Source of the DNA: Ignavibacteriota bacterium
GTDB lineage: Bacteria > Bacteroidota > Ignavibacteria > Ignavibacteriales > Melioribacteraceae
NCBI GenBank assembly: GCA_013112585.1
Contig: JABFGH010000019.1
Coordinates: 1-64,000 of the forward strand
DNA: 64,000 nt
Direction of reading: 5' to 3'
Numbering within the stretch: the first letter of the stretch is position 1; every line of letters begins with the position of its first letter. Below are positions 1 through 64,000 of this stretch, piece after piece. The notes beneath the pieces were generated by a model. The model saw only the letters and a program-made list of their open reading frames with translations. It searched no databases and had not been told where the DNA came from. Position numbers and translations under genes: made by a program.

Positions 1-111
1 TCCTTGTCCTATGCGGTTTCTTACAACCAGGTTATTCCACGCTATTTGCCTGACGAAAAGAAGAAACTCCGGGTCGGTCTCGTAGACCAAGGGGTATTCC
101 TCCTTTTCCAT
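1..111 (-). CDS. N-terminal fragment of an unrecognised protein, cut by the window edge
   Basis: An open minus-strand frame of 37 codons runs off the left edge. It begins MEKEEYPLVYETD and is followed by an FLLFVRQIAW stretch. It is richer in G and C than the neighbouring genes. The ATG at 111 is preceded in frame by a stop and has no convincing Shine-Dalgarno. A TTG at 88-90 (codon 8) has a perfect AAGGAGG (99-105) eight bases upstream and may be the true start. I do not recognise the family. The palindromic repeat remnants next to it allow, but do not show, a link to mobile DNA. Confidence 0.45.
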   Translation of the reverse strand, partial: MEKEEYPLVYETDPEFLLFVRQIAWNNLVVRNRIGQG

Positions 112-177
112 ACTTAACTATTTTTTTACTATTTTTCCATTATTAACTTTCAACATACAAGGGGTTAAAGTATAATA

Positions 178-236
178 ACCACGGATAAAATCCGTGGTAA
201 AAGATAACAATGAGAGAATGAACTACGAAGTAGTTC
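178..236. repeat. Two short perfect hairpins, degenerate copy of the window's palindromic repeat family
   Basis: ACCACGGA (178-185) and TCCGTGGT (191-198) form an 8-bp stem with a 5-nt loop. GAACTAC (220-226) and GTAGTTC (230-236) form a 7-bp stem. Just before them is GGGGTTAAAG (161-170). The order GGGGTTAAA, ACC..GGTAA hairpin, GAAC..GTTC hairpin echoes the tandem units at 29465-30330 and 36000-36825, so this is probably a decayed relative. Apart from this and a doubtful 29-codon frame (348-437), nothing is seen between 112 and 451. Confidence 0.5.
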
Positions 237-347
237 AAGTATAAATTTATTTTTGCTGTGATTAATGGAACTTAGCCAATTTTACTTATCAATTTTATTA
301 ACAATTATAATGAAATGCTGCCGGTGCAATAAGTGCTTATTCAAAAC

Positions 348-437
348 TCACCCCATTTTCAGCATTGCAGAAATCACGGCTAAAATAATCCAAATGAAAA
401 AGTTGTTTTGTTTAATACCGGCAGCGTAAATAATCAT
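348..437 (-). CDS. Possible tiny membrane protein (29 aa), doubtful
   Basis: A 30-codon frame from ATG at 437 to TGA at 348 lies 14 bases beyond the stop of the STAS gene. The peptide starts MIIYAAGIKQNN and continues with a hydrophobic run (FFIWIILAVISAML) long enough for one membrane helix. No Shine-Dalgarno is visible and I know no family match, so it could be chance or a gene remnant. Confidence 0.2.
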   Translation of the reverse strand: MIIYAAGIKQNNFFIWIILAVISAMLKMG

Positions 438-451
438 TATGCCGTTATTAA

Positions 452-787
452 TTAAAAGCTCTGTGCCGCGTCTTCGATAGTTTTATGCTGTTCAAAAACA
501 CTGTTCAATTTTGTTATGGAAAGAAGCCCGTCAATTTTTTCTGTGGCTCCGGTAAGTTTCATTTGTCCGCCTGCGTCTTTAACAGTTGTAAATCCGCGAA
601 CAATATTTCCTAAACCTGAACTGTTAACGAACTTTACATCACTCATATCTACAATAATATTTTTTTTGCCTGCACTTAAAAACTCATCTAATTTATCATG
701 AAACCCCTGTGCCTCGGGTCCGCCCATCAGTTTTCCTTTGAAAGAAAATACTGCTGCGTTATAAACCTCGCTTGTATTGAACTTCAT
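452..787 (-). CDS. STAS-domain anti-sigma factor antagonist (SpoIIAA/RsbV-like)
   Basis: This is a 111-aa single-domain STAS protein, the usual family size. The phosphorylation loop reads VNSSGLG at residues 54-60, with Ser56 at the place phosphorylated in SpoIIAA/RsbV-type antagonists. By family knowledge the unphosphorylated form binds an anti-sigma kinase, and PP2C phosphatases regenerate it. The gene lies 24 bp beyond the stop of the 7TMR-DISM phosphatase on the same strand and closes the phosphatase array, so it is a natural substrate for one or more of these enzymes. An AGG-rich ribosome site precedes the ATG. Which binding partner it controls is not visible, because no cognate sigma factor is in the array. 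Confidence 0.88.
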   Translation of the reverse strand: MKFNTSEVYNAAVFSFKGKLMGGPEAQGFHDKLDEFLSAGKKNIIVDMSDVKFVNSSGLGNIVRGFTTVKDAGGQMKLTGATEKIDGLLSITKLNSVFEQHKTIEDAAQSF

Positions 788-811
788 ATAATACCTCCGT
801 TTTTTTTATTA

Positions 812-2929
812 TTATTTTATTTTAACTACAACAAATGTTATATCGTCATCTATAGCTTTGCTGCCTATCCAAGTTTTAATTTGACTAAGCAAATGTTTAA
901 TGATATCAGCTGGTGATTCTTCTGCGCATTTTAAAAACTCATCTTGAACATTATTATAACCGAACATATTTTTTTCTTCATTAAATAATTCTGGAAATCC
1001 GTCACTCATAAGCAGAATAGTGTCGCCGCTTTTTATTTCTGTTTCTCTTAGTTCGTAGGGAAAGTTACCGGCAGTTCCCAGCGGCATTCCTTTTATCACA
1101 AATTCTTCTAATGTAGATAAATCTTTTCGATAAATCAGAGCAGGAGGCATTCCCGCCGAAGAAAGCCTAATTTTATTCCCGTTAATTTTTAAAAGCGTCA
1201 AGCACATTGATAGCAATCTGAAATTCATTTGCTTTAAACTGCCGGACATTTTATGAAATGTATCTACAATATCAGGATTAGGACCAAGGGAATTGAATAG
1301 GCTTTTAGTTGCCGTTACCATTGTTCCTGCATTAAGTCCATGCCCGGTTGCATCGCCTATCAAAATTGTTAGCTCGCCATTTGGATCTTCGTAAAAATCA
1401 TAATAATCGCCCCCAACTTCTGTAGCGGTTTCCATGTGAACTGAAATTTCTAAATTAGGAACTGATGGAAGTGTTTTAGGAAGCAATGATAATTGAAGAT
1501 TTCTTGCTTCTTCCAGTTCGCGTGTCTTTCGATCATTTTCCACTTCCAAAACTCTTCGCTCGGCTTCACTTGCTTTTGCCTGCAGTATTGCTTCATTTCT
1601 TGCAGCTTTTTCTTTTTCGGTTTCAAGCATTAGGTCGGCATTTTTCTGCTGTACTTCTAATTGCCGCGCTGACAACTCTTTTATTTCTACTAGCTGATCT
1701 TCCAACTTTTTATTTGTTGATGCAATACTGCGCGCAAGGTAAACGGACATTGAGGCGGGCAGACCGAAAAGTCCGACTAAAAATAACGACAAGATTACCA
1801 GTTCAGGCAGATTAAGTTTAAATAAATTTATTATGAATATTAAAATTATTAGCGAAACAAAAACAAGTACCCCCGAACCAATTACCCATGAATGATCTTT
1901 GTTATTTTTGATAGCAATTATAATTACACGAAGTCCTTCAATTGCTGCAAGAAAAATATATATTGGTAAAAAATAGCCTGCGTACTCTCTTAAAGGCAGA
2001 TATATAATTAAAAATGCTAAAATCAGTGTACCTAAAACAAACAGCCAAATCTGCTTTGGAATTTTTTCATAAAATATTGAATAGACAAACCCGAGATAAC
2101 CTAAAAATGTAACTGCAATACCAGTCATGCCAACAGCCCTGTAAATAATGATCCATGTTAAATTTCTAAACACGAGATTACCGAGCATGCTGGAAAAAAA
2201 TAAAATTGCAAGTGAAAAGGAAAACAAAGCATAGTAAAGGGTTTCTTTTCGTTTGGAGTAAAATAAATGTAAGAGAAAGTATAAAATTGAAAGAGATAAA
2301 AATATTCCGCCGATGGCAAAGTTTACACCAAAATTTGTTCTTCCGTTATTGATTAGAGTCAAAATTCTTGAATTGATCTCATGGAGCCGGCTTACAAAAC
2401 CGTGATCGCCATACCACGAGTCCATCCACTCAGGCTCTGAGATTGATTGATGATTCGAGTATCTGACTGCCAAAACATAATTTGTATCATTGCTGAAATT
2501 AAGAGCAATTGGAATGTCGTGCGGAATGTATATTTTTTCACTATCGGGGTCTGCATCAACCCTTCCGAATGAATGAATTTTTTCACCATTTAAAAATATT
2601 TCGGAGGCACCTACTTGATTAATTGTAAATGAAACTGATTTATTAAGTAGTGTAGAATCAATCACCAAGTTTTTTCTAAACCAGCCGATGCCCTTCCATT
2701 TGGCTGTATCGTATTGTCCCCACTTTAGTCTTGGATTAAGCGTATCCCAATTGGAATCATCAAATTCAGGCTGCGCCCATTTTAAACTGTCGCCGGGTGA
2801 GTATCTCCATTGATCTATCAATGAAATTGATTTTTCTTTTAGTGTATCTGAGTTTATTATAATAGTATTATTAAACTCTTGGGCATGGAGCAAAGTAGTG
2901 ATCAGTAAAAAGAAAAGCAGCTTACGCAT
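812..2929 (-). CDS. 7TMR-DISM sensor with SpoIIE/PP2C phosphatase domain
   Basis: This is a 705-aa inner-membrane phosphatase. Residues 1-16 are a signal peptide. About 30-190 form a periplasmic jelly-roll of the 7TMR-DISM/galactose-binding kind. About 200-400 contain seven membrane helices. About 405-475 are coiled coil, and the rest is a SpoIIE-type PP2C domain. Metal-binding and catalytic motifs are intact: EVGGDYYDF, GDATGHG, MSDGFPE and DDDITFVV. It should dephosphorylate a phospho-Ser STAS protein in response to a periplasmic ligand. The closest candidates are the STAS proteins at 452-787 and 3112-3417. It is separated from the upstream STAS gene by 182 bp, so it may have its own promoter. 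The ligand is unknown. Confidence 0.9.
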   Translation of the reverse strand: MRKLLFFLLITTLLHAQEFNNTIIINSDTLKEKSISLIDQWRYSPGDSLKWAQPEFDDSNWDTLNPRLKWGQYDTAKWKGIGWFRKNLVIDSTLLNKSVSFTINQVGASEIFLNGEKIHSFGRVDADPDSEKIYIPHDIPIALNFSNDTNYVLAVRYSNHQSISEPEWMDSWYGDHGFVSRLHEINSRILTLINNGRTNFGVNFAIGGIFLSLSILYFLLHLFYSKRKETLYYALFSFSLAILFFSSMLGNLVFRNLTWIIIYRAVGMTGIAVTFLGYLGFVYSIFYEKIPKQIWLFVLGTLILAFLIIYLPLREYAGYFLPIYIFLAAIEGLRVIIIAIKNNKDHSWVIGSGVLVFVSLIILIFIINLFKLNLPELVILSLFLVGLFGLPASMSVYLARSIASTNKKLEDQLVEIKELSARQLEVQQKNADLMLETEKEKAARNEAILQAKASEAERRVLEVENDRKTRELEEARNLQLSLLPKTLPSVPNLEISVHMETATEVGGDYYDFYEDPNGELTILIGDATGHGLNAGTMVTATKSLFNSLGPNPDIVDTFHKMSGSLKQMNFRLLSMCLTLLKINGNKIRLSSAGMPPALIYRKDLSTLEEFVIKGMPLGTAGNFPYELRETEIKSGDTILLMSDGFPELFNEEKNMFGYNNVQDEFLKCAEESPADIIKHLLSQIKTWIGSKAIDDDITFVVVKIK

Positions 2930-3111
2930 TAAAAGAACTCCAAATGAATGAGTAGTTTTATGAGCTATGTATGAGAAAATATATGCTAAAATATAATAGA
3001 GGATTAAATAATACGAATTATTTTTTTTATAGTTTTAATTTGTCCTCTTTTAAAAAGATTAAAAACCCAGCGATTAAATTGAAGATAAGTTAAATTAAAA
3101 ATTATTATAAC

Positions 3112-3417
3112 TTAGACAATTGTAAAAATTGTATCCAGCTTAGTTTTCTTCAAGATTGAAAGTATTTTTTCATTAACACCTGTAAGTGAAAAATTAACAT
3201 CTTTATTTTTGCACGTAGTATGCGCATAAACTAAAGTGCCAATTCCCCAGCTAGTTATGAAATCAAGTTTTGATAGATCAGCAAAAATGTTTCTACTTCC
3301 ATTTTCAATTAAATCGAGAATTGTATTTTGTATTTCTGAGGCATCCGAACCTACACAAAAATTTTTCTCGATAATAAGTATTGATTTATTCTCAAGATGT
3401 TCGACTTTCAATTCCAT
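3112..3417 (-). CDS. STAS-domain anti-sigma factor antagonist, variant phosphosite
   Basis: This is a 101-aa STAS domain protein. The switch loop reads ITSWGIG at 54-60. Ser56 is kept at the phosphorylation position, but the usual second Ser/Thr is Trp57 and the preceding Asp/Asn is Thr55. It lies 40 bp beyond the propeller phosphatase at 3458-7144 and is probably in its operon. It would act as a phosphorylatable switch partner of the HATPase kinase at 25312-25728 or of a kinase elsewhere. The altered loop suggests specificity for a particular kinase or phosphatase; this is an inference. Confidence 0.82.
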   Translation of the reverse strand: MELKVEHLENKSILIIEKNFCVGSDASEIQNTILDLIENGSRNIFADLSKLDFITSWGIGTLVYAHTTCKNKDVNFSLTGVNEKILSILKKTKLDTIFTIV

Positions 3418-3457
3418 TTAATTCTCCGGCTATTTTTATCAAAAAAAATCATTTAGT

Positions 3458-6400
3458 TCACTTACATTTTATAACTGCAAAAGTGATATCATCATCTGGG
3501 TCTTTCCCGTTAACCCATTCAGCGCCTTCAACTTTAAGATGATTGATTATTTCATTAGGAGACCCTGATGTTATTTGAGCAAATGCATTCTTAACTCTAT
3601 CGTAACCAAATAATTCCGAATTATCATTTTGAAGCTCCGGGAATCCGTCTGTCATAATTAATAACACATCACCATGATCGAGCTCAATTTCTGTAATTTT
3701 ATAATTGTCACTCGACATTGCTCCTAAAGGCAAATTATGCTGGGTTAATTCTTTTATTATATTTTCACTTTTTACGTAATGATAAACGGGGGGTAATCCT
3801 GCATTAATAAGCTCTGCATTATTATCCTTAAAGTTTATCATAACAAAGCCCATCATCATTCTTTCCATATTTGATTTTTTGAGAGAAATATTTGAGGACT
3901 TAAAAAAGTCAATTAAATTTTTATCAACTGAATTTGCGATGAATAAAGATTTCATCATAGAAACCAAAGTGCCTGCTTTCATTCCGTGACCTGTTGCATC
4001 GCCCAGACAAATATTAAGTGAACCATCTTCCTTTATTGAATAATCATAATAGTCACCGCCTACCTCCGTTGCAGTTTTCATGTAGAAAGCAATTTCCAGA
4101 TTTTCAATTTTTGGCAGGTCTTTCGGCAGCATTGATAATTGTAATTGCCGAGCTTCTTCAAGTTCCTCTGTCTTCCTGTCATTTTCTGCTTGGATAACTT
4201 TTGATTGGGCTTCAGTTGCTTTTGCCTGAAGCTCTGCAGCTTCGGCTCTCAATTTACCTTCTTTAATTGCTGCATTTTTCATCTGCCTTTTTAATTCAAC
4301 TTTTCGAACTGAATATAGAAATCCCAATCCGGCTGAAACATAAATTAAATAAGCCCACCAGGTATTCCAGAAAGGAGGATTAATTACAAAGCTAAATGAT
4401 GCTTCTTTTGATATTTCACTGTTTGCTACTGTTGCTTTTACTATAAATTTGAAATTACCCGGAGGAAGATTTTGATATTCCGTAAATGATAAGTTTGAGG
4501 TTCTTGACCATTCTTTATCATAACCTTCTAAAATATGCTCATACATTGTTTGATTGGGATTGCTAAAATTTAACACAGAATAGTTAAATAGCAGAGAGTT
4601 TTCGGAATAAGGCAGATTGGTTGGGAACCTATTGTAATATGCTTTTTCATTAACGGTTATACTTGAAATTTTTACATCATTCGATTTTTTTATTTGCTTT
4701 TCTACAGCTATGCCCACACCCGTATAAAATTTAATAATATTACCATTCATATCCATTGCAGTTGTAGTTGCTCCGCCGGCGGCTATTTTTTCATCATCAT
4801 AATAAATACTTGCTTTTTTCCCACTAAGCTTAACACCGCCGGCATGGCTGCCGAAAAATACATTTCCATAATGATCGACTAAGGGATTATGAATATCTGT
4901 TGGAATAATGCTATTGCGCGGAGTAAGGTAATTAATGTTTTTCCCGTCAAATATTACAAGTCCTCTTCCCCTTAATCTAATATAAAGATTATTGCCGGAC
5001 TGAATATTATTCATTGTACCTACTACGCTTGCACCTTTAAGAAGTTTAAAATCGGCATATTGATTGGTACTATCAGATAAGTCAATAAACACAGAGCCAT
5101 TAAAATTGTAAAAGCTGCTGGCAGTAAGATAGTAAGCCCCGTTATCCAATTCCCCGACAAAATGAAGCTGATCATTCGGTACATTCCAATCATCAGGCGG
5201 GTCCATCCAATCAGAGCCGTTAAATATTTTTAGCTTTGTTGGCACTGATGATAATTTTTCAACAGAACTTGCGAAATGTCCTTCCAGCCAAATCTGCCCA
5301 TTAGAATCTTCCCTAAGGAAAAATAACTGATAAGGCTGTTCCTGCAGTTCTTTGCTGAATGGAGAACTAATTTCAACAATTGTATCGTCAATAATTTTAC
5401 CGAGAAAAAAATCAGCTTTTAGTACCTCGCCATATTTAGGTCTAACATAGTTTTGATAAACATATAATTCACCATCCATCGTTTCCAATATATCAGTGGT
5501 ATTGTAATCTTTTTGATTTTTCATTTCAATATTTTTAAGTCTAAATATCCACTCCCCCTTATTATTTTGTAACTCTCTAACTTTTGTTAACCCTTTATCT
5601 GTCGGCACCCAAATATTCATTTCTTTGTCATGATAGGGTGTAAATGCAAAATTACTTTTAAGACCATCCTCAACAGTAATTTTTCTTAGTTTACTTCCAT
5701 CCCAAACATTTAGCCCATAATTACCTAAACTGATATAAGAAGGAATTGCTGAATATGAATAAGTAATCCAGACCAAACCATTTCTATCCGGGTACAAACC
5801 GGGTATTGTTATTTCCGGAAATAATACCCCGTCTTCTTTTTTGAACATTTTTGAAACAGGCGGTGTTAAAAATCCAATTCCTTTTGCCGTTGATAACATC
5901 TTTCCGCCATACAATTCAAGAATGGGAATTCCATTATAAGCATCATATTTTATCCAGTTATCCCCATTCTTTATAAAGTATTGTGTGGGATCAATAGAGC
6001 TTTGAGATATACCAAATGTACTGAATGCTAAGATTACAGTAGAGTCTCTCCTGCCTTTCAAAAAGCGGGGAAAATTGTAGTAAAAATCATTCTTATTTGG
6101 GTCTTCATTTTCCGTGACTTTATTTATTTGATCAATTATGGGAGATGGAACCCATTTATTGTTTTGAAGCTCAAAGATTAGAACATCTGAAGATGAAATT
6201 CTTATAGATTCTCCTCTTTGTAAACTAACGTAAATATTATCATCATTGTTATCGCAATAAAGATCGGCAACCCCTAAGTTGTTTTTTTCGAACTTCTCCA
6301 ACCCGGGAAAATCTTTAAAGGAATCTCCATCATAAATCAATACACCGGTTCCGCTGGAAGTATTGCCCATGGCAAAATCTAAACTTCCTCTAAATGGAAT

Positions 6401-7144
6401 CCAAGTATTTCCTCTTGAATCTATGTAAGAGGAATATTCATCAGGAGGAATTGCATTGAAATAATTAAATCCAAAGCTGCCGTCAATTTTAGTAAACTTT
6501 TCCCGCTTATAAAGAGCGATATAAGCGCCATTGCCATTCTGTGTGTTTTTTCCGTAAGAAAAAAATATTAAATCACCAAAGGGAGTTTCAATAAAATCTC
6601 TTGCATTATCTAAAGGAAATGATAAAGAATCATAAAGTGTGAATTCATCATCCTTAAAAGAAATTAACGAACCATTAAAATGTTTATCTGTAAAGGGAGT
6701 GTATGAGCCAACCCAGATCCTTCCCCTGCTATCGCCTTTAACAAAGCTTATAATTTGTCCTTGATTTTCTTTTAATTTATACCCGTTAGATTTGTTATAC
6801 GTTTTAAATTTAATTCCATCAAAGCTTGCAAAGTTTTCGGGTGAAGCAAAGTACATAACATTTTTTGTAGAATCGTAATAAATAGCCTGCATCTCAGGAA
6901 TGCCGTATTCCTCTGCAAGATAAGCAAATTCATATCCGTCAAATCTAAATGTACCTTCGGGACCTGAAAACCAAATGTAGCCGTCTTTGGTCTGAACTAC
7001 GCTCGAAAAATTATTTGACGGCAGTCCATCTTTTTTTCTAAACTCAACAATATCGGAGTTATTAAGAGTTTTGTATTTGTTTTGTGAATAAATGCTTGCC
7101 GATAGTATAAAGCACAAAAACAGTGATAGTATTTTATTTAACAT
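3458..7144 (-). CDS. Two-component-regulator propeller sensor with Y_Y_Y domain and SpoIIE/PP2C phosphatase
   Basis: This is a 1228-aa membrane sensor phosphatase. It has a signal peptide (1-20), then a long periplasmic beta-propeller region made of repeated blades such as DGYIWFSGPEG and RGRIWVGSY. A Y_Y_Y domain lies around 840-920, one membrane helix around 925-945, a Glu/Ala-rich coiled coil follows, and a PP2C domain runs from about 1010. The catalytic motifs EVGGDYYDY, LGDATGHGM, MTDGFPE and DDDITFAV are present. The architecture mirrors Bacteroidota hybrid two-component systems, with a phosphatase replacing the kinase. It sits in a tight run (22 bp from the previous gene, 40 bp to the STAS gene). 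The ligand is not predictable; glycans are the usual cue for hybrid relatives. Confidence 0.9.
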   Translation of the reverse strand: MLNKILSLFLCFILSASIYSQNKYKTLNNSDIVEFRKKDGLPSNNFSSVVQTKDGYIWFSGPEGTFRFDGYEFAYLAEEYGIPEMQAIYYDSTKNVMYFASPENFASFDGIKFKTYNKSNGYKLKENQGQIISFVKGDSRGRIWVGSYTPFTDKHFNGSLISFKDDEFTLYDSLSFPLDNARDFIETPFGDLIFFSYGKNTQNGNGAYIALYKREKFTKIDGSFGFNYFNAIPPDEYSSYIDSRGNTWIPFRGSLDFAMGNTSSGTGVLIYDGDSFKDFPGLEKFEKNNLGVADLYCDNNDDNIYVSLQRGESIRISSSDVLIFELQNNKWVPSPIIDQINKVTENEDPNKNDFYYNFPRFLKGRRDSTVILAFSTFGISQSSIDPTQYFIKNGDNWIKYDAYNGIPILELYGGKMLSTAKGIGFLTPPVSKMFKKEDGVLFPEITIPGLYPDRNGLVWITYSYSAIPSYISLGNYGLNVWDGSKLRKITVEDGLKSNFAFTPYHDKEMNIWVPTDKGLTKVRELQNNKGEWIFRLKNIEMKNQKDYNTTDILETMDGELYVYQNYVRPKYGEVLKADFFLGKIIDDTIVEISSPFSKELQEQPYQLFFLREDSNGQIWLEGHFASSVEKLSSVPTKLKIFNGSDWMDPPDDWNVPNDQLHFVGELDNGAYYLTASSFYNFNGSVFIDLSDSTNQYADFKLLKGASVVGTMNNIQSGNNLYIRLRGRGLVIFDGKNINYLTPRNSIIPTDIHNPLVDHYGNVFFGSHAGGVKLSGKKASIYYDDEKIAAGGATTTAMDMNGNIIKFYTGVGIAVEKQIKKSNDVKISSITVNEKAYYNRFPTNLPYSENSLLFNYSVLNFSNPNQTMYEHILEGYDKEWSRTSNLSFTEYQNLPPGNFKFIVKATVANSEISKEASFSFVINPPFWNTWWAYLIYVSAGLGFLYSVRKVELKRQMKNAAIKEGKLRAEAAELQAKATEAQSKVIQAENDRKTEELEEARQLQLSMLPKDLPKIENLEIAFYMKTATEVGGDYYDYSIKEDGSLNICLGDATGHGMKAGTLVSMMKSLFIANSVDKNLIDFFKSSNISLKKSNMERMMMGFVMINFKDNNAELINAGLPPVYHYVKSENIIKELTQHNLPLGAMSSDNYKITEIELDHGDVLLIMTDGFPELQNDNSELFGYDRVKNAFAQITSGSPNEIINHLKVEGAEWVNGKDPDDDITFAVIKCK

Positions 7145-7167
7145 TTTCCTTCAGTGTTTAAGATTAT

Positions 7168-10100
7168 TTATTTTACTTTTATCACAACAAATGTAATGTC
7201 ATCATCAGGGTCGTTTCCGTTTATCCATTCCGCCGCTGATTTTTTTAGATGATCAATTATTTCTTCGGGCGATCTATTTCCAACAGTGTGAAACTCGTTC
7301 ATTATTCTATCATAGCCATACATTTTATTACTACTGCTATGCAATTCAGGCAAGCCGTCGCTCATTAAAAGAATTGTATCTCCGCCGGCAATTTTACTTT
7401 CTTCTATTTGATAAGGAAAATTTTCTATAGCACCAAGAGGCATACCTTTTAATTCAATTTCTTCAACTGTGTTTTTCTTTTTTCTATAAATTAAAGCCGG
7501 GGGCATTGCTGCTGAGCAGATTCTTAAAAAATCATCTTTAATTTTAAGCATCATCAAACACATTGAGAGCTGCCGGAATTTCATTTCCTTAATAACTTTA
7601 GATATTTTTGAAAATGTATTTAAAATACTATCATCATTTGCAGAGCTATTAAATAGACTTTTAGTAATAGTTACAATTGTACCTGCTTTCATTCCATGCC
7701 CGGTTGCATCACCGATTACTGCCGTAAGCCCGCCTTTTTCTCCAACATAAAAATCATAATAATCTCCGCCAACTTCAGTAGCCGTCTGCATATAAACTGC
7801 AATATCAAGATTAGGCAATTGCGGAAGTTTTTTGGGAAGCATAGCAAGCTGAAGCTGCCGGGCTTCTTCGAGTTCCGATGATTTCCTTTTATTTGCCGCT
7901 TCCAATTTTTGAAAATCTTCATACCTTGCGTAAGCCACGCCAAATGACTCTGCAAGTTTCTGTGCTGTTTCAATTTCTTCTTCAGTAAGTTTAGCGGCAC
8001 TTCCAACGTAAAGCATTCCTTGAGTAAAAGGCAAAAATTGAAGCGAGAGAGATTCCGGCGGTTTTTCCCCTCCTTGATATTGTGAAGTATTTTTAATGTG
8101 ACCCTGTTCAACAAGTGATTTTGACCAGGCTATAAACTGTTCTCTGTTCCATTGCTCTTTATATACTTTGCGTTTTTTCCAAAACTTAACCGATTGTTTA
8201 ACAAGCTGAGAAGTGTTGAACGGCAGATGAAGCGCTGCAAGTGATTTGCCTGCCGGTGTTGTTAAATAAACTTTTACAATTTGAGAAGGCTCATCAATTA
8301 TAAAAACACCGCAGCGGAAAAAATTAATATTCAGTTTTGTAAGTTCACTCCAAATTAACGGCGTAATTTTTTCAAGGTCTTCTGTTGTGCGCATCGAAGC
8401 AATTTCACCCCTTACTCTATCAAGCGATGCTTGCTGCTCGGCATCTCGTGCCCGTAATTCAGCCTGTTGTAAATCGATGTATCGCGTATATGTAAGGCTT
8501 AATACCGAAGTAAACCTTCTGAATATCTGTAATTCTTCTTCGGATAATTTTTCTTCAGTCCACGCAAAAACAAACCCCTCTTTAAAGTAAAACACATTTC
8601 CATATTGTGTTATATCTTCCGGGTAATCAGGATAGGGGATTTGTTTATTCATTACACTGTAATATTTTTTTATTTCTGATCCTTCTAAAACGGGAAAATA
8701 ATCTTTTTGAATTTTCCAATTGTCAAAAATTCCATCCAGTACCGGGTGACCGGTTTGTTTTACTTTTCCTATTACTTCGAATGATTTGCCCTGTTTAGCG
8801 GAGGTGGTGGTAGTAAGATTTGTTGTCCTGGTACTTTCATCAATTTGACCAACACCGCAGCGGATTGGAGTAATACCGAGTGTTTTTAATTCAATAAAAA
8901 ATGTATTAATAGCCGATGAAAGGTCTTCGGGACTATGCATCGCCATTGCCTTTGCACGAACGCGCTCTAAACCTAATTCTATTTGTGATTCACGGAACTG
9001 CTGCTCCGATTTTTTTAAGTCTTCAAAACGGCTATATGCAAGATCAAATACTTTTGCAAAACGCACTAATGTAGAAAGAGCATCGTCAGGCGGATTAGGC
9101 ACCATCCCGGGAAGACTATACCCGATCTCACCGTGCATTGTTCTCGCCATTATATAAGTTAATCCCCCCATTTTGCGAATATCTTCTTCTGTCGGCATAT
9201 TAGGATCAATTTGTTTAAAGTCACCCCACTCAGCCATTTTGTGTACGTAATCAAGGGTTGCTTCTACATCCATTACATGTACAACAGTTGGTTCATTGCT
9301 TTTTTCCCACTCCGCTAAATTTTTTATTTCTCCATGAATCTTTCTCGGAAGTTCCATAACCATTCCTATTTGTGTTCCATCTCCCGATGTCATTGCTTTA
9401 AGATATTTGTCCGGTGTCCACTTCATATACCAAAAATAAGCCGCATCGTATCCGAGGGAAACAAATTCATTCCTTATTCTAACAACTAGTTCCAGTATTT
9501 CATCCGATTCTTTCATTGATGTAATTTGTGCCCGAATACGTTCCAGCGATAACTCGATCTGTGTTTCTCTTGCCTGTATTTCTGCTTTAACCAGATCCGT
9601 ATAACGTTTGTAAGCAAATGTAAAGACATTGCTGAAACGATTTAAAATTGATTTTTCCTCTTCACTCAAAACGCCGAAATTAGAGATACCGATTGCACCA
9701 TTACCAAACGAATAAAGATTATAAGTTAGTACGTCAATACTGTTCAATCTGGGATCTTCAGCTTCTCCATTTTTTATTCTCATCGCCTTTAAATCTTCTA
9801 ATTCCTTTCCCTCCAACACAAGTTCAAAAAAATCATTTGTTGTTGTAGCCATTTTTTTGAATTGACCTTGTAGAGTCGGATCATCTTGGTAGGACATTTG
9901 AGTTATTGTACCGGACATTTCATGAGAATAGTCATAGTCAGTAAAAGTATCATCATCACCATTTTTAATATCAATTAAAGCGTTTCGAATATTCGTAAAT
10001 CCAAGTTCAAGTAATTGTTCATAAAGCACTTGGGCAATGTTTAACATTTCATCAGATTTTTTTAGACTAAGTGCAACACTTCTAACCTTTTCAAGAGATG

Positions 10101-12876
10101 CTTCAATTTTTGCTTCTCTTGCTTGCTCTTCGGCTAGTTTAATATCTAGAAAACGTGTGTAAGAAAATTCAAAAACTTCTACGAATCTTCGGGCAATTGA
10201 TAAGTTTTCATCTGAAAGTTTATTTTCTGCAAGCAATGCCAAATATCCCAATTTGAAAAATATATAGTGAGTATTGATTTTTTCAGGCGCGTTTTTTAAT
10301 AATTGAATTTTTTCAGCTTCAGAGTAATTGTACTGTTCAACAATAGTATTGATAAATTTTAAGCGTCTTTCACCAGACAGTTCATCAAGCAAATAACTTT
10401 TTCTTTTACTAAGCGCCTTAAAAAATGTCGAATACCAGTCCGGCATATTTTTTTTCAACAGACCCATAGCTTTTTTGAAAGAACTGTTTTCAACCGGTTT
10501 CACTGCAACATTCGATCGCGCCCGCCAGAGTTCCATTTTATCAGTATCTTCATCAATTACAACTATTGAGCATCCGGTAACATCAACACTAAGATTAACT
10601 AATTCTGTAAATAGGCGGTCAGTAACATTTCCAACCTCTTCACTTTTTCTCATCCCAAGTGCAAGTGAACGTACTCGTTCAAGTGCAGCCTCAACTTTTG
10701 CTTCTCTTGCCTGTGCCTCTGCTTTTTGTAAATCGAGGAAACGGGTGTAGGTTAAATCAATAACATTAGTGAACCTTCTCATCACCTCAGCGAGATCATC
10801 GGGCAGGGGTTTGGTACCCACTGCCTCAAGAAAACCATGCTGCATAAGAGCCTGCCCGACATAAATTTTATCCAATGCATAGTATGAATCTTTGTATTCC
10901 TGTGGTGAATTTTTTAAATCGGTAAGAGTAAAAAGTAATTCGCCATATTCCAGAAGTTCATCTTTGTCAACAGAGATTTCACGGTAAGGTATTTTATGAT
11001 CGAGGTCATGTAAAACACTATCCAGAATTGGATGCTTAAAAAAATGAAAATGATAGCTGGTTGGCAGCTCTGCCTCATCACTGCCCGATCCCCAAAAGGT
11101 AAAATCACGTGTGTTTCCATGCCGAAGAAAAATTCCACATTCATAAAGCTGCAGCCCCAGTTTTCTTAGCTCGTCAAAAATAATAGCAATTATGCTGCGT
11201 AATTCTTCACTGCTTCGCAATCCCATTGCGTGAGCTCTCACTCGTTCAAGTGCCGCTTCAATTTGTGCTTCACGTGCCTGTGCTTCTGCGAGTGTAATAT
11301 CATTATATCTGCGGTATGCAAGATCGAATACATTTCTAAATCTTTTAAGAATTTTAATTTGAGATTCGTTAATAGGTTTAAATGTTGAGATACCGATATC
11401 GCCAATGCCAATAGAGAAGAGGTAGTAATAAAGAGCTTCTGCTTTGTCCAATCTTTGGTCATTCATCTGCCCGGATTTTCTACGGAATTCATTCCAATCT
11501 TCTAACATATCGTCAGCGATTACTACCTCAAAAAAAGCATCTTCCGCACTTCTGATTTTTTTTAAATATTCATCAACTATTGGATGCAAACCGTATTCAA
11601 TTTTACCTATTTTACCTCCTGTAAAGTCAGAGAAATCATAATCCATAAAATATTTCTGTTCATCATTAAGTACATGAATTACAGCATTTCTAAGATTATC
11701 AAAACCCAGTTTTTGCAGCTCATTAAATGAAACTTCACAAATACTTAATAAGTCCTCAGGTTTGTTCATACTCATTGCAACAGTTCTTACTCTTTCGAGT
11801 GAAACTTCAATTTGTGCTTCTCTTGCTTGCTCCTCAGCTTTTTTAATATCAATATATCTTCGGTAAGCCAAATTAAATACATCTCTAAAGCGTTTAAGTA
11901 AATCAAGCTTATCTTCACCTATTGGTTCGTAGGATGAAATTCCTAATGCACCAGTTCCTATAGAATAACAATAATAATAGAGTGATTTGGCTTTTTCTAA
12001 TTTGGGATCGGGCAAATGTTTGGTTTGTTTTCTATGATTTCTCCATTCATCCAAATCAGTTCCGGTAACTTTTAAATAGGATAATGCATCACTTGCACTA
12101 CGTATATCTTTTACAAATTGCTCAACTAATGGGTGACTATCATAGAAAACTTCGGTTACACCATTTACACCATAATCTGAATATTCATAGTTTAGGAATG
12201 ATCTTTTGTCATCATTGAAAATATCTATTTGTGTATTCCGGAGGTTTTGAAAACCAAGTGTATTGAGTTCTGTGAGCAGAGCTTTGCTTACCTCCATCAA
12301 ATCATCAGCTTTTTGCATACCCATTGCAACAGTTCTTACTCTTTCAAGTGACGCTTCAATTTCGAGTTCGCGGTTTTTTTCTTCCAGCTCGGCAGTTCTG
12401 TTTTTAACTGCTTCTTGTAGTTTTAGGTTTTCAGATTTAATTGTATCAAAAGCAAAAAATTCTCCATCCGTAACTTTTGAATCGGGATAAGAACCATGCT
12501 GATGCAGTATCTTCCATGCATTGTCAATTTTCTGAATCAAAGATGATAATCTTAACTTTGAGTAGAAAGTCCACTTCTCATTAGTTTTAATGTAAATATC
12601 AAAATATTCGTGAACCATTACATAGGGATCGTATGGAATTAATTCCATCTTTTTGTTCCGTATTTCAGTAAGCCCAACCATTTGATCTGCAATGGAAGCG
12701 GAATAATCATAAACTTCTTTTTTGCTTTTCCAAATTTCCACCTCTGTTGTTCCAATATTTCGATACTCGCTTACTAAGTAATTTGCCCAATTATCCAAAT
12801 TGCCTTCTAGATAGGCTTCCCAAAAATCCTGCATTACTATTTTTATTTCTGACTCTATCTTTTTTGTTATTTTCAT
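7168..12876 (-). CDS. Giant cytosolic SpoIIE/PP2C phosphatase with SnoaL-like domain and eight tandem sensor repeats
   Basis: This protein has 1902 aa with no signal peptide or membrane helix. Residues 1-140 look like a SnoaL/DUF4440-type domain. A coiled coil (about 148-175) leads into eight tandem units of about 183-195 aa. Each starts with a helix of the form EASLERVRxxAMxM followed by a GAF-like alpha/beta fold ending in a YTRFxDLxxAE-type linker. The units begin near DNA positions 12350, 11800, 11245, 10675, 10090, 9540, 8965 and 8415. The C terminus is a PP2C domain with EVGGDYYDF, GDATGHGM, LMSDGLPE and DDDITFVV. It likely integrates several cytosolic signals to dephosphorylate a STAS protein. 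The gene lies 6 bp from the upstream gene. GAF identity of the repeats is inferred from pattern, not from a profile search. Confidence 0.87.
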   Translation of the reverse strand: MKITKKIESEIKIVMQDFWEAYLEGNLDNWANYLVSEYRNIGTTEVEIWKSKKEVYDYSASIADQMVGLTEIRNKKMELIPYDPYVMVHEYFDIYIKTNEKWTFYSKLRLSSLIQKIDNAWKILHQHGSYPDSKVTDGEFFAFDTIKSENLKLQEAVKNRTAELEEKNRELEIEASLERVRTVAMGMQKADDLMEVSKALLTELNTLGFQNLRNTQIDIFNDDKRSFLNYEYSDYGVNGVTEVFYDSHPLVEQFVKDIRSASDALSYLKVTGTDLDEWRNHRKQTKHLPDPKLEKAKSLYYYCYSIGTGALGISSYEPIGEDKLDLLKRFRDVFNLAYRRYIDIKKAEEQAREAQIEVSLERVRTVAMSMNKPEDLLSICEVSFNELQKLGFDNLRNAVIHVLNDEQKYFMDYDFSDFTGGKIGKIEYGLHPIVDEYLKKIRSAEDAFFEVVIADDMLEDWNEFRRKSGQMNDQRLDKAEALYYYLFSIGIGDIGISTFKPINESQIKILKRFRNVFDLAYRRYNDITLAEAQAREAQIEAALERVRAHAMGLRSSEELRSIIAIIFDELRKLGLQLYECGIFLRHGNTRDFTFWGSGSDEAELPTSYHFHFFKHPILDSVLHDLDHKIPYREISVDKDELLEYGELLFTLTDLKNSPQEYKDSYYALDKIYVGQALMQHGFLEAVGTKPLPDDLAEVMRRFTNVIDLTYTRFLDLQKAEAQAREAKVEAALERVRSLALGMRKSEEVGNVTDRLFTELVNLSVDVTGCSIVVIDEDTDKMELWRARSNVAVKPVENSSFKKAMGLLKKNMPDWYSTFFKALSKRKSYLLDELSGERRLKFINTIVEQYNYSEAEKIQLLKNAPEKINTHYIFFKLGYLALLAENKLSDENLSIARRFVEVFEFSYTRFLDIKLAEEQAREAKIEASLEKVRSVALSLKKSDEMLNIAQVLYEQLLELGFTNIRNALIDIKNGDDDTFTDYDYSHEMSGTITQMSYQDDPTLQGQFKKMATTTNDFFELVLEGKELEDLKAMRIKNGEAEDPRLNSIDVLTYNLYSFGNGAIGISNFGVLSEEEKSILNRFSNVFTFAYKRYTDLVKAEIQARETQIELSLERIRAQITSMKESDEILELVVRIRNEFVSLGYDAAYFWYMKWTPDKYLKAMTSGDGTQIGMVMELPRKIHGEIKNLAEWEKSNEPTVVHVMDVEATLDYVHKMAEWGDFKQIDPNMPTEEDIRKMGGLTYIMARTMHGEIGYSLPGMVPNPPDDALSTLVRFAKVFDLAYSRFEDLKKSEQQFRESQIELGLERVRAKAMAMHSPEDLSSAINTFFIELKTLGITPIRCGVGQIDESTRTTNLTTTTSAKQGKSFEVIGKVKQTGHPVLDGIFDNWKIQKDYFPVLEGSEIKKYYSVMNKQIPYPDYPEDITQYGNVFYFKEGFVFAWTEEKLSEEELQIFRRFTSVLSLTYTRYIDLQQAELRARDAEQQASLDRVRGEIASMRTTEDLEKITPLIWSELTKLNINFFRCGVFIIDEPSQIVKVYLTTPAGKSLAALHLPFNTSQLVKQSVKFWKKRKVYKEQWNREQFIAWSKSLVEQGHIKNTSQYQGGEKPPESLSLQFLPFTQGMLYVGSAAKLTEEEIETAQKLAESFGVAYARYEDFQKLEAANKRKSSELEEARQLQLAMLPKKLPQLPNLDIAVYMQTATEVGGDYYDFYVGEKGGLTAVIGDATGHGMKAGTIVTITKSLFNSSANDDSILNTFSKISKVIKEMKFRQLSMCLMMLKIKDDFLRICSAAMPPALIYRKKKNTVEEIELKGMPLGAIENFPYQIEESKIAGGDTILLMSDGLPELHSSSNKMYGYDRIMNEFHTVGNRSPEEIIDHLKKSAAEWINGNDPDDDITFVVIKVK

Positions 12877-12882
12877 TTTAAT

Positions 12883-15800
12883 CTATTTAATTTTTATTAC
12901 TACAAAAGTTACATCGTCAATCGGGGCGTTGTCCCCAATCCAATTAGCACCGGCAGTTTTTAAATGCTTAATTATTTCCTCCGGGTTATCGCTTAATGAT
13001 TTTTTAAAAGTGTCTATCATCCTTCCATATCCATACAATTCATTATTTTCATTTTGAAGTTCAGGGAAGCCGTCACTCAGCATTAGGATTATATCACCTG
13101 TTTGCAGCTTGCTTGAAAAAATTTCATACTTTGAAATTTTCATAGCTCCAAGAGGCAGCCCATTGTTTTTAACTTCTTCAACTTTATCAATTTGCTTTCT
13201 ATAAATATACACGGGCGGAATTCCTGCATTAGCCATTGTTACAGTTTTATTTTTGATATTCATCATAGCAAATGCCATCATCATTCTGCCCAGTTTAGAA
13301 TTTTTTATGGCTCTGTTGGAAGATGTAAAAAAGTCCTCAACACTTTTATCAATTGAGTTTGCATTAAATAGTGATTTCATCATAGTAACCAATATCCCTG
13401 CTTTCATTCCATGACCGGTAGCATCACCTAGTGCTATGTTCAGCGATCCATCATCTTTAATAGAAAAGTCATAATAATCACCCCCAACCTCAGTTGCTGT
13501 CTGCATATAAACAGCAATATCCAGATCAGGTGTATCGGGTAACTCCTTTGGCAGCATAGAGAGCTGCAGTTCTCTCGCTTCTTCAAGTTCTTTGGTTTTA
13601 CGATCGTTATCGGCTTGAATTAATTTAGCCTGTGTTTCAGCCGCCTTAGCCTGAAATTCTGCTGTCTCGGCTTTTAATTCACTTTCTCTAACTCTGTTAT
13701 TTTTATCTCTTCTATCAAGCTCAAACTTCCTAATCGAAAATAATGTGCCGCCTGTAAATAAAGCATAAAGAATAAAAGCCCACCAAGTAAGATACCATGG
13801 AGCTAATACTGTAAAACTGTAACTTGTCAAATTACTTTCAATACCGTAAAGATTTTTTGCCGTTACTCTAAAAACATAATCACCTTGAGAAAGATTGGTA
13901 AATACTTTCTTAGTTTCTAAACCCCAGCCGGACCATCCATCTTCCTCACCTTCGAGATATGTCTTGAAATAGGTTGAGTTCGGTTTATCATAATGTGCAG
14001 CTGAATATTCAAACATTATATCATTCTTTGAATATTCAATTTCAACCTTCCCATCAGTCTCAAAATTATTTGCGCCATAATAAATTATTGAATCCTGTTT
14101 AACCGTTACCTTTCTAAGCAAGGTTGAATAATTACTAAGAGAATTAGATTCAATAGAGGGGTCATACAATACCAATCCATCTTCGGTGCTGAGCCATAGC
14201 TTTTCGCTGTCCGCCAATGGGTCGCTATCAGGGTAAATTGAGTAAACAGTATTCAGATCAAGCAGCGATAATTCAGGTATAGGTTGCCAAGTATAATTAC
14301 CGTCAGGCTGCATTAATGCTTTACCCATTACCGGTTTATTTTTTAAATAAGCAAGAATCCAAATTGAATTATTTTTACCGTTAGCAATTAATGCAGCTTC
14401 CTTTGGTGGATCAGATAAAGCTTTACTCAGCGGAGAATATTTTTCGAAGGTTTGTTTTAATTTATTATATGTATAAATACCATTATTAGTAATAAAGAGT
14501 GGTGAAATATTATTTTTAATTATTCGCGAAACGCTGCCGGGAAGTTCATCAGAGTTATCAAAATGTTTATAGTTTACACTGCTGTCTGATCCGGTTGATA
14601 ATTTGTTAAGGCTACCGGTTACACTTATTAAGCCCGGGAAGAATCCATTTATCCACAAGCTGCCATCTCCCTCTTCGATTATATTTATAACCTCATCAGG
14701 CAATTCTTTTTTATAAACAACTTTTAACCGACTGCCTCTTTTTTCCAATACAGAAAAGCCGTTGTAAGTACCGATATATATTCTGCCCGGGAAAATATCG
14801 GATACTAAAATACAAGTTGTAACCTCATTAATTATTTCTTTTGTGATTGAATTATTTTCAATCAAATAAGTCCCGTAACTTGTACCAACAAATAGCTGAT
14901 CATTAAATTCAGCAAAAACGGATGAAGGCTGATTACTTCCGTTTAAGAGTTGAAAGCCCACATCATTGTTTTTCAAAATCATCGGTCCAAGTTCGGTAGC
15001 GGCATAAATTTTATTTTTAAAACGATAGACTGAATTAGATATATTTTTTAGATCGCCGCTATTTTTAAACGATGATAATGGACTCGGTTCTTTAATATAA
15101 TTTATTCCATATTCTGATGTAAGCCAAAGTCCGCCGCTCTTATCACGAAAAACATTATAACAGACATTCGTTTGCAGCCCGGATTTTTCATCAATAATTT
15201 TTACCAGCTTTCCAAACTTGTCAATTATTACAACGCCGCCACGCTGAGTAGTTAAAGCAAAGTTACCGTTTGAGGTTACTTCAGCATTATTAATTTGATT
15301 TGAAATTAAATACTTATCCGCTTCAGTTTTGAAAGGGGAGAACTTATTATAATCATATAAGAAAAGTCCCCCTTCATAACTTGCAATTAGCAAAGAATCA
15401 TTTACAGCATTACTTGCTCCATAGGGCAGCATAGAAGATACACTTGTTGAGGAAAAAAAATCTCCATCCGGAATTAATTTTAATTCATCATCCTCAAGAA
15501 CCATTAAACCGATGCTTTCATTCCTCACATAAATTTTATCATTTATGCTGTGCAGTTGAAATGCAAATACCGAATCCCAAACGGTAAAACTTAAACCATC
15601 CCATCTAAAAATTTTATCCTTTGTTTTGAAGTATGCAAAATTATCAATTGTTTTTACATCCGAGACTTCACCGAAATTATGGTATTTCTCTTTTAAAAAT
15701 GGAAGTAATGAAGCATATTGTAATTCACCTTTTTTATCAGGTTCTAAATATCCAAAATCAATATCGGCACAAACGTATAGTTTACCTCTATCATCTATTG

Positions 15801-16074
15801 AAATTGACCTTACCGGTTTGTCCTGGGGAACTCTGATCTTTCGCCAATTATTTCCGTCGTATTCTAACACGCCGGTTTCGTTTGCAAAATACATTATACC
15901 ATGGGGGTCCTGAGTAATATCCCAATTTCGTGCATTTGATTTGTAAACCTTTGGACTGTAATAATTTATGAAAGGTTTGCCCTTTGCGTTATTGCCGGCA
16001 ATTACTTGGTAACCGAAAGAAATTGAAAAATTCAATAGCAGCAATAAAACTGAGTATATAGTTTTTATAATCAT
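12883..16074 (-). CDS. Propeller/Y_Y_Y membrane sensor with SpoIIE/PP2C phosphatase
   Basis: This is a 1063-aa membrane phosphatase. The signal peptide (1-21) is followed by a periplasmic propeller to about residue 680, with blades such as GIMYFANETG and GGLWLTSEYG. A Y_Y_Y domain lies around 690-765 and one membrane helix around 768-788. A coiled coil follows, and the PP2C domain runs from about 848. The motifs EVGGDYYDF, LGDATGHGM, LSDGFPE and IDDVTFVV are intact. It lies 18 bp downstream of the next propeller phosphatase and 6 bp upstream of the 1902-aa phosphatase, so it is almost certainly cotranscribed. Its blades differ strongly from the neighbouring sensors, implying a different ligand. 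Confidence 0.9.
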   Translation of the reverse strand: MIIKTIYSVLLLLLNFSISFGYQVIAGNNAKGKPFINYYSPKVYKSNARNWDITQDPHGIMYFANETGVLEYDGNNWRKIRVPQDKPVRSISIDDRGKLYVCADIDFGYLEPDKKGELQYASLLPFLKEKYHNFGEVSDVKTIDNFAYFKTKDKIFRWDGLSFTVWDSVFAFQLHSINDKIYVRNESIGLMVLEDDELKLIPDGDFFSSTSVSSMLPYGASNAVNDSLLIASYEGGLFLYDYNKFSPFKTEADKYLISNQINNAEVTSNGNFALTTQRGGVVIIDKFGKLVKIIDEKSGLQTNVCYNVFRDKSGGLWLTSEYGINYIKEPSPLSSFKNSGDLKNISNSVYRFKNKIYAATELGPMILKNNDVGFQLLNGSNQPSSVFAEFNDQLFVGTSYGTYLIENNSITKEIINEVTTCILVSDIFPGRIYIGTYNGFSVLEKRGSRLKVVYKKELPDEVINIIEEGDGSLWINGFFPGLISVTGSLNKLSTGSDSSVNYKHFDNSDELPGSVSRIIKNNISPLFITNNGIYTYNKLKQTFEKYSPLSKALSDPPKEAALIANGKNNSIWILAYLKNKPVMGKALMQPDGNYTWQPIPELSLLDLNTVYSIYPDSDPLADSEKLWLSTEDGLVLYDPSIESNSLSNYSTLLRKVTVKQDSIIYYGANNFETDGKVEIEYSKNDIMFEYSAAHYDKPNSTYFKTYLEGEEDGWSGWGLETKKVFTNLSQGDYVFRVTAKNLYGIESNLTSYSFTVLAPWYLTWWAFILYALFTGGTLFSIRKFELDRRDKNNRVRESELKAETAEFQAKAAETQAKLIQADNDRKTKELEEARELQLSMLPKELPDTPDLDIAVYMQTATEVGGDYYDFSIKDDGSLNIALGDATGHGMKAGILVTMMKSLFNANSIDKSVEDFFTSSNRAIKNSKLGRMMMAFAMMNIKNKTVTMANAGIPPVYIYRKQIDKVEEVKNNGLPLGAMKISKYEIFSSKLQTGDIILMLSDGFPELQNENNELYGYGRMIDTFKKSLSDNPEEIIKHLKTAGANWIGDNAPIDDVTFVVIKIK

Positions 16075-16092
16075 TTTAAAATTTTGTTAAGC

Positions 16093-19000
16093 TTATTTTA
16101 CCTTTATTACCACAAAGGTTACATCATCGTCGGGGTCGTTGTCGTTTGTCCATTCAGCACCGGTTTTTTTCAATTTAGTTATTATCTCTTCGGGGTTTTC
16201 TCCGGCGATCTCTTTAAAATAATTTCTGGCTCGCTGGTAGCCGTACATTTCTTTTTCATCGTTAAAAAGTTCGGGAAAACCGTCACTCATCATTAAAATT
16301 GTATCACCGCTGCTGATATTACTTTCAACAAGCGAATAAGGAAAATCATTAAAAGTACCGAGCGGCATACCTTTCATAACATGTTCCTCAATAGATTGAC
16401 TTCCACTTTTATAAATTAAAACGGGCGGCATTCCGGCGGCTGACATTTGAATTTTATTGCCCATAATTTTTATCATTGTCATGCACATCGAAAGTTTTTC
16501 AAGATGCATTCGTTTTAAGCATCTTGTCATTTCATGAAAAGTTTCAACTATGTTGGGATTTGGTGCCAGAACATTAAACAAACTTTTTGTTGTTGTTACC
16601 ATTGTTCCGGCTTTCATTCCGTGTCCGGTTGCATCACCAAGAACCACTGTTAAAGCTCCATCCATACCGATATGAAAATCGTAATAGTCGCCGCCCACCT
16701 CAGTTGCTGTGCGCATATAAACGGCAATATCCAAGTGCGGCAGCTGAGGCAGCTCCTTCGGCAGCATCGATAGCTGAAGCTGACGCGCTTCTTCAAGTTC
16801 TTCAGATTTTCGTTTATTCTCGGCTTCAAGCAAAGCAAGCTGTGCTTTTTCTTTTTCAATTCTTAAAAGTCTCGCTCGCTGAAATCTATCAACGGCAAAT
16901 ACAATTAAGACGGCAAATAGTATATAGCTCAAATAAGCCCAATTGGTTTTCCACCAGGGGGGAGAAATAATAAGCTTAATCGATTTACCTTCTTCGTTCC
17001 ACAAGCCGTCACTATTGGAACCTTTTACCTTAAATGTATATTCACCGGGATCTAAGTTTGTATAAGTTGCAACTCTAATGTTATCAACATATCTCCATTC
17101 GTTCTCATAATTTTCAAGTTTAAAAGCATATTTGTTTTTTGCCGGATTAGTAAAATGAAGCGCAACAAACTCAAATGAAATATCATTCTGCCAATGTGAA
17201 AGAACTACTTGATCCGTCATTGAAATTTGTTTTTTTAGCGGTGAGTCTTCCCCAATTTGTAACGACTCATTAAAAATCTTTAAGTCAGTGATTTCAATTT
17301 GAGGAATAAATTGATTGTCAACAACTTCCGATGGATGGAATGAATTGAAGCCGTAAATACCCCCGAAGTACATTACCCCATTTTTATTTTTGTAGTAAGC
17401 ACCTCCGTTAAACTCTTCACTTTGCAATCCATCATCAACAGTAAAATTTTTAAATGTGAAAGAGGTTCGATTAAATTTACTTATTCCATTATTGGTTGAA
17501 AGCCACAAGTTTCCTTCATCATCTGACAATGCACCGTAAACGGCATTATTAGGTAAGCCGCTATTTCCTTCGGTAAATCTTCTAAATGTTTCTGTTTCGG
17601 GATCAAATCTATTTAAACCTCCGCCGTAGGTTGAAACCCATATATACCCATCCTCATCTTCATTAAACTGCATTATATTTTGATGACTTAAACTTGCCGA
17701 GTCATCGGGAATGTGTTCATAATAGCGGAATGTTTCTGTTTCTAAATTTAATATATTTATGCCGTGTGTTGTACCAGCCCAAATCTCGCTGGGAAATTTG
17801 GGTGAATGAAAAACAGTGCGAACATAATTATCGCGGTTATTCAAACTGTTTTGGGTTTCGGGATCGTAAGTATAATTTTTAAATGTTTTTTTCTTTTTAT
17901 CAAAACGGACAAGCCCCCCGCCATTAGTGCCGAACCACAAGTATCCCGGTTTTTCATCAAGTTCAATAATGTTATAATTTATTGAATTAAATCGGGATGA
18001 AAAATCAGTGGAATCTAAATAGTAGCGTTTGAATGTGTTGTTCTTCAAATCAAATCGATTAAGCCCTGGTGTTGTACCTATCCATAAATACTTGCCGTCA
18101 TAATAAAGTGCGCCCACTAAGTTTGAACTTAATGAATTTTCATCCGAGGGGTTATGTTTATGAATGTTATATCTTTTCTTGGTCTTGTCATATGCTAGCA
18201 GTCCTGCCGTTCCGGTGGATATCCACAATATATTATCGTCTTCAAAAAAACCTCTAATAGAGAGTTCAGAGAAATTTAAGTTCAAATTATTATTGTCTTG
18301 AGAAACATTAAACTTAATAAGTGATTTATCATACTTGTTAATTCCGTCTAAAAAAGTTCCAACCCATAAAACTCCCGTTCTATCAATAAGCATCGAGAGA
18401 ATATCATTACTGCTTAGGCTGGATTCATTTTGCGGATCATTTTTGTAAGCGGTTAGTGTGCCGGTTTCTAAATCAATTTTTATTAAACCGGGACCGCTTC
18501 TGAATGAAAAATTAAAAGTTCGTCCATCACTTAAAAAGCCTCCTATCCATAAATTGTTTGATTCATCGAGCGCTAAGGCTTGTATTAGCATTTTGGAAAA
18601 AAGATTGTCAGCACCTTTAATTTTATATTTTTCAAGTTTCTGTTTATTGTAATCGAAGGAGTATAAGCCATTGAGGTAAGTTCCAATCCAAATTTTGCCA
18701 TCAGCATCTTCTGTAATTTGAGTGGCATCAGAAATTTTTGATATAGACGAAATATTGTAAGGAATTAAATGAGGGCTTCCATTAGCCGGGTATGTTACTT
18801 CAAAAACATGAAGCCTTCCGATGCCGCCTAACCATAATAAATTATTACTATCTTGATATATAAAGGATATATTTTCATGCCCTATCTGATAATCTTGGGG
18901 CAGCATATTTTCCATCTTATAAAATCTATCACTTTTCACATCAAGGTAGTTGAAGCCGCTGAATGCAGTTGCAATCCACAAGTTTCCTTTTTCATCTTCG

Positions 19001-19428
19001 CTAATATCAATAATTGAGTTTCCGCTAATAGTATTTTGATTGAAATTATCATGACTATAATTAGTAAACGATTCGGTTTCAGAATTAAATTTGCTTAATC
19101 CGCTTAGCTGACTGCCGGACCAAAGGACACCATTTTTCGAGATGTGAAGAGTTTGAATTAAATTATCAATTAGTGAAGTAGTGTCACCGGGAATATTTTT
19201 AAATACTTTAAATTCATATCCGTCAAATCTATTCAAGCCGTCTTCTGTACCAATCCAAATAAAGCCGGAGCTGTCTTGAACAATATCAAATATTTTATTC
19301 TGAGAGAGTCCCTCTTTGGATGATAATCTTTCAAATTTAACAGGTTTATTTTGTGCTGATATTTGTGTTGTGCAAAACAAAATCATCACAATTAAATAGC
19401 AGCGGCGAATTGATAATATTTTTTTCAT
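16093..19428 (-). CDS. Propeller/Y_Y_Y membrane sensor with SpoIIE/PP2C phosphatase (pair member A)
   Basis: This is a 1111-aa membrane phosphatase. After a signal peptide come many propeller blades of the type GFIWIGTEDGLNRFDG and NLWLSTNNG. A Y_Y_Y domain lies around 760-835, a membrane helix around 839-858, and a coiled coil links to a PP2C domain from about 893. The catalytic motifs EVGGDYYDF, LGDATGHGM, MSDGFPE and DDDVTFVV are complete. The PP2C domain is nearly identical to that of the gene at 19441-23283, while the sensor halves are clearly less alike. This points to recent duplication with sensor divergence, or to homogenisation of the catalytic domain. It is separated from that gene by 12 bp. 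Confidence 0.9.
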   Translation of the reverse strand: MKKILSIRRCYLIVMILFCTTQISAQNKPVKFERLSSKEGLSQNKIFDIVQDSSGFIWIGTEDGLNRFDGYEFKVFKNIPGDTTSLIDNLIQTLHISKNGVLWSGSQLSGLSKFNSETESFTNYSHDNFNQNTISGNSIIDISEDEKGNLWIATAFSGFNYLDVKSDRFYKMENMLPQDYQIGHENISFIYQDSNNLLWLGGIGRLHVFEVTYPANGSPHLIPYNISSISKISDATQITEDADGKIWIGTYLNGLYSFDYNKQKLEKYKIKGADNLFSKMLIQALALDESNNLWIGGFLSDGRTFNFSFRSGPGLIKIDLETGTLTAYKNDPQNESSLSSNDILSMLIDRTGVLWVGTFLDGINKYDKSLIKFNVSQDNNNLNLNFSELSIRGFFEDDNILWISTGTAGLLAYDKTKKRYNIHKHNPSDENSLSSNLVGALYYDGKYLWIGTTPGLNRFDLKNNTFKRYYLDSTDFSSRFNSINYNIIELDEKPGYLWFGTNGGGLVRFDKKKKTFKNYTYDPETQNSLNNRDNYVRTVFHSPKFPSEIWAGTTHGINILNLETETFRYYEHIPDDSASLSHQNIMQFNEDEDGYIWVSTYGGGLNRFDPETETFRRFTEGNSGLPNNAVYGALSDDEGNLWLSTNNGISKFNRTSFTFKNFTVDDGLQSEEFNGGAYYKNKNGVMYFGGIYGFNSFHPSEVVDNQFIPQIEITDLKIFNESLQIGEDSPLKKQISMTDQVVLSHWQNDISFEFVALHFTNPAKNKYAFKLENYENEWRYVDNIRVATYTNLDPGEYTFKVKGSNSDGLWNEEGKSIKLIISPPWWKTNWAYLSYILFAVLIVFAVDRFQRARLLRIEKEKAQLALLEAENKRKSEELEEARQLQLSMLPKELPQLPHLDIAVYMRTATEVGGDYYDFHIGMDGALTVVLGDATGHGMKAGTMVTTTKSLFNVLAPNPNIVETFHEMTRCLKRMHLEKLSMCMTMIKIMGNKIQMSAAGMPPVLIYKSGSQSIEEHVMKGMPLGTFNDFPYSLVESNISSGDTILMMSDGFPELFNDEKEMYGYQRARNYFKEIAGENPEEIITKLKKTGAEWTNDNDPDDDVTFVVIKVK

Positions 19429-19440
19429 TACAAGCCTTAT

Positions 19441-22400
19441 TTATTTTACCTTTATCACAACAAACGTAACATCATCATCGGGGTCTTTATCATTAATCCA
19501 CTCTGCTCCTGCGTTTTTCAGTTTTGTAATAATATCTTCGGGTGATTCAGGTGCAAGCTCTTCAAATAAATTTCTTGCCCGCTTGTATCCGAACATTTCT
19601 TTTTCATCGTTGAACAATTCCGGAAAACCGTCACTCATAATCAATATTGTATCGCCGGCGCTTAATTTACTCTCGATCTGTGAATATGGGAAATCGCTGA
19701 AAGTACCAAGGGGCATACCTTTCATTAAATGTTCCTCAATAGATTGGCTTTCTCTTTTATAAATAAATACCGGCGGCATTCCTGCGGCTGACATTTGAAT
19801 TTTATTGCCGTTGATTTTCAGCATCGTCATGCACATCGAAAGTTTTTCTAAGTGCATCAGCTTTAGGCATCTTGTCATTTCATGAAATGTTTCAACTATG
19901 TTGGGATTGGGTGCAAGAACGTTGAAAAGACTTTTTGTAGTTGTAACCATAGTGCCGGCTTTCATTCCGTGCCCGGTTGCATCGCCCAGAACAACGGTGA
20001 GAGTACCATCCATTGCGATATGAAAATCATAATAGTCGCCGCCGACTTCAGTGGCAGTCCGCATATAAACGGCAATATCAAGATGAGGCAGCTGCGGAAG
20101 CTGCTTAGGAAGCATTGACAGCTGAAGATCGCGAGCTTCATTTAATTCTTTTTTCTTATGTTCAAATTCAATTTCAAGCGCGCGCCTCTCGGATTCAACT
20201 GCTTTTGCCTGCAGCTCAGCCGCTTCGGCTCTGTGTTCCGCATTTTGAAACTTTAATCTTTCCCTTGCTTTAATTAATAATCGCCTTCTTTGAATTCTAT
20301 CGATGGCAAAAATAACTCCAAGGAAAATAAATCCATAAACTATGTATGCCCAAACAGTAAGCCACCAAGGCGGATGTATTTTTATATCAATAGTCTTGCT
20401 AGTTGAACTCCAAACACCATCACGGTTTGATCCTTTAATTGCAAAAGTATATTCGCCGGGATCAAGATTTGTGTATGTCGCTTCACGCTTGTTATCAAAT
20501 ATCCAATCTTCATCGTAGCCAATTAGTTTATGTGCATAATGATTTTTACTTGGATCAGCATAATGGAGCGCAGCAAATATAAAAGTTAAATCATTCTGAT
20601 TATGCGGCAGTTCTAAACTCTTCAATTCAAATAAAGATGTTTCTATAGGACTGTCATCGGAGTGAAATGATTTTACTGATTTGTTGGAAATTTTAAGATC
20701 GGAAAAAATTAAATTAGGCTCTGCATTGTTGGAGCCCTTTGGAGTAAAGGCATTTAAGCCGTGCTCGCCCCCGAAAAAATATTCTCCATTGCGAGTTTTA
20801 ATGGCAACCAGAGCAACAAAGTCCATTCCGCCTAAACCATCTTCGGTATCGTAATTTACAAAAGTTACCTGCTTAGTTTCTTTATCAGTAACCATTTTAG
20901 AAATACCGCTTCGAGTGGCAATCCACAATTCATCATCACTGCCCGGTAAAATGGAAGCAATATAATTTGTAGGCAGACCGTCTTCTTCGGTATATACTGT
21001 AAAGGTTTCCTTCACAGGGTCAAATTTATTTAAGCCGCCGTTTGTTGCAAGCCAAAGTATTCCATCTTTATCTTCATGAATATACTGTACGCTGTTATTG
21101 CTGAGGGTATTGCTTGATTTTTCATCATAACTATAAACGGTAACTTTATTTTTATCTCTTTCAATTTTATTTAATCCTTCAACATCATCACCTGCCCAAA
21201 TTATACTTTTTGAAATATGAATCGATCTAATATTGTTACCCCTTATCAGTAACTTGCTGTCGTTTTGGTTTAGGTAATCACTAATTTCTGTTATCTGATT
21301 CGCATCATCCATTTCAATTATTTTAATTCCCCAAAATTCAGGATAAGCAGGCGGTACTTCATTCCACTTATTAAAACTATGACTATCATCCGATTTGTAG
21401 CGCAGTTTATATTTACCCGGCTTAAGGTCAATAAACTCAAGATACAACCGGTTTTTCATTGCCCCGCCGCAATGGTACGATTCAAATAATTGTGTGTGTC
21501 CCCAGATAGTATCGTTCTTGCTGTTCTCAATCCAGCCGAAGTCATACATGCGGGTATCGTCTATAAATCCCTCTCCTGCAGATACAACTAAATATTTACG
21601 CGGCTTAAGAACTTCAAATTCCTTTGTAAGGTCTTGATAATCTGTAACCTCATCAATACTTGCTTTTAATTTTTCTGACTTAACTAAGTCAGATGCTAAA
21701 TTATACAGCTCTTGAGGATAGACGCGCGACATCAAACTTCCGATACGTTTAATTGTTTTTGTTCTTGGGTTGAGCAAGTTTAATCCGGCATTTGTACCAA
21801 TCCAATAATATCCTTCTCTGTCCTTCTTAATTACTCTAACTCTATCGTCGGACAAACTATTGAATGAGGTTGAGTCGTTTGTGTATCGCTCAACTTCACG
21901 GTAGTTCGGATTCATTTTTATCAAACCATCGCCCCATGTTCCCAGCCATAACGATCCGTCATCATCTTCGGCAATTCCTCTCACCGAACCGCCGAATTGA
22001 TCATTTACTACTTTAAAACCGACTTGTTTAAAAGTTCTATTTGTTTGATCAAAAATATTTAGTCCGCCGCCTCTTGTGCCTACAAATATTTTACCGGGAT
22101 GAACTTTCGATTCGAGCAGACCGAAAATTCCACTGGTGCTTAATCCATTTTTATTAGCCTGATCATAAGTGTAATGCAGAAACGGTTCATTACTGGAATC
22201 ATATTTCATAATGCCCTGGGCGGTAGTACCCATCCACAGAATTCCGGTATTATCAAATGCTGCCCTTGTTATATTTATATCCGAACTGCCGTCACGGTTT
22301 CTACTTCTGCCGGTAATATTTAATTCTTCATACTCATCAGAAATTCCATCAAACTTAATAATACCCTTGAAGTTATTGACAATCCAAACATTACCTTCCT

Positions 22401-23283
22401 GATCCTGATTAATAGAATTCCAATTATTTCCAACAAGTTGTTTTGCATAATCATACTCTTTAATAATTCTTAAATCACCAGACTCAGAATTATATTTGTA
22501 GATTCCATTTCTGGTTGTAATCCACATTGTGTTGGTTGGATCGAAATAAAGATATGTGATGTAATTTTCATCAATTGTAAAGTCTATTTTTGCCGAGGAT
22601 TCGCTAAACTTTGCGGGAACAAAAATGCTGTCATTTTCTCTGTAATACCGTAATCCATGTCCTCTTGAACCGACCCATATTTTTTTATTTTTATCTTCGG
22701 CTAAAGCTAGTACTAATCCGCTTTGTATCGTTACACGGTTTGTGTCACCAATCAGATATTCAACTGAATTCCAGCTATTTGCTAAGGTATCAAAACGAAG
22801 AACTTCAACCAGACCGGATGCTGCCCACATTCTATTTTTTGAATCAATTAGTATATTAAAAACCCTTCCGCCTGCATTGCCTTGTATGTTAAACTGCTCG
22901 CCTAAATCGTAATTAATAAATTCATTATTCTTACGGTCATATTTTGAAATACCCTGATCATTTGCCGCCCAAATATTTTGCTCGGCGTCTAAAGCTAATC
23001 CCCATATAACATCGTTCTGTAAACTGTTTGGTTTACCCGGTACATTCTTAAATCTAACAAATTTGTATCCATCATAATGATGAAGACCGTTATCCGTCCC
23101 GAGCCAAATTAGTCCGTAGCCGTCCTGTAAAATTGGTCTTACAGTTGCAGATGAAAGCCCTTCTGCAATTGATATGAACTCTGTTTGTATTGATTGCCCA
23201 TTTACATTAAACGAGAGCAGTAAAAATATTATTATGGATAGAGATTTATAACTCGCTGTTGCGGAGGAATAAATATTTTTCAT
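19441..23283 (-). CDS. Propeller/Y_Y_Y membrane sensor with inserted jelly-roll-like domain and SpoIIE/PP2C phosphatase (pair member B)
   Basis: This is a 1280-aa membrane phosphatase with a signal peptide, propeller blades (GLIWLGTDNGLHHYDG, GSLWLGTWGDG, GILWLATNGG), a Y_Y_Y domain, a membrane helix around 984-1004, a coiled coil, and a PP2C domain from about 1064 with all metal-binding motifs. The propeller is interrupted at about 560-655 by a segment (LKPGKYKLRYKSDD) that does not look like blades. It resembles a small carbohydrate-binding-type beta sandwich. Such an insert could add a second ligand site; this is an inference. The 73-bp gap upstream separates it from the soluble phosphatase at 23357-24952, leaving room for a second promoter. 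Confidence 0.9.
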   Translation of the reverse strand: MKNIYSSATASYKSLSIIIFLLLSFNVNGQSIQTEFISIAEGLSSATVRPILQDGYGLIWLGTDNGLHHYDGYKFVRFKNVPGKPNSLQNDVIWGLALDAEQNIWAANDQGISKYDRKNNEFINYDLGEQFNIQGNAGGRVFNILIDSKNRMWAASGLVEVLRFDTLANSWNSVEYLIGDTNRVTIQSGLVLALAEDKNKKIWVGSRGHGLRYYRENDSIFVPAKFSESSAKIDFTIDENYITYLYFDPTNTMWITTRNGIYKYNSESGDLRIIKEYDYAKQLVGNNWNSINQDQEGNVWIVNNFKGIIKFDGISDEYEELNITGRSRNRDGSSDINITRAAFDNTGILWMGTTAQGIMKYDSSNEPFLHYTYDQANKNGLSTSGIFGLLESKVHPGKIFVGTRGGGLNIFDQTNRTFKQVGFKVVNDQFGGSVRGIAEDDDGSLWLGTWGDGLIKMNPNYREVERYTNDSTSFNSLSDDRVRVIKKDREGYYWIGTNAGLNLLNPRTKTIKRIGSLMSRVYPQELYNLASDLVKSEKLKASIDEVTDYQDLTKEFEVLKPRKYLVVSAGEGFIDDTRMYDFGWIENSKNDTIWGHTQLFESYHCGGAMKNRLYLEFIDLKPGKYKLRYKSDDSHSFNKWNEVPPAYPEFWGIKIIEMDDANQITEISDYLNQNDSKLLIRGNNIRSIHISKSIIWAGDDVEGLNKIERDKNKVTVYSYDEKSSNTLSNNSVQYIHEDKDGILWLATNGGLNKFDPVKETFTVYTEEDGLPTNYIASILPGSDDELWIATRSGISKMVTDKETKQVTFVNYDTEDGLGGMDFVALVAIKTRNGEYFFGGEHGLNAFTPKGSNNAEPNLIFSDLKISNKSVKSFHSDDSPIETSLFELKSLELPHNQNDLTFIFAALHYADPSKNHYAHKLIGYDEDWIFDNKREATYTNLDPGEYTFAIKGSNRDGVWSSTSKTIDIKIHPPWWLTVWAYIVYGFIFLGVIFAIDRIQRRRLLIKARERLKFQNAEHRAEAAELQAKAVESERRALEIEFEHKKKELNEARDLQLSMLPKQLPQLPHLDIAVYMRTATEVGGDYYDFHIAMDGTLTVVLGDATGHGMKAGTMVTTTKSLFNVLAPNPNIVETFHEMTRCLKLMHLEKLSMCMTMLKINGNKIQMSAAGMPPVFIYKRESQSIEEHLMKGMPLGTFSDFPYSQIESKLSAGDTILIMSDGFPELFNDEKEMFGYKRARNLFEELAPESPEDIITKLKNAGAEWINDKDPDDDVTFVVIKVK

Positions 23284-23356
23284 GTTTCACCTGGTTTGTA
23301 GTTTTAAAAGCTAAAAATTTATACGGACATTATATCCGAATAAATGTTAAATTTTT

Positions 23357-24952
23357 TTATTTTCGTATCAAATAAATCGCCGTAATATCATCGCTTTGAA
23401 TTTCACCTTTTGTATGTAATTTAACATCGGTAACAATTGCATTTATAAATTCATCGGCGCTATCTGTTTTTTCTTCAACAAAAAACTTTTCTAATTTTTC
23501 ATCGGTGTATTCCTCTTCATCCTTGTTCATTGCTTCGGGTATACCGTCAGAAAAAATAAAGAGCCGTTCACCCTTATCTAATTTTAACTTCTTTCCTTCA
23601 AAAGGCAGTCCCATATCAAACATTCCAAAAGCAACTCCGCCTGCTTCAATCATCTCCATTTTATTATCTTTTCTTAACAGCAATGCCGGGTTGTGCCCTG
23701 CATTAATAATATCAATTTCGCCATTGGCGGGATTTAGTACGGCAATTAGAAATGTAATAAACTTATCGGCAGTTGAGGACTTATAGATAATTGCATTCAT
23801 TTTTACTGCCATTTCGGAAAGGGGAATGTGGAAATCGAGATAAGAGCGAAGTGAAGCATCGAGTGTGCTTACGAGAAGTGATGCGGGCATTCCCTTGCCG
23901 GTTACATCCGCAACAATAAGTGCAATCCTGCCGTCATCTAATTCAAAAACATTATAGTAGTCACCGCTTACACCTTTTGAAGGAATGTTAATTCCCGCAA
24001 TATCATATCCCTCTATTACCGGTAAATCAACGGGCAAAATTCTTTTTTGAATTTCAGCAGCTACTTCAAGTTCTCTTTTCATTGTTTCATTTTCAAGAGC
24101 TTCTTTGTTTGCTCTGTCATTTTCAATAGCTGCCTGAACCTGCCTTGCTATGGCGCCGAGAAGCAGTTCGTCGGTGTCATCAAATTTAATCATTCCATCA
24201 CGGCTCTCTTTTTCACAGAGTGCAAATTCGTATTCAATTCCATAATCGGTAAAACTTTTTGATAATTTGTTTTCATCCGGTGAAGCTTCAATATCAATAT
24301 TCGGCGGAAAAAAAACATCTTCCACTTTGCCTTTTGAGTTTACTCTTCTTGCTCTTCCGAATGAAGCATTGGTTAATGCAATCGCTCGTGATAATGCAAG
24401 CTCCAGTAAATCACTGCCCATTTTAATTTTTGATAATTCAATACCGGTATCAATTAAACTGTAAAGCTGCGAAACACGGTTATTAAGTGAAAAGATTAAT
24501 TTTTTTTCTTTTTGAAGTGAAAGCAAAGCCTGGTAAGCATTATCAAATAATTGTATAAATATTTGAAAAGTAATTTTATCTATTTCAGTATAGGGATTAC
24601 CGTCAAACCGTTTGCCAAGCACAATGCCTATTTGCGAAGAATCAACAAGTTTTGATATTGTATAGATTTCTGTTGAATCTGAAGAAGAGCTTATTCTGAA
24701 CAATTCATCTTCAACTTTATTTAATAACCTTAAGTGCTCATCGGAATTTTTTTTCAGCAGGGTATCCCAACTTAAATCTTTTTCTTTTTTATGAAAAAGA
24801 GAAATGCCTGTTGTAAAAAAACTTCCGCTTAACACCCTTTCAAAATGTTTACTCATTTCAAAAATTGAATTTGAGCCGGAAAGTATTTCAAAACTTTCCT
24901 GAAAAGATTTTACATGAAATGATAATTTTTGTGTTATTAAATCAGAAGACAA
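23357..24952 (-). CDS. Soluble RsbU/RsbP-like PP2C phosphatase with two GAF-like regions
   Basis: This is a 531-aa cytosolic protein. Residues about 20-140 and 160-275 look like GAF-type sensor domains. A helical linker (EVAAEIQKRILP) leads into a SpoIIE/PP2C domain from about 290. The motifs GVSGDYYN, VADVTGKGM, FSDGIPE and SDDITAIY follow the classical RsbU/RsbP style. They differ from the EVGGDYYDF/GDATGHGM style shared by the six other phosphatases here, so this one belongs to another subfamily. It lies 14 bp beyond a STAS gene and two genes after the HATPase kinase, giving a compact kinase-STAS-phosphatase core at the head of the array. Confidence 0.88.
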   Translation of the reverse strand: MSSDLITQKLSFHVKSFQESFEILSGSNSIFEMSKHFERVLSGSFFTTGISLFHKKEKDLSWDTLLKKNSDEHLRLLNKVEDELFRISSSSDSTEIYTISKLVDSSQIGIVLGKRFDGNPYTEIDKITFQIFIQLFDNAYQALLSLQKEKKLIFSLNNRVSQLYSLIDTGIELSKIKMGSDLLELALSRAIALTNASFGRARRVNSKGKVEDVFFPPNIDIEASPDENKLSKSFTDYGIEYEFALCEKESRDGMIKFDDTDELLLGAIARQVQAAIENDRANKEALENETMKRELEVAAEIQKRILPVDLPVIEGYDIAGINIPSKGVSGDYYNVFELDDGRIALIVADVTGKGMPASLLVSTLDASLRSYLDFHIPLSEMAVKMNAIIYKSSTADKFITFLIAVLNPANGEIDIINAGHNPALLLRKDNKMEMIEAGGVAFGMFDMGLPFEGKKLKLDKGERLFIFSDGIPEAMNKDEEEYTDEKLEKFFVEEKTDSADEFINAIVTDVKLHTKGEIQSDDITAIYLIRK

Positions 24953-24966
24953 TTTTGTTCTCCCGT

Positions 24967-25302
24967 CTATTTTATTTCTTCAACTGACGATACTTTATCA
25001 GCAAATTGAAAAAGTCCCATAATTGTAAATGTTTTTTCAATTGAAGGATCGAGGTTTGAAAAATAAAGCTTGCCGCCTTTGTGGTTAAGTTTTTCAATTA
25101 CCTCAATTAAAAAAGAAATACCAATAGAGTTAACCACATTAGATTTTTCGATATCTATTAATACCTTTGTTATTCCGCTGCTGTAATGCTTATCAAATTC
25201 CTGCGCTATTTTCTCTCCGCCTGCATTGTTGATGTAGCCTTCAGTCTTCATTACTAAAACATCATTTACCATATTTGATGTTAGCTCAAAGTCCTTAATC
25301 AT
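24967..25302 (-). CDS. STAS-domain anti-sigma factor antagonist
   Basis: This is a 111-aa STAS protein. The switch loop reads VVNSIGIS at 56-63, with Ser59 as the likely phosphoacceptor. Ile60 replaces the usual second Ser/Thr. It starts 9 bp beyond the stop of the HATPase kinase and ends 14 bp before the RsbU-like phosphatase. The three genes therefore form the core of a partner-switching module in which the kinase phosphorylates this protein and a phosphatase reverses it. The target bound by the kinase is not in the array. Confidence 0.87.
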   Translation of the reverse strand: MIKDFELTSNMVNDVLVMKTEGYINNAGGEKIAQEFDKHYSSGITKVLIDIEKSNVVNSIGISFLIEVIEKLNHKGGKLYFSNLDPSIEKTFTIMGLFQFADKVSSVEEIK

Positions 25303-25311
25303 TATTTTCTC

Positions 25312-25728
25312 CTACGATAAATTTTTTGTAATTGTAATTTTTGTTCCGTTTGTTCCGGATGTAATTTCAAAATTGTCTGACATAGACTTCATAAGTTTTA
25401 GTCCCCACCCGCGTTTATTTGCCGAACCCAATTTTTCACTGATCTCCGGTTCTTCAACTTTTTCGGGTTCAAAGCCCTTTCCATAATCTGTAATTAAAAT
25501 TACCAGTTTTTCTTTCGTCATGGTAAAGTCAACATTTACATAAGGATTATCCTGCCCCGAGTGTTCCATTGCGTTGATTATTCCTTCGGTAACAAGAATG
25601 CGTGCTTCACCAATCTTATCTTCCGAAATACCAAAGTGGCTGCCCATTAATTTTAATCCTTCAAGTGCAACCAGCTCAATATCTTGTACTTTTGGAAGTT
25701 TGATTCCGAGATGAATGTTATGTTCCAT
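25312..25728 (-). CDS. HATPase serine-protein kinase / anti-sigma-type regulator (RsbW/SpoIIAB-like)
   Basis: This is a 138-aa GHKL ATPase domain protein of usual RsbW length. The N box has Glu48 and Asn52 in the E-x3-N spacing of SpoIIAB/RsbW, where Glu is the general base for Ser phosphorylation. The G1 box is DYGKGF (81-86) and the G2 box GWGLKLM (107-113). It is the first gene of the minus-strand array and the only kinase in it, facing three STAS proteins and seven phosphatases. GAGAG upstream of the ATG serves as a ribosome site. It is divergent from the hydrolase at 25942, with about 213 bp between them that should hold the array promoter. Confidence 0.88.
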   Translation of the reverse strand: MEHNIHLGIKLPKVQDIELVALEGLKLMGSHFGISEDKIGEARILVTEGIINAMEHSGQDNPYVNVDFTMTKEKLVILITDYGKGFEPEKVEEPEISEKLGSANKRGWGLKLMKSMSDNFEITSGTNGTKITITKNLS

Positions 25729-25941
25729 TAAAGCTCTCTATTAATTAGATGATTTGATTTTAAATACGACAACGGGTATTGATTAGAAGTTAATATATAA
25801 CAATTCTAACTATTAAGTCCAGAAAATAAATAATTGAATATATTTCAAAATAATTTATCAAAAAGATGAATTATAAAGATGATTACCTTAATTTTGATAA
25901 AGAATTTAATTATTTCTAAAATTTAACAGATTAAATTTATT

Positions 25942-26901
25942 ATGCCAAAAATAATTATCGGTATTCACGGATTAGGAAACAAACCGCCAAAGGATACATT
26001 AACAAAATGGTGGAAAGATTCTATAAATGAAGGATTAAAAAACAGCAGTTTCAACCTGGATGATTTTGAGTTTGATCTTTGTTATTGGGCTGATATTCTG
26101 CATGAAAATCCTTTAGACCCTGAAGGTACCGATTCAGAAAGTGAAAATTATCTTAGCGAACCATACTCCCCTTTTGAAAAAGCTCTTATTAAAGAAGAAC
26201 CATCATTTAGAAACCAGGCATTAGAGTATATTGAAAAATATTCAGATAAAATTTTTGTAAGCGGAGTTATGTCGTTAAACATACCTTCATTAACTGATAT
26301 GTTTATTCATAAGCATTTTAAGGATTTAGAAGTTTATTACTCGCTCTCGTTCATTAATTATAAGGGAAAAAAGCGGCTGGCAAGAGAAGTAATTTTAGAA
26401 AGGCTTACCGATTTAATTATTAAGCATAAAAATAAAGAGATACTCCTTGCCGCACATTCTATGGGTTCAATTATTGCCTACGATGTTTTAATGGATTACC
26501 TGCCCGATGATGTTAAAATTAATACTCTCATTACTATCGGCTCACCCCTTGCTCAAAAATATGTTATCACAAAAATTAATAGCGAAAAAAATTGCAGGGA
26601 TGATTGCGAGCTGCCTGTACCGGAAAAAATTTCTTATCAATGGTTTAATCATTATGATTTAGAAGATGTTGTTGCAATAAATAATAATTTGGCAGATTAT
26701 TTTTTACCTAACAGTAATGGTGTAAGTGTTGTTGATGTAATGGTTAAGAATAATTACAGCTACAATGGTAAAAATAATCCGCATAAGTCCTACGGCTACT
26801 TGCGGACTAAAGAATTTGCAGAAGTATTAAATTCTTTTTTAAGTATTGAAAGCGGCAGTATTATGAATTGGATAAGAAACAAATTGAAGTTCATGAATTG
26901 A
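25942..26901 (+). CDS. Alpha/beta hydrolase, lipase/esterase-like
   Basis: This is a 319-aa cytosolic protein. It opens with a beta strand and oxyanion region (IIIGIHGLGNKPP). The nucleophile elbow is AHSMGS with Ser173. A later GSP-containing strand (ITIGSPLAQ) fits the hydrolase core. A candidate acid (Asp) and histidine lie in the C-terminal third (FNHYDLEDVV), though the exact triad is uncertain. No signal peptide is seen. The substrate is unknown. The gene is divergent from the partner-switching array and is followed 15 bp later by a serine hydrolase on the same strand, so the two may be cotranscribed. Confidence 0.75.
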   Translation: MPKIIIGIHGLGNKPPKDTLTKWWKDSINEGLKNSSFNLDDFEFDLCYWADILHENPLDPEGTDSESENYLSEPYSPFEKALIKEEPSFRNQALEYIEKYSDKIFVSGVMSLNIPSLTDMFIHKHFKDLEVYYSLSFINYKGKKRLAREVILERLTDLIIKHKNKEILLAAHSMGSIIAYDVLMDYLPDDVKINTLITIGSPLAQKYVITKINSEKNCRDDCELPVPEKISYQWFNHYDLEDVVAINNNLADYFLPNSNGVSVVDVMVKNNYSYNGKNNPHKSYGYLRTKEFAEVLNSFLSIESGSIMNWIRNKLKFMN

Positions 26902-26916
26902 ATCTAAGGGAAACGG

Positions 26917-28056
26917 ATGTATTTATTATATAGAATTAAGCTGTCATTCCTAATTATTGTAATTAGTTCTTTTTCAATTATTGCACAAGCAGAAAAGGAT
27001 ACTGCTGCACCGCTGACCATTGATGGAGCAATTAATAAAAGTAAGCAAGTTATAAAAGACTTTATGATGGAGAATAAAGTTCCCGGTATGTCCGCTGCTG
27101 CTTCAATAAACGGCAGACTGATATTTAGCGAAGGTTTTGGTTATGCGGATTTAGAAAACGGGGTAAGTGCAACCAAACATACAAAATTTAGAATTGCAAG
27201 TATCTCCAAACCCATTACGGCATCGGGGCTTGCATTACTTTATGAAAAAGGAATTATTGATCTTGATGAACCGATTCAAAAATACTTACCTGCTTTTCCT
27301 GAAAAAAGATGGAAAGTTACTCTCCGTAATTTAGCTTCACATCAAGCCGGTATTCGCGGATATTTGGGAAAGGAATTTTTAAGCAATCAGCATTTCGACA
27401 CTGTTTCAGAAGGTGTTGATATTTTTAGAAATGATACGTTGGTATTTAAACCCGGCACAAAATACGGCTACAGCACTTATGGGTATAATTTAATTAGCGA
27501 GGTTATTGAAGGTGCTTCAGGCAAAGATTTTTTAACTTTTGTTCAGAAGAATATTTTTGATCCTTTAAATATGAATTCAATAATTGCAGACCATAGTGAC
27601 AGCTTAATCGCTCATCGTTCTTCTTTTTATTCTTATTCGGATAGCGGTGAAATAGTCAATTCCAAGTTTGTAGATATTAGTAATAAATGGGCGGGCGGCG
27701 GATTTATTTCTAACGCCGAAGATTTAGTGAAATTCGGCAACGCTAATATTTTTAATGGTTTTCTTGAAGAGGCAACCAGGAATCTTTTCTTTAGTGAAGT
27801 TTTAACTGCTAGCGGAGAGAAAACAAAATATGGTCTCGGCTGGGTTTCCGATGTTGATCAGTTTGGTTTTAACTGGGTGGGGCATTCCGGCGGAGCAGTG
27901 GGCGGAAGATCAATGCTTATATTGTATCCCGAAGATAAAATTGTTGTTGCCCTGCTCACTAATTTGGGTCCCGCAAAAGCTCCTGTAGCAGAGGCACAAG
28001 AAATTGCAAACTTTTTGCGCCAAACTTTTAACAATAAAGTTTCAGAAGTGAAATAA
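26917..28056 (+). CDS. Secreted serine hydrolase of the class C beta-lactamase / penicillin-binding family
   Basis: This is a 379-aa protein with a signal peptide (about 1-24, ending near IIAQA). The active-site motif S95-I-S-K98 is in place, followed by Y185-S-T187 at the Y-x-N position and HSGG late in the protein in place of KTG. These are family hallmarks of serine esterases, D-aminopeptidases and beta-lactamase-like proteins. The Thr at the third position of Y-x-N is a mild deviation. It is probably periplasmic. The start is supported by AAGGGAAACGG upstream. Real beta-lactamase activity should not be assumed. Confidence 0.85.
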   Translation: MYLLYRIKLSFLIIVISSFSIIAQAEKDTAAPLTIDGAINKSKQVIKDFMMENKVPGMSAAASINGRLIFSEGFGYADLENGVSATKHTKFRIASISKPITASGLALLYEKGIIDLDEPIQKYLPAFPEKRWKVTLRNLASHQAGIRGYLGKEFLSNQHFDTVSEGVDIFRNDTLVFKPGTKYGYSTYGYNLISEVIEGASGKDFLTFVQKNIFDPLNMNSIIADHSDSLIAHRSSFYSYSDSGEIVNSKFVDISNKWAGGGFISNAEDLVKFGNANIFNGFLEEATRNLFFSEVLTASGEKTKYGLGWVSDVDQFGFNWVGHSGGAVGGRSMLILYPEDKIVVALLTNLGPAKAPVAEAQEIANFLRQTFNNKVSEVK

Positions 28057-28131
28057 ATTGTTTTATTGAAAAAGCTGTCATAGTATTTGTATATTTAATG
28101 AGATACCGCATCGATAATTAGGAGGAGAAAT

Positions 28132-28929
28132 ATGAAACACTTACTAAGTTTACTTTTGTTAGCCGCATTATTTGCATGCCAGCCAGCCGAACCTGAATTG
28201 ATAGAAAAAGAAATCAGCTACGGTACAGGTGATGTTTCAATGAACGGCTATTTGGTATATGACAATTCAATTGATGAAAAAAGACCCGGAGTATTAGTTG
28301 TGCATGAGTGGTGGGGGCATAATCCTTATGCAAGAGAGAGGGCGCGCAAGTTAGCAAAATTGGGCTACGTTGCTCTTGCAGTTGATATGTACGGAAATGG
28401 TAAACAAGCGGGTCATCCCGAAGATGCCGGGAAATTTGCCGGCGAGGTAATGAAAAATATGAATGAAGCACAAGCCAGATTTGAAGCTGCGTTAAACATT
28501 CTCAAAAATTTTGATAAAACAAATAGTGAAAAAACTGCGGCAATTGGTTACTGCTTTGGCGGAGGAGTAGTTTTACAAATGGCGAGAATGGGCGTTGACC
28601 TTGACGGCGTGGTTAGTTTTCATGGAAGTATTGCAAGCCAAATGCCGGCGGAAAAAGGAAAAGTAAAAGCTGAATTGCTTGTGCTGAATGGAGCTGACGA
28701 CGGCTTCGTAACTAAAGACCAAATTGATGCATTTAAAGCTGAGATGGATAGTGCGGATGTTGAGTATAAATTTATTAATTATCAGGGAGCCAAACATAGC
28801 TTTACAAATCCCGATGCCGATAGTTTGGGCGCAGAGTTTAATTTACCGTTAGCTTATGATAAAACTGCCGATGAAAAATCGTGGAATGAAATGAAAAATT
28901 TCTTTACCAAGATTTTTGAAAAAAGATGA
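28132..28929 (+). CDS. Dienelactone hydrolase family lipoprotein
   Basis: This is a 265-aa protein with a lipoprotein signal whose lipobox LFAC puts the lipidated Cys at 16. The hydrolase fold shows VVHEWWGHN near residues 57-64 (oxyanion region), the nucleophile elbow GYCFGG with Cys141, Asp190 in NGADDGF, and His222 in KHSF. This is the Cys-Asp-His triad of the DLH family. The start has a strong AGGAGG a few bases upstream. It is likely anchored in the envelope, and its substrate is unknown. An inverted repeat lies directly after the stop and may end transcription. Confidence 0.87.
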   Translation: MKHLLSLLLLAALFACQPAEPELIEKEISYGTGDVSMNGYLVYDNSIDEKRPGVLVVHEWWGHNPYARERARKLAKLGYVALAVDMYGNGKQAGHPEDAGKFAGEVMKNMNEAQARFEAALNILKNFDKTNSEKTAAIGYCFGGGVVLQMARMGVDLDGVVSFHGSIASQMPAEKGKVKAELLVLNGADDGFVTKDQIDAFKAEMDSADVEYKFINYQGAKHSFTNPDADSLGAEFNLPLAYDKTADEKSWNEMKNFFTKIFEKR

Positions 28930-28940
28930 AGATTGGAATA

Positions 28941-29021
28941 GAACACAGATGACGCTGATAAAGCTGATTTACGCAAGATTTGAATCTGTGATAATTATAA
29001 GAATCTGCGTTATCTGTGTTC
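28941..29021. repeat. 81-bp imperfect inverted repeat of a dispersed intergenic type
   Basis: The arm GAACACAGATGACGC (28941-28955) pairs with GCGTTATCTGTGTTC (29007-29021) with one mismatch. An inner AGATTTGAATCT palindrome (28977-28988) lies between. It fills the gap between two convergent genes. Similar ACACAGATxACGC elements are familiar to me from intergenic regions of many environmental bacteria; this is from memory, not a search. Confidence 0.65.
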
Positions 29022-29051
29022 CATTGATGTTCTGAAAATCTCTGAAAATTT

Positions 29052-29348
29052 TCAAAGCTCTTCAATCAATTCAAGAAAACGGTTGTAAGGTATTGCCGAC
29101 CAGCTCTCTGCTTTCAATGCACCGTTAGCCAGGCTGATCATTGAAACCTTTGCGGCAGTCTCTTCGTCCGGTGCTTCGTAAATATCCATAAAATCATAGG
29201 TACCAAGCAGTGCATAGTGCGAAACAAATTTTACCTCAGGGCATTTGCTTTTTACCTGACTAAGCCACCTGCTGCCTACCGTGGCTCTATCGCTCAAGTG
29301 TTTTGATAAATCTGTTGAAAGTTTTGTCATTAGTACAAAAGTTGGCAT
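29052..29348 (-). CDS. GYD domain protein
   Basis: This is a 98-aa protein matching the small GYD family in length and in the central LGTYDFMDIYEAPDEETAAKVS-like pattern (residues about 56-76). The fold is a ferredoxin-like dimeric alpha/beta barrel. Molecular function is unknown for most members. The ATG is preceded by a strong AAAGGAGG at 7-8 bases. It is transcribed toward the dienelactone hydrolase gene and shares the inverted repeat at 28941-29021 downstream. It has no close gene partners. Confidence 0.8.
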   Translation of the reverse strand: MPTFVLMTKLSTDLSKHLSDRATVGSRWLSQVKSKCPEVKFVSHYALLGTYDFMDIYEAPDEETAAKVSMISLANGALKAESWSAIPYNRFLELIEEL

Positions 29349-29464
29349 GTTACCTCCTTTTGATAATTGTTAGAAATGTTTTTTGAGGAGTAAAGGATAG
29401 TTGTAAAGATATTAAACTATTATTAATGTGCAAGTAAAGAAGATGGTGAAATAAAAATTGATAT

Positions 29465-30330
29465 ATCAATTGCTGCACGGTGTTTTCTGTTTACTGCAAA
29501 TTTATTTGTTGAACCGCTCTGCGGTTCAGGGTGACTCTCTTACTAAACTGCTACAAACATTTTACCGCTCTGCGGTAATAAAGGTTTGTATCACCGAAAT
29601 ACCACCACCCCTTGAATAAAAATAAATATAATTTGGTCTTAGTAATTGAAAACAACCCCGATAGGGGTTAAATGTTTGTAGAAAAGAATGACGAACAAAC
29701 ACACCGGAACTGCAGCGCAGTTCAACGGGATAAAGGTAAGGAACAAAATTCAAATTAAATATTGATTGCTGCATTGTGTTTTATGATTACTGTAAATATA
29801 TTTGTTGAACCGCTCTGTGGTTCTGGGTGCTGCTTTTTCATTGATTGCTACAAACATTTTACCGCTCTGCGGTAATAAAGATTTGTATCACCGAAATACC
29901 ACCACCCCTTGAATGAAAATAAATATAATTTGGTCTTAGTAATTGAAAACAACCCCGTTAGGGGTTAAATGTTTGTAGAAAAAATTGATGACATACACAC
30001 CGGAACTGCAGCGCAGTTCAACGGGATAAAGGTAAGGGACAAAATCCAAATAAAATATTGATTGCTGCATTGTGTTTTCTGTTTACTGCAAATATATTTG
30101 TTGAACCGCTCTGCGGTTCTGGGTGCTGCTTTTTCATTGATTGCTACAAACATTTTACCGCTCTGCGGTAATAAAGATTTGTATCACCGAAATACCACCA
30201 GCCTTTGAATGAAAATAAGTATAATTTGGCCTTAGTAATTGAAGACTACCCCGTTAGGGGTTAAATGTTTGTAGAAAATCAGAAGGAAGGAAAACATCGA
30301 ACCGCAGAGCGGTTCAACCAATTATTTTAA
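29465..30330. repeat. Three tandem copies of a 296-bp unit built of palindromes
   Basis: Copies start near 29465, 29761 and 30057, exactly 296 bp apart. The first contains four short inverted repeats: GAACCGC/GCGGTTC (29511-29527), TTACCGC/GCGGTAA (29562-29578), AACCCC/GGGGTT (29654-29669) and GAACTGC/GCAGTTC (29707-29723). A shared arm AAATGTTTGTAG follows the third palindrome, and its reverse complement CTACAAACATTT precedes the second, so the centre of each unit is itself inverted. The third copy decays after about 30275. No gene is seen here; short open frames in it are repeat shadows. Confidence 0.9.
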
Positions 30331-30357
30331 GGGGTAAAACTCTAATTATAACCGATA

Positions 30358-30390
30358 AAACCTTAGAGGTCTTCAAGACCTCTAAGGTTT
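30358..30390. repeat. Perfect 16-bp palindrome (hairpin)
   Basis: AAACCTTAGAGGTCTT (30358-30373) is followed after one base by its exact reverse complement (30375-30390). It is too symmetric to be chance. It lacks a T tract, so it is more likely a dispersed palindromic element than a terminator. Confidence 0.75.
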
Positions 30391-30453
30391 AAGTAAATTC
30401 ACCATAATGACAACAAAGGAGGAAAAAGCAGAATTCAGAACCAAGCACAAATA

Positions 30454-30519
30454 ACAACCGAATTACAATTGAATTACAACTGAATAACAACCGAATTACC
30501 ATTGAATTACAGTTGAATG
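30454..30519. repeat. Six tandem 11-bp repeats
   Basis: Six consecutive 11-mers of the form ACAACYGAATT fill 30454-30519, ending two bases before the 3' end of the DUF4139 gene on the minus strand. Variation is mainly at positions 3-6. It is a minisatellite of unknown role. Confidence 0.8.
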
Positions 30520-30521
30520 AA

Positions 30522-31886
30522 TTAGTAACTATATCGAACCTTAAATTTCAAAACAGAAGTGTCATCTTTTTTTACCGGCACTTTGAAAATTACATTCTGA
30601 GCATCTTTCTTTTCATACTTAACGCTTGAATTTAGAATATTCCAATTCAGTCCAAGATATCTTTCAACTTCAATTACTACATCTTCCTTCTTTCTGTTCT
30701 TCAAAGTTATTTCGTAAGCCTGCTCGCTTACTTTATTTGATATCCTTTTATTCTCGGTTTGAACTTCCTCGGCAACCAAATCAAACGCATCACCGATTTT
30801 CAATTTTACTTTTTCATTACGTGGAGTATGGTCTATCATATCTTCGCCTATAAATTCAACTGATTCGCCATCGGATTTATAAACTCTAACTTTACCTTTC
30901 GGCATCGGCACACCGAGATTATTTTTTTCTTTATTATCAAACTCAACAATCACCGCAACTTTACCGCTGCTGCCTCTATTGTAACTGCCGCTTCTATATA
31001 AAAACTTTTTCGTTACATTAACGCCGCTCGATTCAAATAATGAAATTTGTTTCGTTTCGTTCTGCGCCAATGTGGTTGCTCTTTCCAAATTATAAATGTG
31101 ATATTCAAAAAATTCTTTTTCACCGAATTGTGCGGCAGAATATTCTCCTTCTTTTCTCATAGCGTCAACTGCGTAAACGGGGTAATTTAGATTTTGACTA
31201 ATTCTATTAACATCACCTGCAACAAGTTTTAATTTTGCATTCTTATAAGTTGTACCGGAGTTATTATCAATGCTTACCCATGAGTTCAAATCAGTTTTGG
31301 TATCATCTTCATTGAGTACGGCAACATATTCAGCATGCCAATTCATTCCGCGGGTTTGGTAAGTAATCTCAACATCCTGCTTACCGCTTGAGTTCGAGTT
31401 AACCATCCAAACTAATGTAGGTTTTGTTATTAGTCCTTCCGGCAATGCATCCACCGAAACCCGGTATTTGCTGGTGTTCGGCAGCATTAACAATCCGCCG
31501 TCATTCTTTTTCAGTACTATCTGACTTCCTAAAACTGATAGAAGATTTCCGCTTATCATTTCTCCGCTTTCACTAAATAGCTGTATATCCTTATCAATAT
31601 ATTTTTGCAGAATTTTATCCATACTTACTAAATCGTATTGATAATTTTGTTCAACAACTTTGCCGTCAAGTTTAATATGCACGCTGGTAGGGTCAATCAA
31701 TTTTGCTACATCGGTTAGTTGTATTTGTGATGTGCCGGAGTTAATGTTCATCGAACGTAAATCTTTTATTACACCCAAATCAGAATTATAAACGGTAACT
31801 GCAATTTCTTTCTGTTGATTATTTTGTGCCGTAATTGTAATTGCAAAAAAGAGTGTAAGCAAAGTTAGGATACTTTTGATCTTCAT
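30522..31886 (-). CDS. DUF4139 domain-containing secreted protein
   Basis: This is a 454-aa protein with a signal peptide (MKIKSILTLLTLFFAITITAQ, 1-21). The N-terminal part carries a DUF4140-like start (VTVYNSDLGVIKDLR). The rest has the DUF4139 pattern, including QTRGMNWHAEYV and a C-terminal IEVERYLGLNWNI region. The family is secreted or periplasmic with no firm function. The ATG at 31886 is chosen because GAGGAGA lies six bases upstream. An in-frame TTG at 31901 would overlap that ribosome site and is unlikely. It is flanked by repeats on both sides. Confidence 0.85.
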   Translation of the reverse strand: MKIKSILTLLTLFFAITITAQNNQQKEIAVTVYNSDLGVIKDLRSMNINSGTSQIQLTDVAKLIDPTSVHIKLDGKVVEQNYQYDLVSMDKILQKYIDKDIQLFSESGEMISGNLLSVLGSQIVLKKNDGGLLMLPNTSKYRVSVDALPEGLITKPTLVWMVNSNSSGKQDVEITYQTRGMNWHAEYVAVLNEDDTKTDLNSWVSIDNNSGTTYKNAKLKLVAGDVNRISQNLNYPVYAVDAMRKEGEYSAAQFGEKEFFEYHIYNLERATTLAQNETKQISLFESSGVNVTKKFLYRSGSYNRGSSGKVAVIVEFDNKEKNNLGVPMPKGKVRVYKSDGESVEFIGEDMIDHTPRNEKVKLKIGDAFDLVAEEVQTENKRISNKVSEQAYEITLKNRKKEDVVIEVERYLGLNWNILNSSVKYEKKDAQNVIFKVPVKKDDTSVLKFKVRYSY

Positions 31887-31939
31887 AATTATTCTCCTCA
31901 ATGTTATTTGTTTTGAAGGCTTTGAATAACCTCTATAAT

Positions 31940-32094
31940 GTCATTGCTTCCAAAGGAATCCCTTGGGAGAATCCCGACGTTCTTCTATCGGGATGCGGCA
32001 ATCTCTCACTTTTTGACAGATTGCTTCCCCGCAAAATACTACTGCGGGACAGGCGGGAAAAACTCCCAGCCTTGGCTGATAAACTCGCAATGAC
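31940..32094. repeat. 155-bp MITE-like element with terminal inverted repeats
   Basis: GTCATTGC (31940-31947) and GCAATGAC (32087-32094) are exact terminal inverted repeats. Inside are ATCCCGA/TCGGGAT and CCCGCA/TGCGGG inverted repeats and a GGCAATCTC segment. GTCATTGC...GCAATCTC...GCAATGAC elements are widespread non-coding repeats, by my recollection. A 101-codon plus-strand frame across it is taken as a shadow. The rest of the gap to 32447 is very AT-rich and shows no gene. Confidence 0.65.
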
Positions 32095-32447
32095 TCCAAG
32101 TAGTTTTATTCAAAGGCTTCTATTTTTCTATATCAGCATTTTGTTTCTACATTATATAACTAAAAAAGTTCACACAAAAAAAATTCTATTAAAAACTAAT
32201 ATTTAAATCTAAATAAAAAGCACTTAAAACAGCTTAAAAAATAACTTATTCATTTATAATAAATAAAGTATAATTTAATATTTAATAAAATTTAAAAGAG
32301 TTACTTGATTATTAAGCATTTATTCAAGATTTTGCACAACAATTTGGAGTATGTTATAGGTAATTATTTCACAAAGGTTATTTATTGAATAAACAAACCA
32401 CAAAAAAAATCCCACACTTTACTTTACCACATAATAAAGGAGAACTA

Positions 32448-35400
32448 ATGAAAACATTTCGACTAATGCTTATGCTGCTGTTTATAGCGGTATGTACTTT
32501 TGGTCAAACTCAAAAATTATCTAATCGTCTGGCTGAAAAACTTCAGACCATGGAATCAAACGATTATGTTAGAACAATGGTAATTTTTGAAGATCAAGTT
32601 GACGTTTTTTCAATGGACCAGGATTTCTATGCAGAAAATGCCTCTATTGAAAGAAGAACACTTGAAGTTATTACTGCATTAAAAGCAAAAGCAAACAGCA
32701 CACAGCAAAGCATGCTTAACTTTTTAGCAGAAAAAGAAAGAAACGATGAGGTCTTTAAATATGAACCTTATTGGGTAGTTAACATGATAATGGTTGAAGC
32801 AAAACCATCGGTAGTTTATGAAATGGCAGCCAAAAATGAAGTTGCTATGATAGATGAAGACGGTTTACTTGAACGAGATATGCCGATTAAAAATACAGGC
32901 GGAAGCAGTGCAAATACCGAAAGTGTTGAAGACGGCGTAAAAATTATTAATGCCGATAAACTTTGGGAACTTGGAATTACAGGTGCCGGAAGAATTGTAA
33001 TGGGTATTGATACAGGTGTTGATCCAACACACCCTGCTTTGAGTCATAAATGGAGGGGAAACCATGTTCCGGCAAATCAAGCGTGGATCGATCCCGGCGG
33101 CGGAACTACAAACCCTAACGATTGTGATGATCATGGAACACACACAATGGGAACAATGACCGGGCGTTCAAACACAACTAACGATACTGTAGGTGTTGCA
33201 ATTGACGCTGAATGGATTGCTGCAAAAACAATCTGCTCATCCCCTCATACTTCAAATACAGTTACGGCATTCCAATGGGCAATGGATCCTGATGGTGATT
33301 CAACAACTATTTCAGATATGCCCGACGCAATTTGTAATAGCTGGTACGATCCAGGTATCGGTGATGAATGTACAAGTATTTACGTTAATACATTTAATGC
33401 TCTTGAGGCTGTTGGTATAGCAGTAGTATTTTCTGCAGGCAACAGCGGATCAGGTTCATCAACAATTACAAAACCGAAAAACATTAATACAACTTTAGTA
33501 AATTCATGGGCAACTGCTGCAATCGATGGTCCTACTTATTTGGGCGGCAGCAATGATCCTATAACAAGTTTTTCAAGCCGCGGTCCTTCAATTTGCGGCG
33601 GAACAGGTTCACTTTTAATTAAACCTGAAGCAGCTGCTCCGGGCAACAATGTTCGTTCATCAGTTATCGGCGGCGGTTACAGTTCATTCAGCGGTACCTC
33701 AATGGCTGCTCCTCACGTAGTTGGTGCAATTGCGTTGCTGCGTCAGTTTGCTCCTAACTTAACAGGTTCGCAGATTAAACTTGCTCTTTATAATACCGCA
33801 GAAGATTTAGGAACTCCCGGTGAAGATAATACTTACGGAATGGGACTTATTGATGTTTATGCAGCGTTCTTAAGTCTTGGCACACCCGATATTTATCCTC
33901 CTGACCAAATTGTTGATCTTTCAGTAATGGATATTACATCAAGTGATCTTAAATTAACATGGAGTGTTCCTTACGATTCATCCATGGGCGGAATTGCTCA
34001 GTATGATGTAAGGTGGTCTTCAACAATGATCAGCGACACTAATGATTTTTATGCCGCTAATGTTGTTCCTTTTACTGAACAGCCGGGTGACTCAGGCGAA
34101 ACTGAAATGCTGGTAGTTGAAGGATTGGATTTTTATACTGACTATTATTTTGCAGTTCGTTCGGCTGATGTTTGGGGTAACTGGTCTGATATATCAAATG
34201 TTGTACCTGCAAAAACTTTTGATGCACCCGTTATAAATGTTACACCCGATAACTTGCATGCGGAAATCCTTAATACTACAGTTGTAAAAGACACAATATT
34301 TATTGCGAATGTTAGTGACAGCGCCTCCACTTTAGATTACGAAATTACTCTTGAGAATAATACTTTTCCGGAAAGCAGACCATTAAACATGCGTATAGTA
34401 AATATGGCTGAAGTCGGTGAAGCTGAATTAGGCGATGAACTAAAGAATGAAAAAGAACAAAAATACGGCAGCAGCCTTGAAGGCGCAGGTGGACCGGATG
34501 CATTCGGTTACGAATGGATTGACAGCGACGAGCCGAACGGACCTGCTTATGTTTGGAATGATATTTCAACAACAGGAACGGCAGTTACATCGTGGACTCC
34601 TACCGGTTCATTTGGTGCCGCTGACGAAGGTTATGCAGGACCATTTTCATTAGGGTTCCCATTTAAGTTTTACGGTAATATTAAGAATGATGTTTATGTA
34701 TCAACAAATGGTGTGGTTACATTTGGAGCAATAAGTTCAAATATTTATAGTAATGGTTCAATTCCCAGTACTTCTACTCCTAATGATTTAATCGCTCCTT
34801 TTTGGGATGACTTAGATGGTAGAAATCAGGGTGAAGTTTACTATCAGCAGGATGGTGATAAGTTCATTATACAATATGATAACTGGCCTGGTTTTAGTAG
34901 TTCAGCAGGCAAGACATTCCAAGTCGTACTTCATTCATCAGGTAAAATTGTTATTTACTATGAGAACATGACAGGAACATTAAGTTCATGCACAGTTGGT
35001 ATTGAGAATGCAACAGGTACTGACGGACTACAAGTAGTAAGGAATGCAACTTATGTGAAGAATGGATTAGCTCTTCAATTTGCTGCCGAACCTGATTGGT
35101 TAGCTCCAAGCAATATTTCCGGTAGAATTTATAATGCTAATACTGTCGGACTCGAAATGACATTCAGCTCAGAAGATTACCCGCTTGGTGATTATTCTAT
35201 GGATGTTGTTATTGCAAGTAACGATCCTGTAACGTGGTTTGTTACTGTACCTGTTACAATGGAAATTGTACCTATACCGGTTGAATTGACAAGCTTTAAA
35301 GCCAGCACATTTAACAATGCAGTTGAGCTTGTTTGGAATACCGCCACTGAAACCAACAACCAGGGGTTTGATGTTGAACGTAAGCTCGATAACGAATCTC

Positions 35401-35867
35401 AGTGGAATAAAATTGGTTTTATGGAAGGTAAAATAAATTCATCAGAGCGTTCAGTTTATAATTTTAAAGATTCTTTTGAAAATATTGCCTACAAGGGTAA
35501 AGCACAATACAGACTAAAACAAATTGATTTGGATGGTACGATAGATTATTCAAATCAAATTGCGGTTGAAGTTGATTTTACACCTGCCGAGTATTCACTT
35601 GAACAGAATTATCCTAACCCGTTTAATCCGGCAACAACTATAAAATATACATTGCCGAATCATAGCAGTGTAAAGCTTAGCATTTACAATACGCTTGGCG
35701 AAATTGTTACCGAGTTAGTTAACGAAGTTCAGGAAACAGGTTATTATGAAATTCAATGGGATGCTTCAAATCTTTCTTCAGGAATGTATATTTACACTCT
35801 CGAAGCACAATCAATTGAAGATCAAAATGATTTTAGAAGTTTGAAGAAAATGCTTCTTGTAAAATAA
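32448..35867 (+). CDS. Secreted S8 subtilisin-like protease with type IX secretion sorting domain
   Basis: This is a 1139-aa protein. The start at ATG 32448 is set by AAAGGAG just upstream and the signal peptide that follows (MKTFRLMLMLLFIAVCTFGQ). After an inhibitor-I9-like propeptide region comes the peptidase S8 domain, with Asp188 (GIDTGVD), His229 (DDHGTH) and Ser418 (SGTSMAAP). Next are a fibronectin-III-like segment (about 490-590), a nidogen-like beta domain (VSTNGVVTFG, APFWDDLDG), and a C-terminal sorting domain starting EYSLEQNYPNPFNP. The last is typical of T9SS-exported proteins in Ignavibacteria-like bacteria. It is probably an extracellular or surface-attached protease. A strong terminator follows. 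Confidence 0.93.
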   Translation: MKTFRLMLMLLFIAVCTFGQTQKLSNRLAEKLQTMESNDYVRTMVIFEDQVDVFSMDQDFYAENASIERRTLEVITALKAKANSTQQSMLNFLAEKERNDEVFKYEPYWVVNMIMVEAKPSVVYEMAAKNEVAMIDEDGLLERDMPIKNTGGSSANTESVEDGVKIINADKLWELGITGAGRIVMGIDTGVDPTHPALSHKWRGNHVPANQAWIDPGGGTTNPNDCDDHGTHTMGTMTGRSNTTNDTVGVAIDAEWIAAKTICSSPHTSNTVTAFQWAMDPDGDSTTISDMPDAICNSWYDPGIGDECTSIYVNTFNALEAVGIAVVFSAGNSGSGSSTITKPKNINTTLVNSWATAAIDGPTYLGGSNDPITSFSSRGPSICGGTGSLLIKPEAAAPGNNVRSSVIGGGYSSFSGTSMAAPHVVGAIALLRQFAPNLTGSQIKLALYNTAEDLGTPGEDNTYGMGLIDVYAAFLSLGTPDIYPPDQIVDLSVMDITSSDLKLTWSVPYDSSMGGIAQYDVRWSSTMISDTNDFYAANVVPFTEQPGDSGETEMLVVEGLDFYTDYYFAVRSADVWGNWSDISNVVPAKTFDAPVINVTPDNLHAEILNTTVVKDTIFIANVSDSASTLDYEITLENNTFPESRPLNMRIVNMAEVGEAELGDELKNEKEQKYGSSLEGAGGPDAFGYEWIDSDEPNGPAYVWNDISTTGTAVTSWTPTGSFGAADEGYAGPFSLGFPFKFYGNIKNDVYVSTNGVVTFGAISSNIYSNGSIPSTSTPNDLIAPFWDDLDGRNQGEVYYQQDGDKFIIQYDNWPGFSSSAGKTFQVVLHSSGKIVIYYENMTGTLSSCTVGIENATGTDGLQVVRNATYVKNGLALQFAAEPDWLAPSNISGRIYNANTVGLEMTFSSEDYPLGDYSMDVVIASNDPVTWFVTVPVTMEIVPIPVELTSFKASTFNNAVELVWNTATETNNQGFDVERKLDNESQWNKIGFMEGKINSSERSVYNFKDSFENIAYKGKAQYRLKQIDLDGTIDYSNQIAVEVDFTPAEYSLEQNYPNPFNPATTIKYTLPNHSSVKLSIYNTLGEIVTELVNEVQETGYYEIQWDASNLSSGMYIYTLEAQSIEDQNDFRSLKKMLLVK

Positions 35868-35878
35868 TATTTACCGGT

Positions 35879-35910
35879 CGGGGAAAAATAATTTTTCCCC
35901 GGCTTTTTTT
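35879..35910 (+). terminator. Rho-independent terminator after the subtilase
   Basis: CGGGGAAAAAT (35879-35889) and ATTTTTCCCCG (35891-35901) form a perfect 11-bp stem, followed by seven T residues (35904-35910) just 11 bp after the stop codon. Confidence 0.9.
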
Positions 35911-35999
35911 CTCCAACCGAAAAGTCCCCCTTATTTTTGAATTAGAAATTTATTCATACAGTTTATTATTTGATTTTTTTTCAATACCAGCCGGAGTAA

Positions 36000-36825
36000 A
36001 GTTATTTTGTTGAACCGCTCTGCGGTTCAGGGGTGACTCTCTTACTAAACTGCTACAAACATTTTACCGCTCTGCGGTAATAAATATTTGTACCACCGAA
36101 ACATTACCCCCTTGAATAAAAATAAATGTGATGTGATCTTATTAGTTCTAGAGAGAACCCCGGTAGGGGTTAAATGTTTGTAGAAGAAGGTGGCGAACAA
36201 ACACACCGGAACTGCAGCGCAGTTCAACCGGATAATGGCAAGGAGTGAAATTCAAATTAAAATATCGATTGCTGCATTGTGTTTCTGTTTGTCGCAATTT
36301 TATTTGTTGAACCGCTCTGCGGTTCAGGGATAACTCTCTTACTAAACTGCTACAAACATTTTACCGCTCTGCGGTAATAAGAACACGAAATTGAAAACAG
36401 CATCCAATTTTGCTACTCAAATTGTATTTTGAGTTCATCCCTTATATTTTGTTTAAACCCCGTTAGGGGTTAAATGTTTGTAGAAGAAAGTGGGGAACAA
36501 ACACACCGGAACTGCAGCGCAGTTCAACCGGATAATGGCAAGGAACAAAATTTAAATTAAAATATCGATTGCTGCATTGTGTTTCTGTTTGCCGCAATTT
36601 TTTTGTTGAACCCCTCTGCGGTTCAGGGTGACTTTCTTATTAAACTGCTACAAACATTTTTACCGCTCTGCGGTAATAAGAACACGAAATTGAAATCAGC
36701 ATCCAATTTTGCTACTCAAATTGTATTTTGAGTTCATCCCTTATATTTTGTTTAAACCCCGTTAGGGGTTAAATCTTTGTAGAAAGAAGTGAAGAAAGAA
36801 ACCGCCTGAACCGCAGCGCGGTTCA
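36000..36825. repeat. Second array: three tandem ~297-299-bp palindromic units
   Basis: The GAACCGC/GCGGTTC palindrome recurs at 36012, 36309 and 36608 (the last slightly altered). The same further palindromes and the AAATGTTTGTAG arm occur as in 29465-30330. In copies 2 and 3 the middle part is replaced by a different sequence beginning GAACACGAAATTGAAA, so the array has its own subtype. No gene is seen between 35868 and 36954. Confidence 0.88.
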
Positions 36826-36954
36826 ACTAAACGCTATAAAACACCTTCACGTAATTCATCAATCAATCTTTATCAATAAAAAATATTTTAAAATTTTTGC
36901 AAGAAACTTTTTAGTTTGCATTTGTGTTTTGATGTTAAAACTATTGAGGAAAAA

Positions 36955-39240
36955 TTGAACACTAAATTATTTTTAATTTTATTATTGCTGATATTAACCA
37001 CGCCACTACCGGCACAAAACGGAACCGGAAAAATTGAAGGAACTGTTGTTGATGCAATTACACAAGAACCATTACCGGGAGTTAACATTCTAGTTTTACA
37101 AACTAACTTCGGCGGAACTACCGATATCGATGGGAAATTTGAAATTGATAATCTTTCAGTGGGCACATACAGTCTGCGGTTTTCATTTATCGGTTACAGA
37201 CCCATTGTAAAAACAGACATCGTAGTAAACAGCGCAAGACCTGTCGAGTTGAAGGTTCAATTGAAAGAATCTGTAATTGAATTGGAAGGCGTCACAGTAA
37301 CATCCGGTTTTTTTGAAGAAAACTTAACAGAAGTGAACAGTGTAAAAACTTTCAGCTATGAAGAAATTAGAAGAGCGCCCGGCGGATTTGAAGATGTTGT
37401 GAGAGCGCTTTCGGTATTGCCCGGAGTAGCAAAACAGAGTGCCGGAAGAAACGATTTGGTTATTAGAGGCGGCGCACCTTCTGAAAATTTATATCTGGTT
37501 GATGGCTTTGTTGTTCCAAGTATAAATCATTTTGGGGGACAAGGTTCAACCGGCGGACCATTAAGTTTTATCAATTTGGATTATGTTAAAGAAACAACAT
37601 TTTCAACCGGCGGGTTTTCTGCATTCTACGGTGATAAACTTTCATCCGTGCTTAAAATAGACTTACGCGATGGCAGAAAAGACCGGCTTGGAGGAAAAGC
37701 TTTAATTTCCGCATCTCAATTTGGTTTAAATTTAGAAGGACCTGTTAGTGATAATAGTAATTTTATTTTTTCAATTCGCAGAAGTTATTTGGATTTTCTT
37801 TTCAATGCCGCAGGCTTCAACTTTGTACCGCAGTACTATGACTTACTCGCAAAATATACTTATGACATTGATAATAAAAATAAATTGTCATACTTGTTTG
37901 TCGGCGCACTTGATGAGGTAAAATTTAATAATAATGATGATGAAGATATTTTTGATAACGCAAGAATTTTAGGAAGCGATCAAACTCAGTATTCAACCGG
38001 CATCTCTTTCAGACATATTTTTGATAAAGGATTTTACAACATAAATTTAAGCCGAAGCTATATTTCGTTCGACTCATTTCAGAATGATACATTGTTAAAC
38101 CCTATCTTCCTGAACAAATCTAAAGAAGCAGAGAACCAGTTAAAAGCTGATGTGGTTATTAAAACTAATTCAAATTCAGAACTAAACTTCGGCGGTTCAG
38201 CAAAGCTGATTAATTTTGATACAGATATACTTTTCCCCGATAATTTTGTTACCACATTCGGCGATACCTTACCTGTAAACTCTCTAAGTGAAAATATAAA
38301 CTATTATAAGCTCGGATTGTTTTCATCATACAGCGCAGTATTGTTTAAGCATTTAAGATTAAACTTGGGTGTAAGGGGCGATTATTTTAATGCGCTGAAA
38401 AACAAAATTTATGTCAGCCCTCGGTTTTCATTATCATACATGTTTAACGATAGAACAAGCTTGAATTTTAGTACAGGTATTTACCATCAGTTCCCTTCTT
38501 ACATTTGGCTCGCTGCTTTTGAATCAAATAAAAACCTAAACGCAATTAGAGTAGATCAGTTTATTCTCGGTTTAAGCCATTTACTGGATGATGATATTCA
38601 GCTAAAGGTTGAGGGATTTTATAAAGATTATAAAGATTACCCGGCAAGTTTAACAAGGTCATACTTAGTCTTAGCCAATACTGGAGCGGGTTTCGGAGGT
38701 GCAGAGGATAATTTTTCTTCATTCGGATTAGAGCGTTTAGTTAGCAGCGGCAGCGGCTTTTCGCGCGGTGTTGAATTATCAATTCAAAAAAAATCAGCGG
38801 GAATTCCATTGTATGGAATCTTAAGTCTAACTTACAGTCAATCAAAATTTACTGCACTTGATGAAATTGAAAGACCGGGAAAATATGATCAAAGGTGGAT
38901 ATTGAGTTTTAGTTCAGGATATATTTTTAATAATAAGTGGGAAGCTTCGTTAAAATTCCGTGCCGCAAGCGGTTCGCGTTACACGCCGTATAACTTTGAT
39001 GGAACACAAAGTATTGCAAATTATTTAACCGAAAGATTAACTCCAACTCATAGTTTGGATGTTAGAGTTGACCGTAGATGGGATTTTGACGGCTGGTCAC
39101 TTATTACTTATATCGATATACAGAATATTTATAACAATAAAAATATCAGCTCCGTTAATTGGGATGCAAAAGAAAGAAAAGCAGAAGAGAATGAAGAGAT
39201 AGGAATTTTGCCTTCAATAGGAATTAGTTTTGAGTTTTAA
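36955..39240 (+). CDS. TonB-dependent receptor with carboxypeptidase-regulatory-like N-terminal domain
   Basis: This is an outer-membrane receptor of 761 aa if translation starts at TTG 36955. That start has TTGAGGA five bases upstream and opens a clean signal peptide (NTKLFLILLLLILTTPLPAQ). Next comes a CarboxypepD_reg-like domain (GTVVDAITQEPLPGVNI; GGTTDIDGKFEI). A plug domain follows with VVRALSVLPGV and VIRGGAPSENLYLVDGF, and then a beta barrel ending in aromatic EF. It is short for a SusC protein and has no SusD neighbour, so an iron, vitamin or other transporter is as likely as a glycan importer. It ends 3 bp before the photolyase start, implying cotranscription. Confidence 0.88.
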   Translation: MNTKLFLILLLLILTTPLPAQNGTGKIEGTVVDAITQEPLPGVNILVLQTNFGGTTDIDGKFEIDNLSVGTYSLRFSFIGYRPIVKTDIVVNSARPVELKVQLKESVIELEGVTVTSGFFEENLTEVNSVKTFSYEEIRRAPGGFEDVVRALSVLPGVAKQSAGRNDLVIRGGAPSENLYLVDGFVVPSINHFGGQGSTGGPLSFINLDYVKETTFSTGGFSAFYGDKLSSVLKIDLRDGRKDRLGGKALISASQFGLNLEGPVSDNSNFIFSIRRSYLDFLFNAAGFNFVPQYYDLLAKYTYDIDNKNKLSYLFVGALDEVKFNNNDDEDIFDNARILGSDQTQYSTGISFRHIFDKGFYNINLSRSYISFDSFQNDTLLNPIFLNKSKEAENQLKADVVIKTNSNSELNFGGSAKLINFDTDILFPDNFVTTFGDTLPVNSLSENINYYKLGLFSSYSAVLFKHLRLNLGVRGDYFNALKNKIYVSPRFSLSYMFNDRTSLNFSTGIYHQFPSYIWLAAFESNKNLNAIRVDQFILGLSHLLDDDIQLKVEGFYKDYKDYPASLTRSYLVLANTGAGFGGAEDNFSSFGLERLVSSGSGFSRGVELSIQKKSAGIPLYGILSLTYSQSKFTALDEIERPGKYDQRWILSFSSGYIFNNKWEASLKFRAASGSRYTPYNFDGTQSIANYLTERLTPTHSLDVRVDRRWDFDGWSLITYIDIQNIYNNKNISSVNWDAKERKAEENEEIGILPSIGISFEF

Positions 39241-39243
39241 TTT

Positions 39244-40611
39244 ATGTTGAGAGAAAGAGTAAGAATATTAAATAAAGCCGATGAAGTAAAAGGACCAATA
39301 GTTTATTGGATGCAGCGAGATCAGCGAGTTGATGATAATTGGGCTTTGATTGAAGCAGTTAATCTTGCCGAAAAAAATGATCAGCCGTTAATTGTTGTTT
39401 TCAATCTCGTCAGCAAATTTTTAGAAGCAAGTTTACGTCAATATTCATTTATGATCGAAGGACTAAAAGAAGTTGAAGCTAAGCTAAGTAAGCTCAATAT
39501 TCCCTTCAAACTTTTAATCGGCAAGCCGGCAAATGAATTGCTAAAATTTATTAAAGAAATTGATGCGGGAATTTTGGTAACTGATTTTAATCCCTTAAAA
39601 ATAATTAAGGTATGGAAAAATAAAGTTGCCGAAAAAATTGATATTCCATTTTATGAAGTTGACGCACATAATATTGTACCCTGCTGGGAGGCATCAGATA
39701 AATTAGAATATGCGGCATATACTATAAGACCTAAAATTAAAAAGCAGCTTGATAAATATTTAGATGATTTTCCTTCACTTAAAAAACTAAAATTAAAAGA
39801 TGATTTTAATTTTAAAAAAGTTAATTGGAAAGAGGTATATGATAATCTTGAAATTGATAAAAGCATTAAACCCGTTGAGTGGATTAAGCCGGGTGAACAA
39901 GAAGCAAAAAAAATGCTGAAAGATTTTTTATCCAATAAGCTGCCTGCTTACGATGAGGAAAGAAATGATCCTAATAAAGAAGCACTTTCAAACTTATCGC
40001 CTTACTTGCATTTCGGACAAATTTCTGCTCAGCGTGCAGCTTTAGAAGCACAGCCGTTTATTGAGCATAAAAACTCACAAGAATCATTTCTTGAAGAATT
40101 AATTATACGAAGAGAATTGTCTGATAATTTTTGCCATTATAATAATGACTATGATAGTTTTGACGGTTTCCACGATTGGGCAAAGAAGACATTGAACGAA
40201 CATCGGGATGACGAACGTGAGTATGTTTACACACAAGCACAATTTGAAAAAGCCGAAACACACGACCCGCTTTGGAATGCCGCACAAACTGAAATGGTTG
40301 AAACAGGTAAGATGCACGGCTACATGCGGATGTACTGGGCAAAGAAAATTTTGGAATGGACTAAAACTCCCGAAGAGGCTTTGAGCATTTGCATATACTT
40401 AAATGATAAATATGAATTGGACGGACGTGATCCTAACGGATATGTTGGCGCTGCATGGTCTGTTGGCGGTGTGCATGATAGAGCATGGACAGAGAGACCG
40501 GTATTAGGGAAAATTAGATACATGAATTACAACGGCTGCAAAAGAAAATTTGATGTTAAATCCTACATAAAAAAATATATTCCAAAGAAACAAAACTCGT
40601 TGTTTGATTAA
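39244..40611 (+). CDS. Class II cyclobutane pyrimidine dimer photolyase
   Basis: This is a 455-aa flavoenzyme that should split UV-induced CPD lesions using light. Class II features include GPIVYWMQRDQRVDDNWAL at the start and VDAHNIVPCWEASDK followed by YTIRPKI. The C-terminal FAD/DNA-binding region reads LDGRDPNGYVGAAWSVGG and HDRAWTERPVLGKIRYMN. Length is normal for the class. It starts 3 bp after the TonB receptor and ends before a hairpin terminator. It belongs to a different photolyase class from the cryptochrome-like gene at 54779-56074. Confidence 0.93.
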   Translation: MLRERVRILNKADEVKGPIVYWMQRDQRVDDNWALIEAVNLAEKNDQPLIVVFNLVSKFLEASLRQYSFMIEGLKEVEAKLSKLNIPFKLLIGKPANELLKFIKEIDAGILVTDFNPLKIIKVWKNKVAEKIDIPFYEVDAHNIVPCWEASDKLEYAAYTIRPKIKKQLDKYLDDFPSLKKLKLKDDFNFKKVNWKEVYDNLEIDKSIKPVEWIKPGEQEAKKMLKDFLSNKLPAYDEERNDPNKEALSNLSPYLHFGQISAQRAALEAQPFIEHKNSQESFLEELIIRRELSDNFCHYNNDYDSFDGFHDWAKKTLNEHRDDEREYVYTQAQFEKAETHDPLWNAAQTEMVETGKMHGYMRMYWAKKILEWTKTPEEALSICIYLNDKYELDGRDPNGYVGAAWSVGGVHDRAWTERPVLGKIRYMNYNGCKRKFDVKSYIKKYIPKKQNSLFD

Positions 40612-40625
40612 CAAGTCTAACCCTC

Positions 40626-40658
40626 AAAAGCCCAACTTCTTTAAGAAGTAGGGCTTTT
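40626..40658 (+). terminator. Hairpin terminator after the class II photolyase
   Basis: AAAAGCCC..ACTTCTT pairs with AAGAAGT..GGGCTTTT as a stem of about 16 bp with one A-A mismatch, ending in TTTT, 15 bp beyond the stop codon. The symmetric A and T ends would let it work in both directions. Confidence 0.75.
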
Positions 40659-40775
40659 ACAAAGTATATAATAATTCCTAAAAATAATTAAATTGTCTTT
40701 AAGTAAATTTTGAATATTTTTCCTTTCAGTAAGAATTAATTTAATTATTCAGCCCAAAGCTTTAAGGTAAATTAA

Positions 40776-41636
40776 ATGCTATTCAATAATGAGTACTTAC
40801 ACTATACTTTTATAGTAATTGTTACACTTCTTGTTGCAGCGGTAATATCAAAAATACTGCGTGTAATCTTCGATAAGTTTATCAGTAAATCGTCAGTAAG
40901 TTTAAATGTTGATGCAACAAACTATAATTTTTTAAAAAATGCACTTAACTCAATTGTTTATGTTATAGCGATTGTAATAATTTTTTATTCGATACCTGCA
41001 TTAAAAGATTTAGGGCTTACACTTTTAGCCAGTGCAGGTATATTTGCAGCTATTTTAGGGTTCGCCTCACAGCAGGCATTTTCAAATATTGTAAGCGGAG
41101 TTTTTATTGTTATGTTCAAACCGTTTAGAGTTGGAGATCAAATTAAAGTGAAAGAAGACCAAGGTATAATAGAGGATATAACTTTGCGGCATACAATTAT
41201 TAGAACATTTGAAAACAGAAGATTTATTATTCCGAATGCACTAATCAGTTCCGAGACAATTTTAAATTCAACAATTGCAGACCCGAATGTTTGTATATTT
41301 TTTGAAATTAGAATCAGTTATGATTCCAATGTAGATAAGGCTATTGAAATCATTCGAGAGGAAGCGGTAAAACATGCTAACTTAATTGATAGAAGGTCGG
41401 AAGAAGATAAAAGGGCAAACATACATCCTGTTACAGTTAGAATGTTAGGATATGATGATTCGGCAATTATACTTAGAGCTTATATATGGGCGGCAGATCC
41501 CATTAAGGGTTTTGTTATGAAATGCGATTTGTATAAATCGGTAAAAGAAAAATTTGATAAAGAAGGAATTGAAATTCCGCATTCTTACAGAACTCTGGTA
41601 ATAAAAAATAAAACCAAAGAGGCACTTGATGATTAA
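40776..41636 (+). CDS. Small-conductance mechanosensitive channel, MscS family
   Basis: This is a 286-aa inner-membrane channel. Three membrane helices span roughly 5-28, 50-72 and 80-108. The pore-lining helix and start of the beta domain read LASAGIFAAILGFASQQAF and VMFKPFRVGDQIKV. A cytosolic alpha/beta end follows. It opens under membrane tension to relieve osmotic shock. Its 3' end overlaps the CorA gene by 8 bp, so the two are translationally linked. Confidence 0.92.
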   Translation: MLFNNEYLHYTFIVIVTLLVAAVISKILRVIFDKFISKSSVSLNVDATNYNFLKNALNSIVYVIAIVIIFYSIPALKDLGLTLLASAGIFAAILGFASQQAFSNIVSGVFIVMFKPFRVGDQIKVKEDQGIIEDITLRHTIIRTFENRRFIIPNALISSETILNSTIADPNVCIFFEIRISYDSNVDKAIEIIREEAVKHANLIDRRSEEDKRANIHPVTVRMLGYDDSAIILRAYIWAADPIKGFVMKCDLYKSVKEKFDKEGIEIPHSYRTLVIKNKTKEALDD

Positions 41637-42711
41637 GAAAATCAAAAAATTAACAAACATTAAAAAAATTCTGAGTCACAAAGTCGGCAATGCGCCGGGC
41701 AGCCTTGAGTATGTTGGCGAGTCAAAAATAAGCAAAGCTCAAATTGTTCTTCGTTCATATAGTGAAAGAGATTTTAATGAAGAAAATATTGAAGATGCTA
41801 AAACCATTAAAAATAAAATAATAGAAGACCGTGTAAATTGGATTGAATGCACCGGGTTAAATGATACACAAACTATTCATGAAATAGGCAGTGCGTTTGA
41901 TGTACATTCCATGCTGCTGGAAGATATTTTAAATACGCAGCACTTACCTAAGTTTGAAGAAAGTGAAAGCTACAATGCAATAATAATTAAAGCATTTGTG
42001 CCTGATGCTGAAGGTAACTTTAGGAGGAATCATATTTGTCTTGTGCAGTCGGGTAACACAGTAATTCATTTTCAGGATTTTGAAACCGAAATTTTGAAAA
42101 ATAAAATTGAGCGAATTAAGCAATCAAAAGGAAGGGCGCGTAAACTTAATAGTGATTACCTTTTTTATATTCTATTAGATGCATTCGTTGATACTTACTA
42201 TTTAATTTTTGCTGATATAAATGAGCGTATTTCCGAACTTGAAGAGCAGCTTCTTGAATCCGCGGGTGATAACTTAATGGAAGATATTCATTCCTTGAAA
42301 AGGGAATTGAACAGTATTAGAAAGAACCTCTTTCCGTTAGGAGAAGCACTTAACAATATAATTAACGACGAACATCAGTTTATTGCCGAAGACAACTTGA
42401 TATTTTTTAGAGACATAAAAGATCACGTAAATCAGTTAGTAGAGTTTTATGTTATGTATAATGAAAACATTAAGGCATTGGTTGATTTGAACAACTCCAA
42501 CTTAAATAATAATATTAATGCAGTGATGAAAACACTAACCATTATTGCTACCATATTTATTCCTCTTACATTTATAGCAGGCTTATATGGAATGAATTTT
42601 AATTACATGCCTGAATTACAATGGCAGTATGGTTACTTTGGTGCCTTAGGTGTTATGGTTATTGTTGGGGGACTAATGGTTCTTTACATGAAAAGGAAGA
42701 AGTGGTTTTGA
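41629..42711 (+). CDS. corA: CorA-type magnesium/divalent cation transporter
   Basis: This is a 360-aa CorA-family protein. A large cytosolic N-terminal alpha/beta domain and a long coiled stalk are followed by two C-terminal membrane helices. The signature GMNF is in LYGMNFNYMPE just after the first helix. The basic C terminus (YMKRKKWF) is typical. ATG 41629 is preferred over TTG 41626 because it has GAGG at suitable distance. It overlaps the MscS gene by 8 bp. It should mediate Mg2+ influx, though Co2+ or Ni2+ cannot be excluded. Confidence 0.93.
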   Translation: MIKKIKKLTNIKKILSHKVGNAPGSLEYVGESKISKAQIVLRSYSERDFNEENIEDAKTIKNKIIEDRVNWIECTGLNDTQTIHEIGSAFDVHSMLLEDILNTQHLPKFEESESYNAIIIKAFVPDAEGNFRRNHICLVQSGNTVIHFQDFETEILKNKIERIKQSKGRARKLNSDYLFYILLDAFVDTYYLIFADINERISELEEQLLESAGDNLMEDIHSLKRELNSIRKNLFPLGEALNNIINDEHQFIAEDNLIFFRDIKDHVNQLVEFYVMYNENIKALVDLNNSNLNNNINAVMKTLTIIATIFIPLTFIAGLYGMNFNYMPELQWQYGYFGALGVMVIVGGLMVLYMKRKKWF

Positions 42712-42798
42712 TAATTTCCCGAAGTTACTAACCGATACAATTATTTTACTAGCAGCAGTTTTTTTAATGAAAATTATTTTTATTCTCCATCATAAATT

Positions 42799-44241
42799 TC
42801 ACTTCCAATTTTTCGGAATCAGAAAAATTATTAGTGCATAAATTTCCAACCTTCCTAGTATCATTGTAAAGCTTAAAAGCCATTTGCCTAACAAGGGAAT
42901 ATGAGAGTAATTATCGAATGAGCCGACAGTGGATAAACCGGGACCAACGTTACCCATTGATGCAGCAGCGGCAGAGAAGGCAGATAAAAGATCAACATTT
43001 AATAATGTTAATATCATTGCAGTTAAGAGCACCACGATTACATAAATAATAATATATATAATTGATGATTCTATTACATTATCATCAACTTTTCGTTTTT
43101 CAAGAAAGACTGAAAAAACTGCATTGGGGTGCTGAATTTGTTTAATTTTACGAACAAGAGATTTGAAAAAAATTATTATGCGATCTGCTTTAATTCCGCC
43201 CGAAGTTGAGCCTGCGCATGCACATTGAAATGTAAGATATAAAATAATTAATTGTGCAAAAGGCGGATAAATTGAGGAATCTGCCGATGCAAATCCGCTT
43301 GATGTACCTATCGATAAAACTTGAAATGCAGAATATCTTAATGCTTCTGCAAAGCTATTATAATTAGAATGATAAGTATTAAGTGAAACTAAGAGAATAG
43401 CAATAAGGTTAAACGCCAAATAATATTTTAGAACAGTTGATATTATTAAGTTTTTGAAATCTTTAAATAGCACTGAAAATAAAAGTAAAAAGTTCATACC
43501 TGCCAGCAGCATAAATACCATTATAACAATTTCTACAGCAAGATTGTTATATGCGGCTATACTAGTGTTTTTTGTGGAAAAGCCTCCGGTTGCAATGCTT
43601 GCAAACGAATGATTAACAGCATCAAATAAACTTAATCCGCTTAACATTAATGCTATTGTTTCTAAAGCAGTAAGACCAATATAAATATAAACAATAACTC
43701 TAATAGCATCCTTGCTTCTCATTTTAAACTGACGTTGTGCGGCAGGGGAAATTTCGGAACGATATAATATTCCCGCTGCCGTTTGACCAATAGCAGGCAT
43801 TATTGCAAGTACAAGAACAATTATTCCAATTCCACCAATCCAATGTGTTGAGCTTCTCCAAAACAATAAACCTTCGGGCAATGCCTCAATATTAGTAAGT
43901 ATTGATGATCCGGTTGTTGTAAAGCCCGATACACTTTCGAACCATGCATTTGTTATTGTAAACTCTCCTCCCCAAATAATGTAGGGTATCATTCCAATTG
44001 AGCAGGCAATCAGCCAGCCGGCAACAACAATAAAAATTCCTTCCAAATGCGAAATGGTTCTTGTAGGCGGAACAAAAATTATTGGAAAAATGCCAAAGAG
44101 AAAAGTAATAAGTGCAGAGTATGCAAGTGCTGAAAAACCTGCACCGTTATGAAAATATGATATTAACGCAGATATTATTAGAAACATTGAATTAAGTAAT
44201 AAGACCAGTCCTAAATATCTTAGTACAATATTTTTCCTCAT
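42799..44241 (-). CDS. trkH: TrkH-family potassium uptake transporter
   Basis: This is a 480-aa polytopic membrane protein. The four pore-loop selectivity segments of the Trk/Ktr family are recognisable, for example SGFTTTGSS, ATGGFSTKN, GTSSGFASAD and GNVGPGLS. TrkA, the usual NAD-binding gating subunit, is not in this window. The start codon overlaps the stop of the HAMP protein upstream (ATGA), so translation is coupled. The gene is the last of the minus-strand ion transport run and converges on corA. Confidence 0.92.
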   Translation of the reverse strand: MRKNIVLRYLGLVLLLNSMFLIISALISYFHNGAGFSALAYSALITFLFGIFPIIFVPPTRTISHLEGIFIVVAGWLIACSIGMIPYIIWGGEFTITNAWFESVSGFTTTGSSILTNIEALPEGLLFWRSSTHWIGGIGIIVLVLAIMPAIGQTAAGILYRSEISPAAQRQFKMRSKDAIRVIVYIYIGLTALETIALMLSGLSLFDAVNHSFASIATGGFSTKNTSIAAYNNLAVEIVIMVFMLLAGMNFLLLFSVLFKDFKNLIISTVLKYYLAFNLIAILLVSLNTYHSNYNSFAEALRYSAFQVLSIGTSSGFASADSSIYPPFAQLIILYLTFQCACAGSTSGGIKADRIIIFFKSLVRKIKQIQHPNAVFSVFLEKRKVDDNVIESSIIYIIIYVIVVLLTAMILTLLNVDLLSAFSAAAASMGNVGPGLSTVGSFDNYSHIPLLGKWLLSFTMILGRLEIYALIIFLIPKNWK

Positions 44242-45002
44242 CGTTTGCTCTTTTCAAATTCAACATACGAGCTTAGTCTATATACTGCTTCGGTAAGTTT
44301 TGCAATTTCATCTCGTGAATCAATATTGTATTCATAGGGCACTCTTTTTTCAATCAAATTATTAATTGCTGCTGTTGTTTTACTAATTGGATTGATAACA
44401 TAAAAATTAATAAAATAATTGAAGATGATTGTAAAGATAATTGCTGATAGCACAGCAACAATACCAGGAACAATTGCTCTTTCAGATTTTGATTGTATTG
44501 ATATGGCTGCTTTGTACATTGCAGTATTATTAAGGTCTTCTATGTTTTCAATTAAATTTATTATTTCAATTAATAGAGGGTGACTTTGTGTCAAATACCA
44601 CTCGTTTGGTTTTATGCTTTCTTTATTTGCAATTACTCCTTTCCAAAGCATTGAAAAATTGTTGTAAGCAATTTGAATTTTATTAAGGAATTCTTGCTCA
44701 CCTTCAATTGTAATATTATTTTCGGCTCTCATAAATGCCTCTAAAAATACTTTGTCTGCTTTTACTAAAATATCTTTTGAATTTGGACTATGGTCTAAAA
44801 GCAGCATGAGCATGCCGCTATCCTGTCTTTCTATTGACTCACGCATTAATTTTGCAGCCTTTATACTTTTATAGTTTTCGTCCAGAATATTACCGACACT
44901 TGTTCCCGCAGAATTGAGTTCAAGGATTGTCCATACCCCGGCAATTGTAAGCATAAGCGCAAGAATAATAAATCCAGATATTATTTTAATTCTTAATCCC
45001 AT
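44238..45002 (-). CDS. Membrane sensor-like protein with four-helix periplasmic domain and HAMP domain, no output domain
   Basis: This is a 254-aa protein. A membrane helix near 5-28 is followed by a periplasmic helical region (about 29-170) of the MCP/kinase 4HB style (VGNILDENYKSIKAAKLMRESIE is typical). A second helix lies around 172-196. The HAMP linker (INPISKTTAAINNL; SRDEIAKLTEAV) reaches to the C terminus. There is no kinase, cyclase or methyl-accepting domain. The gene overlaps trkH by 4 bp, suggesting the protein acts with the potassium channel, perhaps as a gating or sensing partner; this is an inference. It could also be a degraded histidine kinase gene. Confidence 0.75.
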   Translation of the reverse strand: MGLRIKIISGFIILALMLTIAGVWTILELNSAGTSVGNILDENYKSIKAAKLMRESIERQDSGMLMLLLDHSPNSKDILVKADKVFLEAFMRAENNITIEGEQEFLNKIQIAYNNFSMLWKGVIANKESIKPNEWYLTQSHPLLIEIINLIENIEDLNNTAMYKAAISIQSKSERAIVPGIVAVLSAIIFTIIFNYFINFYVINPISKTTAAINNLIEKRVPYEYNIDSRDEIAKLTEAVYRLSSYVEFEKSKR

Positions 45003-45022
45003 TTTAACCTCTGTTAAAAATT

Positions 45023-46408
45023 TTATTGAAGTAATAATAAACTAACGAGTCCAAAATAGATAAGCATTCCGCTGATATCTACGAGTGTGGTAAGTGCTGG
45101 ACTTGCAACAACCGCCGGATCAGCATTAAATTTTTTGGCTATTATGGGCAGCAATGCACCCATTATAGTTGCGGTAAATACCTGAACAGCAAGTGCTAAA
45201 CCAATAACTAATGCAATATTCATTAAAGAAAATCCTTCGGGTATATCTTTTGAAGAAGTTAAAAAGACAACCTTTAAAATTGCTAATAGTCCTAAAACAA
45301 GCCCCAGCATTGCTGAAATTTTACTTTCTTTCCAAATTACTTTCAGCCAGTCTTTTACTGTAATTTCTCCTAAAGCTAATGCTCGTACAATTACTGTTGC
45401 CGATTGACTGCCGGAGTTTCCACCGGCGTCTGCCATCATAGGCATAAATAAAGCAACAATTATTACGGCTTGTAAAACTTCGGAATACTGATGTATTATT
45501 ACCCCCGAAAGCAAACCCAATATTGCTAAACCTATTAACCAGTATGCTCTGTTTTTGAAATGCACCCAAACCGGTTTAGCTAAATATGAATACGCTTTAT
45601 GTTCACCTGTAATACCCATTAGCTTTTCTAAATCTTCCGTCTGCTCTTGCCTAAGAATATCAATTGCGTCATCATGTGTAACAATTCCTACTAATTGATT
45701 TTTATGATTTACTACCGGTATTGCAATTAAATCATACTTTTCTATTTTTTTAGCTACAGATTCCTGGTCTTCAAAAACTTCGGCTGAGGCAAATTTTGTT
45801 TTCATAATTTTTGTAACATTAGATTTTAATTCAGCTAATATCAAATCTTCTAAAAAGATAAACCCGACAAGGTGCATATCACTATCAACTACATATATGT
45901 AATAAATAGTTTCTTTTGAAGGAGCATCTTTCCTAACTTTTTCAAGAGCCTCTTCCACACTTAAAGTGTCAACTATTGATGCAAAATTTGAAGACATTAC
46001 CGAACCGGCAGAGCCTTCCGGATATGAACTTAACTTAATAATATCATCCCTTGTTTTTTTCTCTAAATAAGGCAGCAGATTGTTTTGAGTTTTAGTTGAT
46101 GAATTTTTAAACAAGTCGGCTCTATCATCCGGGGCAATAAATTTTAGAATATTTGATAATTCTCGAGGAGGCAGTTCTCTCGCTAATTCAATTTGTTTTT
46201 CTAATGCTAATTTTGAAATTATTTTTGCTTCTGTTTCATTGGGTAAATAGCTCAAAATTTCTATAATCTCATTTACAGGAATAATAGCTAAAAAATCAGC
46301 TGCTTCAACATCCTGCATTTTACCAATTAATTCTGCAGCCGATTTGTAATTCATCTTTTCTAAAAAATTTGTAATTACTTTATCTTCTGTCATGCTTTCT
46401 TCTATCAT
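45023..46408 (-). CDS. mgtE: MgtE magnesium transporter
   Basis: This is a 461-aa protein with the standard MgtE layout: an N-terminal superhelical domain (about 1-135), two CBS domains (about 140-260, with SAGSVMSSNF and VGIVTHDDAID), a plug helix, and five C-terminal membrane helices (MMADAGGNSGSQSAT; ALTTLVDISGMLIYF). The N and CBS domains sense cytosolic Mg2+ and close the channel. It lies 20 bp upstream of the HAMP protein gene. Two starts (46408 and five codons later) are possible; neither has a strong ribosome site. Confidence 0.93.
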   Translation of the reverse strand: MIEESMTEDKVITNFLEKMNYKSAAELIGKMQDVEAADFLAIIPVNEIIEILSYLPNETEAKIISKLALEKQIELARELPPRELSNILKFIAPDDRADLFKNSSTKTQNNLLPYLEKKTRDDIIKLSSYPEGSAGSVMSSNFASIVDTLSVEEALEKVRKDAPSKETIYYIYVVDSDMHLVGFIFLEDLILAELKSNVTKIMKTKFASAEVFEDQESVAKKIEKYDLIAIPVVNHKNQLVGIVTHDDAIDILRQEQTEDLEKLMGITGEHKAYSYLAKPVWVHFKNRAYWLIGLAILGLLSGVIIHQYSEVLQAVIIVALFMPMMADAGGNSGSQSATVIVRALALGEITVKDWLKVIWKESKISAMLGLVLGLLAILKVVFLTSSKDIPEGFSLMNIALVIGLALAVQVFTATIMGALLPIIAKKFNADPAVVASPALTTLVDISGMLIYFGLVSLLLLQ

Positions 46409-46485
46409 AGTGTTTACCGTAAAAATTATTATTGCTGAACATTTAATAGTAAAAAATACAATAAGTGATATTTATTATTGAATTT

Positions 46486-47775
46486 CTAATTAAATTTTCT
46501 ATCACTAATTTTTCTATAAATAAACTCGAGTAATAATGCACCCAAAAAAACGAATAATGTTCCATAAATAATAAATCCGTTTGATTTAATTTGATAATAA
46601 AGAAGTGCTAAAAATACAGTGGAAAGAAGCAGAATATTAATAGATAATAACAGTTTATTTCCACCAACTTTTTTAAGAAGCTTGTAGTGTGAGATTAGAA
46701 CAAATATATAGATTGTTGTAAAAATAATACTGACAATGGATGCAATACCAGCCATGTTCAGTAAAACAGAAAATGAAATACTTAAAGCCGCAGTAAGATA
46801 TAAACCCTCTTCGGATTTAAACCATACTTTCCGTTCAAAAAAATCGGGCAGTTCACCATCCTTTGCTAAAGAATATGAAATATTTGCACCGCCGTATAAA
46901 GTTGCATTTAAAGCCGATGCTATAGAGAACAAGGCTCCGATAGAAATTAGGAGAAATCCGAAGTTACCCAAAAATGGTTTTGCCGCAATTGCAAGAGCAT
47001 TCTCTTTAACATTTATAAGTTCATCAATTGAAATATTTCCTACAGCAGTTAAAGAAACTAAAAGATATATTAACATTGCTATGCTAATGCTTATATATAT
47101 TGCTCTTGGAATATTTACCGAAGGATTTTTTATGTTTTCCGATGCATTGGTGATCAGACCAAAACCCATATATGAAAGAAAAAATATTACAGAAGCATGC
47201 AGCATTCCATTTATGCCTTGGCTGTTTAATGACGGCGTTAAGTTTGCCGGTTTAACAGATAGAAGTCCAAATGCAGCAAAAAATAATAATATTAATATTT
47301 TAACCGATACTATATAAAACTCTATTTTGCCAACTGCTTTTGAACCAAAGAAATTTAGAACAGTAAAAAAAAGTACAACAAATATTTCTGCAATTGTCAC
47401 ATTAACAGAATTAGTACTAAGGTTAAACAGAGGCAAAAAATATCCGCTAAATGCTTTTGCAAACATAGCAATTGAAACTACATACGTTAACCACAGCAGT
47501 ACACTTAAGGTACCGGTAATTAAGTTATCACCGATGGCTTTTGTAATAAAAGTAATAGGACCGGCATTAGATATAAATTTTGTACCTAATTTTGAGTATG
47601 AATATGCAACTGCGAAAGCATATAAGCCGGATAATAAAAATGCTTCGGGTAAATTTTGTCCGGCAATTTCTGCTCCAATTCCAAAAATAGAAAATATACT
47701 TGCACCTATCATTGTGCCGACTGCCATTGATACCGCAGCAGAGAGACCCATTTTATTTTTCTTGTTTGTCTGCAT
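46486..47775 (-). CDS. APC-family amino acid/amine permease
   Basis: This is a 429-aa protein with about twelve hydrophobic segments. The N-terminal motif VGTMIGASIFSIFGIGAEIAG matches the unwound first helix of APC transporters, and helix 6 reads FFLSYMGFGLITNASENIKNPSVNIPRAI-like. The substrate is not predictable. The start ATG overlaps the last base of the TerB-like gene stop (TGATG), so translation is coupled. Confidence 0.85.
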   Translation of the reverse strand: MQTNKKNKMGLSAAVSMAVGTMIGASIFSIFGIGAEIAGQNLPEAFLLSGLYAFAVAYSYSKLGTKFISNAGPITFITKAIGDNLITGTLSVLLWLTYVVSIAMFAKAFSGYFLPLFNLSTNSVNVTIAEIFVVLFFTVLNFFGSKAVGKIEFYIVSVKILILLFFAAFGLLSVKPANLTPSLNSQGINGMLHASVIFFLSYMGFGLITNASENIKNPSVNIPRAIYISISIAMLIYLLVSLTAVGNISIDELINVKENALAIAAKPFLGNFGFLLISIGALFSIASALNATLYGGANISYSLAKDGELPDFFERKVWFKSEEGLYLTAALSISFSVLLNMAGIASIVSIIFTTIYIFVLISHYKLLKKVGGNKLLLSINILLLSTVFLALLYYQIKSNGFIIYGTLFVFLGALLLEFIYRKISDRKFN

Positions 47776-48200
47776 CAGTTTTTCTGTACTACAAAATTTT
47801 TGATTTCGTACGAAGCGGTTGATAGTTTTTCAGACTGATCAAAATAGTTTTCCAGTTCCCAGTAAAGCCATTGTTTCGATAAACTATTTAGTGATGCAAT
47901 ATTCCACAGCCTCTTTAGTTCATTCAGTTGGAGGTTATCATCAGCCATGGCAATTTTTATGCTATCTCTTAAAAAAGCCTCTGCGAAAAGCACATGTGAA
48001 AATTTCGGCGGTTCAGCATACTTAAATTTAGTTTCGGTAATTCTACTAAATGCTTCTTCAATATGATGATCACTAAAACCTAAAATTGAACCAATGTCTT
48101 TTATCATGCCGTACCTTTTTGAGGACATTTCATTTAATCTTATATTCAGAAGCACAATTCCTTTCAAGTAATTGTTTCGATCTTCCAAATTCATATTCAT
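47775..48200 (-). CDS. TerB-like small helical protein (tentative)
   Basis: This is a 141-aa mostly helical protein. The segment AEAFLRDSIKIAMADDNLQLNELKRLW (split around residues 75-103) resembles the acidic TerB motif where an Asp-rich turn precedes a Glu-Leu helix. TerB domains are linked to metal ion and membrane stress modules, but the function is unclear. ATG 48200 is chosen for the GGAG seven bases upstream; the longer TTG start would overlap that site. It is translationally coupled to the permease. Confidence 0.5.
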   Translation of the reverse strand: MNMNLEDRNNYLKGIVLLNIRLNEMSSKRYGMIKDIGSILGFSDHHIEEAFSRITETKFKYAEPPKFSHVLFAEAFLRDSIKIAMADDNLQLNELKRLWNIASLNSLSKQWLYWELENYFDQSEKLSTASYEIKNFVVQKN

Positions 48201-48246
48201 AATTAACTCCAAATATTTTTCTTAGCCTATATATAATTGATTATGC

Positions 48247-48780
48247 TTATTCTCTGTTTTTTGACTGCCGGGTTAATCTGCTTAATTCTTTTTCAACTTC
48301 AACAGGAATTATAGGTTCTTTAATAAAATCATTCAATAAAAAGAGAAGATCAGCCGGGTCATCATAGATGTTTTTCTTTTTAAGTTCACTTAAAACATGA
48401 TGAGCACCAAGCCGAAAGTAAACGGATTGATACTTTATAGCTAATTCTTCGAGCAAAGGAATAAGACTAATAATACCGAGAGCAATTAATCCCTCTGCGG
48501 CAAGCCATCTAATATCAAACTCTTCATCATTTAGTGCTTTAAGCAGCAGCGGTATTCCTTCTTTATTTTTAATCTGTCCCACTGTTTTTACAGCTTCCCA
48601 CCTTGTGGTTAAATCTTCGGAACTAATTAATTCTTCTAAATAAGCAATAGCGGGCGTTCCAATTTTTGCTAATAGATGCCTCGACTTTTTACGTTCAACA
48701 CCATTTTTACTTGATAGATTTTTAATTAGTCCTCCAATAATACTTTTATGATTTATTTTATTTTTTGATGATGTTTTCAT
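48247..48780 (-). CDS. HEAT-repeat protein
   Basis: This is a 177-aa helical-repeat protein. At least three HEAT-type units are visible, for example LTTRWEAVKTVGQIKNKEGIPLL and FDIRWLAAEGLIALG. No enzyme domain or membrane segment is seen. Such proteins are protein-protein adaptors. It starts 30 bp after the proton ATPase with a good AAGGAG site, so it may be a partner or regulator of that pump; this is an inference from position only. Confidence 0.75.
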   Translation of the reverse strand: MKTSSKNKINHKSIIGGLIKNLSSKNGVERKKSRHLLAKIGTPAIAYLEELISSEDLTTRWEAVKTVGQIKNKEGIPLLLKALNDEEFDIRWLAAEGLIALGIISLIPLLEELAIKYQSVYFRLGAHHVLSELKKKNIYDDPADLLFLLNDFIKEPIIPVEVEKELSRLTRQSKNRE

Positions 48781-48810
48781 TTTTATTGTTATCTCCTTAT
48801 TACTAGAAAA

Positions 48811-51249
48811 TTATGTAGTAATCATTTTCGCTGAATTTATATGTTTGTAAAAAAATACTTTTATAAAGTCGGTTAATATAAATGAGGCTATGGCGTACCC
48901 CCATACAAAAAGAGCTAACTGCCAACCGATAGGGGAAATAAACCAGCCGTAAACTGCAAATACAGTTGCAAGTATTTTGGTAGCTATTGCAGAAAGCACT
49001 AATGTTCTGGAAGGACTATTAGACCAAAAGTGATCTCTGGTTCTAGCAACAAAAATTGTAAGATGCCCAGCAATTGCTAGTTTTAAAAAAATGAAAGACT
49101 GAAGAACTCCGGCGGATAATTGCAGTAGATCTCTTCCTATATAGAAAATTAAAAAAGAAAAAATTACGCCAGCTATACCGAGCATCGTTCCTAACCCAAG
49201 TACTTCGTGCATGTTCCATCTTTCCGGTTTAAGTGAATACTTTGCATTATCAGTTGCGATTGCAATTATTGGGGCATCATTTAATAATGCAAGCAGTACA
49301 ATCATTACAGCAGTTACCGGATAAAAATTAAAAGCTAAAATTGATAGAGTTAAAAAGAGCAAAACGCGAACGGTCTCTGCAATTCTATAAATGGAATAAC
49401 TTGTCATCCTCTGAAAAATTTTACGGCTCTCTTTTATTGCATCTATAATAATAGATATACCGGGCGAGGTTAAAACAATTGCAGCAGCAGATTTTGCAGC
49501 ATCGGTTGCCCCTGCTACAGCAATACCGCAATCCGATTTTTTTAATGCCGGTGCATCATTAACCCCATCACCGGTCATGCCTACTATATGTTTTAGTTTT
49601 TGAAGCGTACTTACTATTGAAAATTTATGTTCAGGAAAAACCTGTGCAAAACCATCGGATGTCTCTACTAACTCTTCGAGTTCATTTGCGTTAAGAGAGG
49701 TTAATTTGCCAGCATCAACAATATTCGATTTTATTCCAAGTTTTTTACTGATCTGTTTTGCTATTGCAGTATTATCCCCTGTAATCATTTTAACATCTAC
49801 ACCCATTGCATTAGCCTTTTTAATTGTTTCTGCCGCATCTTCCCTTGGCGGATCAAATAGAGGAATTAATCCGGCTAACTGCCAATCGGAATTTTCCTCC
49901 TTTCTTGCTGCCGAAATGATTCTATATCCCATTTCGGCATACGTTTGAATTGCTCTATTAAGTTCTTCTTTATCCTTATTGTTTTTAGAACAGAGTTTTT
50001 CAATTACTTGCGGGGCGCCTTTACTTACAGTAATTACATTATTGTCCGAATCAATTATTTGAGCTTCTGTTCTTTTAATTACCGGATCAAATGGAATGAA
50101 TTTTTTTATTTTAAATTTTGTCAAACGATCAGATAATTCTTCGTCATTTTCAGCCTTATTAAGTACAGCATTATCAATGCTATCGTTATCTTCTCTGCGT
50201 GAAGCTAAAGCAGCGTAAAGAAAAACATCCGTCTCGGTAAAACTTCCGACAGGTTTAGGTTTTCCGACGGTTAATTTATTTTGAGTTAGTGTACCCGTTT
50301 TATCCGAGCATAAAATGTCCATGCCTGCAAGTTCTTCAATTGAAGACAGCTTGCTTACTATTGCCTTTTTCTTTGCTAGATTAGTTGCACCAACTGCCAT
50401 TGTTATTGTTAATATGGCAGGCAGGGCAACCGGTATGGATGCAACTGTTAATACCATGGCAAATCTTAGTGTTTCCATCAAATTATCGTGGCGAAAAATT
50501 GAAACGATTAAAATTAAAAGAATTAAAATAACTGCCGAGACAATGAGAAAATTCCCTATCCGGATTACTGCTTTTTCAAAATGACTTTTTGTATTTGCCT
50601 CATCAACTAATTTAGCAGTTTTACCAAAATAGGTATTCATACCTGTTTTGGTAACTACACCTGTCATTTCGCCTCTTGTTACAACTGCGCCGGAGTATGC
50701 GTCGTCAAGCAGTTTTTTTTCTGCTGCTATCGATTCGCCGGTTAGTGCTGATTCATCACATTCCAAGTATTCACCCTCAACTAATTTTACATCTGCTGGA
50801 ATTATATCTCCCAGTCTAAGCCTAATAATATCACCGGGTACAAGTATTCGTGCTTTTACATTTTTCCAATTGTTATCGCGTAATACTCTTGCATTAAGTG
50901 CTAATTTGTTTTTCAGCATATCAATTGCGTGATCGGCTTTGCGGTCGTGCCAGTAGCCTACAATTACATTCATAAATAATAGGGCTGTGATAATTCCAAA
51001 ATCAGCATAGTGATGAACAATTAAAGATAAGATAGCAGCGGTTTCTATCATTATGGGTATTGGACCCCAGAAGTAATTTAGAAGTTTAAGCAGCGGACTT
51101 TTTTTATTCTCCGTGATCTCATTAAACCCGAACTTATTAAGTTTTTCAGCCGCTTCTTTTTCTAACAATCCCTTTTTATTTGTGTCAAGCTCGTTATAAA
51201 TCTCCCGCTGCTTCAATTCTATATGATCAATTTGATTATCCTTGTACAT
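48811..51249 (-). CDS. P-type ATPase of the plasma-membrane proton pump type (P3A)
   Basis: This is an 812-aa ion pump. The cytosolic phosphorylation motif CSDKTGTLT has Asp316, and ALTGES, MITGDN and GDGVNDAP are all present. The segment PVALPAILTITMAVGATNLAKKKAI ahead of it (split over two runs) and LLNDAP in the sixth helix region match P3A H+-ATPases of archaea, plants and fungi rather than Ca2+ or heavy-metal pumps. No extra C-terminal autoinhibitory domain is seen. The start at 51249 is set by GGAG eight bases upstream; a longer frame to 51348 lacks one. The downstream genes for HEAT, TerB-like, permease and Mg/K transport may form an operon with it. Confidence 0.88.
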   Translation of the reverse strand: MYKDNQIDHIELKQREIYNELDTNKKGLLEKEAAEKLNKFGFNEITENKKSPLLKLLNYFWGPIPIMIETAAILSLIVHHYADFGIITALLFMNVIVGYWHDRKADHAIDMLKNKLALNARVLRDNNWKNVKARILVPGDIIRLRLGDIIPADVKLVEGEYLECDESALTGESIAAEKKLLDDAYSGAVVTRGEMTGVVTKTGMNTYFGKTAKLVDEANTKSHFEKAVIRIGNFLIVSAVILILLILIVSIFRHDNLMETLRFAMVLTVASIPVALPAILTITMAVGATNLAKKKAIVSKLSSIEELAGMDILCSDKTGTLTQNKLTVGKPKPVGSFTETDVFLYAALASRREDNDSIDNAVLNKAENDEELSDRLTKFKIKKFIPFDPVIKRTEAQIIDSDNNVITVSKGAPQVIEKLCSKNNKDKEELNRAIQTYAEMGYRIISAARKEENSDWQLAGLIPLFDPPREDAAETIKKANAMGVDVKMITGDNTAIAKQISKKLGIKSNIVDAGKLTSLNANELEELVETSDGFAQVFPEHKFSIVSTLQKLKHIVGMTGDGVNDAPALKKSDCGIAVAGATDAAKSAAAIVLTSPGISIIIDAIKESRKIFQRMTSYSIYRIAETVRVLLFLTLSILAFNFYPVTAVMIVLLALLNDAPIIAIATDNAKYSLKPERWNMHEVLGLGTMLGIAGVIFSFLIFYIGRDLLQLSAGVLQSFIFLKLAIAGHLTIFVARTRDHFWSNSPSRTLVLSAIATKILATVFAVYGWFISPIGWQLALFVWGYAIASFILTDFIKVFFYKHINSAKMITT

Positions 51250-51478
51250 GAACTTTCTCCATTTATTTCGTAAGCAAATTAGCATTGCAAAATGAAGATT
51301 TAATGAACTTATCGAATAGATAAATGTTAATGAGGAATCTTGTGCCACAAGTTCAAAATTTTATTTAGTGATTAAAGATATTGTAATTGGATTGCGGAGG
51401 TCTCTCCATAACCTATGCAGGCGAAAAACATAATAGTTTGTGCATAACGACTTCCGATAGGCGGTGATGCTGCTGCGG

Positions 51479-52891
51479 TTAATTTTTGTAGCGGGGTAAA
51501 ATTACTTTAAAAGTACTGCCTTTATTTAAAATACTGCTGACTTCAATGTAACCTCCATGCGATTCTGCAATTAATTTAACAATTGAAAGCCCCAGCCCGC
51601 TGCCGCCGGATTTACGAGCGCGGTCTTTATGAACCCTGTAGAACCGAGTAAATATATTATCGATATCCTCCGCCGGTATGCCGCTGCCATTATCCTTAAT
51701 TTCAACAACGGCTTTATTTTCTTTTATGTTCAATGATATAAAAATACTTTCTTTAACCGGAGAATATTTTATCGCATTATCTATTAAGTTAAAAAAGAGT
51801 TGGTATAATCTAAGTTTATCACCTTTGATAATAACTGGAACTATATCGACTATTGTTATTTTCTGTTCTTTAAGTTCGGCTAATACTTCGGCATCGGCAA
51901 TTACTTCTTGTAAAATATTTTTTAGATTTAGTTCTTCAAATTTAAAGATAGTATTTACATCTTCAGTTTTTGAAAGGAGCAGCAAGTTGTTAATCAAATG
52001 ATTAAGCCTGGAAATCGTTTCAATATCCTGAACTAATTTTTCTTTTAGTTCTATACTTAAATCAGTGTTATTAATTTCATTTTCCCAATGCAGCCTTAAT
52101 ATAGAAAGGGGAGTTTTTAGTTCATGGGCGGCATCGGTTAAAAATTGCTGCTGACTCATAAATGCATTTTGAAGCCGGGTTAATAAATCATTTAATACTT
52201 TGGAAAGCTGCCCTAATTCATCATGTTCATTTTCTACCTTAATTCTCTCGGTTAAGCTGCTTCTGCTTATCTGTTTTGCTCTTTGTGTTATTATATCTAC
52301 CGGGCGAAGCGATTTTAAAGTTAAGTAGTATCCGCCTATTCCTATTAAAATTAAACCGCCTAAAAGTGCAATTAATAAAACAAACAAAAATTTCTTAAGT
52401 GATTCTTCAATCTTTGTTATTGGAAGCCCGATTGTTGCCCGTCCAATTACTTGGTTGTTATAAAACAGCTGTCGTGAAATAACACGGAATGTAATTTCAT
52501 TATCATCTTTTGCCATTAAAGAATCATTTGTAATTGCAGCTTTTAGATGTCTTGTATATCGCTTTTCGATTGGGGATTCGGGAGTATCTATTTCTAAATT
52601 TATATTTTCTGCTAAACTCGAGGAGTATATAGGTTCGTCTAATTTATTATGAATGATAAGGTAATAATCGGTAAATAGATTTATACTTTCGGCAATTTTA
52701 TTTAGCTCGTTAAAATTATTATCTGCGGGGCTGTAACTTCGTTCAATTGTATCAACTACAATGTTTAACTCTTTATCAAACGCCATATATAACAAATGCT
52801 GTACCCCGTAGAACAAACCAATATTAAAAATTATTAGAATAGTAAAGGTAACGGCATAGTACCAAAGTGTTAGTCTATATCTTATTTTCAA
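51479..52891 (-). CDS. Sensor histidine kinase
   Basis: This is a 470-aa inner-membrane kinase with two helices (about 10-33 and 167-190) flanking a periplasmic domain of about 130 aa. A HAMP domain follows at about 190-245. A HisKA domain has His256 in AAHELKTPLS, and an HATPase domain has N (FFNLIDNAIKYS), G1 (DNGSGIP), F and G2 (GSGLGLSI) boxes. It autophosphorylates and passes phosphate to the regulator encoded just upstream, whose stop overlaps its start by 4 bp. Location next to the proton ATPase operon suggests envelope or ion stress as input, without direct proof. Confidence 0.93.
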   Translation of the reverse strand: MKIRYRLTLWYYAVTFTILIIFNIGLFYGVQHLLYMAFDKELNIVVDTIERSYSPADNNFNELNKIAESINLFTDYYLIIHNKLDEPIYSSSLAENINLEIDTPESPIEKRYTRHLKAAITNDSLMAKDDNEITFRVISRQLFYNNQVIGRATIGLPITKIEESLKKFLFVLLIALLGGLILIGIGGYYLTLKSLRPVDIITQRAKQISRSSLTERIKVENEHDELGQLSKVLNDLLTRLQNAFMSQQQFLTDAAHELKTPLSILRLHWENEINNTDLSIELKEKLVQDIETISRLNHLINNLLLLSKTEDVNTIFKFEELNLKNILQEVIADAEVLAELKEQKITIVDIVPVIIKGDKLRLYQLFFNLIDNAIKYSPVKESIFISLNIKENKAVVEIKDNGSGIPAEDIDNIFTRFYRVHKDRARKSGGSGLGLSIVKLIAESHGGYIEVSSILNKGSTFKVILPRYKN

Positions 52892-53568
52892 GATTCATCC
52901 TTAACTATATAGCCTACCCCTCTTACAGTTTCTATCGGGTTTAAGCCGGCTGTTTGACTAATTTTTTTTCTTAAGTTTTTAATGTGTACATCTACAAAGT
53001 TTGTCATATTAAATATATCAAAATTATCACCCCAAACATGTTCGGCAATTGAAAGACGCGACAGCACTCTATTTTTATTATAAATTAAAAATTCTAAAAT
53101 GGAATATTCCTTTGCCGTTAATGAAATTATTTTTTTATTTACTCTAACTTCGTGGGTTGTTGTGTTAATTTCTATTGAATCTAAATTGATTACAGAAGAT
53201 TTTACTTCACTCTCTCTACGTAAAAGTGAGCGGACACGTGCTACTAATTCGGGTATTGCAAATGGCTTTGTTAAATAATCGTCAGCCCCTAAATCAAGTC
53301 CTTTTACCTTATCTTCAATCTGATCTTTAGAGGTTAATAACAGAATGGGCGTTGTAATTTTTTCCCTTCTAACTTCCGCTAAAATTTGAAGTCCGCTAAT
53401 TTGCGGAAGCAAAATATCGAGAATCATTAAATCATACTCTTCCGTTAACGCCAGTTCCAATCCGCTATCTCCGCTAAATGCTGTTTCCACATAATATTTT
53501 TCACTTTCCAATAAACTTTTTATTCGTAAGGCTAATGATTCTTCATCTTCAACTACTAATATTCTCAT
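52888..53568 (-). CDS. OmpR/PhoB-family response regulator
   Basis: This is a 226-aa regulator. The receiver domain has acidic residues Glu7-Asp8-Glu9, phosphoacceptor Asp51 (LILDILLP), Thr79 and Lys101 (LTKPF). A winged-helix DNA-binding domain occupies about 125-224, with LTAKEYSILEFL and VDVHIKNLRKKI. It is the cognate partner of the overlapping histidine kinase. Likely targets are nearby envelope or ion-transport genes, but I could not identify its binding site. Confidence 0.94.
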   Translation of the reverse strand: MRILVVEDEESLALRIKSLLESEKYYVETAFSGDSGLELALTEEYDLMILDILLPQISGLQILAEVRREKITTPILLLTSKDQIEDKVKGLDLGADDYLTKPFAIPELVARVRSLLRRESEVKSSVINLDSIEINTTTHEVRVNKKIISLTAKEYSILEFLIYNKNRVLSRLSIAEHVWGDNFDIFNMTNFVDVHIKNLRKKISQTAGLNPIETVRGVGYIVKDES

Positions 53569-53680
53569 AATATTTTTACATTTATTTTATAAATCTTAAA
53601 AGAACAAATTATTTAAATAAAGGAAAATTTACCAATTCGATTACTAAATTCCAGTACCAACAATTTATTAAAAGCCAAGT

Positions 53681-53833
53681 TTAAACTTTAACGGCAACAT
53701 AAAAAGTTAAATTACCTCTTGCAACTAATAAAGAGAATGTACCGCCTTCGTCAAGTTCAGTGATTAAGCTATAAACATTAATAATAACTAGCAGATAGTT
53801 TTTAACAGATTTAGTATTTTTTGTTTGTTCCAC
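53681..53833 (-). CDS. Putative small protein of 50 aa
   Basis: A GTG-initiated frame (GTG at 53831-53833, TAA at 53681-53683) begins 3 bp after the stop of the secreted coiled-coil gene. AGAGG, five bases from the GTG, is a fair ribosome site. The peptide begins VEQTKNTKSVKNYLLVIINV and ends LTFYVAVKV, with LITELDEGGTFSLLVARG in the middle. The composition looks coding. I recognise no family. If real, it is cotranscribed with the gene at 53837-54358. Confidence 0.45.
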   Translation of the reverse strand: MEQTKNTKSVKNYLLVIINVYSLITELDEGGTFSLLVARGNLTFYVAVKV

Positions 53834-53836
53834 TTT

Positions 53837-54358
53837 TTACCTCTGAATTTCCTCGATTTCTTTCATCTTATAATCTAAATGATTCTGCAGCTTTTTAATC
53901 TCTCGATGATCTTCGGTTTCTGCTTTTTTAATTTGAGAATATATATCGGAAATGATTCCGGATATATCTACTGGTATGTTTTTACCTAACAATTTTTTTA
54001 ATGAAAGTGCATCAACATAAGCCCCGGCTAAATGTTCGTCCATTTTTTTAAGGTGTTTATTTATCTCTTTTAACTTTTCGGCTGGAATATGTTTAATCAT
54101 TTCTGAAATAGATTTGTTAGTTAATTTAATTTCATTCTCCAGCCGTGTCAGCTCTGTTTCCAACTCTATTTTTCCAAAGTTTTTTTTATTAGTAAGCTGA
54201 TACAAATTTTTTGCCGTATTTATAATATGATTAAGATTGTAGGTTATTTGTCGGGAATAATAAACTTCTAAAGATTTATTTTTGGGATTTGAAAATAGAT
54301 TGTTGGATAAAACTAATAATAAAAGTATTCCTACAAGCCGAATAAATTTATTTAACAT
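53837..54358 (-). CDS. Secreted helical/coiled-coil protein of unknown function
   Basis: This is a 173-aa protein with a signal peptide (about 1-23, LLLLVLSNNLFS). The rest is almost wholly helical and rich in Lys and Glu with heptad-like spacing, for example LETELTRLENEIKLT and IKKLQNHLDYKMKEIEEIQ. It has no cysteines and no enzyme motif. It lies upstream of the two-component system on the same strand, so it could be a periplasmic partner of the kinase. I do not recognise a family. Confidence 0.6.
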   Translation of the reverse strand: MLNKFIRLVGILLLLVLSNNLFSNPKNKSLEVYYSRQITYNLNHIINTAKNLYQLTNKKNFGKIELETELTRLENEIKLTNKSISEMIKHIPAEKLKEINKHLKKMDEHLAGAYVDALSLKKLLGKNIPVDISGIISDIYSQIKKAETEDHREIKKLQNHLDYKMKEIEEIQR

Positions 54359-54587
54359 AATACACCTCTTAAATTTTTATTAACATTATCTTCAACGATT
54401 AAAGGCATTAAAAAATTCAACTGAAATTATTTATTTTAGATGAAGATTTTATGAAGAAAAGAAATTCTTATGCAGGCATAGCTATTTGCATGAAGATTAA
54501 GGGTGAGGGAATCTCAATGTTTTCGAAGGAAAATTTCTAAAGTCAAAAAAAATAATTGATGATTAAGACAATGGATGGTATCTAACT

Positions 54588-54782
54588 TTACTTAAGATTG
54601 TTTAAAAATTCGCATGCAGTTTTAATATGATCTTCTAATTTCTGCTTCGGAATCTTCTCCAAATTTCTGCTGAAAAAAACAGTTCTATTATTTGAAGAAA
54701 AATATTTTTGATGCTTGTGAATAAAATTCCAAAATAATGCGTCCCAAATTTTTGTCCAATCGCCCGACTTATAATCACTCAT
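54588..54782 (-). CDS. C-terminal part of the cryptochrome/photolyase, in a -1 frame relative to the main part
   Basis: This is a 64-codon frame starting with the ATG that overlaps the TGA of the main photolyase frame. The sequence MSDYKSGDW..DALFWNFIHKHQKYF..N continues exactly where the family reads KMSxY and then has its C-terminal helix bundle. A single -1 slip on the A7 run (54782-54788) would fuse the parts into a 495-aa protein of normal family length. On its own it is not a sensible protein. Real frameshift, programmed slippage and a homopolymer sequencing error are all possible. Confidence 0.75.
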   Translation of the reverse strand: MSDYKSGDWTKIWDALFWNFIHKHQKYFSSNNRTVFFSRNLEKIPKQKLEDHIKTACEFLNNLK

Positions 54783-54790
54783 TTTTTTAC
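54779..54790 (-). other. Frameshift site: A_AAA_AAA heptamer followed by TGA
   Basis: In the reading frame the codons are GTA AAA AAA TGA. The seven A residues sit in the X_XXY_YYZ phase used by -1 frameshifting, directly ahead of the stop. After a -1 slip the next codon is ATG and the family-conserved sequence resumes. Confidence 0.7.
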
Positions 54791-56074
54791 ATAATTTGAT
54801 GAACTAATATAGGGTTTCGTGCTCATCAGACCTCCATCGGCAAACTGACTCATTCCATAAACATTAGGAACCATAACCCAGTCGTAAGCATCGACGTACA
54901 TTTCCATAAACCACTTGTAAACCTCGGTTGGATTAATTTCGCAGAGCAGCATAAAATTTCCGAGTATCATTAGCCTTTCTATGTGATGGTTGTAACCGGT
55001 TTTTAGCAGCTTTTTAATTGTTTCATCAATCGGTTCAATTCCTGTTGTTCCATCATAAAATGATTTTGGAATTTTACGATCGTTATTCCAAAAATTTGAG
55101 TTTCTTTGATTAACTCCTTCAATTAAATAAACAGCTCGTATAAATTCACGCCATCCTATTATTTGCCTTATAAATCCCTCTAAAGAATTAAAAGAAATAT
55201 CGTTCGAGTCAGCGTAATCTAAAGTTTTATCAATTACATAATCAGGGTTTAGCAGACCTGAATTAATTAAAGGAGATAATAGCGAATGGAAAAGAAATGA
55301 TTCGTTTTTCACAATTGCGTCTTGGTAACTTCCGTAATTGTCAAATTTAGTTTTAAGAAAATCATCCAACCACTTTTTGGAGGTCGCTGTTGAAATCGGT
55401 AAGTAAAAGTTTTCGTTTGATCCGGGGTTACTTTTGAAATTATCATTTACATATTTTTTTGCTTCATCGATATACTTTTTATCCGTTTCGGAAGTTGGTA
55501 GTTTAGGAATTGCAATATCCTTAGGGATTGATTTTCTATTTTCCGAATCAAAGCTCCACTTACCATTTACCGGTTTCCCATTTTCAACGAGTATATTAAA
55601 TTTCTTGCGCTGTTCTGCATAAAAGTAGTGTTGAAAAAAACTTTTCTTATTCTTAAAGTAATCGGTTAGATATTCGGGGTCATTCATAAACGAGGGGTTA
55701 TTGAACCATTCTACATTTATATCATTTTGTTTTGCGTCTCTTTCAATTCGCAAATTGAGAATAAAATCATCGGGTCGGCAAACCTTTATTCGATTGAAGT
55801 TTTTCTTTTTAAGCCATTTAAATAAATATTTCTTCTCTTTCTTGAAATTATGATAATCAATGTAATCAACACTATAATCTTGTTTTTCCAACTCTGCAGC
55901 ATATCGCTTCATACTGGCTCTATGAAAAGTCAGCTTCATTTTATGAAAGTTAAGCGAATAATGATGGTCGCCGAAAAATAAAGGGTCTTCAACTAATACG
56001 GCATTTTTGCTTTCGCTTAATGCAGGATGATCTTCAAAAAGCTGATGCGGAAAAATTAAAGTTATTGAATTCAT
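54779..56074 (-). CDS. Cryptochrome/photolyase family protein (COG3046 type), main part, frameshifted near the C terminus
   Basis: This frame has 431 aa. The N-terminal alpha/beta antenna-type domain (ITLIFPHQLFEDHP) is followed by the helical FAD domain with GWREFIRAVYL, GYNHHIERLMILGNFMLL and MSQFADGGLMSTKPYISSSNY, hallmarks of the prokaryotic (6-4) photolyase/cryptochrome clade. The frame stops at TGA 54779, and the missing end lies in 54588-54782. The fused protein would have only three Cys, and the segment after KMSDY lacks the clustered Cys that bind a 4Fe-4S cluster in known clade members, so it likely lacks the cluster. It is the last gene of the CarH-linked run, 18 bp after the lipoprotein. 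Confidence 0.85.
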   Translation of the reverse strand: MNSITLIFPHQLFEDHPALSESKNAVLVEDPLFFGDHHYSLNFHKMKLTFHRASMKRYAAELEKQDYSVDYIDYHNFKKEKKYLFKWLKKKNFNRIKVCRPDDFILNLRIERDAKQNDINVEWFNNPSFMNDPEYLTDYFKNKKSFFQHYFYAEQRKKFNILVENGKPVNGKWSFDSENRKSIPKDIAIPKLPTSETDKKYIDEAKKYVNDNFKSNPGSNENFYLPISTATSKKWLDDFLKTKFDNYGSYQDAIVKNESFLFHSLLSPLINSGLLNPDYVIDKTLDYADSNDISFNSLEGFIRQIIGWREFIRAVYLIEGVNQRNSNFWNNDRKIPKSFYDGTTGIEPIDETIKKLLKTGYNHHIERLMILGNFMLLCEINPTEVYKWFMEMYVDAYDWVMVPNVYGMSQFADGGLMSTKPYISSSNYVKK

Positions 56075-56092
56075 GACTTATCGGTTTTCAAG

Positions 56093-56632
56093 CTAATTAT
56101 CTTCAGTCAGCAAACTTCTAAGCTCATTTAATGATTGAACAGAGAAACCTCTGTCATGAAAGAAAATTACTTTGCCATCTTTATCTAATAAAATTACTCT
56201 AGTATTATTCGGGTTTTCATTTCCGGTAAACTTTTGAACTTCAGCACCGCCGCTGTAAATTGTAATTACGCCGCCCCAAAATTCTTTGGGAATTCCCGAT
56301 CGCATTCCTTCATCAATAAATGTTTTAAACATTCTGGGGAACAAACCTTGAATCGTAGGCAGTTCATAAACTTTAGCTTTTGTATTTGTCATATCTAAAC
56401 CAATCAGCCAGCGATCAACATCAAACTGGGTGTCTTGCTTGTATGCTATTAATAAAATCACTTCGCTTCCGGAAAAGAATTTAGGCAGCTCAACATCTTC
56501 TTCAGTTAATGTTTGTCCGCTGACACTCGGAAAATATTTCCCAACAGGATCACGATTAGTATAAGTAGTTGCACAGCTTGAAAACAGAATAGTTGCAGTG
56601 AATAACAACATTATAATTTTTAATTTTTTCAT
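56093..56632 (-). CDS. Lipoprotein with thioredoxin-like/ATP10-like features
   Basis: This is a 179-aa protein with a lipoprotein signal (lipobox FSSC, Cys20). The mature part starts GKYFPSVSGQTLTEEDVELP and ends VILLDKDGKVIFFHDRGFS, a layout like that of thioredoxin-fold redoxin relatives and the ATP10 assembly factor family. It has no CxxC, so disulfide chemistry is unlikely. It sits between CIA30 and the photolyase in the light-locus operon (9 and 18 bp gaps). Family assignment is tentative. Confidence 0.6.
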   Translation of the reverse strand: MKKLKIIMLLFTATILFSSCATTYTNRDPVGKYFPSVSGQTLTEEDVELPKFFSGSEVILLIAYKQDTQFDVDRWLIGLDMTNTKAKVYELPTIQGLFPRMFKTFIDEGMRSGIPKEFWGGVITIYSGGAEVQKFTGNENPNNTRVILLDKDGKVIFFHDRGFSVQSLNELRSLLTEDN

Positions 56633-56641
56633 TTTTATTTC

Positions 56642-57184
56642 TTAGTCCTTGTAAAATTTAATCCAATCTATTTGCATACTAAAATTGCCGAATTGCTTAT
56701 CGGAGATTAGTAATCCCGCCTGCCTAATATTATTCGACTCAAGTTTCGGCTGGTTATCATAAGTGCGTCCGCGATATGTAGCAGTAAAATCATCGAATGG
56801 TATCTTAAATTCTTTCCAATTTTCTTCCGTATTAAACTTTGCCTGGTAAGATATATCATCCCAATTTAAGTTTGTTCTAAATCTTAAACTATAAATATTG
56901 CCATCACCCTTTGCCCGAACTATTACTCCATCAAAATTTTCAAAACCGTTGCTATCCAATTCAGCTCTTACTGAGGCAAAACCGCCATTATTATCGGGTG
57001 ATAAAATCCCTTCAAAACTTGCATAGCCTTCTTCACTTAAAGTAAAGCTGGCTTTAGAAACTCCACCCATAACAACATCGTTAATTATATTCCATTTATT
57101 CAGATTACCATTTTTGTTGAAATCAATAATCTCTTTTTCTCCGCTCATAAAAACTCCAAGTAGTAAAATCATTAATATTTTCAA
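56642..57184 (-). CDS. CIA30-family protein
   Basis: This is a 180-aa protein with a short hydrophobic N terminus and a CIA30 (complex I intermediate-associated protein 30) jelly-roll domain: WNIINDVVMGGVSKA, GGFASVRAE, FDGVIVRAKGDG, and a C-terminal IRQAGLLISDKQFGNFSMQIDWI-like run. Despite the name, bacterial members have no proven complex I role. Some sit in stress or light-induced operons. Its start overlaps the stop of the SDR-DUF2867 gene by 4 bp. Confidence 0.85.
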   Translation of the reverse strand: MKILMILLLGVFMSGEKEIIDFNKNGNLNKWNIINDVVMGGVSKASFTLSEEGYASFEGILSPDNNGGFASVRAELDSNGFENFDGVIVRAKGDGNIYSLRFRTNLNWDDISYQAKFNTEENWKEFKIPFDDFTATYRGRTYDNQPKLESNNIRQAGLLISDKQFGNFSMQIDWIKFYKD

Positions 57185-58644
57185 TTTTTCACCGTTACAA
57201 TTTTTGCATTAGTTTCTGAAATTATTTTTTTTGCCATTCCGTTAAAAATAATTTTATGAATAGGCAAAAGAGAATACCAGTATAATCTGCCAAGTAAACC
57301 ATTGGGGCGAAAAGTTGCTTTCTGCATAAAGCTGTTTTTCTTTTCATCAACCTTCAGCTCAAGCCATGCTTCACCTGGGACTTTCATTTCCGCATAAAGT
57401 ATAAGGCGACCGGTTTGCTTATTTGCAAAAATTACTCTCCACCAATCCAAGGCATCACCTTGCTTTAATTCCGTTGGGCTTCTTCTTCCCCTCCTAAGAC
57501 CAACACCGCCTACAACTTTATCTAATAAACCTCTTAGCACCCATGCCCAGTTCCAATAGTACCAGCCATTTTTACCGCCTATTTCCCAAACTTTATTTTT
57601 TACTTCAGCAGAGCTAATATTATAATGTATAGTTCGCTCATCGGTTTGGCAGCCGTATTCGGGTACTTCAACTTTATCTAAAAAGTTTTGTTCTAAATTG
57701 CCTGTAATTGCAGAGTCAATCCAGCTTGATTCAACTTTATTTGTCACAATCATTTTAAATGCCCGCTCAATTGCTTCTTCATATCCAATTAAATTTGTTT
57801 TAACAATATTTTCAATTCCGGCAATTTCGCAAACAACTTTGTTTTTCATACTATCAACTAAACTTTTTGCAAGTTGAAAATTTGTTGATGTAACGAAGTA
57901 AAGCCAATAAGATGAGAGGCGGGGAGTTAAAACGGGAACTGTAATTATTATTCTTTTTAGTCCGCGCACCTTTGCATACAATTGAAGCATTTGCTTATAT
58001 GTTAAAATATCAGGTCCGCCTATATCGAACACTTTACCGAACGCCTCTTGTTTATTTATAACTCCAAGCAAATAATCGATTACATTCTTTATAGCAATGG
58101 GCTGACATTTTGTTTTAAGCCACTTGGGAGTAACCATAATAGGAAGTTTTTCTGCAAGGTCTCTTATTATCTCGAACGAACCGCTGCCGGATCCAATAAT
58201 AATTGCAGCTCTTAATATTGTTGTTTCAGCATCAGCTTCTTGTAAAATTTTTTCAACATTTAACCGGGAGCTTAAATGTTTTGAAAGCTCCGTCTCATCA
58301 TTAATAATTCCGCTGAGATAAATTATTTGTTTAGCTTTAGTTTTGTTCAAAGCATTTACAAAGTTTTTAGCGGCTTTACTTTCAAGTGTAGAAAAGTGTG
58401 AGCTTGAAGCTCCCATTGAATGAACAAAATAGTATGCAATATCAATATCAGTTGGAATTTCTGTTAGGCTTTTTTCATCAAGCAAATCACCTTTTACTAT
58501 TACTATTCTTTCATTCTCATAATACTCATCAGAGAATCTTCGTGGGTCACGAACTAAACATACAACTGTATGACCTGCTTCGAGTAAGTGTGGTAATAAT
58601 CTTTTCCCAATATAGCCTGTAGCCCCGGTCAATAAAATTTTCAT
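57181..58644 (-). CDS. NAD(P)-binding SDR/epimerase fused to DUF2867
   Basis: This is a 487-aa protein. Residues 1-300 are an atypical short-chain dehydrogenase/epimerase with GATGYIGKRLLPHL at the N terminus (GxxGxxG) and a domain of the NmrA type. Residues about 335-480 match DUF2867, with WAWVLRGLLDKVVGG and WWRVIFANKQTGRL. This fusion is common in photooxidative stress and photolyase operons of other bacteria. Substrate unknown. The gene overlaps both neighbours by 4 bp, so it is tightly coupled. Confidence 0.88.
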   Translation of the reverse strand: MKILLTGATGYIGKRLLPHLLEAGHTVVCLVRDPRRFSDEYYENERIVIVKGDLLDEKSLTEIPTDIDIAYYFVHSMGASSSHFSTLESKAAKNFVNALNKTKAKQIIYLSGIINDETELSKHLSSRLNVEKILQEADAETTILRAAIIIGSGSGSFEIIRDLAEKLPIMVTPKWLKTKCQPIAIKNVIDYLLGVINKQEAFGKVFDIGGPDILTYKQMLQLYAKVRGLKRIIITVPVLTPRLSSYWLYFVTSTNFQLAKSLVDSMKNKVVCEIAGIENIVKTNLIGYEEAIERAFKMIVTNKVESSWIDSAITGNLEQNFLDKVEVPEYGCQTDERTIHYNISSAEVKNKVWEIGGKNGWYYWNWAWVLRGLLDKVVGGVGLRRGRRSPTELKQGDALDWWRVIFANKQTGRLILYAEMKVPGEAWLELKVDEKKNSFMQKATFRPNGLLGRLYWYSLLPIHKIIFNGMAKKIISETNAKIVTVKN

Positions 58645-59654
58645 TTTTCGGCAAGCTCAATTATTTGTTTGTTATTATAAATATGTTCGGCTGCGGATAG
58701 TCCCGATAAATAAGCTGAGTCAATGTTATTTCCTCTGAATGCATCACCGGCTACTAACAATCCATTTTGCTTATCAATAACCTCAAAGGATTTGCCGGAA
58801 GAAAATAATGGTTTTGAAAACTTCCATTTGTGAATTTGATAATCAAGGATTTTACTTGTGATCCATTTTCTAGATAATTCCAAGATCATTTTTCTCAATT
58901 CACTATTGCTCTTATTCCAATTATCAACACTAAATGAATTTGACATTTCAACTGTTACTGCAGTTTTGAATTTATTTATTCCCTTAGAATTATTGTCAGT
59001 AATAAAAGAGACTGGACCCTCATCCAAATAAATTCCTCCTTTGCCGGCTAAGCTTATGCTTCCATCGGCAATAAAAAGTCCTACTATACTTCTTTCATAT
59101 TTTATTTCTTGCAAATTATTTTGAAGTGTCTTATCAAGGTCAATTTTGGAATTATCCAATAAATCTATTGCCTGCGGTACCGGGAGTGTTAACAACATAG
59201 TTTTTGATTTATAAACATTCCCAAGTTCATCTATCGATTGCCAAAAATTATTTATACGTCTAAGTTCAATCACTTTTGTCGAATTTAAAATATTTAATTC
59301 TTTTGATAGAAAAATAGCTACTTCACGCATACTCTTTCTACCAATAAACTTTGGAGTTTCATCAACGTTTTCAACTTCATTCCATTTAGAGATGATTTGA
59401 TTTTTGTAAAGTAGTGAAAGCAGTTCATCAAATTTCTCGGATGTTCCCTCTAAATATTTCGCTCCATAATCAAAAACTATTTTTTGATTTTCAAAATTTA
59501 TTCTGCGTGTTGCCATGCGTCCGCCTATGCCTTTGCCTTTATCTAACAGAAGAACGCTGAGTCCCTTTTGCTGAAGGTAATTGCCTGCGGTTATGCCGGT
59601 AATTCCTGCGCCGACAATTATCGTATCAAATATTTTATTGTTAAAGTCATTCAT
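58641..59654 (-). CDS. FAD-dependent oxidoreductase, renalase/amine-oxidase-like
   Basis: This is a 337-aa flavoprotein. It has a Rossmann FAD-binding start (TIIVGAGITGITAGNYL), an acidic residue at the second strand (LLLDKGKGIGGRMATRR), and a C-terminal GLLVAGDAFRGNNIDSAYLSG that contacts FAD. The size and the GGRMATRR motif match the renalase-like NAD(P)/FAD family. It lies 7 bp after the SDR gene and overlaps the next by 4 bp. Such enzymes recur in light or singlet-oxygen regulons; the substrate is unknown. Confidence 0.87.
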   Translation of the reverse strand: MNDFNNKIFDTIIVGAGITGITAGNYLQQKGLSVLLLDKGKGIGGRMATRRINFENQKIVFDYGAKYLEGTSEKFDELLSLLYKNQIISKWNEVENVDETPKFIGRKSMREVAIFLSKELNILNSTKVIELRRINNFWQSIDELGNVYKSKTMLLTLPVPQAIDLLDNSKIDLDKTLQNNLQEIKYERSIVGLFIADGSISLAGKGGIYLDEGPVSFITDNNSKGINKFKTAVTVEMSNSFSVDNWNKSNSELRKMILELSRKWITSKILDYQIHKWKFSKPLFSSGKSFEVIDKQNGLLVAGDAFRGNNIDSAYLSGLSAAEHIYNNKQIIELAEK

Positions 59655-59661
59655 ATAATTA

Positions 59662-60408
59662 TCAGTTAGCTTTCATACCGCCATCTATTGGTAAAATTGT
59701 TCCTGTTACCCACGCGGAATTATCCGATGCCAAATAAAGTATAGCTTCGGTAACATCTTTAGGTTCACCAATTCTTCCCATGGGATGCATTGACGTGGAT
59801 GCTTTTTTTGAAATTTCATTTTGAGTTAAAAATTTAGCCAGAGGAGTATCTACCAATCCTAACGCAACCCCATTAAATCTAATACCCCGTTTAGCATAGG
59901 TTACCGAAGCTGAGCGGATCATCGCTTCTAATCCTCCTTTTGCGGCACTAATTGCTTCATGGTTCATTAATCCTTTGGAGCCTGCAACAGAGGAAACAAC
60001 AACTACTGATCCCTGTTTTTGTTTCTGCATCTGTTTTAGTGAAGCCTTAATTGCCAAAAAAGGTGAAGTTAAATTTAGGTCTAAAACATCTTTGAACGTT
60101 TCGATATCTGTATTGTGTAATGGTTTTAATACAATTGAACCAACGGCATGAACTAATGAATCTAATCTTCCAAATTTTTCAACAGTTTTATTAACTGCAT
60201 TTTCTAAGTCTTCAAAACTTGTCGCGTCACCTTCAATAATTAGACTTTCATTATTCAGCGAAGTACCTAAATCTTCTAATTTTCCCCTGTTCTTTGAAAA
60301 CAATACAACTGATGAACCTTCTTCATCAAATCTTTTTGCAGCAGCGCTGCCTATTCCACCGGTTGCTCCTATTATCAATACTACTTTATTTTCAAAATTG
60401 TTTTTCAT
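59662..60408 (-). CDS. Short-chain dehydrogenase family protein lacking the catalytic Tyr
   Basis: This is a 248-aa SDR. The cofactor motif is GATGGIG (14-20), and the Ser of the active site is in VVVSSVAGS (139-140). The usual Y-x-x-x-K is I153-S-A-A-K157, so Tyr is replaced by Ile while Lys is kept. NHEAISAAKGG is a pattern I recall from a subgroup of SDRs in photolyase-linked operons. C-terminal ILPIDGG is normal. It may be a binding or regulatory SDR or use another acid. It follows carH after 91 bp, and a TTTGTACAAA palindrome lies in that gap. Confidence 0.85.
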   Translation of the reverse strand: MKNNFENKVVLIIGATGGIGSAAAKRFDEEGSSVVLFSKNRGKLEDLGTSLNNESLIIEGDATSFEDLENAVNKTVEKFGRLDSLVHAVGSIVLKPLHNTDIETFKDVLDLNLTSPFLAIKASLKQMQKQKQGSVVVVSSVAGSKGLMNHEAISAAKGGLEAMIRSASVTYAKRGIRFNGVALGLVDTPLAKFLTQNEISKKASTSMHPMGRIGEPKDVTEAILYLASDNSAWVTGTILPIDGGMKAN

Positions 60409-60499
60409 TTTTCTCTTAATGTTATTTGTACAAAATGTCCTATTAAAATGTGTTGAATAAAAATTAGATTTTTATAATCGGCTTATGTGCTGATTAAAA

Positions 60500-61447
60500 T
60501 CAATTGTACTTGTTTTCGCGGATTGCAGATAGACTTTTTTTAAAGTTAGCGATATCTAAAATTACCCTTGCTCCAATTTCTTCTAATACATCTAAATAAC
60601 CCCTGGCACCTTTACCGCCAACAAGAAGCGAGATATTATCCGGTAGAATCTGTTTAAACTTTATCAGTTCTTTTCTCAACATATAATCATCTAGCGGGTA
60701 AACAATACTTATTGCAATTGCTTTACAATTAAGTTGTTCTGCTGCACCAACAATTTCTTCTGCAGGTAGATTTGGACCAAGATAAGTAACGTTCCATCCC
60801 TCACTTGAAGCTACAGCCGAAACGATTAAAGCCCCAAGTTCATGAAGTTGACCTTGAGGCGTTGTAGCTAAAATTTTCGGCGCTGATTCGCTGTTTTTAC
60901 TGGTATCAATCAAATTGGAAAGAAATCCTCTCAGCGAGGCAGTAACCATATGTTCATGATAAACTCTAATTTCACCCTCTTTCCATAAATCGCCAATATG
61001 AGTGATTAAAGGAATTATTATTCTATCAAGCAAAACGGGCTGACTAAAACTTACCGATGCCTTATACAAGGTTGATTCAAGTTCTTTAAGATCTAAAGCA
61101 TAGACGGATTTTAGACAACTGGTGAAATACTTATCAGGGTCAGTTGGTTGTCTAACTTCCCGCTGAACTTTATAATTCTCCATTCTCGGTTCCTGCCGAT
61201 CTTCAACTAAGTCGCGAAGCTCATCAATTGATAAATTAGCAATACCGCCAATATTGTGACCTTGATCTGTTAATTTAAGCAAAATTTGCAGTTTTTCAAT
61301 ATCTGATTCTGAATAGAGTCTTCTATTAGTTTCAGTTCTGTTCGGAACAACTGCATTATAACGTTTTTCCCATGCTCTAATAACATGGACGCTTAGCCCT
61401 GTTTTTTGGGCTACAGCTTTGATCGGATATTTGTTTTCGTTTTTCAT
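60500..61447 (-). CDS. carH: CarH/LitR-type MerR-family B12-dependent photoreceptor repressor
   Basis: This is a 315-aa protein. The N-terminal MerR winged helix (8-75; VHVIRAWEKRYNAVVP) is followed by a helical B12 cap domain (about 105-185) and a Rossmann B12-binding domain (190-310). The cap has W155-x9-E165-H166, the Wx9EH signature of CarH photoreceptors. The lower cobalt ligand His202 lies in QGQLHELG, matching ExHxxG except for Gln at the first position. Known CarH proteins bind adenosylcobalamin, tetramerise on DNA in the dark and fall apart in light. Its own promoter carries matching operator repeats (61452-61484), so it is probably autoregulated. Confidence 0.92.
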   Translation of the reverse strand: MKNENKYPIKAVAQKTGLSVHVIRAWEKRYNAVVPNRTETNRRLYSESDIEKLQILLKLTDQGHNIGGIANLSIDELRDLVEDRQEPRMENYKVQREVRQPTDPDKYFTSCLKSVYALDLKELESTLYKASVSFSQPVLLDRIIIPLITHIGDLWKEGEIRVYHEHMVTASLRGFLSNLIDTSKNSESAPKILATTPQGQLHELGALIVSAVASSEGWNVTYLGPNLPAEEIVGAAEQLNCKAIAISIVYPLDDYMLRKELIKFKQILPDNISLLVGGKGARGYLDVLEEIGARVILDIANFKKSLSAIRENKYN

Positions 61448-61451
61448 AATT

Positions 61452-61484
61452 CAAATATAATCATTTGTCTAAGAGTTGTCAAGA
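61452..61484 (-). promoter_or_regulatory. carH promoter with overlapping CarH-type operator repeats
   Basis: On the minus strand, TTGACA (61482-61477) and TATATT (61459-61454) are 17 bp apart, continuing as TATATTTG. Two consecutive 11-mers fit nnTnnACAnnn: tcTtgACAact (61484-61474) and ctTagACAaat (61473-61463). The -10 lies in the third 11-bp cell. The -10 ends only 6 bp before the ATG, so the start point would fall on or next to the start codon. Confidence 0.8.
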
Positions 61485-61586
61485 ATATTTTTAGAAAAAT
61501 ATTTTACATGAATTTCTGCGATTATCGGCTAAAAACAAAACATATCGTTAGGCTGATAAAAAAAGATGAAATAAATTTTGTTTTTT

Positions 61587-61652
61587 ACTTGACAAATACT
61601 CGACAAGAAGTTATATTTGCCTCAACAATAATTAGACAATAACTAAACAAGC
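61587..61652 (+). promoter_or_regulatory. DUF4397-fasciclin promoter with six-cell CarH-type operator array
   Basis: TTGACA (61589-61594) and TATATT (61612-61617) are exactly 17 bp apart. Six consecutive 11-bp cells cover 61587-61652. Cells 1, 2, 4, 5 and 6 fit nnTnnACAnnn (ACA at 61592, 61603, 61625, 61636 and 61647), while cell 3 holds the -10 box. Bound repressor would cover -35, -10 and the start region. The arrangement copies that of the carH promoter on the other strand. Confidence 0.82.
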
Positions 61653-61680
61653 AAAATAAAATAAACAAAAGGAACAGAAA

Positions 61681-63006
61681 ATGAACAAACTAAGTAAATT
61701 ATTCGCACTTTTATTTCTATCATTATTTATAGTAGTATCATGTTCAGATGATGAAGAAACACCAATTCAACCCACTCCAACTCCAGAAGAATCTTCAGTA
61801 AGAGTTATACATGCAAGTTATGATGCACCTGCAGTTGACATTTGGGTCGACGGTGCAGTTGCTATAAGCAACTTATCTTATGGCGAAAGTTCAGGTTACG
61901 CTGTTTTGCCGTCCGGTACAAGAAATATTAAAGTTTCACCAACCGGTGCTTCATCGCCTATAGTAATAGATGTTGATTTAACAATAGATGCTAACAGTGA
62001 ATATACTGTATTAGCTACTGATCAATTAAGTAATATTACACCAATCGTCGCTGTTGATCAAAGAGCGATTAACACTTCAAAAGCTAAAATTAGATTTATT
62101 CATGCCAGCCCTGACGCTCCGGCAGTTGATATAAAAGTAGAAGATGGAATGGGTGCTGCATTGTTTGGTAATGTTAGCTTTCAAGATGTAAAAGATTACA
62201 TAGAAGTTGATGCCGGAACTTATAATTTAGCCGTAACACCTGCCGGTTCAACCCAGGAAGTTGTAATTCTTGGTAACGTGCCTTTAACAAGCGGGTTAGT
62301 TTATACAGTTCTTGCAAGAGGAACTTTAGATGCTAGTGACAGCGTACCTTTTGAAGTTAGAACGTTTGTAGATAACGAAGCCGGAAATGCATTCGTTGAC
62401 TTAATGGCAGCAACTACCAATGTAAAAGTTGTTCATGCTTCACCGGATGCGCCCGCAGTTGATTTATTAGTAAATGACGCAATTGCAGGATCGGGATTAG
62501 CTTTTCCAAATAATACAGGCTACTTGAATATAACCGCAGGTACAAAAAATGTAAAAGTTAATGTCGCCGGTACCTCAACTACAGTAATAAATGCAGATGT
62601 ATTATTTAACGCTTACAATAACTATTCAGTTTACGCGGTTGATGCAGCAGCTAACATTGCCCCGCTTGTAATTGAAGATGACCTTACCGTGCCGGCTTCA
62701 GGCAAAGCTCATGTAAGATTTATTCACCTTTCACCGGATGCACCGGCTGTTGACATAACCTTAACTGACGGTACGATAATATTTGGCAACAATTCATTCA
62801 AAGACTTTACAGCCTTTACTCCACTTGATGCAGGATCATATGACTTACAAGTAAGAGTAGCCGGTACAAGCACTGTTGCTTTAGAACTTGGAACCATAAC
62901 TGTAACTGAAGGAAATATTTATACAGTATTTGCCAAAGGGTTCTTGAACGGAACCGGTGACCAAGCTTTAGGCGCAGAAATAATCGTTAACAATCAATTA
63001 TTATAA
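61681..63006 (+). CDS. DUF4397 lipoprotein with four repeats
   Basis: This is a 441-aa lipoprotein with lipobox VVSC (Cys21). The mature part has four repeats of about 100 aa, each opening with a motif such as VRVIHASYDAPAVDIWVDG, IRFIHASPDAPAVDI, VKVVHASPDAPAVDL or VRFIHLSPDAPAVDI. These are DUF4397 domains, beta-rich surface modules of unknown ligand. The start has AAAGGAA upstream and a leader of about 57 nt from the predicted promoter. It is the first gene of the plus-strand side of the light locus, followed 30 bp later by a fasciclin gene. Confidence 0.9.
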   Translation: MNKLSKLFALLFLSLFIVVSCSDDEETPIQPTPTPEESSVRVIHASYDAPAVDIWVDGAVAISNLSYGESSGYAVLPSGTRNIKVSPTGASSPIVIDVDLTIDANSEYTVLATDQLSNITPIVAVDQRAINTSKAKIRFIHASPDAPAVDIKVEDGMGAALFGNVSFQDVKDYIEVDAGTYNLAVTPAGSTQEVVILGNVPLTSGLVYTVLARGTLDASDSVPFEVRTFVDNEAGNAFVDLMAATTNVKVVHASPDAPAVDLLVNDAIAGSGLAFPNNTGYLNITAGTKNVKVNVAGTSTTVINADVLFNAYNNYSVYAVDAAANIAPLVIEDDLTVPASGKAHVRFIHLSPDAPAVDITLTDGTIIFGNNSFKDFTAFTPLDAGSYDLQVRVAGTSTVALELGTITVTEGNIYTVFAKGFLNGTGDQALGAEIIVNNQLL

Positions 63007-63036
63007 AAATCAAAACAATATAAAACGGAGAACAAA

Positions 63037-63546
63037 ATGAAAACGTTATTAAATAAATCAGTATTCGCAGCAGTTGTAATATTATTAAGTGCATCACTTT
63101 TAATAGCAGGCGGACATAAATCAGAAAAGCATTCAAAGAAAGATATAGTTGAAACAGCCTTAGCAGCCGGATCATTCACAACATTGGCTACAGCATTAAC
63201 AGAAGCTGACCTGGTTTCGGCTCTACAAGGTGAAGGTCCTTTTACAGTATTTGCACCAACAGATGAAGCGTTTGCAAAATTGCCTGAAGGAACTTTAGAA
63301 AGTCTATTGAATGATAAAGATGCTTTGAAAAATATCCTTCTCTATCATGTAGTATCCGGTAAAGTATCATCAGAGCAAGTAGTAAAAATTGATGCTGCAG
63401 AAACTTTAGCAGGATCAAAAGTAAATATTAAAGTAAAAGACGGCGGCGTTATGATTAACAATTCAAACGTAACGACAGCAGATGTTTATGCCTCTAACGG
63501 TGTTATCCATGTTATTGACACAGTATTGCTGCCGCCAAGTAAATAG
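63037..63546 (+). CDS. Fasciclin-domain secreted protein
   Basis: This is a 169-aa protein with a signal peptide (about 1-25, ending near LLIAGG) and one fasciclin (FAS1) domain. FTTLATALTEADLVSAL (43-59 region), GPFTVFAPTDEAFAKLPEGT and a C-terminal NGVIHVIDTVLLP are classical. FAS1 proteins are extracellular adhesion or binding modules. In several bacteria a fasciclin gene lies beside an ECF sigma/anti-sigma pair. Here an ECF sigma gene follows after 66 bp with a hairpin between. Confidence 0.92.
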   Translation: MKTLLNKSVFAAVVILLSASLLIAGGHKSEKHSKKDIVETALAAGSFTTLATALTEADLVSALQGEGPFTVFAPTDEAFAKLPEGTLESLLNDKDALKNILLYHVVSGKVSSEQVVKIDAAETLAGSKVNIKVKDGGVMINNSNVTTADVYASNGVIHVIDTVLLPPSK

Positions 63547-63556
63547 ATAATGATTT

Positions 63557-63583
63557 AGTCCGCTCTAAATTTTAGGGCGGACT
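63557..63583 (+). terminator. Hairpin between the fasciclin and ECF sigma genes
   Basis: AGTCCGCTCTAAA pairs with TTTAGGGCGGACT (one G-T wobble) around a one-base centre and is followed by TTTCTT. The T tract is weak, so it may attenuate rather than stop transcription into the sigma gene. Confidence 0.65.
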
Positions 63584-63612
63584 TTCTTAAAAATTAAAAA
63601 CGGGTCGGAAAA

Positions 63613-64000
63613 ATGAAATACTCAAAAATAAATTACGTAGAACATAACAGCTCACTTAACTACAAAGCATTTGAAGAAGAAGCAGTTATTCACAGTAAAG
63701 CAGTTTATCACTTTGCTCTTTCAATGACAGGCAATCCTGAAGATGCCAATGATCTAGTTCAAGAAACTTACTTAAAAGCATTCAAGCACTTCAATAATTT
63801 TACAAAAGGTTCTAACTGTAAAGCTTGGTTATTTATGATACTTAAGAACACCTTTATAAATGAATACAGAAAAAAGAAGCGTGAGCCATACAAAGTAAAC
63901 TATGATGATATTGAGGAATTTTATGAAACAATTAAGCCGGAACAAATAGATCCGGGAGAAAATTTAGATAGTATCTATGCCGATACTTTTGATGATGATA
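63613..64000 (+). CDS. ECF-family RNA polymerase sigma factor, 5' part (cut by window end)
   Basis: The 129 visible codons start MKYSKINYVEHNSS. Sigma region 2 is clear at about 20-95: MTGNPEDANDLVQETYLKAFKHF, then CKAWLFMILKNTFINEYRKKKR. The linker after it is acidic (DDIEEFYETI). Region 4 lies beyond the window. The ribosome site (GGAA) is modest. It follows the DUF4397 and fasciclin genes on the same strand downstream of the CarH-type promoter, a position like that of light-induced LitS/CarQ-type ECF sigmas in other bacteria. No anti-sigma gene is visible in the window. Confidence 0.88.
   Translation, partial: MKYSKINYVEHNSSLNYKAFEEEAVIHSKAVYHFALSMTGNPEDANDLVQETYLKAFKHFNNFTKGSNCKAWLFMILKNTFINEYRKKKREPYKVNYDDIEEFYETIKPEQIDPGENLDSIYADTFDDD

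Follow-up and report, generated by a model that had tools for sequence, protein, structure and literature searches.

CarH regulators are known for two things that matter here, the principle of repression in the dark and the 11-bp operator unit. The unit is a TnnACA direct repeat that occurs three times in the Thermus operator and four times in that of B. megaterium, and the operators described in the cited passages overlap the -35 and/or the -10 element (PMC9304148, PMC8156234). The published consensus nnnnTnnACAn is the nnTnnACAnnn cell used below, in an 11-bp frame, shifted by two bases (PMC9304148). The family signature as given there combines Wx9EH with the classic B12 motif D/ExHx2G-x41-SxT/V-x22-27-GG (PMC8156234, PMC9304148), and the motifs described as light signatures of B12 domains are GxxW, EH, GxxH and GxxxP (PMC11796333). 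The light state of Thermus CarH is described as bis-His cobalt, formed via His132 (PMC10442372). The original prediction had named 11-bp direct repeats as the target of Thermus CarH, which the operator passages of PMC9304148 and PMC8156234 bear out.

Divergent promoters in an 11-bp frame

The window, the whole 64,000-nucleotide stretch of Ignavibacteriota DNA analysed here (contig JABFGH010000019.1, from position 1), contains an intergenic region at 61448-61680 with carH on one side (minus strand) and a DUF4397 gene on the other (plus strand). The genes around it are as follows.

54779-56074, minus strand: photolyase-related protein (Pfam DPRP and FAD_binding_7)
56093-56632, minus strand: 179-aa protein, no Pfam match at E 0.001
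56642-57184, minus strand: CIA30-domain protein (Pfam)
57181-58644, minus strand: NmrA-like / DUF2867 protein (Pfam)
58641-59654, minus strand: FAD-dependent oxidoreductase (Pfam NAD_binding_8, Amino_oxidase)
59662-60408, minus strand: short-chain dehydrogenase (SDR), next after carH (Pfam)
60500-61447, minus strand: carH, 315 aa, with MerR-type DNA-binding, four-helix and Rossmann B12-binding domains (Pfam, AlphaFold2/Foldseek)
61681-63006, plus strand: DUF4397-domain protein, first gene of the divergent run (Pfam DUF4397, four stretches)
63037-63546, plus strand: fasciclin-domain protein (Pfam Fasciclin), N terminus signal-peptide-like by eye
63613-64000, plus strand: ECF sigma factor, running past the window edge to contig position 64254 (Pfam Sigma70_r2, Sigma70_r4_2)
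Beyond the window, plus strand: polyketide-cyclase/SRPBCC-type protein (Pfam Polyketide_cyc, 34.9 bits)
Beyond the window, plus strand: phytoene desaturase family, crtI-type (TIGR02734, 370.8 bits, over the cut-off)
Beyond the window, plus strand: squalene/phytoene synthase (Pfam SQS_PSY, 138.7 bits)
Beyond the window, plus strand: lycopene cyclase (Pfam Lycopene_cyc, 89.9 bits)
Beyond the window, plus strand: Rieske oxygenase (Pfam Rieske, 84.1 bits)

The plus-strand genes stand in the order DUF4397, fasciclin, ECF sigma, Polyketide_cyc, crtI-type, SQS_PSY, Lycopene_cyc and Rieske. Spacing and strand suggest that each run, DUF4397 to crt on the plus strand and carH to the photolyase-related gene on the minus strand, would form one operon. 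The sigma factor at 63613 scores over the cut-off of NCBIfam sigma70-ECF; its best score, 179 bits to TIGR02947, is below the cut-off of that family. The neighbourhood is of light-stress type, and carotenoid genes are the classic CarH target. The earlier reading of the repeats and of their link to CarH stands, while the carotenoid nature of the divergent operon appears only beyond the window edge. A cobalamin adenosyltransferase is encoded in the genome (209 bits; the same family also scores in 9 of 14 control genomes).

Within the intergenic region we distinguish three features.

61452-61484, minus strand: predicted carH promoter, with cells at 61484-61474 and 61473-61463, the -10 cell at 61462-61452, the -35 at 61482-61477 and the -10 at 61459-61454
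61587-61619, plus strand: predicted promoter of the DUF4397-fasciclin-sigma-crt run; cell 1 contains the -35, cell 2 lies in the spacer and cell 3 contains the -10
61620-61652, plus strand: three more exact TnnACA cells in register, 3' of the -10, around the expected transcription start and 5' leader

As originally predicted, both strands carry TTGACA and TATATTTG with a 17-bp spacer, at 61589-61594 and 61612-61619 on the plus strand and at 61482-61477 and 61459-61452 on the minus strand; TATATTTG fits TAnnTTTG, which we take to be the Bacteroidota promoter box. The plus-strand frame, 61587-61652, holds five exact TnnACA cells and, in third place, the -10 cell, all in 11-bp register. Read in order from 61587, the six are ACTTGACAAAT, ACTCGACAAGA, AGTTATATTTG (the -10 cell), CCTCAACAATA, ATTAGACAATA and ACTAAACAAGC. 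The minus-strand frame, 61484-61452, consists of two exact cells and then the -10 cell (TCTTGACAACT, CTTAGACAAAT and GATTATATTTG, from 61484), followed by AATT-ATG of carH. The counts claimed for carH (two cells, then the -10 cell) and for the DUF4397 side (five and the -10 cell) are thus correct and the frames exact, but the -35 hexamer had been counted as a free cell. TTGACA necessarily matches TnnACA, and with a 17-bp spacer the -10 always falls in cell 3. The first cell and the -10 cell are therefore not independent, which leaves as free evidence a single cell for carH and, on the plus side, cells 2, 4, 5 and 6.

We propose, with a probability of roughly 0.8, that this region would be a double CarH operator from which both operons are repressed in the dark and released by light.

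Chance is a poor source of such a frame. Four free in-frame cells have a probability of about 3e-10 per site at the TnnACA frequency of the 64-kb window (0.0041 per position and strand), and of 2e-8 at a threefold higher frequency. Among 20,000 first-order Markov sequences built from this intergenic region, with the same length and dinucleotide make-up and with either strand scored, the best six-cell frame reached three cells in 21 cases and four in one; none had five. Across the window, six-cell frames of period 11 contain up to five cells, whereas periods 7-10 and 12-15 never give more than two.

The combined pattern TTGACAN5TNNACAN6TANNTT occurs twice in the 4.94-Mb genome, at precisely these two promoters, against one match for the reversed control. 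Across 97 genomes it gives 27 matches, eight of them at carH loci and 19 elsewhere (control, 6). A looser promoter search of the window's own genome, with up to two mismatches, yielded 15 matches versus 16 in the reversed control and, besides the two exact promoters, only one match at one mismatch. Three exact cells in a row are found once in the genome, at this locus; because the reversed control pattern has two genome matches, three cells alone would not convince. The three-cell pattern is present in 64 of the 97 genomes, often as TTAACA repeats away from carH, and is not specific by itself. As a separate observation, these TTAACA-type 11-bp direct repeats away from carH in the related genomes presumably resemble pho boxes.

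The regulator and its predicted light-sensing residues

The carH product matches Pfam MerR_1 (64.7 bits), B12-binding_2 and B12-binding. Its recognition helix reads RAWEKRY, with Lys for one Arg of RxWERRY, and is thus of the RxWE(R/K)RY form. The Wx9EH motif of the four-helix bundle is present (W155, E165 and H166), as is the lower ligand H202; aligned with Thermus CarH these are Trp131, Glu141, His142 and His177, and Gly192 is kept as well. The B12 motif region runs QLHELG, including His202, then SIV at 247-249 (x41) and GG at 277-278 (x27), its first residue being Gln instead of Asp/Glu. All four light-signature motifs that the SignatureFinder work describes are found, as GDLW at 152, EH at 165, GQLH at 199 and GPNLP at 224 (PMC11796333).

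An AlphaFold2 model built from 22 sequences has a mean pLDDT of 88.3 and a pTM of 0.65. Its top Foldseek rows are full-length Thermus CarH, 5c8e/5c8d, DNA-bound and dark forms first (E 9.7e-19), with a large whole-chain rmsd because domain placement differs. The B12 part matches 8c73 with Z 22.7 and an rmsd of 2.5 A over 198 residues, and Chloracidobacterium CtMerR, 8jbt, with Z 21.3 and 2.8 A over 211 residues; the VIA-align rows lie for the most part within residues 102-315 and thus say little about the DNA-binding part. Domain order, signature motifs and predicted fold support the claim that the neighbouring gene encodes a CarH-type protein. That claim stood for the CarH-like protein as such, but a lysine in place of the Thermus light-state histidine had gone unremarked.

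The substitutions deserve attention. Thermus His132, the upper cobalt ligand after light, corresponds to Lys156, so that the bis-His pair is not found in the window protein. Thermus Gly160, at the tetramer interface, is replaced by Asn, and positions 176 and 201 are occupied by Leu201 and Asn226; we take these two positions to be the Arg-Asp pair of the Thermus dimer interface. With 132.6 bits the window protein does not reach the 400-bit cut-off of the CarH equivalog family NF052513 in NCBIfam.

Lys156 would allow for a different sensor, in which the repeats are CarH sites and the protein reports AdoCbl or redox state, with loss of AdoCbl rather than light lifting repression. One study found that Thermus CarH H132A mostly remains a tetramer in light, which would fit such behaviour, although the same study refers to earlier work in which the variant disassembled (PMC10442372). 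CtMerR, however, carries Arg at the His132 position and its tetramer is still described as splitting into monomers in light (PMC11796333). Among our relatives, Wx9EH is present in 99 of 101 loci and missing in two, and the residue after its Trp is Arg in 41, Glu in 16, Lys in 14 and His in 8 of the 99 (named loci here being the best 80 of 530, a sample biased to relatives of the window protein). Among the non-redundant relatives that have Wx9EH, this His is kept in just 7 of 70 (named loci: best 80 of 530), so absence of the His132 equivalent is the rule in this sample. The four light-signature motifs (as listed in PMC11796333) and the light-stress type of neighbourhood, with its photolyase-related and carotenoid genes, likewise argue against a sensor blind to light, and we regard this explanation as improbable, with roughly one chance in eight.

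Repeats at carH in relatives

CarH relatives at E <= 1e-30 were found in 19 of the 97 genomes searched (same family and order, the window's own included). A single-protein query of named genomes returned no CarH relative; a profile search of these with a four-row alignment gave the 80 named loci, the best 80 of 530, which span Ignavibacteriales, Poribacteria, KSB1, Zixibacteria, Acidobacteriota, Verrucomicrobiota, Deltaproteobacteria and others. The 101 loci (80 of them the best 80 of 530) were reduced to 72 at 80% protein identity, dropping 29, and then to 71 with at least 100 bp upstream, dropping one for too little upstream DNA. Start codons of the relatives were script-chosen, some possibly wrongly, and that of L014 was set by hand.

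In the 71 regions (named loci: best 80 of 530), 93 TnnACA pairs lie 11 bp apart, where 200 dinucleotide shuffles lead one to expect 1.0; in the 70 regions left without the window the count is 89, again against 1.0. An in-register pair lies upstream of carH in 52 of the 71, window included, and 19 have no exact pair (best 80 of 530 again). For the regions from the 97 genomes alone the figure is 16 of 19, window included, the pair being absent in L009, L014 and L015. Loss of the repeats in relatives that keep carH, the test attached to the original prediction, is thus not the general pattern. On the named contigs (best 80 of 530) the pair occurs in 36 of 52 carH regions versus 4 of 210 other upstream regions. 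Because the latter may include coding DNA, we added a control drawn from gaps of 80 bp or more that separate other, non-convergent genes on the same contigs, and it gave the same answer (2 of 83). Mean G+C is 0.47 in the control gaps versus 0.40 in the carH regions, a bias of which the dinucleotide shuffles are free.

Promoter and repeats are linked in these regions as well. The regions contain 71 TTGACA boxes, counting either strand; 34 of these boxes have a TnnACA exactly 11 positions on, and 13 have one 11 before. The 173 in-register cells are mainly TAGACA (55), TTGACA (46) and TATACA (26); interiors are mostly AG, TG and AT, and TA, as in TTAACA, accounts for 2 of the 173.

TnnACA pairs are also in excess at spacing 22 in the 71 carH regions, and at 30-31 and 41-42, the last two being two or three bases short of register (at 42, 12 pairs versus 0.8 expected). 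In L008 (G012), three exact cells touch the carH start codon directly on its 5' side, with no TTGACA box in front. In L022 (G019), tandem cells are kept on both strands beside a CarH-like regulator from which Wx9EH and the lower-ligand His have been lost, and the divergent gene is of the thioredoxin family; the regulator is a candidate B12-independent repressor. G046 and G063 each have two carH relatives.

A response regulator of the PhoB/OmpR type, for example the product of 52888-53568 in the window, might bind the repeats in place of CarH, since OmpR-family regulators also use direct repeats of roughly 11 bp. TTAACA-type 11-bp repeats at many places in the 97 genomes would agree with this, as would the response regulator/kinase pair nearby and the relative of the regulator that blastp clustering puts in 6 of 21 ignavibacterial carH stretches. 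By tblastn, however, the regulator is in 3 of 20 ignavibacterial stretches and at 2 of 80 named loci (best 80 of 530; within 4 kb of carH), so that the arrays, present in 16 of 19 and in 36 of 52 regions (best 80 of 530), are tied more closely to carH than to this gene. TTAACA does not occur among the window's cells, and the near absence of TA interiors noted above points the same way; we consider binding by this regulator very unlikely.

The long plus-strand frame is much rarer than the pair. Five of six cells with the -10 in third place are found in 3 of 71 regions (named loci: best 80 of 530), namely the window, L006 (G094) and L055 (BMS3Abin03), always on the strand reading away from carH and with different interior bases. 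The CarH of L006 is 51% and that of L055 53% identical to the window's, and the two are 70.6% identical to each other; the three thus represent two or three independent lines at most. Each of the long arrays faces fasciclin and ECF sigma genes; in two cases crt genes are also present within the available stretch, L055 lying at a contig end. Elsewhere the downstream module sits in another phase: L007 has two cells 3' of the -10 shifted by +1, and L054 and L056 have two after a 9-bp gap (+9).

One might thus assign operator function to the upstream cells alone and see in cells 4-6, in the carotenoid leader, elements of translation or mRNA stability, or residual sequence. The out-of-frame modules of L007, L054 and L056 and the rarity of the full six-cell frame are in line with this. 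The same six-cell frame, however, recurs in the window, L006 and L055 despite different interiors and divergent CarH proteins, and the chance figures for the four free cells are very low. We hold this explanation to be unlikely, about as probable as one throw in seven, and read the layout as an upstream operator with a putative second downstream site, the frame between them being often but not always kept.

In several relatives the cells lie over another kind of promoter. The divergent promoter there reads GGAAC-N9-TnnACA-N3-GTTnnACA, a GGAAC-N18-GTT whose spacer contains one cell and whose GTT begins the next; for Corynebacterium, ECF promoters of the SigE/SigH type are described with the core GGAAC-N18-19-GTT (PMC10012870). 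With its cells the pattern has eight matches in seven of the 97 genomes, all eight at carH loci (reversed control, 2). These are L134-L141, in G089, G066, G008, G046, G031, G061 and, twice, G063, each with two in-register cells. Seven of the eight lie upstream of carH and one lies 2.2 kb from carH, before a DUF4397 gene; in G031 the gene behind the promoter is an ECF sigma. The window's own genome has no match to this cell pattern. Relatives of the window's ECF sigma (E <= 1e-40) occur in 59 of 97 genomes. A search of the window for GGAACN{15,20}TTATAC found none, and in its genome GGAACTN{15,19}TTATAC gave five matches (reversed control, 0), none with in-register cells by eye; GGAACT-N17-GTTNT gave seven there against five for the control, no clear excess.

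The position of the minus-strand promoter also bears on the carH transcript. In the window, the first base of the -35 hexamer lies 35 bases upstream of the ATG, and TATATTTG is followed directly by AATT-ATG. Across the 71 regions (named loci: best 80 of 530) there are 38 sense-strand TTGACA boxes, and in 20 of 71 the box falls at -36, -35 or -34 of the chosen carH start (3, 12 and 5). Since a -35 at this position puts the expected transcription start at or next to the start codon, the carH transcript is predicted to be leaderless or nearly so, probably in many phyla. Thermus carH is leaderless.

Genes of the plus-strand run also recur: by tblastn in flanks of up to 4 kb, fasciclin genes lie near 20 and DUF4397 genes near 11 of the 80 named carH loci (best 80 of 530). 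The algal fasciclin AstaP is described as binding carotenoids, and the cyanobacterial fasciclin tested did not (PMC10147662). A literature search by title returned nothing on point for CarH in Ignavibacteria or for fasciclin with CarH.

Proposed switch and described CarH systems

The double-operator reading is based on the architecture of the sequence, with TnnACA cells over the promoter of the putative target operon, the excess of repeats over chance, their association with carH in relatives, the motifs of the regulator and its predicted fold. From these we infer binding, its dependence on dark and light, repression and the second tetramer. In the dark, the AdoCbl-bound carH product would assemble as a multimer on the tandem 11-bp cells over the -35 and spacer of both promoters. 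On the carH promoter it would block RNA polymerase and so regulate its own gene, together with the photolyase-related genes behind it, and on the divergent promoter it would block transcription of the DUF4397-fasciclin-ECF sigma-carotenoid operon. Light would cleave the Co-C bond, the multimer would fall apart and both operons would be transcribed. Two tetramers might fit on the long array, one at the -35/-10 and the other at the start site and leader, and this, we propose, would tighten repression of the carotenoid side. Points against the double operator are Lys156, Leu201/Asn226, the Asn for Gly160, the 132.6 bits as against 400, the 19 of 71 regions without a pair, and the out-of-phase arrays L007, L054 and L056.

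More tentatively, at well below even odds, the CarH operators of Ignavibacteriales may form a movable 11-bp lattice laid over promoters of different sigma factors, with release that would not need a bis-His state. Over primary-sigma promoters, as in the window and some relatives, the lattice might run through the -10 into the leader and carry two tetramers or a short filament acting as a road-block; over ECF promoters, the -10 would start a cell.

What is new here is how long the plus-side array is and how far it reaches and, in relatives, the position of the lattice on ECF promoters. If the double operator is what it appears to be, predicted B12-based light control of carotenoid genes would extend to an ignavibacterial lineage, with a ready-made operator. 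The DUF4397 and fasciclin genes can now be regarded as candidates for a role under light stress. Since the plus-side operator is longer than those described in the cited passages, it offers a way to ask how many tetramers one promoter could carry.

Among the closest described regulators, Thermus thermophilus CarH (LitR) shares architecture, fold, Wx9EH, the lower-ligand His, 11-bp TnnACA repeats and a -35 within one of them. Its operator has three repeats, whereas the plus side of the window has five exact ones and the -10 cell and runs past the expected start site; it has His132 where the window protein has Lys. Tandem repeats, four or three plus one imperfect, are likewise described for B. 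megaterium CarH, and exact plus imperfect repeats over about 55 bp for the M. xanthus Pcrt promoter under CarH/CarA (PMC9304148). As described there, the B. megaterium and myxobacterial arrays have four or five cells, at most four of them exact, with neither five exact cells nor three cells 3' of the -10; by that measure the originally noted unusual length of the window array, with its five exact cells, is confirmed. CtMerR of Chloracidobacterium thermophilum resembles the window protein in its CarH-like B12 domain, with Arg in place of His at 132, and its tetramer is described as light-split. Its DNA-binding domain, however, is given as 25% like that of Thermus CarH, with an alternative site proposed, whereas the window protein keeps the RxWE(R/K)RY helix and 11-bp sites. 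The class II LitR proteins PplR and PmlR2 of Pseudomonas are also MerR-type light regulators, over photolyase and lipid-modification genes, but as described they have the four-helix B12 domain only and a T(G/A)TACA/TGTACA site with N12, PmlR2 acting via a LOV protein (PMC9758184).
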